NCBI GenBank assembly: GCA_031281585.1 | Contig: JAITFE010000107.1 | Span: forward strand, 1-34,374 | Source: Bifidobacteriaceae bacterium | Lineage (GTDB): Bacteria; Actinomycetota; Actinomycetes; Actinomycetales; WQXJ01 | Length of the DNA stretch: 34,374 nt | Reading direction: 5' to 3' | Shown here: piece after piece, positions 1 to 34,374 of the stretch | How the letters are laid out: every line of letters starts with the position of its first letter | Numbering within the stretch: position 1 is the first letter of the stretch | The notes under the pieces: generated by a model | The model's input: the letters and a program-made list of their open reading frames with translations, nothing else | Database searches by the model: none | Told to the model about the DNA's origin: nothing | Made by a program: the position numbers and the translations under genes

Positions 1-1
1 C

Positions 2-841
2 GTGCGGCTGCACCTCCTGGGCTTCTACTGGGGCGACGTCTCGCTCTCCAACGCCCTGTTCCGCCGGGACGCGAAGGAGTTCTCCGCCTATCTGGTGGAC
101 GCTGAGACCGGCGCCCTCCACGAGGAGCTGACGGACGGCCAGCGGGCCTATGACTTGGACCTGGCGCGGACAAACGTCATCGGCGAACTGATGGACCTGG
201 AAGCCGGCGAGATGCTGGAGGACGAGCTTGACCCGATCGCTATCGGCGATTTCCTGGTGGAGCGCTACGACCAGCTGTGGCGCGCGCTGACGGAGGAGGA
301 GACCATCTCCTCGGACGCCCGCTGGCGGCTGCAGGACCGCATCAACCGGCTCAACGACCTGGGTTTCGACGTGGCCGAGATGTCAATGTCGACCGACCCG
401 GACGGCACCACGCTTCATATCCGCCCGCAGGTGGTGGACGCGGGCCACCACTCGCGCCGACTGTTCCGGCTGACCGGCCTGGACGTGCAGGAGAACCAAG
501 CCCGGCGGCTGCTCAACGACCTGGACACCTACCGGATGCATTCGGGCCAGACGGACGCGGACGAGGACTTCGTGGCCCACGACTGGCTGACCCACGTCTT
601 CGAGCCCGCGGTCCGCTCGGTGCCGCGCGAGTTGCGCGGCAAGCTGGAGTTGCCGCAGATTTACCACGAGATTCTGGAGCACCGCTGGTTCATGTCACAG
701 CGCGAATCCCGGTTCGTCCCGCTCGACGAGGCGGTGGTCAGCTACATCGACAACGTCCTCAAGCACCGCCGCGACGAGTCCGAGTTGATCCTGGCGGACA
801 CCCTCCAGCTTCCGGCCATCGACGACGTGCCGATGAGCTAG
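2..841 (+). CDS. DUF4032 domain protein, 3' part (5' end outside window)
   Basis: The reading frame is already open at the left edge, so only the last ~279 residues are present and the GTG at position 2 is not a real start. The visible N-terminal part reads FYWGDVSLSNALFR and then AYLVDAETG. This resembles the Asp...Asn catalytic loop and the metal-binding Asp of the lipopolysaccharide-kinase-like fold that precedes DUF4032 in actinobacterial proteins. The rest (about residues 100-270) is the helical DUF4032 region with conserved Trp, Arg and His positions. The function of the family is unknown; a small-molecule or protein kinase role is only an inference from the fold. The gene faces rlmB convergently across 100 bp, a neighbour pair I recall as common in Actinobacteria. 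Confidence 0.85.
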   Translation: MRLHLLGFYWGDVSLSNALFRRDAKEFSAYLVDAETGALHEELTDGQRAYDLDLARTNVIGELMDLEAGEMLEDELDPIAIGDFLVERYDQLWRALTEEETISSDARWRLQDRINRLNDLGFDVAEMSMSTDPDGTTLHIRPQVVDAGHHSRRLFRLTGLDVQENQARRLLNDLDTYRMHSGQTDADEDFVAHDWLTHVFEPAVRSVPRELRGKLELPQIYHEILEHRWFMSQRESRFVPLDEAVVSYIDNVLKHRRDESELILADTLQLPAIDDVPMS

Positions 842-899
842 CGCCGACGCCGCACGGGTTCGCCGCGGCCGTTTGGCGCATCTTGCACCGGGGCCGCCG

Positions 900-926
900 C
901 TGGCCCGCCTGCGGGCGCTTGGCCAG
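900..926. terminator. Possible bidirectional terminator hairpin between DUF4032 gene and rlmB
   Basis: CTGGCC (900-905) pairs with GGCCAG (921-926), and a competing inner stem GCCCGC/GCGGGC (903-908/911-916) overlaps it. It sits in the short convergent intergenic gap. There is no T-tract on either side, so this is only a structure-based guess, as is usual in very GC-rich genomes. Confidence 0.3.
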
Positions 927-941
927 GGTGCCCGGCCCGTT

Positions 942-1961
942 TCAACGGCGGCGTTTGGCGGCTTCGTAGAGGACGATTCCGCCCGCGACCGCCGCGTTCA
1001 ACGACTCCGTGGCGGCGTCCATTGGGATGGAGACCGTCAAGTCGCAGGTCTGCCTGGTCAGGCGCGCGAGGCCTTTGCCTTCGGAGCCGACCACCAACAC
1101 GACGGGACCGGCAGCCAGGTCGAGGTTGGCGGCATCGGCGGCCCCTTCGGCGTCCAGACCGACCACGAACAGACCGGCCTGTTTGAGGTCTTCGAGGGCT
1201 CTGTTCAGGTTGGTGGCGCGGGCCACCGGCACGCGGGCGGCGGCCCCGGCGGACACCTTCCAAGCGGTTGGCCCCATCTGGGCGGAGCGGCGGGAGGGGA
1301 TCAACACCCCGTGGGCGCCGAAGGCGGCCGCGGACCGTAGGATCGCCCCCAGGTTGTGGGGGTCGGTGACCTGGTCGAGGGCGACAATGAGGGGCGGCTG
1401 GGCGGCGTCCTCCGCGATGCGAACCAAGTCCATGGCGGACTTGTACTCGTAGGGGGCGGCTTTGAGCGCCACGCCCTGGTGGTTCGCGCCGCCGGTCCGC
1501 TGGTCCAGTTCCAACTTCGAGGCCTGCCCAATCGGGATGCCCGCGTCGCCGGCGAGTTTCATGGCCTCACGCACGCGGTCATCCACGTCAATCCCGATTG
1601 CGATCTCTAGGCGCACGGCCGGCACCTGGGCGCGCAGCGCTTCGAGGACGGCGTTGCGCCCGGCCACGTAATCGGCGGCGTCTTTGGCCGCAGTCCTGCC
1701 GAGCTTGCCGGTCCTGTTCGGCTTGCCCGCTTGACCGGTCTTGCCGGCGGGGCGGATGGCTGCGCCCTGGGGGCGAGCTTGGTTGCGCTTTTCCATGGCC
1801 GCTTTGCGCTTGGCGGCGGGGTGGTAGGGCCGGTCTTCGGCCTTCGGTGTGGGCCCCCTGCCTTCGAGGGCCTTGCGGCCGCGGCCGCCCGATCCGATCA
1901 AGGGCCCCTTCTTGGAGCCGGGCTTGCGCACCGCTCCCCTACGCTTCGAGTTCCCAGGCAT
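942..1961 (-). CDS. rlmB: 23S rRNA 2'-O-methyltransferase RlmB/TrmH (SpoU) family
   Basis: A 339-residue SPOUT-class RNA methyltransferase. The three SpoU motifs are visible: NLGAILRS (about 203-210), VGSEGKGLARL (about 291-301) and ESLNAAVAGGIVLYEA (about 319-334). These build the trefoil-knot S-adenosylmethionine site; family members methylate the ribose of a G in 23S rRNA (G2251 in E. coli RlmB). Residues ~95-170 form the substrate-binding domain (YVAGRNAVLEAL). The first ~93 residues are a Lys/Arg/Gly/Pro-rich disordered extension, common in actinobacterial RlmB and probably RNA-binding. I chose the ATG at 1961 (MPGNSKRRG), the usual family start, over the in-frame codon three positions upstream. 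In related genomes this gene normally follows cysS, whereas here cysS lies 25.7 kb away. Confidence 0.93.
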   Translation of the reverse strand: MPGNSKRRGAVRKPGSKKGPLIGSGGRGRKALEGRGPTPKAEDRPYHPAAKRKAAMEKRNQARPQGAAIRPAGKTGQAGKPNRTGKLGRTAAKDAADYVAGRNAVLEALRAQVPAVRLEIAIGIDVDDRVREAMKLAGDAGIPIGQASKLELDQRTGGANHQGVALKAAPYEYKSAMDLVRIAEDAAQPPLIVALDQVTDPHNLGAILRSAAAFGAHGVLIPSRRSAQMGPTAWKVSAGAAARVPVARATNLNRALEDLKQAGLFVVGLDAEGAADAANLDLAAGPVVLVVGSEGKGLARLTRQTCDLTVSIPMDAATESLNAAVAGGIVLYEAAKRRR

Positions 1962-1972
1962 GGCCCACAAGC

Positions 1973-4168
1973 CTACTTGGCCGCCGCCGCCGCCAAGGCG
2001 AACTCATCCTCGACCCACGGCTCGGAAGCCTGGGCAGACTCCTCCATCGGCCCCCACTTCGCGGCCGCGCCCGCCGGAGCAACGTCTGGCCACGCCTCCG
2101 GCGCTGCCTGAGTTGCCTGAGCTGCCGGCGCTTGAGCAGGCTTTTCCCTTCGGTCCGCCGAGCCCAGTTTCTGTGTTTGGGGGGAGCCTTCCCCTTGCGA
2201 GCATGATCGTTCGGGTTTGGGTATGGCTCCGAGTCTTTCCAGTTTGACCCTGATGCGGTCGTTCAGCATTGGTTTGCGTTGCGGATCGACGCGGGCCGGC
2301 GGTATGACCACCGGGTGATGGTGGATCGGGTCGATCTCGGCTCGCCACCTGGTTGGGTCGTCGCAACCGGGGAACCACCCGGTCCCGTCTGGCAACTTCA
2401 GCGCGGGCTCCAAAAGCCGGTGATGCCGGTGACAGGCGAGGACGAGGTTTTCCAAACTGGTGTTCCCGCCGAGCACCCATTTTCGCAAATGGTGGGCCTC
2501 GCAGCCGTCCGGGCCGATCCCGCAGCCCGGGAAACAACAGCCGGCATCGCGTTGGCTCAACGCGATCCTGATCGCGGGCGGGATTCCCCGTGTCGCCCGA
2601 CCGACGTCGAGCGGCTCCCCGAATGAGCCCGCCAGCACCGCCGCCCATTCCGCTCCGCAGATGAGCTGGTTGACCGCCTCAGGGGCGAGTTCCCCGCCGT
2701 CCTCCCCCAAAGTCGCGACGGGCGCGGCGGCGCCGAGTTGGTCTTTGGTCATGGTGACCACGATCCGGGCCGGCCTGCCGGCCCTCAGCGGGGCGTCCTG
2801 CGGGCAGGCGTCTGCCAACGCCGCCAGGGCGTCCAACAAGGACGCCCCGAAGGGATCGGCGTCCTCCCGGCCGGAGACCGTGGGGTCCCACAACCGGCCC
2901 GCGTCGGGATCACCGCCGTTGCCCTCGTCTGTGCGCTCGCGGCGGGCGGCCAACGCCGCCCCTTCCAAGCGCCTTTTGATTTTCGCTCCCACCTCGACCG
3001 GGCAGCGGCCGTTGATCACCATCGCCTGACCGTTCCGGCGGAAGGACAAGAAGCGCCCCCTGTGCGCCTTTTCGCGTTCTAAGTTCAACTGGTCATCCCG
3101 GTCGCCGCCGACCCCAGCTTTCCGCCGGGCGTTCGCCACCAACTCGCGGGCCTTGGCGCCCAACGCCCCCGGGCCCAGTCTCCCGGCGTCCTCGATCAAC
3201 TCGGCCTGGGCTTCCTCCAAGGCCTTGTCGCCCAGCAGATCCGCGGGGAAGCCCTTCAGTTCGCGCGCCACCGCCTGGGCCTGCGCCGGAGCCATCTCGC
3301 CCTTCTGGGCCGCCCGGCTCACCAATCCAAAGGGCCGGAGCGCTTCGCCCTGTTTGATGAGCCTCTTCGCTTGTGCGGCAGGCATCTTCGACTCCAGTTG
3401 CAGATGCGACTCCACGTCCAAGCCCTTTGCTTTCGCCGCCGCACCCTTGCGCTTGACCTCCTCCGCGACCGCCGCCGTCAGCGCCTCTGCCTGATTGCCG
3501 ATCTGCGCCAGCACATCCAGATTCGCCAGCGACTCCTCGGCGCCCAAGCCGGACCGGTCACGGGCCGCGAACCTGCGCAGACCCTCGCGGGCCGCCAACA
3601 AACCAGGATCCGCGAAACCCATGCCACCCCACCCGGCACCCGGCGAGGTTCCCGGCGCGCCCGCGCCCCCGTACCCACAGTCTCCGTCAACGGCACGATC
3701 GCCGTGCGAACCAGCGCCCGGCGCGCCCGCGTACCCGCAGCCCCCGTCAACGGCACCATCGCTGCCCGAACCAGCCCCCGGCGCGCCCGCGTCCTGGCCC
3801 TCCCCGCCTGCGGCGCTGTCGGCGCCCGGAATCAGGGCCTCTGTGCCACCGACTGCCCGCGCGCTTGGCGAGAACGAACCCGAGCGACCTCCGGCAGGCG
3901 GCCAGCCAGTCTCCGCGGCGGCCCAGGCCTCCAGGCCGCTCAAGCCCGCCGCCCCCAAGATGCCCGCCACAACAAGGGCGACGTCTCTCGATCCGGCCGC
4001 CACGAACTCGGCCGCCTCAACCGAACCCGCAACGCGGCCACTCCCGCCCACGACACGGCCCCCGGCGGGCGGCGCGGGCGCGGTCTCCGCACCGGGACCG
4101 CGGGCGGGAGACTCACCGCCGGGCAACCGGCCGGGCGCATGCCGCAGAGGGGCGGTCCCCGCGCTCAC
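1973..4168 (-). CDS. DUF222 and HNH endonuclease domain protein (13E12-repeat family)
   Basis: A 731-residue protein of the multi-copy actinobacterial DUF222/HNH family. Residues ~1-195 are low-complexity Gly/Ala/Pro. DUF222 covers roughly 195-500. An HNH nuclease module follows, with CCFPGC, EAHHLRKWVLGG, NLVLACHRHHRLLE: paired cysteines for zinc plus the catalytic His-His, Asn and His. The C-terminal ~100 residues are again disordered. The family is often linked with mobile DNA, but its biological role is not established. Start: GTG 4168 overlaps the TGA of an upstream 29-codon ORF as GTGA, and there is no convincing Shine-Dalgarno for this GTG on its own, so translation is probably coupled. 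A 60-bp tandem duplication lies inside the N-terminal region (3671-3790). The gene ends 11 bp before rlmB begins, so the two may be co-transcribed. Confidence 0.85.
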   Translation of the reverse strand: MSAGTAPLRHAPGRLPGGESPARGPGAETAPAPPAGGRVVGGSGRVAGSVEAAEFVAAGSRDVALVVAGILGAAGLSGLEAWAAAETGWPPAGGRSGSFSPSARAVGGTEALIPGADSAAGGEGQDAGAPGAGSGSDGAVDGGCGYAGAPGAGSHGDRAVDGDCGYGGAGAPGTSPGAGWGGMGFADPGLLAAREGLRRFAARDRSGLGAEESLANLDVLAQIGNQAEALTAAVAEEVKRKGAAAKAKGLDVESHLQLESKMPAAQAKRLIKQGEALRPFGLVSRAAQKGEMAPAQAQAVARELKGFPADLLGDKALEEAQAELIEDAGRLGPGALGAKARELVANARRKAGVGGDRDDQLNLEREKAHRGRFLSFRRNGQAMVINGRCPVEVGAKIKRRLEGAALAARRERTDEGNGGDPDAGRLWDPTVSGREDADPFGASLLDALAALADACPQDAPLRAGRPARIVVTMTKDQLGAAAPVATLGEDGGELAPEAVNQLICGAEWAAVLAGSFGEPLDVGRATRGIPPAIRIALSQRDAGCCFPGCGIGPDGCEAHHLRKWVLGGNTSLENLVLACHRHHRLLEPALKLPDGTGWFPGCDDPTRWRAEIDPIHHHPVVIPPARVDPQRKPMLNDRIRVKLERLGAIPKPERSCSQGEGSPQTQKLGSADRREKPAQAPAAQATQAAPEAWPDVAPAGAAAKWGPMEESAQASEPWVEDEFALAAAAAK
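3671..3790 (-). repeat. 60-bp tandem duplication inside the DUF222/HNH gene
   Basis: Positions 3671-3730 and 3731-3790 match at 52 of 60 bases and stay in frame. On the minus strand each unit encodes a block of the type AGAPGAG-(x)-D(G/R)AVDG(G/D)CGY. A partial third copy of the GCGCGCCCGCG edge lies at about 3654-3665. This looks like slippage or duplication expanding the disordered N-terminal region. Confidence 0.75.
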
Positions 4169-4254
4169 AGCCCCACCCCGCGAACGGTCCCGAAAATGGC
4201 GTCAAGCAAACCCTCTACCACCGCTTGATGCCTGTTCGCATGCTGCTTACTCAT
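4165..4254 (-). CDS. 29-residue leader ORF coupled to the DUF222/HNH gene
   Basis: The ATG at 4254 opens a frame beginning MSKQHANRHQ and ending GTVRGVGL. Its TGA (4167-4165) overlaps the GTG start of the DUF222 gene as GTGA. A -10 box (TAGCAT, 4266-4261) stands exactly 6 nt before this ATG with a good -35 behind it, so the mRNA would be leaderless and this short ORF would be the first thing translated. An alternative start is the ATG at 4260 in the same frame (two residues longer), which has AAGGGAG upstream, but that overlaps the -10 region. The peptide may be a coupling leader, or the true N-terminus of the DUF222 protein joined by a -1 shift at the overlap. I do not recognise it. Confidence 0.5.
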   Translation of the reverse strand: MSKQHANRHQAVVEGLLDAIFGTVRGVGL

Positions 4255-4260
4255 ACACAT

Positions 4261-4289
4261 ATGCTACTCCCTTGGCGCTCCGAAGTCAA
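4261..4289 (-). promoter_or_regulatory. Sigma70-type promoter of the leader ORF-DUF222 unit
   Basis: On the minus strand TTGACT (4289-4284) and TAGCAT (4266-4261) are separated by exactly 17 bp. These match 5/6 and 4/6 of the consensus. The -10 is 6 nt from the ATG at 4254, giving a predicted transcription start at or next to that ATG. This is the best promoter match in the window. Confidence 0.6.
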
Positions 4290-4787
4290 CACCTTCCGCC
4301 ACAAGAATCCGCACCGAGACCCGTCCGCAACCGAACCTGCGAGCGAAGCCCGCATCGACCCGGCGGGCGGCCCAACCCGCGTCGGCGGCCCAACCCGTGC
4401 TGCGGCTCCCCCTGCGTCGCCCTGCCCAAAGTGCCACGCGGCTGCCGCGCGGCCGCCCCACGGTGCCACATGGCCAGGCGAGGCGACATGGAAGCGGAGC
4501 AAAACGGCATCGGCGGCCATGGCAGACAAGCTACGCCGCGCGTCTGACAACGAACCGGCCGCCCAAAGCACTCCCAAGGGCTGGCAACCCGCCCCGGCTA
4601 CGCCCGGCGCCCAGGCCGACCGGGGGGCGCAAAGCGGGCGCCTCCCCGCAGGATCCCGGACGCCGTGAACGGACATGGAGACAACATAGGCGACGGGTCT
4701 GACGTCAAAGAAGGCGGGAAAACGGGAGACGCGCCAGTGGCGGCCAGATTACGGCCCGTGGCGAAGCCGGTTCACCATACTTGGAGC
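4290..4787. other. About 500 bp without a convincing gene
   Basis: GC-rich spacer between the DUF222 promoter and the DUF4259 gene. Open frames exist on both strands but have no ribosome-binding site, no recognisable domain and a composition expected of stop-poor GC-rich DNA. The only structure I see is a 14-bp direct repeat GGCGGCCCAACCCG at 4366-4379 and 4384-4397 (period 18). No tRNA or clear terminator was found. Confidence 0.5.
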
Positions 4788-5177
4788 ATGGGCGCTTGGG
4801 GAACGGGGCCGTTCGACAACGACGGCGCCGCCGATTTGGTCGCCGAGATTCGGTACGACGATTTCGACTTGGACAATGTGGCGTGGGCCTTCGAGGATCC
4901 GGACCACATGGTGGTCGACGGCGGCCAAATCGCCATCGCGCTGGGGGCTTTGATCCAGGCCGTCAACGGCCTTCGGCCCGGCCCCGACGACGAACTGGAC
5001 TTGGCGGACTTCAAGGCCCAACTCACTCCCGAGCGCGTGGCCTGGGTCCGGGCCGAAATGCTCCGAGCGATGAGCGATGGCGCCGTCTCCGAGGCCTATG
5101 ACCTGTGGGAAGACGCGGGCGAACTCGAAGCCTGGCTGGAGGAGTCGCGGGCCTGCCTTCCCCCGGCCGCCGACTGA
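4788..5177 (+). CDS. DUF4259 domain protein
   Basis: A 129-residue protein starting MGAWGTGPFDNDGAADLV, the hallmark opening of DUF4259. The middle (IAIALGALIQAVNGLRPG) and the acidic C-terminal helix (YDLWEDAGELEAWLEE) also fit the family. The function is unknown. The proteins are small, soluble and scattered, and I infer from their patchy distribution that they may be accessory or immunity-type genes. The ATG at 4788 was chosen because homologues begin MGAWG. Upstream there is no strong Shine-Dalgarno, but CATACT (4776-4781) lies 6 nt before the ATG, consistent with a leaderless transcript. It is followed by the Wadjet operon on the same strand after 109 bp. Confidence 0.8.
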   Translation: MGAWGTGPFDNDGAADLVAEIRYDDFDLDNVAWAFEDPDHMVVDGGQIAIALGALIQAVNGLRPGPDDELDLADFKAQLTPERVAWVRAEMLRAMSDGAVSEAYDLWEDAGELEAWLEESRACLPPAAD

Positions 5178-5250
5178 CGATCCGCGCCATTGCGGGCTGG
5201 CCGCGAACCCGTTTTGAACTGCGGAAAGACCGCTCCGGGCGGGGGCGCGG

Positions 5251-5279
5251 TTCTCAGTGTCAGAGGGCGCCCCTAGAGT
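5251..5279 (+). promoter_or_regulatory. Candidate promoter of the Wadjet operon
   Basis: TTCTCA (5251-5256) and TAGAGT (5274-5279) are 17 bp apart, each matching 4/6 of the sigma70 consensus. The -10 ends 7 nt before the jetA ATG (5287), which lacks a Shine-Dalgarno. A leaderless jetA mRNA would explain both facts. Confidence 0.4.
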
Positions 5280-5286
5280 TTTCCGC

Positions 5287-6735
5287 ATGTCTTCGTTGGC
5301 TCCCGCGTTGCAGACCCGGCGGCTCGCCGCCGAGTCGGCGGCCTGGGCTCTGTTGCGCGCGGACAACGCCCCGGTGATCGTCGCGGTGCTCGGCCGGCAC
5401 CTGGGCGGGGAGGAGCGGCGGCTGCCCGCGCCCGTCCTGGCCGAACGTGTGGAGGAGGATCTCGCGGACCTCCGCAGCGACTTTCCCGAGCTCACACGCA
5501 CGGCGGTCGGCTACTTGACCGCCTGGCGCGAGCAGGGTTTCCTGGTCCGGCGGGTGGTGCCCGGCTACCGGGAGGAAACTCTCGAATTGTCCGATGCCGC
5601 CTTGGCGGCCCTCGCTTTCATCGCCAGTTTGGGGGAGGACCGGCAGGCGGTGACGGCATCGCGCCTGGAGACCATCTTGGAGCGGGTGCACGCGCTGAAC
5701 GTGGCGACCGATCCGCGCGTGGAGACCCGGTTGGCGGCGCTTGAGGCCCAGCGGGCGGAACTGGACCGGGAAATCGACCGTGTGCGGTCGGGCCGGTTCG
5801 AGGTGCTCGCGGCGGCGGACGCGGTTGAGCGCGCGGCGGACATTCTGGCCCTGGCCGCCGCCCTGCCGGCCGATTTCGCCCGCGTCCGGCGCCAGATTGA
5901 GGAAATCAACCAGTCCCTGGTGCGGCGCTTGGTCGAGGACCAAGACTCGCGGGGCCGGGTGCTGGAGGAGATCTTCGCGGGGATCGACCAATTGGAGGAA
6001 TCGGAGGCGGGCCGGTCGTTTGACGGATTCCACGCGCTGGTCAGCGACCCGGAGCGGTCGGGCCGCTTCGATGACGACGTCGAGGCGATCCTCGAGCGCG
6101 AGTTCGCGGAGCGGCTGCCGGCGGACCAGGCCCACGCGCTGCGGCGCATGCTGCCAACGCTCCAGGACACGTCCCGCGAGGTCCGGGACGTGATGACGTC
6201 GCTCGGCCGGTCGTTGCGCCGGTTTGTCCAAAGCGAGGAGCACGGGCGCGCCCGGCGCGTCCACCAACTGCTGCAGGGGGCGGCTGGGGCGGCGTTGGCG
6301 GCATCGGACAAGGCGCGGCTGCTGGACCCGACCGGGTTCCGACTGGACCAAACGTCGGTGGCGACCGCGGCGATCGGGGAATTGTCGCTGCGGGATCCGA
6401 GCACCAGTCGGTCGCTGGAGCCTTTGGAAGAGGCACCTTCCCTGCCCGCCGACTTGGACGCGCTGGCGGCCTTGGCCAGGGAAAGCGACATCGACTTCCG
6501 CGAGTTGCGGGAATCGGTCGCCGCCGCGGTCCGTGCGCGCGGGGCCTGCACAATCGCCGAGGTCTTGGAGGACCGTCCCGCCACGCAAGGCCTGGCCAGC
6601 GTGATTGGGCTGTTGGTATTGGCGCTGAAACACGGCTCGGTCGGGGACGGCGTGGAAACGGTGCGCTGGGAAACCGCCGGCGGCCAGCGGCGGCGCGGGA
6701 CGGTGCCCGTGTGCTTGTTCGAGGAGGAGCTTTGA
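5287..6735 (+). CDS. jetA: Wadjet anti-plasmid system protein JetA (DUF3375)
   Basis: A 482-residue DUF3375 protein, the kleisin-like (MukF-related) subunit of type I Wadjet. Wadjet is an SMC-family complex that recognises and destroys small circular plasmids. The N-terminal winged-helix part (LAAESAAWALLRADNAPVI... to about residue 110) is followed by long helices (about 110-330, e.g. LEAQRAELDREIDRVRSGRFEV) and a C-terminal winged-helix region ending RGTVPVCLFEEEL. The kleisin would bridge the JetC ATPase heads and bind JetB. The ATG at 5287 (MSSLAPALQ) is preferred over a GTG 10 codons upstream because the GTG falls inside the predicted promoter. Its TGA overlaps the TTG start of jetB. It is the first gene of a four-gene operon whose order A-B-C-D is that of the described system. 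Confidence 0.92.
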   Translation: MSSLAPALQTRRLAAESAAWALLRADNAPVIVAVLGRHLGGEERRLPAPVLAERVEEDLADLRSDFPELTRTAVGYLTAWREQGFLVRRVVPGYREETLELSDAALAALAFIASLGEDRQAVTASRLETILERVHALNVATDPRVETRLAALEAQRAELDREIDRVRSGRFEVLAAADAVERAADILALAAALPADFARVRRQIEEINQSLVRRLVEDQDSRGRVLEEIFAGIDQLEESEAGRSFDGFHALVSDPERSGRFDDDVEAILEREFAERLPADQAHALRRMLPTLQDTSREVRDVMTSLGRSLRRFVQSEEHGRARRVHQLLQGAAGAALAASDKARLLDPTGFRLDQTSVATAAIGELSLRDPSTSRSLEPLEEAPSLPADLDALAALARESDIDFRELRESVAAAVRARGACTIAEVLEDRPATQGLASVIGLLVLALKHGSVGDGVETVRWETAGGQRRRGTVPVCLFEEEL

Positions 6736-7484
6736 GCGAAGAAGACGCGCCCGCGCGGGCGGGCGACCAGTTATGGCCGGGAGACAAGGGCTTGCTGCCG
6801 GAGGCGTCGCGGCGCACGCTGGTGGCGCTGCTGAAAGGACCATACGTGTCCGCCGAGCGGCAGAGCGGGGCGTGGGACGCCTTGATGGCGGACCAGGCCG
6901 CCATCGAGTCGCGGCTGGCGGACCTGTTCCTCGACCTGGTGGTGGACCAGGACACAGGGGTCGCGTTCATCCGCGGCGTGCGCACGGATCAGATTCAGGC
7001 GCCGCAGGTGGTCCGCAGCCGCAACCTGACGTTCATCCAGACCGCGTTGGTGTTGCACTTGCGCCAACTGCAGGTCCGGGCGGCGCCGGGCGAGGCCGTG
7101 ATCGTGGGCCTCGGCGAGGTGACCGACTACCTGGAGGTTTACCGTCCCAGCCAGGGGATTGACCGCCCGCTGCTGGTCAAGCGCGTGAAGAGCGCCTGGG
7201 AGACCATGCATGACTTGGGGCTGTTGCACAAGACGTCGACCGAGGAGCGGTCGGAGGTTTCGCCGACTTTGCGCTTGATCTTCGGGCCAGAGGAGATCGA
7301 GCGGCTGACCACCGAATACGAACGGATAGCGGAGGCGGCCGGCGGGGCGGCCGGGGCCGGAAGGACGGCGGGGGCCGGGGCCGAGGGGACGGCCGAGCGG
7401 ACTGAGTTTGCCGCCGGCCCTAATGCCGATCAAGGCCGGGTTGCGGGCGCGGGCGGCGACGTGGAAGAGGGGACTTGGGAATGA
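6732..7484 (+). CDS. jetB: Wadjet anti-plasmid system protein JetB (DUF4194)
   Basis: A 250-residue DUF4194 protein, the MukE-like accessory subunit that sits with the JetA kleisin on JetC. The family core covers about residues 25-205, including LVRSRNLTFIQTAL-type and VTDYLEVYRPSQGIDRP segments and a winged-helix end KRVKSAWETMHDLGLLHK. I place the start at TTG 6732, whose codon shares TTGA with the jetA stop and has GAGGAGGAG directly upstream. Starts further upstream would lie inside jetA. The last ~50 residues are an Ala/Gly/Glu low-complexity tail not needed by the family. The stop overlaps the jetC ATG as ATGA. Confidence 0.9.
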   Translation: MSEEDAPARAGDQLWPGDKGLLPEASRRTLVALLKGPYVSAERQSGAWDALMADQAAIESRLADLFLDLVVDQDTGVAFIRGVRTDQIQAPQVVRSRNLTFIQTALVLHLRQLQVRAAPGEAVIVGLGEVTDYLEVYRPSQGIDRPLLVKRVKSAWETMHDLGLLHKTSTEERSEVSPTLRLIFGPEEIERLTTEYERIAEAAGGAAGAGRTAGAGAEGTAERTEFAAGPNADQGRVAGAGGDVEEGTWE

Positions 7485-10400
7485 GCACGCTGTTGTTGGA
7501 CACGCTGGAGGCCGGCGGGGCCGTCCAAATGGGCCAGTGGCGCTTGGCCCACATCGAGGTGGCCAACTGGGGCACCTTCCATGGCTGGCACCGCTTGGAT
7601 GTGGCCCGCGAGGGATTCCTGCTGACCGGCGCGTCAGGCTCCGGCAAGTCCTCGCTGCTCGACGCGGTGGCCGCCGTCATGATGCCGCGCGGCAAGGTCC
7701 ATTTCAACGCGGCGGCGGCGGAATCCGGCGGCCGGCGGGACAGAACCATCCTCAGTTATGTGCGCGGCGCCTGGCGGCGCGCCGAAAACGCCGAGACGGG
7801 CGAAGTCTCATCCGTCTACTTGCGCCCCGGCGCCAGCTGGTCGGGTGTCGCCCTGCGCCTGGAAAACGGCGCCGGCGGGGCGCCCCTCACCCTGGTCAAG
7901 CTGTATCACGTGCCGCAGGGCGGCCACGACAGCGCGGATGTGAGGGAATTGGCCGTGGTGGCGCACCAGCCGATCAGTTTGAAGGACTGCGAGCCGTTCG
8001 CCCGTTCAGGCCTTGATGTCAAGCGCCTGAAGAAGCGCTGGCCGGAGGCGTTTGTCACCAACAAGACGGGGGTGTTCGGCGAGCGGCTCGCCCGCGAATT
8101 GGGCATCACCAAGCCGGAGGCGCTGGAGCTCTGGCACAAGACGCAGTCCGCCAAGTCGCTCGGCTCGCTGGACGCGTTGTTCCGCGATTACATGCTGGAC
8201 GAGCCGCCGACCTTCGAGATCGCCGACCGGGCGGTGGAGCAGTTCGGCGAGTTGAAGCAAGCCCACACGGCGGTGCTGGACGCGCGCGACCAAATCGCCG
8301 CTTTGACGCCGCTGCGCGGGGCGGCCAAACGCCACCGGCGGGGCCTGGAGGACCAAACCGCGCTTGGGATTCTGGAAGCCGCGCTTGGACCGTACGCCAA
8401 CGGGGAGAGGCTGAGGCTCGCCCGCCAAGCCCAGGCCGACGCGGCCCGCGAGGCCGACGCCGCCCAGGCCGAGGTGGCGGCCACGGGCGCTCAAGTCGCC
8501 CAAGCCCAGCAGGTGTTCGATGCCGCCCACCAAGCCGCGCTCGGACAAGGCGGCGAGGCCCTGGCCAGGCTGGAGTCGGCCGAGCAACAACTTGCGCTGA
8601 TCCATCAGACCGTGGCCGACAAACGACGCGAGATCATGGGCGAGCTCCGGGCGGCGGCCCTGCCCGCCCCGGAGACGGCCGAGCAGTTCCACGAACTGAA
8701 GCGCCAGGCGGCGACCGAACTGGCCAAAGCGGAGGACAGCCGACTGCGGGCCGACTTGCAGGACGCGGGGGGCCGGATCACCGCCCTGCGCTCCGAACTT
8801 CGGGAGCTCCGGCAAGAAGTCGAGGTGGTTCGCCGCTCCAAATCCAACTTGGGGGCGGATCTCCTGCGGGCCCGCGCAATGGTCGCGGAGGCCGCCGGCC
8901 TGACACCTGCCGCCCTGCCGTTTGCGGGCGAATTGATGCAGGTCAAGACGGAATTCGCGGACTGGACGGGCGGCATCGAACGCGTTCTGCGGCCGTTGTC
9001 GCGGGTGATGCTGGTCCCCGCCGCGCACCGCGTCCGGGTGACCGAGGCCGCCAACGACGCCCACCTGGGTGCCCGTCTGGTGATGGAGTTCGTCGGCTCC
9101 GAGACGCCGAAAGCCGAGGGGCCGCTGACGGACAACGCGCTGCCCCTCCGCGTGGAGGTGAAAGACGGCGCCTTTTCCAACTGGCTGCGGGCTGTTCTGC
9201 GCCGCGACTACAACTACGAGTGCGCCCAGAATCTCGACTCCTTCTTGGCGGCACCCAAGGCGCTCACCCGAGAAGGACAAGTCAAACGCGGCCGCACCCG
9301 GCAGGAGAAGGACGACCGCTGGCCGGTGAACGACGCCTCCCACTGGGTCCTCGGCTTCGACAACCAGGCCCGGCTGGACCGGATGTTCGAGCACCTGCGG
9401 CGCCTGGCGCAGGCGGAAGACGAGGCCAAACAGGAGTATGACCGTCTGGAACGCGAACGCGACCAGTCGAATGATCGTTTCCGGCTGTTCCAGCGCCTGG
9501 AGGGCCTTGACTGGGAACGGATCGACCAAGACGCCGCAGCCGAGGCACTTGACGCGGTCCGGGCGGAACTGACTTCTTTCCGCGCGCAAAACCACGATCT
9601 TAGGGCGGCGGAGAAACGCGAGGCGGACGCCAAAGCCGCGTTTGACGCGGCCCGTGAGGCCCAGGCGGCGGCGTTGGCGCGCCAAGCGGTGGCGGCGAGG
9701 CGGCACACGGAGGCCAGCGAGGCGATCAGGCAGGTGGAAGGCGAAGCCGACCCGGTGGAGCTTCCGGGCCAGGTGAAGGAGGCGCTGCGCCAGCGATTCG
9801 AGGCGGCCCGTGGACAGCGGACCCCCACCTACCAAAGCATCGGGGACGCCAAAGACAAGGTGCGGGAGCGGCTGGGCGACGAATTGCGCGCGGCGCAGCG
9901 GCTGGCGGACAAAGCGGCGGCGGACGTGGCGGGGTGCGCCACGGAGTACAGGATCAAGTGGCCGGCGCCGGCGGCCGACCTGACCGCCTCGGTCGAGGAT
10001 CTGTCCGGCTACCTTGACATTTTGGACCGCCTTGAACGCGACGGGCTGCCAGCTTTCGAGGACCGCTTCTTCGAATTGCTCGCCAAACAATCCACGCAGA
10101 ACATTGGGCAGTTGGCGGACGTGATCAGGCGCGCCGCAGGCCAAGTTCGGGAGAAGATCCGGGTCATCAACGGCGCTTTGGCCACCTCGCCGTTCGACCA
10201 GGACCGGCACCTCAAGATCGAGGTCAAGGACTGCATGAGCGCCCAGGCGAAGGATTTCCTGGCCGAGTTGCGGACCATCACCTCGGGAGCCTGGGCGGGG
10301 CGTTCCCAGCCGGAGGAGGAGGGCGGCCGGGAGGTCGCCGAGCAGCGTTTCGACGCGATCAACCGGCTGATGACACGGCTCAAGTCAGACGCCCCGAGCG

Positions 10401-11107
10401 ACCGCCGCTGGCGCGAACTGTGCCTGGACACCCGGAAACACGTCCGCTTCATCGGCAAAGAGGTCGACGGCGCGGGCGAGGTGGTCGCCGTGCACGATTC
10501 GACGGCCGGCCTGTCCGGCGGGCAACAGCAGAAGCTGGCGTTCTTCTGCCTGGCGGCGGCGCTGCGGTTCCGGCTGACCGACGACGCCTCGCAGTTGCCC
10601 TCGTTCGGCACCGTGCTGATGGACGAGGCCTTCGACCGGGCCGACGCGGACTTCACCCGCATGGCGCTGGACGTGTTCCGGCAATTCGGCTTCCACATGG
10701 TGCTGGCCACCCCGCTGAAGGGCATCCAGGTGATCGAGGACTACATAGGCGGGGCGGGACACGTCGAGTGCGTGGGCGGCCAACGGTCCGTGATCAGGCC
10801 CGTGCCTTGGGGAGCCGACGCGGAGGAGGATGAGACGCGGCCCGCGGCACCCGGCCGCGGCGGCCAGAGTGTGCCCGGCCCAGACTCCGTGGCCCGCCCA
10901 GGCGACGCCAACGATCCAGACGACGCGAGCGGCCCAGATGGCGTGGGCGCCCCGGACGGCGTGCCCGGTTCGGACGGCGTGCCCGGTTCGGACGGCGTGC
11001 CCGGTTCGGACGGCGTGCCCGGTTCGGAGGGCGTGGCCGGTCCGGACGGCGCGGGCGGTCCGGGTGGCGAGCCCGGTGCCGATCCGGCGGGCTCCGCCGA
11101 TGGCTGA
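7481..11107 (+). CDS. jetC: Wadjet anti-plasmid system protein JetC (SMC/MukB-like ATPase)
   Basis: A 1208-residue SMC-like ATPase, the motor of Wadjet. The N-terminal half-head carries Walker A GASGSGKSS (residues 50-58). Two long coiled-coil stretches rich in Ala, Glu, Arg and Gln flank a central hinge-like globular part (about residues 480-640). The C-terminal half-head has the signature LSGGQQQK (about 1011-1018) and Walker B VLMDEAFD with catalytic Glu near 1049. In described systems JetABC dimers extrude DNA loops and hand circular substrates to JetD. The start ATG at 7481 overlaps the jetB stop and has GAAGAGGGGA upstream. After the head domain (about residue 1110) there is a ~95-residue disordered acidic Gly/Pro/Asp tail encoded partly by perfect 18-bp repeats, which is unusual. 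The stop overlaps the jetD ATG by 8 bases. Confidence 0.95.
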   Translation: MSTLLLDTLEAGGAVQMGQWRLAHIEVANWGTFHGWHRLDVAREGFLLTGASGSGKSSLLDAVAAVMMPRGKVHFNAAAAESGGRRDRTILSYVRGAWRRAENAETGEVSSVYLRPGASWSGVALRLENGAGGAPLTLVKLYHVPQGGHDSADVRELAVVAHQPISLKDCEPFARSGLDVKRLKKRWPEAFVTNKTGVFGERLARELGITKPEALELWHKTQSAKSLGSLDALFRDYMLDEPPTFEIADRAVEQFGELKQAHTAVLDARDQIAALTPLRGAAKRHRRGLEDQTALGILEAALGPYANGERLRLARQAQADAAREADAAQAEVAATGAQVAQAQQVFDAAHQAALGQGGEALARLESAEQQLALIHQTVADKRREIMGELRAAALPAPETAEQFHELKRQAATELAKAEDSRLRADLQDAGGRITALRSELRELRQEVEVVRRSKSNLGADLLRARAMVAEAAGLTPAALPFAGELMQVKTEFADWTGGIERVLRPLSRVMLVPAAHRVRVTEAANDAHLGARLVMEFVGSETPKAEGPLTDNALPLRVEVKDGAFSNWLRAVLRRDYNYECAQNLDSFLAAPKALTREGQVKRGRTRQEKDDRWPVNDASHWVLGFDNQARLDRMFEHLRRLAQAEDEAKQEYDRLERERDQSNDRFRLFQRLEGLDWERIDQDAAAEALDAVRAELTSFRAQNHDLRAAEKREADAKAAFDAAREAQAAALARQAVAARRHTEASEAIRQVEGEADPVELPGQVKEALRQRFEAARGQRTPTYQSIGDAKDKVRERLGDELRAAQRLADKAAADVAGCATEYRIKWPAPAADLTASVEDLSGYLDILDRLERDGLPAFEDRFFELLAKQSTQNIGQLADVIRRAAGQVREKIRVINGALATSPFDQDRHLKIEVKDCMSAQAKDFLAELRTITSGAWAGRSQPEEEGGREVAEQRFDAINRLMTRLKSDAPSDRRWRELCLDTRKHVRFIGKEVDGAGEVVAVHDSTAGLSGGQQQKLAFFCLAAALRFRLTDDASQLPSFGTVLMDEAFDRADADFTRMALDVFRQFGFHMVLATPLKGIQVIEDYIGGAGHVECVGGQRSVIRPVPWGADAEEDETRPAAPGRGGQSVPGPDSVARPGDANDPDDASGPDGVGAPDGVPGSDGVPGSDGVPGSDGVPGSEGVAGPDGAGGPGGEPGADPAGSADG
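10954..11025 (+). repeat. Four perfect 18-bp tandem repeats in the 3' end of jetC
   Basis: The unit GGACGGCGTGCCCGGTTC occurs at 10954-10971, 10972-10989, 10990-11007 and 11008-11025 without a mismatch, with degenerate units before (10936-10953) and after (to about 11079). Each unit encodes the hexapeptide DGVPGS in frame. Perfect identity implies recent expansion, so copy number probably varies between strains. Confidence 0.95.
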
Positions 11108-12614
11108 GAGGCGGTCCGGGCCGGTCGGATGGGCGGCGGCGTCCAGCGCGGTGCGGCGGTCGTTCGAGCGCAATCGCCCCGCCTGGGCCGTACAGACCGC
11201 GTTGTCGAGGACGGGCTTCCCCGTCCCGCCGGATCCCTGTCCCCCGGTCGTCGGCCTCAAACCGCCGACCGAACGGGCCGCCCTGGCGGATCTCCCGGGA
11301 ACCTTGGCATGGGTGGCCGACTGGCGCGCACGCGCCGAGCCGTGCGTCGAATGGGAGCGCCGGTCCTGGGCCAGCGCGGGCGACCAAGACGTGCCGGCCC
11401 GCCTCGCGGTGGCCGACCCGGCCGCGGCCGCGCGGATCGCCGGTCAACGCCGCGCCTTCGACGCCCTGGTCGGGCGGATGGCGGCGCTGCTGGAGCGGTG
11501 GCACCCTTCGTGGGCAGTCGGCTTGTCGGAGGCCACCGGGGGCCAAGACGCTCCCCTGCCCGATCAAGCGGGCTTTGGGCGGCCAGGGCCGCTGGGCTCG
11601 CCCCTGATCTTGGCGCTCAAACGCCATGCGAACTTGATCGCATCTTTGCCCGGCGCCGACTTCGGACGCCTGCAAGACGTGGCCGAATGGCTGGCCGCGC
11701 ATCCCGACTCCGGTTTGTACGCGCGCCAGTTGCCGGTGCGCGGGGTGGACTCCAAGTGGTTGGAGGGCCACCGCGCCCTGACGCAGGACCTGGTGGGCGG
11801 AATTCTCGGGGAGCCGGGACGCGCGCTCGGGATCATGTGGCGGCCGCCCGCCCTGATCCGGGGTCGCTTCCTCGACCCGGCGCTGGCGCCCGGCGGTCTG
11901 ATCGAGTTGGCGGCGCCCGCGAAGGTGTGGGACGGGATCGGCGGGGAGCGTCCGGCGCCGGCTGGGACGCCTTGCCGGCCGCTGTCGCGGGAAGGAAGGG
12001 ACGGCATCGGCGGCTGGCCATGCGTTGTGTTGGTGCTGGAAAACCTCCAGTCTTTGCTGGCGCTACCCCAACTGCCGGGCTCGGGGGCGTTGGCGTTGCA
12101 CGGCGGAGGGCATGCGGTGGACTTGCTGGCGGAAATCGGCTGGCTGCGGGACGCGCCGGTGGCGTACTGGGGCGACCTGGACACGCACGGGTTCGCCATC
12201 CTGGACCGCCTGCGGGCTTTCCTGCCGGAGGCGCGCAGCCTGCTGATGGACCAAGCCACCTTGGAGGCGAACCTCGACTTGGCGGTTCCGGAGCCAAAGC
12301 CGACAACGGCGCGCCTGACTCGCCTAACTCCGGACGAACAGGCGGTCTACCAGGCGCTGCAGTCCTCCGGCCAGCGACTGGAGCAGGAACGCGTTCCCTG
12401 GGAAACGGCCCTGGTGGCGGTCCGTTCCGCCCTCGAATCAACGCGGCAAGCGCTCCCTCAGATACTCCCGCAGGAAGGGGAGCGCGAAGTCGACGGCGCC
12501 GCGCCCCGCCGTCCGAATGATCCCGCCTTCCAACAAGCGGGCGCGGTAGACGGCCAGATAGTTGAGCGGCCTGTCCATGCGCTCCGCCAGGTCGGCAAGC
12601 ATGGACGCGCCTGA
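11100..12614 (+). CDS. jetD: Wadjet anti-plasmid system protein JetD (DUF3322-DUF2220 nuclease)
   Basis: A 504-residue protein with an N-terminal DUF3322 region (about 1-190) and a C-terminal DUF2220 Toprim-like domain related to topoisomerase VI A/Spo11. The metal-binding residues are visible: Glu314 in VLENLQ and Asp359/Asp361 in YWGDLDTHGF. JetD is the nuclease that cuts plasmid DNA presented by JetABC. ATG 11100 overlaps the end of jetC, so translation is coupled. An Ala/Gly/Pro loop (about residues 270-305) precedes the Toprim core. Family members normally finish shortly after the LEQERVPWE helix (about residue 420-435). Here the frame runs on for some 59 extra residues, antisense to the convergent AAA ATPase gene, so the C-terminus looks non-native. 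No frameshift was seen. Confidence 0.9.
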   Translation: MAERRSGPVGWAAASSAVRRSFERNRPAWAVQTALSRTGFPVPPDPCPPVVGLKPPTERAALADLPGTLAWVADWRARAEPCVEWERRSWASAGDQDVPARLAVADPAAAARIAGQRRAFDALVGRMAALLERWHPSWAVGLSEATGGQDAPLPDQAGFGRPGPLGSPLILALKRHANLIASLPGADFGRLQDVAEWLAAHPDSGLYARQLPVRGVDSKWLEGHRALTQDLVGGILGEPGRALGIMWRPPALIRGRFLDPALAPGGLIELAAPAKVWDGIGGERPAPAGTPCRPLSREGRDGIGGWPCVVLVLENLQSLLALPQLPGSGALALHGGGHAVDLLAEIGWLRDAPVAYWGDLDTHGFAILDRLRAFLPEARSLLMDQATLEANLDLAVPEPKPTTARLTRLTPDEQAVYQALQSSGQRLEQERVPWETALVAVRSALESTRQALPQILPQEGEREVDGAAPRRPNDPAFQQAGAVDGQIVERPVHALRQVGKHGRA

Positions 12615-13544
12615 GTCTGCGGCCATTGCTTCCAAGAATTGTCTGTCGACGTCTGAGAGGTCCTTGAGCGCAGTCCCATGCACAAGGCGCCCAAGTCGGT
12701 CTTTCGCCGCTTCGATTCCCTGTTGAACGATTTCGCGTGTGATCACGTCGCCATCGGCGCGGCGCCACGCGTGGTAACCAACCAGTTGCACCATGAACGG
12801 GTAGCCGCCACTCGCCTCCGCCGCAGCTTCAAGCGCGTCGGCCGCTATGGAGCGGCCGTGCTCTTGTATTGTCGCGCGCAGCGCGTCTTTCACGGCCGGC
12901 AAGGGCAATTCGCCCAACGGATGATGCTCGGCCCGACGCAAGAACGTCGCCACCGATTCGCCGCTGAGCAGGGCACTGATGCCTTGAGGCAGGCCAGCCA
13001 GCGCCAACGCCACCTCTCGCTCTTCCCTCACAAGATGCTGGGCTATTGCGGCCAACTGTCTGAGCTCGTCTTGGTCGCCAGCGTGGATCTCGTCAATCGT
13101 GATGAGCAGGCCGGTGCCGTTTTCCTCGAGCTTGACGGCCACGTTGGTGAGCGCCTCACGCAGATCCAGTTCGGGCGGCAGGTGTTCTTCGGAGAGGCTG
13201 AACCCGCCGATCCCCGAAATGCTCACACCGGTCACTCTCCGGCTGGCCGGAGACCAGTCTCGCAGAATCCCCGAAGCTTGCCGGGCCAATCGCTCAATTA
13301 GCCCGACCGTGGCCGTCTCATGAACAGCGATCCATTGGCGCTCCTCGGCGGCGCGGTCGGCTATCGCATTGAGCATTACCGTCTTCCCCGCGCCGCGGGG
13401 ACCGCTGAAGATTGTGAGCCTCCCCGGCGCGCCCGGGCCGTCCTCGATCGATTCCATGAACTCGTCGACCAACGCCTCGCGTCCCACCAGCACAGGCGGG
13501 TTGGCGCCGGCTGAGGGCTTGAACGGGTTCTGACTGCGCTCCAT
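12438..13544 (-). CDS. ORC/CDC6-like (STAND-type) AAA ATPase
   Basis: A 368-residue ATPase with VGRE opening (19-22), Walker A GPRGAGKT (48-55), Walker B LLITIDE (about 146-152), a sensor region near LALAGLPQG (about 180-188) and a lid with GGYPFMVQLVGYHAW. A C-terminal winged-helix part (about 300-368: DLAERMDRPLNYLAVYRARLLEGGII) follows. This is the architecture of the widespread actinobacterial single-gene ORC/CDC6-family ATPases, whose role is not known to me; regulation, stress sensing or defence are all possible. The ATG at 13544 has a strong Shine-Dalgarno (AAAGGAGG). The 3' end overlaps jetD by 177 bp on the other strand. The gene looks somewhat less GC-rich than its neighbours by eye, and its upstream region is sharply AT-rich with duplicated elements, which suggests transfer. 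Confidence 0.8.
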   Translation of the reverse strand: MERSQNPFKPSAGANPPVLVGREALVDEFMESIEDGPGAPGRLTIFSGPRGAGKTVMLNAIADRAAEERQWIAVHETATVGLIERLARQASGILRDWSPASRRVTGVSISGIGGFSLSEEHLPPELDLREALTNVAVKLEENGTGLLITIDEIHAGDQDELRQLAAIAQHLVREEREVALALAGLPQGISALLSGESVATFLRRAEHHPLGELPLPAVKDALRATIQEHGRSIAADALEAAAEASGGYPFMVQLVGYHAWRRADGDVITREIVQQGIEAAKDRLGRLVHGTALKDLSDVDRQFLEAMAADSGASMLADLAERMDRPLNYLAVYRARLLEGGIIRTAGRGAVDFALPFLREYLRERLPR

Positions 13545-13553
13545 GCCCCCTCC

Positions 13554-13588
13554 TTTTGCGCGGTTTATAATTTTTGCGCGGTTTATAA
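13554..13588 (-). repeat. Twin 17-bp AT-rich direct repeat in the AAA ATPase promoter region
   Basis: TTTTGCGCGGTTTATAA occurs perfectly at 13554-13570 and 13572-13588 (plus-strand reading), one base apart, so the period is 18. Read on the gene's strand, each copy contains TATAAA followed by CCGCGC. The nearer copy lies immediately before the Shine-Dalgarno. The copies could be -10 elements plus a regulator-binding site, perhaps for autoregulation by the ATPase. Confidence 0.75.
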
Positions 13589-13675
13589 AACCCTACCCGA
13601 CGCCGATGCGCGCACGTACCCAAAGGTCTCCGCCGCACCAGAACGTCGTTCGACGCGCCCCCAACCCGGCCGCGT

Positions 13676-14293
13676 TCATCCAGCCTCCTGGGTGACGGTG
13701 GCGTCTTCGTCTTTCGCGACCAACTGCGCTTCCCAGCAGGCCCATGTGACGGCGTTGAACCGGTAGTCCTGGTACGAGGCCCAGAAACGCGACGGGTCGT
13801 AGATCAGCCAAAGGCTGTCGCCCGGCGAATACCGCTGAATGACCCAGGTGTTGGCGATCCGCTCGCACAAGTCCAGGCTGTCCAAGGCCACGTCGTCGCA
13901 GGGCAGCCGGGCGCCCATGTCGACACGCCACTGGCCGTCGCCCTTCAGATACCGCTCGATCCTCGCGCCGCCAGGCGGAAAGCCGATCACCTTGGCGAGT
14001 GTGGCGGCCAGCGCCGCCGCCCTCTCCCTCCGGGCGGTGCTTGTGACCACCGACAGTTCGACGTCCATCAGGCGGCCTGGGGACTTGTCGATCTGTTTGC
14101 AAATCAGCCCCTCTGCGACCCGCAGCGCGTTGATCCGGCGCTCGGCCAGCGTCCGCTGCGGCTTCGCAGTGTCCGGTAGTCGTGCCAGCGCCCTGTCCAG
14201 CTTCGAGATCATCATTTGGGTCTGGCGCAGCGCCTCCGGCAGGTCCTCCCCGCCGCCGCCCGCTGACGGCCCATCCGGCAACGGTTTCAGCAC
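13676..14293 (-). CDS. Unrecognised protein
   Basis: A 205-residue protein I cannot assign. The first half is helical and basic (TQMMISKLDRALARLPDTAKPQRTLAERRINALRVAEGLI). The second half is a mixed region with many aromatics (WVIQRYSPGDSLWLIYDPSRFWASYQDYRFNAVTWACWEAQ). There is no signal peptide or membrane segment. The GTG at 14293 was chosen because a TAGGCT -10 box stands 6 nt upstream, mirrored by the divergent SMI1/KNR4 gene. The codon pattern and the tight divergent spacing favour a real gene over its antisense shadow. Its position between an ORC-like ATPase and an SMI1-type gene suggests an accessory role, which is only inference. Confidence 0.6.
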   Translation of the reverse strand: MLKPLPDGPSAGGGGEDLPEALRQTQMMISKLDRALARLPDTAKPQRTLAERRINALRVAEGLICKQIDKSPGRLMDVELSVVTSTARRERAAALAATLAKVIGFPPGGARIERYLKGDGQWRVDMGARLPCDDVALDSLDLCERIANTWVIQRYSPGDSLWLIYDPSRFWASYQDYRFNAVTWACWEAQLVAKDEDATVTQEAG

Positions 14294-14334
14294 TAGACGA
14301 GCCTACCGGGCTGGCCGCTGGATAGGCTTGGGGC
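14294..14334. promoter_or_regulatory. 41-bp symmetrical divergent promoter
   Basis: TAGGCT appears on the plus strand at 14323-14328 and on the minus strand at 14305-14300, 17 bp apart. Each box is exactly 6 nt from its own start codon (ATG 14335 and GTG 14293). Each -10 therefore occupies the position where the other's -35 would be. Both transcripts would be leaderless and are likely to compete. Confidence 0.5.
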
Positions 14335-15480
14335 ATGTCGGAGAGCTTGGCGCAGCGTTACCTGGCGGGCCTGAAGGCGAGGTGGGAGGAGGTCGGAGAC
14401 GACGAATCGCCTCAGGAACTGGCCCTGGCGACCGGCGCGGCACCCGACGGCATCGTGCGTCTGCGGGGCGCCTACCCGCTTAGCCCGGACACCCTGACGA
14501 ATCTGCTTTCCCTGGTGGACGGCACCTACCACCGCGACTACGGCGGCCATGAGGTGTCGGTCTACCTGCTGGGTTCGGACTTGGAGGAGTACCCGTACTA
14601 CCTCCTTTCGGTCGGCCAGATCTTGGAGAGCGCCGCAGCGCCGACCAGCCAGGATTCCCTGCGCGGCCGCTACGGCGACGGCCTGGACGAATGGCTGCCG
14701 CCGGGGCGCGAGGGTGGGCCGGACGAAGGGTACCGCGACGACCGGATCGACCCGGATGTGCCGATCGGCCGGTGGCTGCACTTCGCCGACTGCATGAACA
14801 ACGGCGGCACGTCGCAACTGTTCATCGACTTCGACCCGGCCGGCGAGGGCCGGGTGGGACAGATCATCCGGTACCTGCATGATCCGGACGAATGGGCCGT
14901 GATCGCCGACAGCTTTGACGACTACCTGGAGCGCCTGGCCAGCGACGGTTTCGGCTTCGTGCTGCCCGACGAGTCCGAACAGGAACAGGCCGAGGCGCTG
15001 GCCATGTGCGAGGCGGGGAGCTTGTCGCCCATCGTGCGGCGCGCCCTGGACGCGGCGGCAAGTGACGCGCCTGGCGCGGAGTCACTGCTGCGCGGCTTGG
15101 CCCGCCGGATAGTCCTGGATAAGGGCTTCTTCGGGCTCCATGGCGACGACGACTCGCAAACGATGATCGACTTGATCTTCTGGCTCCACACGCGCCTCGC
15201 CCCGCCGCGGTCGTTCGAGGACTTCTACAACTACCCCCAGGACGCCGAGGACCCCTACGCCCAGCCGTCGTTCGAGTTGATGATCGTGTTCTCCCTAGTC
15301 GCCGACCCATTTGATTTCAAGACCGGTGGGATCGCCCCCGGCTTCGTGGAGGACTGGTGGAATGAGCGGACGGCCCAAGGGAAGATTGTCCAATCCGAGG
15401 ACGGTGGAGGCCACGTGTTCACGGTGGAGGCCGAAACCCAGTTGTTCGACTCGCTGAGGACTTTGGCCGGGCGGTCCTGA
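14335..15480 (+). CDS. SMI1/KNR4 family protein with unassigned C-terminal domain
   Basis: A 381-residue protein. Residues ~25-205 fit the SMI1/KNR4 superfamily: LRGAYPLSPDTLTNLLSLVDG, YLLGSDLEEYPYYLLSVGQI, WLHFADCMNNGGTSQLFIDFDPAGEGRVGQII, ending in a DDYLERLASDGFGF helix. The C-terminal half (about 215-381) contains LARRIVLDKGFFGLHGDDD and a WW-containing segment and is not a domain I can name. SMI1/KNR4 domains in bacteria often serve as immunity proteins against contact-dependent or polymorphic toxins, but no toxin gene is present here, so the role is open. ATG 14335 follows a TAGGCT box by 6 nt with no Shine-Dalgarno. It is next to an unrecognised divergent gene and close to the Wadjet operon. 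Confidence 0.7.
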   Translation: MSESLAQRYLAGLKARWEEVGDDESPQELALATGAAPDGIVRLRGAYPLSPDTLTNLLSLVDGTYHRDYGGHEVSVYLLGSDLEEYPYYLLSVGQILESAAAPTSQDSLRGRYGDGLDEWLPPGREGGPDEGYRDDRIDPDVPIGRWLHFADCMNNGGTSQLFIDFDPAGEGRVGQIIRYLHDPDEWAVIADSFDDYLERLASDGFGFVLPDESEQEQAEALAMCEAGSLSPIVRRALDAAASDAPGAESLLRGLARRIVLDKGFFGLHGDDDSQTMIDLIFWLHTRLAPPRSFEDFYNYPQDAEDPYAQPSFELMIVFSLVADPFDFKTGGIAPGFVEDWWNERTAQGKIVQSEDGGGHVFTVEAETQLFDSLRTLAGRS

Positions 15481-15716
15481 GCTTCGCGGCGAAGGCGCGG
15501 CGTGGCCGCTGGCGGACAACCCGTGCACGCTGGCAGCGCATTGCCATCCCACCTTGCCGGTGGCCACCGTCGTTTCCCGTCTCGTTGGGCAACGCCGCTA
15601 GTGTGGGGTGGTTGGGTGACGCTGAGCGCCCGGAAGACGCGCCCGCCGCGCGTTCGGGAGAGCCCGCCCACCCGGCCGAATCCGCACGCCGAACCCACCG
15701 AGCCCCAAGGAGCCCC

Positions 15717-16529
15717 ATGAAGGCCTACGACATCCTCTTCGAACGAGCCGACGGAACAGCGGCATACGATCCGGAATACGGCGACACGTTTCCCGCTCCG
15801 GACCGTCCGGCAGACGGCTGGATTGGCACCGAGGGCCCAGGGATGGACCCGGAAACCTGGCCCCGTGGCCCGGAGACCGGTTTACCCATGTTCCACGCGA
15901 TCACCCTCCGGCTGCCCGCCGACTACCAGCGGAAAGGCGCCGCCTTCACGGGGATCGCGTTCTTCCAGGGCGAGGGCGAATTCGCCGAGCCGTACAAGGC
16001 GCGCGGGTTCAGGGACCCGTTCGTGAAACAGCTCAAGGACGCGCGGCCGCATCCGCAGTTGCAGCTCCGCGAAGACTTGATCGGCGGGCAGTTCGCGCTG
16101 ATCTGGTTGACCGAGGAAGAGCTGTCCCGCGGGCCGGCATCGCCGCCGCCGGATCCGCGCCGCCCCGGCGAGCATCTCGGCTCCGACGACGGCGGCCCAA
16201 ACGCCTGGGACGAGGGTCCTCACGCCGTCCAGCGGGTGTGGCTGGCCGAGAGGCCCGACCCGAACGCCGGCCTGGCCCCCCTGGACCATTCCGGCCCCGA
16301 TGACGCCTACCGCCCCAGGTTCGACTCGGCCACCTGGGAACTGGAACCGTGGGCGCGGCCGCTGGCGGGACGTTGCCATCTTGGCGGCACCGCTTTCCCC
16401 ATCCAGGCCCTGCCAGACGGCCTGACCCCGTGGTACTTGGAGTTGACGGAGTTGCCCGGCCTCAACTTCGGCACCGGCAACGCCCAGATCGACCTCGAAT
16501 CCGACGCGTTCGACTGGGCCTGTGGCTAG
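15717..16529 (+). CDS. Unrecognised protein (faint resemblance to DUF1963)
   Basis: A 270-residue soluble protein beginning MKAYDILFERADGTAAYDPEYGD. It has a Pro/Asp-rich linker around residues 140-170 and a C-terminal stretch HLGGTAFPIQALPDG...YLELTELPGLNFGTGNAQI. The HLGG...LELTELPG pattern faintly recalls DUF1963 (YwqG-like) proteins, but I am not confident. ATG 15717 is well supported by AAGGAG six bases upstream; the longer open frame reaching back to 15585 lacks such a site. It is on the same strand as the SMI1-type gene, 236 bp downstream, and convergent with the M20 hydrolase gene. The 236-bp gap holds no gene I can support. Confidence 0.6.
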   Translation: MKAYDILFERADGTAAYDPEYGDTFPAPDRPADGWIGTEGPGMDPETWPRGPETGLPMFHAITLRLPADYQRKGAAFTGIAFFQGEGEFAEPYKARGFRDPFVKQLKDARPHPQLQLREDLIGGQFALIWLTEEELSRGPASPPPDPRRPGEHLGSDDGGPNAWDEGPHAVQRVWLAERPDPNAGLAPLDHSGPDDAYRPRFDSATWELEPWARPLAGRCHLGGTAFPIQALPDGLTPWYLELTELPGLNFGTGNAQIDLESDAFDWACG

Positions 16530-16694
16530 CCGAGGCCCGGCCCGCCGTCGCCTTGGCGGCGCCCGACCCACCGCGTAGCGGATACGCCCAAACTGCAAGA
16601 ACTTGCCAGCCCAAACCGCCAGGGAACTCATGGCCAAACTGGCAAACCCCACTTGACGCAGGCGCCGCTCCTCGATTGGGCCGCGGCTGGCCTC

Positions 16695-17945
16695 TCAACT
16701 GGGCGGCAGGTCCCCGGCCGCGCCGCCGATCAGTTCGCCCACGACCTCGGTCAGCAGGTCCAGGCCGGCCAGCAGGTCGGCGTCGCCGGTGAACTCCGCC
16801 TCGCTATGGGAAACGCCCTGGGCTGACGGGACGAACAGCATCACGGTGGGGACCATCCGCTTCAGATTGGTCGAATCGTGGCCGGCAATCGTCAAAATGG
16901 GCCGGTGGCGCAATCCCAACCGGTCGGCGCACCGCCGCGCGAGTTCCACGCCGCCCGGGGCGTACGGCTCCATGTCCCACGCGTGCGTCAGTTGCGCGTC
17001 GACCCGCACGCGGGCCTGTTTGCCCGCCTCCGCCAACCGCTCCTCCAGTTCGGCCGCGGCCCGGTTCAGCAGTTCCACGTCCGCCGACCGCAGGTCGGCC
17101 AGGAGCTTCACCCGGCTCGCGACCACCACCGGCGAGTTCGGGTAAACCTCCATTTGCCCGATGCCGCTGTGCAGTTTCCCGTTCGAAGCGTCCGCCAACG
17201 CTCGGATCGCCACGGTGACGAGGGCCGCGCCGTACAGGGCGTCGCGGCGGTCCGCCATGATGGCCGAGCCGGAATGGGCTTGCTCGCCGGTGATCTCGAT
17301 TGAGTATTTGCGGGCCGCCCAAGCGCTGGTCACCAGGCCGATCGGGTAGCCGGTGTCCTCCAATTCGCGTCCCTGCTCCACGTGGATTTCCGCGGCGCAG
17401 GCCGCTTCGGGGCCGTCCCAGTCTCCCAGCATCCCCTGGGCGGCCAACGCCTCGGCGACAGTTTGGCCCGCCCGGTCTTGGGTGGCGAGCGCGGCGGCGG
17501 GCGCCATGGCGCGGGTGTAGCAGGCGGAGCCCATCATGGACGGTTGGAAGCGCGACCCTTCCTCGTTGAACCAATTGACCACGGCCAGGTTGAGCCGGGG
17601 CGTCAGGCGTCCGGTGGCTATCGACTCCGAAACGGCGAACGCCGCGTGGGCCGCCGCCAAGACGCCGTAGGCGCCGTCGAAACGACCCGCTGTCGGCTGC
17701 GAGTCGAGATGCGAGCCGACCAGGACGGCTGGCGCGTCCGGCACCCACCCGCGAAGGCCGAATTGGTTGCCCACCCGGTCATAGACGACTTCGAATCCGT
17801 TGGCCGCCAGCAACCCGGCCAACCAGCGCCGCGCCGCCGCGTCGGCCGCCGTGGCGGCTTGCCTGTCCACGCCTCCGCGCCCGGTGGCGCCAATGGCGGA
17901 CAGTTCCGCGAAGTCGGCCAGGAATTGGTCGTGGGACACGGTCAT
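16695..17945 (-). CDS. M20-family N-carbamoyl-amino-acid/ureido hydrolase (allantoate amidohydrolase-like)
   Basis: A 416-residue metallohydrolase of the hydantoinase/carbamoylase branch of M20. The di-metal ligands are in place: His79 (VGSHLDSQP), Asp90 (GRFDGAYG), Glu128-Glu129 (WFNEEGSRF), His188 (EIHVEQG) and a C-terminal His in GVSHSEAEFTG. The family removes carbamoyl groups from N-carbamoyl amino acids, ureidopropionate or allantoate, giving amine, CO2 and ammonia; specificity cannot be read here. The start ATG at 17945 has AAGGAGG upstream and overlaps the stop of the dehydrogenase gene as ATGA; the open frame reaching upstream is not coding. It is the last gene of a five-gene chain led by an amino-acid-type ABC importer. 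In context it probably processes the imported compound after deimination. Confidence 0.87.
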   Translation of the reverse strand: MTVSHDQFLADFAELSAIGATGRGGVDRQAATAADAAARRWLAGLLAANGFEVVYDRVGNQFGLRGWVPDAPAVLVGSHLDSQPTAGRFDGAYGVLAAAHAAFAVSESIATGRLTPRLNLAVVNWFNEEGSRFQPSMMGSACYTRAMAPAAALATQDRAGQTVAEALAAQGMLGDWDGPEAACAAEIHVEQGRELEDTGYPIGLVTSAWAARKYSIEITGEQAHSGSAIMADRRDALYGAALVTVAIRALADASNGKLHSGIGQMEVYPNSPVVVASRVKLLADLRSADVELLNRAAAELEERLAEAGKQARVRVDAQLTHAWDMEPYAPGGVELARRCADRLGLRHRPILTIAGHDSTNLKRMVPTVMLFVPSAQGVSHSEAEFTGDADLLAGLDLLTEVVGELIGGAAGDLPPS

Positions 17946-19006
17946 GCCGTATCGCCTCCTTGTCGTTTGAGCCAGTTCACAAGATTGCGGGCGGGGTCCA
18001 GTTGGTAGCGCTCCAACGAAGCGGTGGACAGGAACGCCATGTGGGGCGTGGCGATGGTGCGCGGATGGAACAGGAGCGGGTCGCCGGCCAAGGGCGGTTC
18101 GCAGTCCGCCACGTCGGCGCAATAGGCGGCCAGCCGGCCGGATTCGAGCGCCGCCAAGACCGCCTGACTGTCCACCAACCGCCCGCGCGAGACGTTGACC
18201 AGCAAGGTCCCGTCCTTCATGGCCGCCAACGCGGCCGCGTCGATCAGGTGCTCAGTCTCCCCAGTCAGCGGCAAATGCAGCGAAATGATGTCGGAACACG
18301 CAAGCACCTCAGGCAGCCCGGCCAACCGGACGGCTGGGCCGATCCAACCGGTTGGCTGGGCGCGACGGGCCGGGCCGGCATCGCGCGCGGGGTTGGTGGC
18401 GCGGGCGGGCGAGGCGGCGTCGGCGGGATTCGGGGCGGCGCCCGCCTTGGCGGGTTCGGCAGCCGGGTCGGCCGCCAACACCGCGCCGACCATTGGGCCC
18501 AGGTAGTCCGCCACTTTTCGGCCGATCCGGCCGAAGCCGACCAGGCCGAGCGTCATTTGGCTGAGGGCGGGCGGCACCTGGCCGACCTGTTCCGTCCAGC
18601 CGCCTTGGCGAACGACCTCGCGGCCGTGGTCCAGGCGGCGGATCGCGGACAAGACCAAAGCGACGGTGTGGGCGGCCACCTCCTCGGTGGAAGCGTCCGC
18701 CATCGGCAGGACCACCACCCCGCGCGCCTCGGCGGCGGCCGCGTCCACCATGTCCGCGCCTGTGGACGTGGTGGCCAAGACCCTCAAGTTGGGCAGTTGG
18801 TCCATGACGGCTGGCCCGATTTGGGCGTAGCCGACAATCCCGCCCACAGCGGCGCGGGCGGCGGCCGGCACTTGGGTGTCGCGGTCCAGGCTCAAGCACA
18901 GACTCGAGAAGCCCTGGTCGGCCAGGTAGGCGCGAGCGGGTTCCAAGTCGATGTCGGTCTGGTCCGTGAAGACCACCAGCCGGCCGGGTTGGGCGCGCCC
19001 GCTCAT
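17942..19006 (-). CDS. D-2-hydroxyacid dehydrogenase (NAD(P)-dependent)
   Basis: A 354-residue member of the D-isomer 2-hydroxyacid dehydrogenase family. It has Rossmann motif GFGRIG (157-162) and the catalytic triad Arg274 (NVSRGRLVD), Glu303 (ADCEPPL) and His322 (TPHMAF). The family reduces 2-oxo acids such as glyoxylate, hydroxypyruvate or phenylpyruvate-type compounds; the substrate is unknown. Between about residues 182 and 226, just after the second Rossmann strand that normally carries the cofactor-selecting residue, there is an Ala/Pro/Asn/Arg-rich insertion absent from usual homologues. Cofactor preference therefore cannot be judged. Start and stop codons both overlap neighbours as ATGA. 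Its place between the importer ATPase and the carbamoylase suggests reduction of a 2-oxo acid made in the same pathway. Confidence 0.88.
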
Positions 19007-19830
19007 GCGGCCGAGCCCATGAACTTGCGGGTCCGTTCCAGCCTGGGGTTGTCGATCACTTCCCGAGCCGGACCCTCTTCGATGATCACCCCGTGGTCCA
19101 CGAAGACCACGCGATCCGCCACCTCGCGGGCGAAGCCCAGTTCGTGGGTGACGACCAACATGGTCATCCCCGTGTCCGCAAGCGAGCGCATCACCTCCAG
19201 CACCTCGCCGACCAGTTCGGGGTCCAGGGCGGAGGTGGGCTCGTCGAACAACATCACCTCCGGGCGCATGGCCAGCGCCCGCGCGATAGCGACCCGCTGC
19301 TGCTGCCCGCCAGACAACTGCGAGGGATAGTGGCTTCCGCGATCCGCCAGGCCCACGCGGGCCAGGAGCGCGTCCGCCTGCTCGCGGGCGTCCCGCCGGG
19401 GCACGCCCAGGCAGCGAACTGGCGCCTCCGCCACGTTTTCCGCCGCCGTGAGGTGCGGGAAGAGGTTGAACCGCTGGAACACCATGCCGATCTTGCGGCG
19501 GCGCCGAGCCACTTCCCTGGGCTTCAGCTCATACAGTTTGCCGCCTTTGGCCTTGTAGCCGATGTATTCGCCCGCCACCTGGATGGAACCCGCGTCAGGG
19601 GTCTCGAGGTGGTTGACGCAGCGCAGAAAGGTCGACTTGCCCGAACCGGACGGCCCCAGCATGCACACGACCTCCCCCGTTTCCACGGCCAAGCTGATGT
19701 CTTGCAGCACCAAAGTGGTGCCGTAGGACTTCTCCACGCCGACGGCCTCGACCATGTGCCGGGGCGCCGCGGCCCCGGCGGCCCCTTCGGCCCCGGCGGC
19801 AACGCTCGGTTTGCCAAGCGGCGTGCTCAT
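19003..19830 (-). CDS. Polar amino acid-type ABC transporter ATP-binding protein
   Basis: A 275-residue ATPase of the GlnQ/HisP group. Walker A is GPSGSGKST (59-67), followed by the Q-loop [11 protein letters not shown], the signature [14 protein letters not shown], Walker [15 protein letters not shown] and the switch His in VVTHELGFA. The first ~25 residues are an Ala/Gly-rich lead-in not found in most homologues. A start at the internal ATG ([12 protein letters not shown]) is possible, but ATG 19830 overlaps the permease stop as ATGA and is preferred. It energises the permease encoded just upstream for uptake of an amino-acid-like compound. Confidence 0.93.
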
Positions 19831-20891
19831 TGTTCCTCCCCAGACTGCGCCCCTGCGGCGGAAACCCGTTCCCCGCCCCGGTCCCGGCCACGGTCTAGGC
19901 CGCTGTCGCGATCACCGCCCCGGTCCCGCTCGCCACCCCGGTCCAGGTCGCCGCCCCGGTCCCGGTCCCGACTCCGCACCGGGACCAGACCTTTCGCCAC
20001 CGTCCCCGGCCCAAGGCGGCGCGGGGCCAGTCCCCGCGCCTTGGCGAGGCGCCGCTCAAGAACCGCCTGCCCGGCGGTCAGGATGCTGGTCAACACGAGG
20101 TACCAGGCCGAGGCCACCATGTACATCTCCATGCGGCTGAAATCGGCCGTGCCGAGGCGCTGCGCCATGGTCAGCAGGTCCCCGGCGCCGATCACCGCCA
20201 CAAGCGAGGTCTCTTTCAGCAACGTCACCGCCTCGTTGCCGAGCGGCGGGACAATGGACCGCAAGGCCTGGGGCAAGATGATCCGTCGCAGGGCCAACGC
20301 CTTTGTCATTCCGAGGGCGGCGCAAGCCTCGCTCTGGCCTGAGTCAACCCCAATGATTCCGCCTCGGATGATCTCGGCCATGTAGGCGGACTCATTGAAC
20401 GCCAGGCCGAGCCCCGCAGCCGTCAACGGCGTTATCAACTCGGTGGTGTTGACCTCGGTGAACCCCAGGTTCAGTTCGGGGAGAAACAGGCCAAGGTTGA
20501 ACCAGATCAGAATCTGCACCATCACGGGGGTGCCCCGGAACAACCAGATGAAACCGCCGGAGAAGGACCGCAGCAGCGGACTGGCCGACATCTTCATGGT
20601 CGCTAACGCGATCCCTCCCGCCAAGCCCAACGCCATGGAGCTCGCGGTGAGCAGGATGGTCACCCCCATGCCGACAAAGATGCTGCGGGCGAACAGACGC
20701 TCCCACACAATCCCCCAGCGCAGAATCGAGTTTTCGGCGACCTGCCAGGCCAGCAACGCGGCCAGAATCAAGACCAGCGCGGTGGCGGCCCAGCGCCCCC
20801 AATGGCGGATCGGCACCACCGGGGGCGCGTTCCGGGCGGCCAGCCCCGGCGCGGGGGCTGGCGCCGGGGCGGGGGCCGGGGCGAAAGTCAT
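19827..20891 (-). CDS. Polar amino acid-type ABC transporter permease
   Basis: A 354-residue inner-membrane permease of the His/Glu/Gln/Arg/opine group. Membrane segments start near residues 34, 72, 122, 150 and later. The EAA loop that contacts the ATPase is [24 protein letters not shown]-like (about 187-210; read as two adjoining halves). The N-terminus is a Pro-Ala repeat ([16 protein letters not shown]). The C-terminus (about 300-354) is an Arg/Asp/Gly-rich repeat tail (RDRGG, DRGGE). Typical members are 220-320 residues, so both ends are expanded. The tail would be cytoplasmic or facing the ATPase. It overlaps both neighbours as ATGA. Only one permease is present, so a homodimer is expected. 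Confidence 0.9.
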
Positions 20892-21832
20892 TCGCCCGCG
20901 TTGACGGTGATTTCGCCGATGGCCGAGGCACCCAGACCGTGCTTTTCCAACACGGTCGCATAGGTGCCGTCATCCAGCAAGCCCTGCAACGCGACCTGGA
21001 GAGCGTCCCGCAACTGCGTCGAATCTTTGGCGAGCGCGTAGCCCAGCGGTTTGGTTTGGAAGGGCTCAGCGTTGGCCAGCTCAAGTTCGCTGCCACCGCC
21101 GACCTTCGCCACCCTGTCGCGCGCCACCGGGTCCTGCGACAAAGTCGCCGCCACCCGGCCGGTCTGAAGCTGCATGTACGCGTCGTCGTCCGTCGCCTGG
21201 GGCAGGATGTCGATGGGCGAATCGGCGCAAAGGTCGGCGTTGAACTCCTGGAGGATGGTCTCCTGCGCTGATGCCGTCAGCACCGAAACGGCCTTGCCGC
21301 ACAGGTCGGCCTCGCCCTTGACGCCCTCCGGGTTGCCGGCCGCCACCACGATCGACTGGCCGGTCAGGAAGTAGTCCACCATGTCGTAGTTGGCCTGGCG
21401 GTTGGCGTTGTCGGTGAGCGCCGCCACGATCACGTCATACCGGCCCGTGTCGATCCCCGGCAAGAGGCTGTCAAAAGCGGCGTTTTCCAGGGTGTATTCA
21501 ACCCCGAGCGCCTTAGCGACCTCGTCGAACAAGTCGACGTCCAGGCCGATGATGGTTTGGCCGTCCTCCGCCAGGTAGTCGTACGGCGGGTAAAACGCCT
21601 CCGTGCCAACCTTGATCGGCTCGCCGTTCAAGAACTCCTCCGGCAACAGCGCGCGCGCCTCCTGGTTCACACCGGTCGACGCGGGCGAACCGCCGGCGGC
21701 GCTGGAGGCGGGAGCGCTGGCGGGCCCGCTCGGCGATTCGCTGACCGGATCCGCACAGGCGGTCATGGTCGCGGCGGCGGCGACCCCGGCGAGGAGCGCG
21801 ACCGCGCGGAGAGCTCTAGTTCCCAATGGCAT
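20888..21832 (-). CDS. Substrate-binding lipoprotein of polar amino acid ABC transporter
   Basis: A 314-residue SBP_bac_3-type protein. Signal sequence MPLGTRALRAVALLAGVAAA leads to a lipobox ending MTAC, with Cys26 the lipidation site, then a Ser/Ala/Pro linker. The ligand fold includes FYPPYDYLAEDGQTIIGLDVDLF, AAFDSLLPGIDTGRYDVIVAALT (in two parts) and the Pro/Gly-rich hinge. It would capture the compound outside the membrane and deliver it to the permease. ATG 21832 has AAAGGA upstream and follows the candidate promoter at 21874-21903. It is the first gene of the five-gene importer-catabolic chain. Ligand chemistry cannot be read from sequence alone. Confidence 0.92.
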   Translation of the reverse strand: MPLGTRALRAVALLAGVAAAATMTACADPVSESPSGPASAPASSAAGGSPASTGVNQEARALLPEEFLNGEPIKVGTEAFYPPYDYLAEDGQTIIGLDVDLFDEVAKALGVEYTLENAAFDSLLPGIDTGRYDVIVAALTDNANRQANYDMVDYFLTGQSIVVAAGNPEGVKGEADLCGKAVSVLTASAQETILQEFNADLCADSPIDILPQATDDDAYMQLQTGRVAATLSQDPVARDRVAKVGGGSELELANAEPFQTKPLGYALAKDSTQLRDALQVALQGLLDDGTYATVLEKHGLGASAIGEITVNAGE

Positions 21833-21873
21833 GTCTGGTCCTTTCGGTTAGGGCCGTGGCCCTGTGGCCAATT

Positions 21874-21903
21874 AGATAACATTCATAACCTATTAGGAAA
21901 CAA
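21874..21903 (-). promoter_or_regulatory. Candidate promoter/operator of the importer operon
   Basis: On the minus strand TTGTTT (21903-21898) and TTATCT (21879-21874) are 18 bp apart in an unusually AT-rich patch. The patch also contains ATAAC twice with a 9-bp period (21876-21880, 21885-21889) and ATTAG twice (21871-21875, 21892-21896), possible contacts for the nearby HTH-cupin regulator. The lipoprotein gene starts 41 bp downstream. Confidence 0.45.
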
Positions 21904-22017
21904 GCGGTCAGCTTGCGTCGGTCATCTGGCTTTTACCGGGGGACCCAAGGAATTAGCGGCCCGGTAACGGCCCGTACACATGACGGCCCGCCCGTCGCCC
22001 CCGACTGGCGCGACAAG

Positions 22018-22626
22018 TCACAGCCCGGCCCCCGCCGTCCCGGTCCAGGCCGCGGGCACCAGCACCCAGATCAAATCCACGCCTTGACTTGGGTCGAGAA
22101 CCTTCCAACTGTGCGGCTCGCGCCCCTCCAGCGTGAGCGAGTCGCCGGCCGCCAGGTCCCAGTGCTCCAAAGTCGCCATCAGGCGGATCGACCCAGCCAC
22201 CACATGCACAAACTCCACGTCCGCGTTGACCGTGTAGAGGTCCTCGCCGGCCGTGGCCTGGTCGCCGGGGTTCGACTGGGAGCGCAAGACCTGGAACCGG
22301 GCCTCGCGCCGGGGCGAGAGCAGCCGCTCGGAAATCAGGTGGCCCCCCAGATGGATCGGCGGCGCCTGGTCCCAGGGCACATGCACCACGTCCGGCTGGA
22401 TGAACAGGTCCCCCAACGGAATGTTGAGCACGTCGCAGAGCATCACCAGGGTGGAGACCGACGGTGAGACCAGGTCGCGTTCCACCCGGCTGAGGAACCC
22501 CTTCGACAAACCAGTCGCGGCGGCCATGTTCTCGATTGTCAACTGCCGCTCTTGGCGCCTGGCCCGCAGTTTGCGGCCGACAGCCGCGCGCACGTCCCTG
22601 GGAGCGATCTGGACCGGGCGGTTCAT
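22018..22626 (-). CDS. HTH (XRE)-cupin transcriptional regulator
   Basis: A 202-residue regulator. A XRE-type helix-turn-helix covers about residues 14-70 (RRQERQLTIENMAAATGLSK, FLSRVERDLVSPSVSTL). A C-terminal cupin sensor covers about 100-195 (VEFVHVVAGSIRLMATLEHWDLAAGDSLTLEGREPHSW). This PuuR-like architecture commonly controls amino acid or polyamine uptake and breakdown, with the cupin binding the small-molecule signal. The start ATG at 22626 is preceded by TAGTGT 8 nt upstream and lacks a clear Shine-Dalgarno, so it may have its own leaderless promoter. It also sits only 52 bp after the ThDP enzyme gene and could be read through. It lies between the two halves of the catabolic cluster and is the obvious local regulator. 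Confidence 0.88.
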   Translation of the reverse strand: MNRPVQIAPRDVRAAVGRKLRARRQERQLTIENMAAATGLSKGFLSRVERDLVSPSVSTLVMLCDVLNIPLGDLFIQPDVVHVPWDQAPPIHLGGHLISERLLSPRREARFQVLRSQSNPGDQATAGEDLYTVNADVEFVHVVAGSIRLMATLEHWDLAAGDSLTLEGREPHSWKVLDPSQGVDLIWVLVPAAWTGTAGAGL

Positions 22627-22678
22627 GGCCCCCAACACTATCCCTGTCCGGCCCGCGCCGTGACTCCGGCCGGGTTCG

Positions 22679-24502
22679 TCAACCGGCGAGCAGCGGCCGG
22701 TGGGCGCCCGCCCGCCCCAGGTGGGTCGGCGCGAACAGCCCCACACACTGGCGCAGCCGCACCGCCAACGGCCGGCCCGAATCGAAAGTCAGCGCCTCGG
22801 CCAGGTTTGCGGCCGTCGCCTCCCGCGTCTCAATCCCCATGCGGGCGGCGGCCGCCAGGTAGTCGAAAGGCTCGAAGTCGGTTCCGAACGCCCCGCCGTA
22901 CGCGTCCTCCATGTAGCCGCGCAACACGCCATACCCCGAGTCGTCAATGATCAGCCAGGTCACCGGCGCGCCGCTGGCCGCCAGGGTGGTCAGTTCGGCC
23001 ACGGAGTAGAGCCCGCCGCCGTCGCCGCTGACCGCCAACGTGGGCCGCCCCGTCGCCAAAGCCGCCCCGATCGCCGCCGGCAAGGCGAACCCCAGGCCCC
23101 CGCACTGCGCGTTCTCGAACCCGCCGCCTCGCGCGTCCCAAGCGTTCCAGGCCCAGTAGGCCAGGGTCGTCATGTCCCAAAACGTCGAGGCCGCCTCCGG
23201 CGTGGCGGCCCGCACCGCCGCCAGCAGCCCCCGTTCCAGTTCCAGGTCTTGGCCGTCCAGCCGTTGCCCGATGCCGTCCGCCAGCCCCGCCACCAGCGCA
23301 CGGGCCCCAGCCGGGTCGCGCTTGGCCACGCCCGCCTCGCTCAGCGCCGCCGTCAGCCCCTCCAGCCCCGCGCGCGCGTCCGCCACCAGGCTGATCGCCG
23401 GATAGTTCGCGCCGACCACCGCCGGGTCGGCGTCCAAATGGATCAGCGTCCCCCGTGGCCGCAGCCGGAAATAGTTGGTGGACAACTCCCCCAGGCCCGT
23501 CCCGACGGCCAGCAGCACGTCCGCCTGCTCTAGAAACTCCGTGGTGGCCAGGTCCTCGATCCAGCCGCCCGCGCTCAGCGGATGGTCCCCGGCGAACGCC
23601 GCCCGCCCGCCAAAGGTGGTCACCACCGGCGCGGCCAACAACTCGGCCAAGTCCCGCAGGGCCGGCCCGGCCCCGGCCCTGACCACGCCCCCGCCAGCCA
23701 GAATCCGCGGCGTCGCCGCACCGGCCAACGCCTGCGCGGCCGCCGCGAAGGCGGCGGCGCCAGCGCCGCCGCTCGGTTCATGCTGCTCGGGACCGGATTC
23801 GGCGACCCCGGCCGCATGGGAGGCCGCAGTTCCGTGTCCGCCGCCGTGCTGTTCGCCTGCCCGCAGTCCACCCGCAGCGTTTCCATGCGAATTCGCGGCG
23901 GCGCCAAACCCCGCCCCTGAGGCCGCACCGCAGGCCGGCGCGGAGCCAGCCCCAAACCCGGCGGAACCGGGGGCGGCGGCGCGCTGCACGTCATCGGGCA
24001 ATTCGACGTAAACCGGACCCCACGGCGGCGTGGCGGCCAACCGCCAGGCCTCCCGCAATAGCGTCTCGACCTGTTCGGGCGCCCGGATCTGGAAGACGCC
24101 TTTAACCACCGGCGCGAAGCTCGCCGCCTGGTCGGACAGCTGGTGCAGGTAGCCGTGGCGCCCGCCCAGCGCGGTGGTGGGAACCTGGGCGGCCATGAGC
24201 AGCACCGGCGAACAGGCGGCCGCCGCCTCTTGCAGGCCGGGCAGGGTCATCAAGGCGCCCGGCCCCGCCGACACGATCGCCGGGGTCACCCGCCCGGTTT
24301 CGCGGGCGAAGCCGTCGGCGGCGAAGACCGCGTTGTTCTCCAGTTTGAAGCCCGTGTAAGGGAGATCCGAGCGGCGCAGGGCGTCGAAAAGCCCGAGCGC
24401 GTGCTGGCCCGGCAGCCCAAAGACCCTCCGCGCCCCCAAGCACCTCAGCGTGGCGATCGCCACCTCCCCGCCGGTCGGGCCGGCGGCGGACGTCGCGCTC
24501 AC
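22679..24502 (-). CDS. Thiamine diphosphate-dependent enzyme (acetolactate synthase/2-oxoacid decarboxylase superfamily)
   Basis: A 607-residue ThDP enzyme. The N-terminal Pyr domain has the activating Glu55 (FKLENNAVFAADGFARE). The central domain covers about 255-400. The C-terminal PP domain has GDGGG (493-497) and, after the usual spacing, IIDDSGYG, where acetolactate synthases have an Asn as second metal ligand; Asp here is a variation that may still bind Mg. Residues ~175-250 are an Ala/Gly/His low-complexity insertion between domains, explaining the length above the usual ~550. The GTG at 24502 overlaps the deiminase stop as GTGA. Possible roles include decarboxylation of a guanidino or ureido 2-oxo acid (as in the 2-ketoarginine decarboxylase type) or glyoxylate carboligation; the sequence does not decide. 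Confidence 0.85.
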   Translation of the reverse strand: MSATSAAGPTGGEVAIATLRCLGARRVFGLPGQHALGLFDALRRSDLPYTGFKLENNAVFAADGFARETGRVTPAIVSAGPGALMTLPGLQEAAAACSPVLLMAAQVPTTALGGRHGYLHQLSDQAASFAPVVKGVFQIRAPEQVETLLREAWRLAATPPWGPVYVELPDDVQRAAAPGSAGFGAGSAPACGAASGAGFGAAANSHGNAAGGLRAGEQHGGGHGTAASHAAGVAESGPEQHEPSGGAGAAAFAAAAQALAGAATPRILAGGGVVRAGAGPALRDLAELLAAPVVTTFGGRAAFAGDHPLSAGGWIEDLATTEFLEQADVLLAVGTGLGELSTNYFRLRPRGTLIHLDADPAVVGANYPAISLVADARAGLEGLTAALSEAGVAKRDPAGARALVAGLADGIGQRLDGQDLELERGLLAAVRAATPEAASTFWDMTTLAYWAWNAWDARGGGFENAQCGGLGFALPAAIGAALATGRPTLAVSGDGGGLYSVAELTTLAASGAPVTWLIIDDSGYGVLRGYMEDAYGGAFGTDFEPFDYLAAAARMGIETREATAANLAEALTFDSGRPLAVRLRQCVGLFAPTHLGRAGAHRPLLAG

Positions 24503-25512
24503 CAGTCGCGGACCAGTTCGTGGGTGGAGCAGTGGATGCCGCCGCCGTTCTTGTTGATCTCCCGGAACTTGACCGGTATGACCTCCACGCCGTGCTTCGA
24601 ATTGAGCTTTTCCGCCGTCCGCACCAGGTGGGAGGGGAAGAAAACCCGGCGGCGGTCCAGCGTCAGCATGTTGCAGGCCCAGTCTTCGCCCACTTCGGTG
24701 TCCACCGTCTCGATCCCCATCTCCCACAAGGTGGTCTGGAAGTCGTAGGGGGCCAGGCGGGGGTTGATCAACGCCAAATCGTCGTCAATCATGGCGAAGA
24801 AGATGTCGATGTGGATCTGGTAGCCGGGCATGTTGAGCCGGACCAGTTCAATGCCGTGCTCCGCCAGGAACGCCGCGAGCTGCCGGTAGCCCTCGTAGTT
24901 GCAGCGCACCGACGTGCCGAAGAAGGCCTTGTCCGGGCGCACCTTGGCGAACGAGCCGCCCTCCGCCACGCCGGTGCCGGTGATGGTGCCCAGGATGGGG
25001 GCCCCGGCCGCGGCCAGCACCCGTGTGATGTCCTGCTCTTCGCCGCGCCGCATGCGGGGCGCCATCCGGGCGACTATAGAACCGCCGGGGATGGTGAAAA
25101 GCGGATCCCTCGTGAAGACGGCCTTGGTGAACTGCGGGGCCATTTGCGGAGCGATGATCACCTCCACGTCATGCGCTTTCAGCTGGGCGATGAAGTCTTG
25201 GAACTCTTGGTGCAGCCCCTCAAGGTCGGGAAGGTCCCGGCCCATCCAATACCAGCGCTTGTTCGGGTCCACGTAGGCCTGGAGATCCTCGTTCCAGGCC
25301 GCGTCGCCCAGCCTGGCCACCTCCTCCAGTCCGGCGGATGGGAGCCGCATGACCACGGTGCGCAGGCGGGAGACCTCGTCCACCGCGCCCCAGGGGCGTC
25401 CCCAGGTGGCGGCCAACTCGTCTCTGTCGGCGAAGGCGGGCGTCGGCTCGGGGCCCAGGATGTGGTGCACCAGGCCATCGGACATGCTGAGGGTTGGATC
25501 GGTTCCGGTCAC
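24499..25512 (-). CDS. Guanidino-group-modifying (amidinotransferase/deiminase superfamily) hydrolase
   Basis: A 337-residue pentein-fold enzyme. Visible catalytic candidates are Asp136 (FTRDPLF), Glu184 (AEGGSF), His234 with Asp236 (QIHIDIFF) and nucleophile Cys328 (GGGIHCSTHEL). This is the Cys-His-acid set of arginine deiminase, dimethylarginine hydrolase, agmatine deiminase and amidinotransferases. It most likely converts a guanidino compound to its ureido form plus ammonia, but amidino transfer cannot be excluded. The start is GTG 25512, with AGGAG eight bases upstream. It leads the ADI-ThDP-regulator unit under the dyad-containing promoter at 25534-25568. Together with the M20 carbamoylase at the other end of the cluster it suggests a two-step guanidino to ureido to amine route. 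Confidence 0.85.
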   Translation of the reverse strand: MTGTDPTLSMSDGLVHHILGPEPTPAFADRDELAATWGRPWGAVDEVSRLRTVVMRLPSAGLEEVARLGDAAWNEDLQAYVDPNKRWYWMGRDLPDLEGLHQEFQDFIAQLKAHDVEVIIAPQMAPQFTKAVFTRDPLFTIPGGSIVARMAPRMRRGEEQDITRVLAAAGAPILGTITGTGVAEGGSFAKVRPDKAFFGTSVRCNYEGYRQLAAFLAEHGIELVRLNMPGYQIHIDIFFAMIDDDLALINPRLAPYDFQTTLWEMGIETVDTEVGEDWACNMLTLDRRRVFFPSHLVRTAEKLNSKHGVEVIPVKFREINKNGGGIHCSTHELVRDW

Positions 25513-25533
25513 GGTGGACTCCTGCGGTTTTCT

Positions 25534-25568
25534 CTAAGTTACTTCGATTTGCTTGCTTAGCAACTTAG
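25534..25568 (-). promoter_or_regulatory. Promoter with inverted-repeat operator candidate before the deiminase gene
   Basis: CTAAGTT (25534-25540) and AACTTAG (25562-25568) form a 7-bp inverted repeat separated by 21 bp in an AT-rich patch. On the minus strand TTGCTA (25563-25558) and TAACTT (25541-25536) are 16 bp apart as possible -35 and -10. Each arm of the dyad overlaps one promoter element, a layout suited to repression. Confidence 0.45.
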
Positions 25569-25618
25569 CAGCGCGGGGGCCATGCCCAAACGCTTCTACG
25601 TGAACTCTGCGTAAACTC

Positions 25619-25740
25619 TCATCCGCCCGCCGGGCCGGCCCAAGGGTCAACCAGGGACACGCCCAGGTCGCGGAAATGTTTCACGTTGCGCAGACAGATG
25701 GCGGTCAGTCCCCGGCCGGAACGTGCCCCCGCCAATTCAT
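25619..25740 (-). pseudogene. Remnant of a VapC-type PIN-domain toxin (C-terminal end only)
   Basis: Read on the minus strand, the frame ending at TGA 25621-25619 gives RGLTAICLRNVKHFRDLGVSLVDPW, here cited as the pieces RGLTAICLRNVKHF and RDLGVSLVDPW. This matches the final strand, helix and terminal strand of FitB/VapC PIN ribonucleases, including the conserved RN pair. Everything upstream of about 25740 that should encode the active-site acidic residues is missing, and the frame runs directly into the antitoxin remnant. No start codon or functional toxin remains. Confidence 0.65.
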
Positions 25741-25899
25741 TCCAACTGTGGAAGGCAACTCCATGTCGAACCGATCCTCATCCGACAAGAGAAGCTCTTT
25801 CAAGGTGGGCGGACGCAGGGACTCGATGCGACGCCATTCTTCGATTGGCACCAGGACAATGGCGTCCACTCCCCGACGCCCGACAGCCTGGCTGGTCAT
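25705..25899 (-). pseudogene. Remnant of a Phd/YefM-type antitoxin
   Basis: The 64-codon frame begins MTSQAVGRRGVDAIVLVPIEEW and continues RPPTLKELLLSDEDRFDMELP, which is the second half of a Phd/YefM antitoxin: the end of the DNA-binding domain plus the toxin-neutralising tail. The usual ~30 N-terminal residues (start of the DNA-binding fold) are absent; an in-frame stop lies just upstream of the first ATG. After about 25750 the sequence departs from the family and continues into the toxin remnant in a different frame. It therefore looks truncated at both ends by deletions. Confidence 0.65.
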
Positions 25900-25977
25900 C
25901 TGTCTAGTTTAGACGCCAGCCACGGCGGGGAGCGGGCCGGTGGCCAGCCCGGTCATCGGTCTCGGCCGTCCGGGCCG

Positions 25978-26511
25978 TCACGGACCCGACAGGTTGTATG
26001 TCGCCTTGGCGCGGTTGGCGGCGCGCACCATCAGGCCAATCCCGACTGGCGGCAGCACAATTCCCGCCGTCAGCCCGGCGGACACAGCCACCCCTGTGCC
26101 CACGTTGGCCAAGTCGAAGTACGTCATGGCGACTCCGGCCAGGACGGCCAGCAGCGCCAGGTTCAGCCACACCATCATCCGTTCGCCCGCGCGGTACACG
26201 GCCTGCGCATTGACGGGGGTGATCTCAAACGGGTAGTTGAACCACTGCGGACGGCGGGCGAGCCAGCCGAGCCCCTCGACCAGCACCACAAGCACCGCCA
26301 GAATTATTACGAGCACCCACTTGGGGCCCCAGCCGTCCGCCTCGCCGGCAAGGTTGTAGTGGGTCGGCATCTCCGCCGGCGCGGACGGGTACCGCGCCAG
26401 GACCAGGCCCAGAATCAACGGCGCCCCGACCAGCCCGACCACCCACAAAATCCGCGTCACGGGACCAGTCTCAAAGTTCCGCGCGGGCCTGTTCTTCGGC
26501 AACTTCGGCAT
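25978..26511 (-). CDS. DUF1648 integral membrane protein
   Basis: A 177-residue membrane protein with four predicted transmembrane helices (about 20-40, 64-84, 112-132, 137-162). Between the first two is the DUF1648 signature: PAEMPTHYNLAGEADGWGPK, with conserved Pro, His-Tyr-Asn, Gly and Trp-Gly. The domain is found alone or in SdpI-like proteins; its biochemical role is unknown, and SdpI itself is an immunity protein against a peptide toxin. ATG 26511 has GGGGGAGG just upstream. A TAGAAT -10-like box on the same strand (26559-26554) is a possible promoter, though no -35 is evident. The gene lies downstream of the esterase and its palindrome. Confidence 0.83.
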   Translation of the reverse strand: MPKLPKNRPARNFETGPVTRILWVVGLVGAPLILGLVLARYPSAPAEMPTHYNLAGEADGWGPKWVLVIILAVLVVLVEGLGWLARRPQWFNYPFEITPVNAQAVYRAGERMMVWLNLALLAVLAGVAMTYFDLANVGTGVAVSAGLTAGIVLPPVGIGLMVRAANRAKATYNLSGP

Positions 26512-26586
26512 GCCCTCCCCCTTTTCGCAGCCGCGTTCGCGTCGATGCCAACAATTCTACTCAACCACGAAATGGGGCCAGTCGGA

Positions 26587-26640
26587 GGAAACGGGGACGG
26601 TACCTATTTCGCTGGCGAAATAGGTACCGTCCCCGTTTCC
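26587..26640. repeat. Perfect REP-like palindrome, 26-bp arms with 2-nt centre
   Basis: Positions 26587-26612 are the exact reverse complement of 26615-26640, with only TG (26613-26614) between. The arm runs GGAAACGGGGACGG then TACCTATTTCGC. No mismatch occurs in 26 pairs. It resembles the REP palindromes mobilised by REP-associated tyrosine transposases, but no such transposase is in the window. It overlaps the 3' end of the esterase gene and supplies its last residues and TAG stop (26606-26604). In RNA it would form a very stable hairpin and could also end transcription. Confidence 0.97.
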
Positions 26641-27644
26641 GGCAGGTGGCGGCGGAAGAACTCCGCCGCTTGGAGCAGGTCTTCGCTCGCGCCGCCCTCG
26701 TGGCCCGCGAAAGGCCAGACCTGGATGTCTTTGGGGCCCGCGTAGGCGTTGTAGGCGCCGAACACCGTCGAGGCGGGCGTGAGATCATCCGCCAAGCCCG
26801 TGGCGAAGTGGGCCGGGGCCCGGCACCGGCGGGCGAAGTTGACCCCGTCCACATAAGACAAGGTGCGCCGGACCGAGGCCTCGTCGGCCGGACGCACAGC
26901 CAGGTAGGTGGCGATTTCCTGGTACGCCCCCTGGTCGGTGACGTCCACGCCGCGCATCACGTCCACCATGAACGGACTCAGCACCACCGCCGCGCGGACC
27001 AGGCCGGGCACCAGGGCCGCCGCGGCGAGGGCCGCGCCGCCGCCCTGCGAACGCCCGAACACGCCGATGCGGGACGGGTCGACCAGTTCCAACTCGGCGG
27101 CGGCGTCCACCGCCCGCGCCGCGTCGGTGAACAGACGCGCGTAATAGTAGGTCTCGGGCGCCATCACGCCTTTGGTCACAAACCCCGGCGTCATGGGGCC
27201 GGAGCCGTGCGGGTCCGGGGTGTCGCCCGGCGCCCACGTGGCGCCCTGGCCCCGCGTGTCCATCCGGAACTGGGCAAACCCGAGCGCGGGCCACACCAGG
27301 TCGTCAAGCGGCCAGCTTCGCCCGCCGCCGTAACCCCCGAACTGGACAACGCAGGCGGGCGGGCGGACGGCATCGGGCACCCCCGAACCCGAAACCAGAC
27401 CCGAACCCGAACCCGAAACAGGCAACCGCAGCCAGGCCTTCACCGGCTCGCCGCTGAAACCTGAAAACGTGACGTCAAAAACCTCCACGCCGTGCAAGTC
27501 CAACTCGACCCGTTCCGGGACGGGCCTGCCCCCGTCCGCCCGCGACTCGTGCAGGGCGACCTCCCAAAACACGTCGAAATCGTCCGGCTCGCGCGTTTGG
27601 GACTGGTAGGACCGCAACTCCTCCAAGGGCAGATCACGCAGCAT
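26604..27644 (-). CDS. Acetylxylan esterase/cephalosporin-C deacetylase (CE7) family
   Basis: A 346-residue alpha/beta hydrolase of carbohydrate esterase family 7. It shows RGQG oxyanion region (MDTRGQG), nucleophile Ser in GRSQGGG, Asp in GLADDLTPAST and His in AGHEGG. The family removes acetyl groups from acetylated xylo-oligosaccharides or small esters in the cytoplasm. The native C-terminus should be near EFFRRHL; the following residues PETGTVPISPAK and the stop are encoded by the REP-like palindrome. A short SGSGSGLVSGSG insert (about residues 77-88) is made by hexamer repeats near 27380-27420. ATG 27644 lies 9 bp after the cysS stop, so the gene is probably co-transcribed with cysS although unrelated in function. 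Confidence 0.88.
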   Translation of the reverse strand: MLRDLPLEELRSYQSQTREPDDFDVFWEVALHESRADGGRPVPERVELDLHGVEVFDVTFSGFSGEPVKAWLRLPVSGSGSGLVSGSGVPDAVRPPACVVQFGGYGGGRSWPLDDLVWPALGFAQFRMDTRGQGATWAPGDTPDPHGSGPMTPGFVTKGVMAPETYYYARLFTDAARAVDAAAELELVDPSRIGVFGRSQGGGAALAAAALVPGLVRAAVVLSPFMVDVMRGVDVTDQGAYQEIATYLAVRPADEASVRRTLSYVDGVNFARRCRAPAHFATGLADDLTPASTVFGAYNAYAGPKDIQVWPFAGHEGGASEDLLQAAEFFRRHLPETGTVPISPAK

Positions 27645-27653
27645 CAGGCCAGG

Positions 27654-29072
27654 TTAGCCGCCTAAGGACAACTCCCACCGGGGGCCCGCCGGGGAGTCCT
27701 CCACTTGGATGCCTGCGGCCGCCAGGCGGTCCCGGATGGCGTCCGCGACCGCGAAATCGCGGGCGGCGCGGGCGGCGGCGCGGGCCTCCAACTGCCCCTC
27801 GACCAAGGCGGCCAGGGCCGATTCGGCCTTCGCGGACGCGGCGGATTCCGTCCAAGGCGCCGCCAAAGGATCCATGCCCAGCGCCGCCAGCATGGCCCTG
27901 ACCTCAAGCAACGCCGCCAACGCCTCGTCGTCCTGGTAATCCGACAAGGCGGTGTTGCCCCGCCGGACGGCATCGTGAACCTGGGCCAAGGCGACCGTGG
28001 TCCCCAAGTCGTCGTCCATCGCGGCCACAAAGGCGCCGGGCAAGGGCACGTCCACGACCGGCTGGCCGGACCCGACCCGTTCGCCGGCCCGCCGGATGAA
28101 GCCGATGATCCGCTCATAGGCGGCGGACGCCTCCGCCAAAGTCGAATCGGAAAACTCCAAAGTGGACCGGTAATGCGCCGCCGTCAAGACGTAGCGGATC
28201 ACAATCGGATCAGCCTGTTTCAGCAGTTCAGAGGCCAACAGGGTGTTGCCGAGCGACTTCGACATCTTGGTCCCGGCCTGGGTGATGAAGGCGTTGTGGA
28301 CCCAGTAGCGGGCAAAGCCGTAGCCGGCGGCGCGGGACTGCGCCTGCTCGTTCTCATGATGCGGGAACCGCAGATCGATCCCGCCGCCGTGGATGTCGAA
28401 CGTCTCGCCCAGGTAGCGCAGCGACATGGTGGAGCACTCTAGGTGCCAACCCGGCCGGCCCCGGCCCCACGGCGTGTCCCAGGACGCGTCGAGCGGCTCG
28501 GTCGGCTTGACAGCCTTCCACAATGCGAAATCATGCGGGTCGCGTTTGTCGTCCGCCTCCGGTTCGTCCTCGGCCGAAACGAGGTCCTCCAGCCGCTGAT
28601 GGGTCAGCGACCCGTAATCCGGGTAGGAGCGCACGTCGAAGTAGACGTTGCCGGGACGGCCCGTGTAGGCGTGGCCGCGCGCGATCAGCCGGTCGATGAA
28701 CTCGATCATGTCCGGCACCACCCCGGTGGCCCGCGGTTCGTAGGTGGGCGGCCGCACGCCCAACGCGTCGTAGGCGGCCGTGAACGCCCGCTCCCAGTGA
28801 CCGGCCCACGCCCACCATGGCTCCCCCGCCTGGGCGGCCTTGTTCAAGATCTTGTCGTCAATGTCGGTGACGTTGCGGATGAACCGCACCTTGTTGCCGG
28901 CCCGCTCCAGCCAGCGCCGCAAGATGTCGAAGACGACGGCCGGCCGCAAATGCCCAATGTGGGGGGCGTCCTGGACCGTCGCCCCGCACTGGTAGATGCC
29001 CACATAGCCGGGGGTGAGTGGTTCAAACGGCCGGACGGTGCCGGTGGCGGAATCGTGCAGCGAAAGGCTCAT
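27654..29072 (-). CDS. cysS: Cysteine--tRNA ligase
   Basis: A 472-residue class I aminoacyl-tRNA synthetase. Zinc-binding Cys29 (YQCGATVQD), PHIGH motif (37-41), ECSTM and HHENE zinc/substrate motifs, and KMSKS (about 268-272) are all intact. The anticodon-binding C-terminal domain has a normal length. It charges tRNA-Cys. ATG 29072 follows the ispF stop by 10 bp, so carD-ispF-cysS reads as one operon. In many actinobacteria the next gene is rlmB; here it is the CE7 esterase. Confidence 0.96.
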
Positions 29073-29082
29073 GGGCTTCAGA

Positions 29083-29598
29083 TTACTGGGCCTGACCGTC
29101 CGCCGCGGCGCCGGCGGGCGCCCGCAGCAGGCAGACGGCCAACGCCGCCAGCCCCTCGCCGCGGCCGGTGAACCCCATCGTGTCCGTTGTGGTGGCCGTC
29201 ACGCTCACGGGCGCCCCCAGAATTTGCCCGATGCCGTCTTCCGCCTCCCGGCGCCGGCCCGCGAGTCGCGGGTGGTTGCCTATCACCTGGACGCTTGCGC
29301 TCTCAATCGCAAAGCCGGCCCGCCGAACCAACCTGACGGTTTCGGTCAGGAATTCGGCCGATGCCGCGCCCGCGTATTCGGGTCGGTCGGTTCCGAAGAG
29401 GTGCCCGATGTCGCCCAGCCCGGCCGCCGCCCCCAAGGCGTCCACCAGCGCGTGGGCCGCCACGTCGCCGTCCGAATGCCCCGCGAGGGCCGGTTCGTCC
29501 GGCCATTCGAGCAGGGCCAGGCGCAACGGTCGCGGCTCCCCGACGCCTGGGTCGGCGAAACGGTGGGCGTCAAACCCCTGGCCGACCCGCAAAGCCAC
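29083..29598 (-). CDS. ispF: 2-C-methyl-D-erythritol 2,4-cyclodiphosphate synthase
   Basis: A 171-residue enzyme of the non-mevalonate isoprenoid pathway. It closes the cyclic diphosphate of CDP-ME 2-phosphate. The zinc ligands are visible as Asp10 and His12 (GFDAHRF) and His49 (DGDVAAHAL). The IGHLFGTD and [16 protein letters not shown] segments of the active site are present. ATG 29598 lies 21 bp after carD. The partner gene ispD, usually between carD and ispF or fused to it, is not in this window. Confidence 0.95.
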
Positions 29599-29619
29599 TG
29601 CCGGTGGTTGGTCGGCGCG

Positions 29620-30141
29620 TTATTCCGCGTCGACTGCGGCCTGGGGGCCGGCGCCAATGGCGGCGGCCAGGATCTCGTCAAGGCGGCCCTCGGCCACCTC
29701 CTCGTCAATGCTTTCCGCCAACGCCAGCTCAGAGACCAGGATCTGCCGGGCGCGGGCGAGCATCCGTTTCTCGCCGGCGCTCAGCCCCCGGTCCGAGTCG
29801 CGTCGCGACAAGTCCCGCACCACTTCCGACACCTTGATCACATCGCCCGAGGCGATCTTCTCAACGTTCGCCTTGTAGCGCCGCGACCAGTTGGTCGGCT
29901 CCTCCCTGACGTCGGCCCGAAGCACTTCGAAGACGCGCTCCAACCCGTCGCGTCCAACCACGTCTCGCACGCCGACCAACTCGACGTTGTCCGCCGGAAC
30001 CTCGATTGTCAGGTCGCCCTGAGTGACGCGCAATTTGAGGTACAGCTTCTCCTCGCCCCGAATGGTGCGGGTGCTGATTTCCTCGATGAGCGCGGCGCCG
30101 TGGTGCGGATACACCACGGTCTCTCCAACTGCAAATGCCAT
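29620..30141 (-). CDS. carD: CarD-family RNA polymerase-binding transcription factor
   Basis: A 173-residue CarD. The N-terminal RNA polymerase-interacting domain ([20 protein letters not shown], to about residue 60) is followed by the helical DNA-binding domain, including Trp85 in [14 protein letters not shown]. That Trp is the residue that wedges into the upstream edge of the promoter bubble in mycobacterial CarD. It stabilises open complexes, chiefly at rRNA promoters. I place the start at ATG 30141; the open frame extends 34 codons upstream but the family begins here. The ~13 C-terminal residues ([11 protein letters not shown]) are a variable tail. It heads the carD-ispF-cysS unit. Confidence 0.95.
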
Positions 30142-30155
30142 AATTTCGGTCTTGT

Positions 30156-30214
30156 CCCCTCTCGCGGCAGTCAAGTTTAGCACGCCTGCTTCCCCAAGCG
30201 GCCGACGAGAGGGG
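30156..30214. promoter_or_regulatory. Inverted repeat spanning the carD upstream region
   Basis: CCCCTCTCG (30156-30164) and CGAGAGGGG (30206-30214) are perfect 9-bp inverted arms 41 bp apart. A TAAACT -10-like box on the minus strand (30179-30174) lies between them; no good -35 was seen. The right-hand gene-proximal arm also supplies the GAGAGGGGAC ribosome-binding-like stretch before carD. Function unproven. Confidence 0.3.
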
Positions 30215-30247
30215 CATAATCCCAGGCCAGACGGCCAATTCAAGTGT

Positions 30248-30988
30248 TCAGGCTTTGCCTTGGTTGGCTACCGCGGCAATGGCGGCCTTGGCGGCCTCCG
30301 GGTCCAGGTAAGTGCCGCCGGCCTTGACCGGCTTCAGATCGTGGTCTAGGTCGTAGACCAAGGGAATGCCTGTTGGGATATTCAAGCCGGCAATAGCCGC
30401 GTCCGAAATCCCGTCGAGGTGCTTGACCAAAGCCCGCAACGAGTTGCCGTGGGCCGCGACCAGAACCGTCTTGCCTTCCACCAGGTCCGGCACGATCGCC
30501 TCCTGCCAATATGGCAGCGCCCGGACCAGCACGTCCTTGAGGGCTTCGGTCCGCACCAGCGGCGCGCCCGCGTAGCGCGGGTCGCCGTCTTGGGAATATT
30601 GCGATCCCAGTTCGATTTCCGGGGGCGGCGTGTCATAGGAACGCCGCCAAATCATGAACTGCTCTTCGCCGTATTCGTCGCGGATTTGGGTCTTGTTCTT
30701 GCCCTGCAGCGCGCCGTAGTGACGCTCGTTCAGCCGCCATGAGCGCTTGACGGGAATCCAGAGCCGATCAGCCGCGTCAAGCGCCAACTCGGCGGTGACG
30801 ATGGCTCGGCGCAACAAAGAAGTGTGCAAAACATCTGGCAACACTCCCGCGCCGGTCAACAGTTCGCCTCCGCGAATGGCTTCTGCGCGCCCTTTCTCCG
30901 ACAGGGGCACGTCGACCCAGCCGGTGAATAGATTCTTGGCGTTCCATTCGCTTTCGCCGTGGCGGAGCAGGACAAGCTTGTACGTCAT
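30248..30988 (-). CDS. gpmA: 2,3-bisphosphoglycerate-dependent phosphoglycerate mutase
   Basis: A 246-residue glycolytic mutase interconverting 3- and 2-phosphoglycerate. The phosphohistidine is His10 in LRHGESEWN. Partner residues are Arg61, Glu88 ([10 protein letters not shown]) and His180 (AAHGNSLRA). Length and motifs are normal for the dPGM type. ATG 30988 starts 6 bp after the lsr2 stop, so it may be co-transcribed with lsr2. It is 106 bp upstream of carD. Confidence 0.96.
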
Positions 30989-30994
30989 TGACGG

Positions 30995-31354
30995 TCAGCC
31001 CTCCCGGTGGGCGGCGTAATAGGCTTCCCGGATCGGCGCCGGAATGCGGCCCCGGTCGGAAACCTCGAGGCTTTGCTCGCGCGCCCAGGCGCGGATCTTG
31101 GCAATGTCGCCATTGGCGGCGGGACGGCGCGGACGAGTGGTCGCGCGGGTTGCGGCGCGGCCTGCCTTGGCGCCGCGGGCGGGGACCCGGCGCGCGGACT
31201 CAACCCACTTCGCCAGACCTTTCCGAAGCTCGCCGGCATGGTCGGCGCTCAAATCGATCTCATAGTTGACTCCGTCGAGTCCGAATGTGACTGTTTCGGT
31301 CGCGTCAGACCCGTCGAGGTCGTCGACCAAGAGAACTTGGACACGCTGTGCCAT
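30995..31354 (-). CDS. lsr2: Lsr2-family nucleoid-associated protein
   Basis: A 119-residue xenogeneic silencer of Actinobacteria. The N-terminal dimerisation domain (MAQRVQVLLVDDLDG... VNYEIDLS, to about residue 55) and a basic linker (56-80) lead to the C-terminal DNA-binding domain. That domain has the minor-groove-inserting RGR at residues 101-103 (SDRGRIPAPI). It bridges and silences AT-rich DNA, so the few AT-rich patches in this window (before the ATPase, deiminase and lipoprotein genes) are natural targets. ATG 31354 has AGGAG nine bases upstream. It follows lysS, a conserved neighbourhood. Confidence 0.95.
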   Translation of the reverse strand: MAQRVQVLLVDDLDGSDATETVTFGLDGVNYEIDLSADHAGELRKGLAKWVESARRVPARGAKAGRAATRATTRPRRPAANGDIAKIRAWAREQSLEVSDRGRIPAPIREAYYAAHREG

Positions 31355-31505
31355 TTTTTGGATCTCCTATCCTTTGAAAACTGGGCGGACGGCTCGTGGC
31401 GCCGCATGGCGGTGATGACGAAGAAAGCATAGCTCGGATTCTTGGGAGTTTTATCCGCCTTATGGACCAGGACCACGGAGCGGGAACGGCGGCCGCGCCG
31501 GCCTG

Positions 31506-31533
31506 GGGCCGCCGAACGATTGGCCGGCGGCCC
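31506..31533 (-). terminator. Hairpin terminator candidate after lysS
   Basis: GGGCCGCCG (31506-31514) and CGGCGGCCC (31525-31533) form a perfect 9-bp all-GC stem with a 10-nt loop, starting 12 bases after the lysS stop. There is no following T-tract. It probably separates lysS from lsr2, which has its own ribosome-binding site and a TATGCT box upstream. Confidence 0.5.
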
Positions 31534-31544
31534 GAAGCCCCGCC

Positions 31545-33059
31545 TTAGGACTGCGGTTTGACCAATGGGAAGAGAATTGTCTCGCGAATTCCTAATCCCG
31601 TTAGGGCCATCAGCAGGCGGTCGACCCCCATGCCCATCCCGCCGGACGGGGGCATGCCGTACTCCAGGGCGGACAGGAAGTCCTCGTCCAGGGCCATGGC
31701 CTCCAAATCGCCCGCGGCCACGGCGGCGGCCTGGGCTTCGAGGCGCTGACGCTGGATCACCGGGTCCACCAGTTCGGAATAGCCGGTGGCCAGTTCGAAT
31801 CCCCTGAGATACAGATCCCATTTTTCCACCACCCCCGGCTTGGAGCGGTGGTCCCGTGTTAGCGGCGAGGTCTCCACGGGGAAGTCCATGACGAATGTCG
31901 GCTCATACAGTTCGTTCCCGATCAGCTCTTCAAACAACTCTTCGATCAACTTGCCGTGCCCGGCCCTGGCCGGGTCATAGCTGATCTCCCGGGCGTCCGC
32001 GATCCGCCGAAGGTGGTCTGCCGACGTCGCCGGGGTGATTTCCTCGCCGAGGGCCTCGCTGAGCGAATCGTAAAGGCTGACGCGGCGCCACTCGCCGCCC
32101 AAATCGTAGTGCTCGCCGTTGGCCAGCGTGACTTTGGTCGACCCGGCGATCGCCTGGGCGGCATCGACAATGATCTGCTGGGTCAGGTCGGCGATCGTGT
32201 TGTAATCGCCGTAGGCCTCATAAACCTCCACCGACGTGAACTCGGGGGCGTGCGACGAATCGACGCCCTCGTTGCGGAAGATCCGCCCGATCTCGAACAC
32301 TTTGTCAATTCCGCCCACCACCGCCCGCTTCAGGAACAGCTCTGGGGCGATCCGCATATACAGCTCGATCCCAAACGCGTTCATGTGCGTGGTGAAGGGA
32401 CGGGCGGCGGCGCCGCCATGCAACGTTTGAAGAATCGGGGTCTCGATTTCGCTGAAACCGCGGTCTTCCAGGGTCCGCCGGATGGATCGCACCAGTGCGA
32501 CCCGGTTGCGGGCGATCTCTCGCGCCGCCGGCCGCACAATCAGGTCGGCGGGACGGTCCCGCACCCGCGATTCGTCTGACAACTCGGAATGCAGCACCGG
32601 CAATGGGCGCAGCGCCTTGGCGGCGATCATCCAGCCGGCGGCCAGCACGCTCAATTCCCCGCGCTTGGACGCTATCACGCGCCCGCGGACAAACAGGTGG
32701 TCCCCCAAATCAACTTCGGCTTTGAAGCGGTCAAGCGATTCTTGGCCGACTTCGGCCAGCGAAATCATCGCCTGGAGGCGATTGCCCGGTCCGTCCTGCA
32801 AGGTCGCAAAGCACAGTTTCCCGGTGTTGCGGATGAACACGACCCGCCCGGCGACACCCACCTCGGTGGTGGTTTCCTGACCCGCCGTCAAATGCCCGAA
32901 CTGCTGGCGAACCGCCGCGATTGTCGTGGTCACGGGCACCGTGGCCGGGTAGGCCGCGTCGCCGCGCGCCAGGATGGCGGCGCGCTTGTCCCGGCGCACT
33001 TGCGACTGCTCGGAGACGTTGGCCGCGCGCGGCGGAGGGGTGGGAGTGGGTGAATTCAC
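31545..33059 (-). CDS. lysS: Lysine--tRNA ligase, class II
   Basis: A 504-residue class II synthetase. The OB-fold anticodon-binding domain (about 65-170) is followed by the catalytic core. Motif 1 region is [10 protein letters not shown], motif 2 is [11 protein letters not shown], and motif 3 is [11 protein letters not shown] near the C-terminus. The lysine-binding SRPF-type loop is replaced here by ARPFTTHMN. It charges tRNA-Lys. GTG 33059 overlaps the panC stop as GTGA. The ~25 N-terminal residues are a Pro/Thr-rich lead-in. Confidence 0.95.
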
Positions 33060-33919
33060 GCCCCCAAGGCTACCTCGGCGTTGTCGATCAGCCTGGTCCG
33101 GCCGACTTTGAGCGCGCCGATCAGCAGGGCGGGCCCGCGCCAGGCGTCACGGACGGGTTGGAAGGTGGCCGGGTCCACCAAGTCCAGATAGTCGGGCAGG
33201 CTCAGCCGTTCGCCCCGTCCCAGGGCCGCCAGCGCGGCCCGCCGCACTTCGCCCGCTTGCGCGCCGTCACGGGCAGCGGCTTGCCCGGCGGCGATGCCGT
33301 GTGGCAGCGCCAACGCCTCCTCCCGTTCCGCCGCCGAGAGGTAGCGGTTGCGGCTGGACAACGCCAGCCCGTCAGCCTCCCGGCGGGTCGGGACCGCGAT
33401 GACCTCCCAGCCCAGGTCCAAGTCGGCCTTCATCTGCCGGATGACGGCCAATTGTTGGGCGTCCTTTTGCCCGAACACAGCCGCCGTCGCGCCCGTGCGG
33501 GCGGCGAGTTTGTGAACCACGGTGGCGACCCCGGCGAAGTGTCCGGGCCTGATGGCGCCCTCGAACACGTTTCCCAAAGGGCCCGGATCAATGCCGACCT
33601 GAGGGCGTCCGCGCGGGTACATGTCGTTGGCCGACGGGGCGTAGACCAGGTCCACGCCCCGTCCCGCCAGCGCCTCAAGGTCCGCCTCAAGGGTCCTGGG
33701 ATAGGTGTCGAAGTCCTCGGCGGGGCCGAACTGAAGCGGATTGACGAAGATTGTCACCACTACCTGGCCGCCAACGCTTTGGCGGTGCCGGTTGGCCGCT
33801 TCGACCAGGTCGAGATGCCCTTGATGCAGGGCGCCCATGGTCATGACGACGGCCCGCGGGCCGGGCTGCATGCGGGCTCGCAGCTCCGGCCAACTGCGCG
33901 CGAGGCGCCGCAGGCTCAT
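33056..33919 (-). CDS. panC: Pantothenate synthetase (pantoate--beta-alanine ligase)
   Basis: A 287-residue enzyme that joins pantoate and beta-alanine at the expense of ATP for coenzyme A synthesis. The HxGH nucleotide-binding motif is visible in [47 protein letters not shown] and SSRNRYLS-type motifs follow in order. ATG 33919 overlaps the DUF2520 gene stop as ATGA, and its own stop overlaps lysS. Three genes are thus translationally linked. Confidence 0.96.
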
Positions 33920-34374
33920 GACGGCGCCCCGTTCAGCGCTTCCAAACTGGCCGCCGCTTGAGCCGGAGAAACCCGCCCGTCCCGCTCCGCCGCCCGGATC
34001 GTGGCGGCCGCCAATTGGCGGTAACTGGCCACCGTGTCGAGGGCGGCCGTTCCGGCCGAGTCAACCGCGACGTCCGGGTCGACGAGCGCGCCCCGCCCGG
34101 CGGCGTAAGCCCTCAGGGCTTCGATGTGCGTTTCGAGCGTGCCCGCGTCGCCTCGGCTGGCCGGGCCGGTCAGCGCGCCGACGCCCTGGCCGAGGGCTCC
34201 TTCCAGGGCGACCCGCGTCAACGGTCCAATCAAGGCGGCCGGATCGCCGATCCCGGCGTATTCCAACACGTCAAGGGCCTGCGTCAGCAGAGTTACCAGA
34301 TGATTTGCGGCGTGGCTGACGGCCGCGTGATACGCGCCCCGGACGCCGGGCGGGAGTTGGAACGGCTGGCCGCC
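33916..34374 (-). CDS. Rossmann-like and DUF2520 domain protein, C-terminal part (5' end outside window)
   Basis: The frame stays open to the right edge, so about 152 C-terminal residues are present. YHAAVSHAANHLVTLLTQAL (read from 34315 downward) and the following helices are the DUF2520 domain. It normally follows an NADP-binding Rossmann domain and sits directly before panC in actinobacteria. It resembles ketopantoate reductase-type proteins, and a role in pantothenate synthesis has been suspected from that neighbourhood, but I do not claim it. The internal GTG at 34269 is not the start. Confidence 0.87.
   Translation of the reverse strand, partial: GGQPFQLPPGVRGAYHAAVSHAANHLVTLLTQALDVLEYAGIGDPAALIGPLTRVALEGALGQGVGALTGPASRGDAGTLETHIEALRAYAAGRGALVDPDVAVDSAGTAALDTVASYRQLAAATIRAAERDGRVSPAQAAASLEALNGAPS

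Follow-up and report, generated by a model that had tools for sequence, protein, structure and literature searches.

In mycobacteria, small leaderless open reading frames (ORFs) that are coupled to the following gene through an RTGA overlap form an established, over-represented class, as described in the accessible part of Shell et al. 2015 (PMC4633059). MIRU elements, according to the accessible text of PMC12548453, insert at start codons with a coupling of −4 nt. The PafBC motif printed for M. tuberculosis in the accessible part of PMC8151990 corresponds to the promoter pattern denoted P1 below, and natural PafBC fusions have a layout with two WYL domains (PMC6789036, accessible in part).

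We analysed a stretch of 34,374 nucleotides of DNA from a Bifidobacteriaceae bacterium (the window), in which a short leader precedes a nuclease gene. Judged from its sequence, this leader appears to be a conserved case of the leaderless RTGA-coupled small ORFs. We consider it likely that it serves as a relay for ribosomes ahead of an HNH nuclease that is present in multiple copies and probably regulated by DNA damage, in an arrangement that runs from an outer promoter (P1) through an upstream ORF (uORF1) and an inner promoter (P2) to the leader.

The nuclease, its leader and the inner promoter

On the minus strand of the window, which carries all features below unless stated otherwise, a DUF222-type HNH nuclease of 731 amino acids begins at a GTG (1973–4168). 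Roughly 180 N-terminal residues are rich in Gly, Ala and Pro and are followed by the DUF222 and HNH regions, with the HNH residues AHH...N...CHRHH intact (the conserved H-H...N...H-H is present). Close copies in the same genome are 75% (C131), 66% (C133), 61% (C60) and 47–57% (C30) identical to the window nuclease. PF02720 did not match the window protein, whether at E 0.001 or E 10, and scored above the cut-off in all four of these copies (47.6 bits vs. a cut-off of 24.4 in C131); the DUF222 label of the window protein rests on homology, because PF02720 reaches the sister C131 and not the window protein itself. PF01844 (HNH) scored 17.7 bits on the window protein, just under its cut-off of 21.4, and no solved relative was matched at E 1. 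The N-terminus of the nuclease in another copy, L187 (G004:C42), runs into a collagen-like Gly-Pro-Thr triplet repeat.

The leader, uORF2 (4165–4254; MSKQHANRHQAVVEGLLDAIFGTVRGVGL, terminating in ...CTGTGAGCG), has 29 codons and a leaderless-type start, and its TGA overlaps the GTG of the nuclease. The sigma-A-type promoter P2 (4261–4289; read directly and supported by alignment and by a sequence model) consists of TTGACT (4289–4284), a spacer of 17 nt (4283–4267) and TAGCAT (4266–4261), with six nucleotides (ATGTGT) between the −10 element and ATG 4254. The sequence-only reading had described TTGACT-17-TAGCAT six nt before an ATG whose ORF ends in a GTGA overlap, and direct reading found this exactly as described. 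An alternative start at ATG 4260 would give 31 codons; the conserved start is ATG 4254, with GTATG invariant in 11/11 aligned copies. At the junction (4165–4168), the TGA (4167–4165) lies over the GTG (4168–4166).

To orient the DUF222/HNH loci we used tblastn, which matched 79 of 80 loci, plus the window (L069 gave no match); L131, with 700 bases, was left out here and in the count of in-frame DUF222 starts below. Eleven copies, the window included, make up the window's subfamily, in which TTGA(C/T)-17-TA..AT is followed by an ATG at a fixed distance; the loose P2 pattern also matches L088 and L093, both outside the subfamily. The block of P2 and ATG is more than chance, because TTGA, the −10 TA..AT and GTATG are invariant in 11/11 copies whose surroundings align poorly. 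According to a sequence model of the P2 block, 5 of the 18 family genomes examined contain it, and these belong to a single genus; the 11 copies on which the model was trained necessarily match, and the matches absent from its training set are G000:C100, G004:C42, G004:C9, G004:C40 and G005:C34. The genomes are mostly fragmented, and several copies end at contig breaks. The inner-promoter ends of G004:C9, C40 and C27 (L185, L186 and L063) are identical, with two of the contigs breaking just behind; these are probably recent identical gene copies that were collapsed in assembly.

Split and direct copies of the leader

We read 12 copies, of which 8 are split, with a separate leader (the window, C131, C133, C60, C30, G004:C59, G004:C27, and G004:C42, the last found by the model), and 4 are direct (L060, L065, L066 and L067), the P2 ATG being the nuclease's own first codon. 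Leaders of the split copies have 25–33 codons and vary in length and sequence. Their stop lies at most 5 nt from the nuclease start in 8/8 copies, with the junctions GTGA (3), ATGA (2), TGATCATG and TGACTATG (1 each, the two copies of the type TGA-NN-ATG) and GTGGCTGA (1). The phase is −1 in 7/8, the exception being G004:C27. The gene of L187 is cut off, and this copy is absent from the junction statistics, its junction having been read separately. From start-codon frequencies, the chance of such adjacency in the seven measured copies has a product of about 10−6; since the copies share ancestry and are not independent, this figure is too strong.

In the tree built from the nuclease part, the direct copy L060 groups with the split copy L063 (98/96) and the split copy L062 with the direct copy L065 (87/96), and the four closest copies of the window's own genome form one clade (100/99). 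Split and direct states thus interleave, and splitting therefore occurred, or was reversed, more than once; stop and start stayed adjacent across all splitting events. Eight split copies are not eight independent events, because ancestry is shared (four fall in one supported clade). Upstream of the start in direct copies, 17 nt pair weakly with the anti-Shine–Dalgarno (SD) sequence (−1.3 to −3.4 kcal/mol, where the background averages −5.2), which is what leaderless starts should show. Of 7 copies, just 2 have strong SD-like pairing ahead of the nuclease start; in the window, a G-rich sequence upstream of the GTG pairs at −9.8 kcal/mol. In the window and in C131, no RTG precedes the nuclease GTG within its open frame, and independent initiation is therefore conceivable there.

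These comparisons bear on three claims of the sequence-only reading. A leaderless start with translational coupling gains sequence support, since both the promoter and the stop/start adjacency are conserved in paralogues. Comparing the upstream regions of other DUF222/HNH copies, as that reading had proposed, found the leader in paralogues, so it is not confined to the window. The claim that the promoter is followed by a tiny ORF and not by the nuclease holds for the window and fails in four homologues, where P2 leads directly into the nuclease. Because P2 starts the nuclease directly in these homologues, the leader is probably the split-off first piece of the nuclease and not a dedicated throttle, although a putative dosage control of the nuclease by the leader is possible.

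Were the leader a neutral remnant, an N-terminal frameshift would have interrupted the nuclease ORF, and translation of the nuclease would begin by itself at GTG 4168 or downstream, whether or not the leader is translated. Such an origin agrees with the interleaving of states in the tree, the varying length of the N-terminal stretch and the G-rich sequence that precedes the window GTG; however, the adjacency has been kept in every split copy despite the varying length and sequence of the leaders, one phase is common to nearly all of them and the upstream pairing is weak in several, and we regard this explanation as unlikely. A programmed −1 frameshift that joins leader and nuclease in one protein, likewise raised by the sequence-only reading, appears highly improbable: no X_XXY_YYZ heptamer is found in the zone open in both frames at 7/7 loci (GGGTTTG in the window lies outside it), L063, in the other frame, would require the opposite shift, and folding over the junction revealed no unusual structure (z 0.87 to −1.52 for six sequences of 134–148 nt), even though both frames are open over 34–87 nt and a leader-type N-terminus and the nuclease form one ORF in four relatives.

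The leader also contains TCAAG...CTTGA arms (4202–4236), a stem-loop or palindrome with a loop longer than that of TCTCAAG-N5-CTTG in four paralogues, and might be a regulatory switch that works as an operator or attenuator and holds a harmful nuclease in check. The window's own genome has four occurrences of TCTCAAG-N5-CTTG, each in a DUF222 leader (C30, C60, C131 and C133); the window retains the arms, and the codons TCT and CAA are unexpected in a high-G+C genome. Against this, the motif was not seen in the aligned G004 leaders, it is at chance level in nine sister genomes, the reversed control in the own genome gave 2, and the arms hardly vary, which makes covariation uninformative; we consider such a switch improbable. 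The stem-loop was rejected as a general operator on account of its chance-level frequency in the nine sister genomes. Most likely, to judge from the copies compared, the leader is the nuclease's old leaderless start, split off and coupled to it by termination-reinitiation.

The damage-type promoter and uORF1

About 280 nt upstream of the leader ATG lies P1, a PafBC/RecA-NDp-type promoter motif (TGTCAG-N10-TAGCTT, 4528–4549); neither it nor uORF1 figured in the sequence-only reading. P1 matches the motif published in the accessible part of PMC8151990 and agrees with the consensus TGTC(G/A)G-N10-TANNNT on the sense strand (4549–4528). TGTCAG-N10-TA(G/C)NNT is found upstream in 10/10 subfamily copies with enough upstream DNA, and the C60 paralogue carries two full copies. 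In the window, a degenerate second copy, P1' (CGTCAG-N10-TATGTT, 4683–4704; a weak model match, E 1e-4), is followed by an ATG (4676) in frame with uORF1. The DUF4259 gene on the plus strand (4665–5177) has a domain that begins only at residue 43; its true start is therefore probably internal (MGAWGTG...), leaving space for the divergent P1' copy (4704–4683).

Throughout the window's own genome, the motif with a start codon occurs at 18 distinct sites (19 rows) vs. 0 for the reversed pattern. Behind these sites lie radA-, recQ-, dnaX- and ParE/GyrB-like genes, a DNA methyltransferase gene, several DUF222 genes and jetA, names that were judged by eye from N-terminal sequences and are not database matches; a few sites have no recognisable gene behind them. 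In G000 and G001 the model of the P1 block also matches radA-like genes, and in G004 a gene for a RecB-like nuclease. The only WYL locus of the genome has two WYL domains within one 732-aa frame, for which NCBIfam gave no name above cut-off; the genome thus appears to encode a fused PafBC-like regulator that resembles the fusions in the accessible part of PMC6789036. Among other DUF222 loci of the order, 8 of 62 have P1 immediately ahead of an in-frame start (about 0 expected); another six loci, in which the frame continues past the end of the sequence, are not among the 62. Outside the order, in other, named actinobacteria, the damage motif is rare directly before DUF222 genes (2 of 69 loci counted, from 80, of which 74 were submitted), and the PafBC motif was rejected as a general feature of DUF222 genes on this count.

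Two neighbouring observations concern the same motif. Next door in the window, the Wadjet (JetABC) operon has a PafBC-type motif (5258–5289, plus strand) directly before the leaderless-type jetA ATG (5287), and in 59 relatives the jetA motif stands about 60–70 nt before the matched domain at 4 of 22 loci (G000, G001, G017 and G032; 0.01 expected), the 22 including L229, which has no clean translation; Wadjet may possibly be inducible by DNA damage. L188 (G000:C100, 98753 onward), a DUF222-like locus of another subfamily, has a damage-type motif and a uORF1 of 28 codons with an ATGA onto the start.

The upstream ORF of the window, uORF1 (4251–4520), has 89 codons; its ATG lies 7 nt past the −10 of P1 and its TGA overlaps the leader ATG (ATGA). 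Each copy has an RTG 6–7 nt past the damage-type −10. The sequence of uORF1 drifts except for its first codons (Met-x-Ala-Asp-Ala-Val-Trp-Phe in some copies), and its frame is open as far as the inner promoter in 13/13 loci, with 0 stops in 948 codons, compared to 10 and 11 stops in the other two frames of the same loci. Under a Markov model, the same stretches contain 10.0 ± 3.2 stops, and none of 5000 sets had 0 stops; an earlier test on ten loci gave 0, 7 and 10 stops, with 6 of 2000 Markov sets free of stops. Left out of the test were the ORF behind the first of the two P1 copies in C60, which has 70 codons and a single stop that falls in the −10 of the second; L186, a near-duplicate of L185; L189, which lacks a start codon; L193 and L194, both truncated at contig ends; and L063, which comes without upstream DNA. 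The sequence data thus support the open frame of uORF1 well. It ends exactly at ATGA in 6/13 loci, and in the remainder 7–34 nt before the ATG, inside P2. Exact coupling of uORF1 to the leader was rejected as a selected trait, because 6/13 is near the one third expected if the frame is irrelevant and not convincingly above it.

A putative ribosome relay and its relation to known systems

Under the proposed relay, P2, as a housekeeping-type promoter, would make a leaderless mRNA beginning at ATG 4254. Ribosomes would read the 29 leader codons, stop at the TGA in GTGA and restart on the GTG of the nuclease, and this termination-reinitiation would tie the output of the nuclease to translation of the leader. 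P1, as a DNA-damage-type promoter, is predicted to make a longer leaderless mRNA that starts near 4520 at uORF1, from which ribosomes would reach the stop at the leader ATG (ATGA) and go on to translate first the leader and then the nuclease. A spacer left untranslated would be exposed to Rho, as the accessible text of PMC12548453 indicates; an open uORF1 would keep the damage-induced transcript translated and protected from Rho, and would deliver ribosomes to a start codon that is suited to a position at the mRNA 5' end. Direct copies are almost without SD pairing at the shared ATG, so ribosomes on the long transcript probably need such delivery. The leader itself would be the ancestral leaderless N-terminus of the nuclease, detached by frameshifts that would have fallen in a fast-changing, dispensable N-terminal stretch, with the coupling retained.

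Leaderless genes need their start codon at the 5' end of the mRNA, and how they gain extra upstream promoters is a puzzle. Tentatively, a uORF that is not conserved and yet obligatorily open might be a pure ribosome conduit, which would let a damage-inducible promoter stack upstream of a leaderless gene without SD, with stop/start overlaps handing ribosomes on to what had been the 5'-end start codon and the split leader being a second relay stage; we hold this wider generalization to be less probable than the relay at the locus itself. At 13 of the present loci, the stretch that separates a damage-type promoter from a leaderless-type start has remained translatable despite drift in its sequence, and these natural cases allow a direct test of the relay model. 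The findings further suggest that, in this lineage, a nuclease family with multiple copies and little previous study is under DNA-damage control, and they revise the position of the N-terminus in members of the family.

DUF222/HNH (13E12-type) repeat proteins are multi-copy actinobacterial HNH proteins, as are those found here, with sister copies exceeding the PF02720 cut-off; unlike them, the window copy is missed by PF02720 and has a long N-terminus of low complexity. P1 resembles PafBC (RecA-NDp) promoters, as far as the accessible parts of PMC8151990 and PMC6789036 describe them, in its motif TGTCAG-N10-TANNNT, in the repair-type genes behind such sites and in the two-WYL regulator that is encoded. 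It differs from them in that, in the DUF222 subfamily that bears P2, it would drive a non-conserved ORF toward a second promoter and not a gene directly. As with MIRU elements in the accessible text of PMC12548453, a short ORF precedes a resident gene with a 4-nt overlap that would couple the two; in contrast to them, there is no sign of the leader or uORF1 as a mobile repeat before unrelated genes. A likeness in form is shared with the mycobacterial class in the accessible part of PMC4633059, in which a short ORF at a predicted leaderless start shares its TGA with the next RTG in the −1 frame: the overlap here is GTGA (4168–4165), with the TGA shared with the nuclease GTG in the −1 frame, and the 29 codons of the leader fall within the 5–50 codons of that class, with the 5' end of the mRNA predicted from the −10. 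In contrast to the mycobacterial class, the downstream gene here is a multi-copy nuclease, the start is common to the direct copies, and a second promoter with a long leaderless ORF of its own is stacked upstream. Our full-text searches of openly accessible papers listed no report of the stacking of a damage promoter with an open conduit. In this comparison, leaderless small ORFs with RTGA coupling are a known class, and the stacked damage-promoter relay predicted from these loci appears to be new.

Follow-up and report, generated by a model that had tools for sequence, protein, structure and literature searches.

A species-restricted family of GGGGAC-tagged hairpin repeats in an actinobacterial genome, one copy of which forms the end of an esterase gene, and its probable RAYT transposase

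In this study, we have analysed a window of 34,374 nucleotides (the whole stretch of DNA considered here) from the genome of a bacterium related to termite-gut Bifidobacteriaceae, in which the 3' end of an esterase gene consists of a perfect palindrome. Based on our results, this palindrome very probably belongs to a lineage-specific family of REP doublets (REPIN-like), best placed with the TIR type marked by the tag GGGGAC and most likely mobilised by the RAYT transposase encoded on contig C137 of the same genome, and the copy in the window fused 11 codons and a TAG stop to the esterase.

A palindrome at the end of an esterase gene

The arms of the palindrome (26587–26612 and 26615–26640) are 26 nt each and 100% complementary around a 2-nt centre, and the repeat search of the window returned no other inverted repeat of such quality. 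The features of the region are as follows:

26587–26640, no strand assigned: REPIN-like palindrome whose 26-nt arms, GGAAACGGGGACGGTACCTATTTCGC, are inverted around a 2-nt centre (repeat search, genome arm search, shuffles and RNA fold)
26604–27644, minus strand: AXE1-family (PF05448) esterase gene, 346 aa, Pfam E 1e-81, with its 3' end in the palindrome
26607–26639, minus strand: 11 element-encoded codons, ETGTVPISPAK, missing from homologues
26604–26606, minus strand: TAG stop codon from the second arm (AAATAGGTACC), within the palindrome
25978–26511, minus strand: next gene on the same strand, judged from its sequence to encode a multi-pass membrane protein; the new stop lies about 93 nt upstream of it
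27654–29072, minus strand: gene identified from its sequence as cysS (cysteinyl-tRNA synthetase), next to the esterase on its upstream side and used as synteny anchor

The core of the palindrome was matched by chance in 0 of 100 dinucleotide-preserving shuffles and, as RNA of the esterase strand, the palindrome folds at -55.1 kcal/mol (z = -10.3), a value equalled by no shuffle. Since the 11 codons and the TAG lie wholly within it, the initial annotation was right in describing a perfect palindrome with 26-bp arms and a 2-nt centre that encodes the final residues of the esterase and its stop. Elsewhere in the window, imperfect overlapping palindromes (18316–18373, 74–78% complementary) lie in a D-2-hydroxyacid-dehydrogenase-like gene and are unrelated to the GGGGAC-tagged family.

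Homologues of the esterase are encoded by nine congeneric genomes and by many more distant ones. The closest, from the congener G004, is 81–83% identical, with 91% identity for the upstream cysS, which adjoins the esterase in G005 and G009 too. The esterase of the window ends in ...AEFFRRHLP-ETGTVPISPAK*, and that of G004 in ...AEFFRQHLS*, with its stop at most one codon from the position of the palindrome edge; this congener presents the empty site. Most of the other homologues end only a few residues from the same point, the exception being G005 with an unrelated tail of about 15 residues, and the Pfam domain ends at residue 321, well ahead of the element-encoded tail. Because the closest homologue stops where the palindrome begins, the element did lengthen the esterase, and the two earlier proposals that the native protein ends just before the palindrome and that the element lengthens it both hold in the alignment. 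To judge from these sequences, the hairpin entered at, or at most one codon from, the former stop, so that 11 codons and a TAG became fused to the gene. The exact ancestral base of that stop is conjectural, because the homologue is 81–83% identical and the downstream gene differs in G004: the membrane-protein gene at 25978–26511 has no counterpart beside the esterase in the stretch of G004 examined.

The repeat family and its transposases

With up to 2 mismatches allowed, the arm GGGGACGGTACCTATTT has 188 occurrences in the genome (3.98 Mb), against 0 for the reversed control, and complete inverted pairs of it number 51. After retrieval of the sites we counted 97 distinct arm clusters, 53 of which are '+-' doublets. 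The exact core GGGGACGGTACCNNTTT is present in 161 arms of this genome and absent (0 copies) from 58 related genomes, nine congeners included; of the ten species searched in this genus, the family is thus confined to one. A chance or single-copy palindrome is ruled out by the 188 arm places, the shuffles and the 161 core copies against 0 in relatives. The REP-like element proposed in the initial annotation is thereby confirmed, and the outcome that it had named as contrary, a single copy with C-terminal residues shared by homologues, fails in both halves: the arm is multi-copy and the homologues end earlier.

The arms begin with GGAAA[T/C]GGGGAC and, within a copy, they vary together. The two arms agreed at the inner variable dinucleotide in 50 of 52 hairpins (25 TA, 15 TG, 9 TT and 1 GG) and at the outer base in 50 of 52, and mismatches between arms amounted to 51 where 146 were expected, an agreement reached in 0 of 5000 permutations. 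This joint variation is consistent with copying, or retention, of the element in hairpin form. At some loci (L083:1323–1562, L088:1995–2163, L089:1867–2068 and C44:11512–11745) the arms stand in direct tandem, about 30–145 nt apart and in some cases within long ORFs, which suggests local duplication of an arm with its flank. Two further loci, L041:782–873 (contig C25) and L063:1995–2086 (contig C112), share a nearly identical element cluster and flanks with the hairpin loop in opposite orientation (CTCT versus AGAG); this similarity reflects either a recent duplication with inversion of the hairpin or an effect of assembly.

A Y1 (RAYT) transposase, for which the initial annotation had advised a search, is present. 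The genome holds two Y1_Tnp genes, on contigs C137 and C142, and both match the NCBIfam model REP_Tyr_transpos, yet below its cut-off (69 bits against 80 for the C137 protein). As read from the alignment, the C137 RAYT (L032:1465–2067) has the motifs HUH (NHAHF), YIHLNP and WSS. It is flanked by copies of the element, with a full palindrome upstream and its own stop (...ADGRK-TAG) taken from an arm. A search of solved structures with the RAYT by sequence gave 0 matches.

G005, a genome matching the MAG 'Bifidobacteriaceae bacterium isolate Pcl387_bin33' (JAITJZ), has the same glgB-RAYT-ybbN locus (gene names assigned by sequence). Its RAYT (L204:1501–2130) is 62% identical to that of C137 and is flanked by arms with the core GGGGACGGTCCC in place of GGGGACGGTACC, a one-base variant that is found in G005 only around this locus, in about five copies; the C-terminus of the protein is likewise arm-encoded (...SEMGTVPFSSS...). 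The RAYTs of G004, of G001 and of contig C142 each have a GGGGAC variant of their own, with the motif GGGGACAG in G004 and GGGGACAC in G001 and C142, both of which fit the TIRtron motif GGGGWSAS. With its own variant for each transposase, RAYT and repeat co-vary across the genus. The variants of the G004 and C142 enzymes form repeat families of modest size, with 16 places for G004 and about 21 for C142 (L031/L209, GGGGACGGTCCTTTC); several of the latter are in same-orientation groups. An HTH-like C-terminal tail (a sub-threshold Pfam match) is carried by the RAYTs of C142, G004 and G002. In the alignment, those of C137 and G005 have no such tail and both end in their own arm; given this absence, the activity of the C137 RAYT is putative and not assured.

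TnpAREP and the IS200/IS605 enzymes are HUH transposases that act on single-stranded hairpin DNA. By analogy (background in PMC6006769), the likeliest mechanism would begin with the two inverted arms of about 25 nt folding each copy into a hairpin in single-stranded DNA, the foot of which would most likely be recognised by the arm-bracketed HUH tyrosine transposase of C137. As modelled for IS200/IS605 and for the TnpAREP of E. coli, this enzyme would most likely cut the single-stranded hairpin and insert it elsewhere, and the copies that survive would be those in places of low harm, right after stops, between convergent genes and in loops.

Where the copies lie

Gene positions around the element loci were taken from a simple Markov gene finder. 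Gaps between convergent genes make up 32 of the 74 element-bearing gaps, against 14 of the 175 without an element. For 45 of 65 elements a stop is no more than 15 nt away (random placement in the same gaps would give 44%), and 15 overlap one. In co-directional gaps the median distance of the element from the upstream stop is about 10 nt, despite a median spacer of about 160 nt, and 0 of 20,000 randomisations came as close. The initial annotation had proposed precise targeting at a stop codon: the strong preference of the family for gene 3' ends agrees with this, but the precision does not, because distances to the stop range from overlap to tens of bases and some copies are intragenic, which makes it a preference and not a fixed target.

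Predicted coding sequence is overlapped in frame at 21 of the 97 sites (about a fifth), and 10 of the 97 are internal to genes. The clearest intragenic case is a XerD-like recombinase (L052:1563–2513, minus strand, contig C56) with a complete copy in frame in a loop. The insert of 25 residues, mostly PEMGTVPVSGKPETGTVPIS, separates positions that almost adjoin each other in E. coli XerD (1A0P), and the loop in congeners is shorter and of unrelated sequence. The other in-frame copies are:

L077:2001–2151: linker of an NAD synthetase, three arms
L036:2033–2090, L061:1995–2052, L069:1995–2052 and L091:1804–1882: linker of an M50 site-2 protease, and C-termini of an ABC ATPase, an Fe-S/CCG protein (Fe-S oxidoreductase) and a PucR regulator

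A further copy stands in frame at the N-terminus of a Maf protein, and such N-terminal cases may be mis-called starts. We place no weight on the single-arm intragenic matches at L235, L234 and L220, which may be mutated or due to chance. Of 33 intragenic arms, 31 are translated in one of the two frames that lack the TAG, which give GTVP[IV]S or NGDGTYF.

These positions can be viewed in more than one way. The transposase could actively target stop codons, or a single-stranded region close to termination, instead of inserting broadly with selection acting afterwards. The closeness of co-directional elements to the upstream stop would suggest this, as would the arm-derived stop of the RAYT itself in the source genome (G000). 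We nevertheless consider active targeting somewhat unlikely, as neither a fixed distance nor a fixed target tetranucleotide is found beside the element, the sites internal to genes do not conform to it, selection against insertions in promoters and coding sequence would favour 3' ends too, and the same pattern has been published for REPs of P. entomophila and S. wittichii (PMC3733652). As to the tetranucleotide, CTGA or CTAG at the stop was dropped as a candidate target, since distances vary and TGAC and TGAG are the most frequent stop contexts near elements and elsewhere alike. A more elaborate scenario, to which we give a small probability, is that in this bacterial lineage the transposase lost its DNA-binding tail because its stop came to be supplied by its own arm, and that the relaxed targeting that followed allowed a species-specific burst of a coding-compatible hairpin, capping or entering many genes in the two tolerated frames.

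It is very unlikely that the palindrome is an ordinary intrinsic, perhaps bidirectional, terminator overlapping the gene end, with the genomic copies being a shared cassette kept for termination. The stability of the hairpin, the enrichment at 3' ends and between convergent genes, and the flanks (A-rich on the left and T-rich on the right, from AAAT/ATTT up to AAAAAC/GTTTTT) would be compatible with such a function. However, across the family the 6 nt that follow the stem core typically contain just 3–4 T, the family is missing from congeners, and the in-frame copies in the XerD, M50 protease and NAD synthetase genes stand where termination would be harmful. At the esterase, the terminator scan of the site returned no terminator-like site with a T-tract, and translation covers the 5' arm and the loop, which means that a coupled ribosome would keep the hairpin from forming behind it. 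The hairpin should therefore not act as an intrinsic terminator while translation keeps pace, and the suggestion that the element provides a terminator is not borne out, there being no U-tract. As the main explanation of the family, an ordinary terminator is ruled out by the negative scan, the intragenic copies and the absence from relatives. The likeliest effect on esterase expression, as we predict it, is a modest influence on translation termination or on the stability of the mRNA 3' end.

We consider it still more improbable that the element-encoded C-terminus is functionally selected and the palindrome a spreading peptide-coding module (GTVPIS or NGDGTYF), as proposed for the Rickettsia palindromic elements: all but two of the 33 intragenic arms use the GTVP or GDGT frame and the proteins concerned are intact, with the inserts in loops, linkers and termini, but the target proteins are unrelated, the esterase domain ends before the tail, and the frame bias follows from tolerance alone, because these frames have soluble residues and no TAG stop.

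A mobile hairpin repeat in which most copies persist in harmless 3' or loop positions therefore remains our preferred reading. Such an element can rewrite the ends and loops of proteins without breaking genes. When the source genome is annotated, a C-terminus of the type ...GTVPIS.. or ..NGDGTYF is to be read as mobile-element sequence and not as part of the enzyme. The genus also offers a clean test system, with one syntenic transposase locus, about five copies (all at that locus) in one relative versus about 100 sites here, and arms that are one base apart.

Comparison with known repeat systems

Our results extend RAYT-type repeats to an actinobacterial lineage, whereas in the earlier survey the Actinobacteridae sample contained subclass 1.1 only, and the enzymes seen there were all of the ordinary IS200 type (PMC6006769). 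The closest resemblance in architecture is to the TIRtrons/TIRYTs, RAYT-like genes with flanking GGGGWSAS repeats (Di Nocera et al., 2013; PMC3733652), most of whose transposases are TnpAREP of subclass 2.1 with an HTH tail (PMC6006769). As in these, a RAYT-like HUH/Y1 gene is flanked by inverted repeats with a GGGG[AT][CG]-type motif (PMC3733652, PMC6006769), repeats may overlap the end of the transposase gene ('3'ov'), families are organised as dimers, and an HTH-like tail is found in the C142 and G004 relatives of the C137 RAYT. The differences are the actinobacterial host, the core GGGGACGG with 7 of the 8 bases of GGGGWSAS, the absence of the HTH tail from the C137 RAYT, and the number of sites, about 97, a sizeable proportion of which are intragenic and in frame.

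With the REPs and REPINs of E. coli, Pseudomonas and Stenotrophomonas (PMC3116915, PMC2817692), the family has in common that short inverted doublets form hairpins, that their copies number in the tens to hundreds, that the RAYT gene stands between two inverted copies, and that RAYT and repeat co-evolve. Unlike those, it has nearly perfect long inverted arms and no GTAG/GTGG head; a classical GTAG REP is ruled out, as there is no GT[AG]G at the foot of the hairpin. The extent of gene overlap also differs: in P. fluorescens SBW25, just 14 of about 1,067 REP 16-mer occurrences overlap genes (PMC3116915, PMC2817692), against the 21 of 97 sites described above.

The intragenic habit itself has precedents. 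GTAG REPs often hand TAG stops to neighbouring ORFs, convergent ORFs have REPs less than 20 bp from their 3' ends, and in several species REPs occur in frame within ORFs (PMC3733652). Insertion in frame in loops and termini is thus shared with the intragenic GTAG and CGTC REPs and with Rickettsia RPE-4/6, as are the TAG given to a flanking ORF and the closeness to convergent 3' ends (PMC3733652). The tag and the phylum are different here and, unlike the CGTC and RPE elements, the repeat has a linked cognate transposase and its copies have no terminal CGTC tag. According to a study summarised in PMC12306157, E. coli REPs within 15 nt of a stop codon down-regulate translation. They resemble the esterase copy in having a hairpin at or right behind the stop; at the esterase, however, the first arm is part of the translated sequence and the second contains the stop.

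In conclusion, the family displays the features of REPIN/RAYT systems, namely multi-copy dispersal, a flanked RAYT, co-variation of RAYT and repeat, and inverted covarying doublets. The kind of repeat is known; what is new is a GGGGAC-tagged family of it in the actinobacteria.
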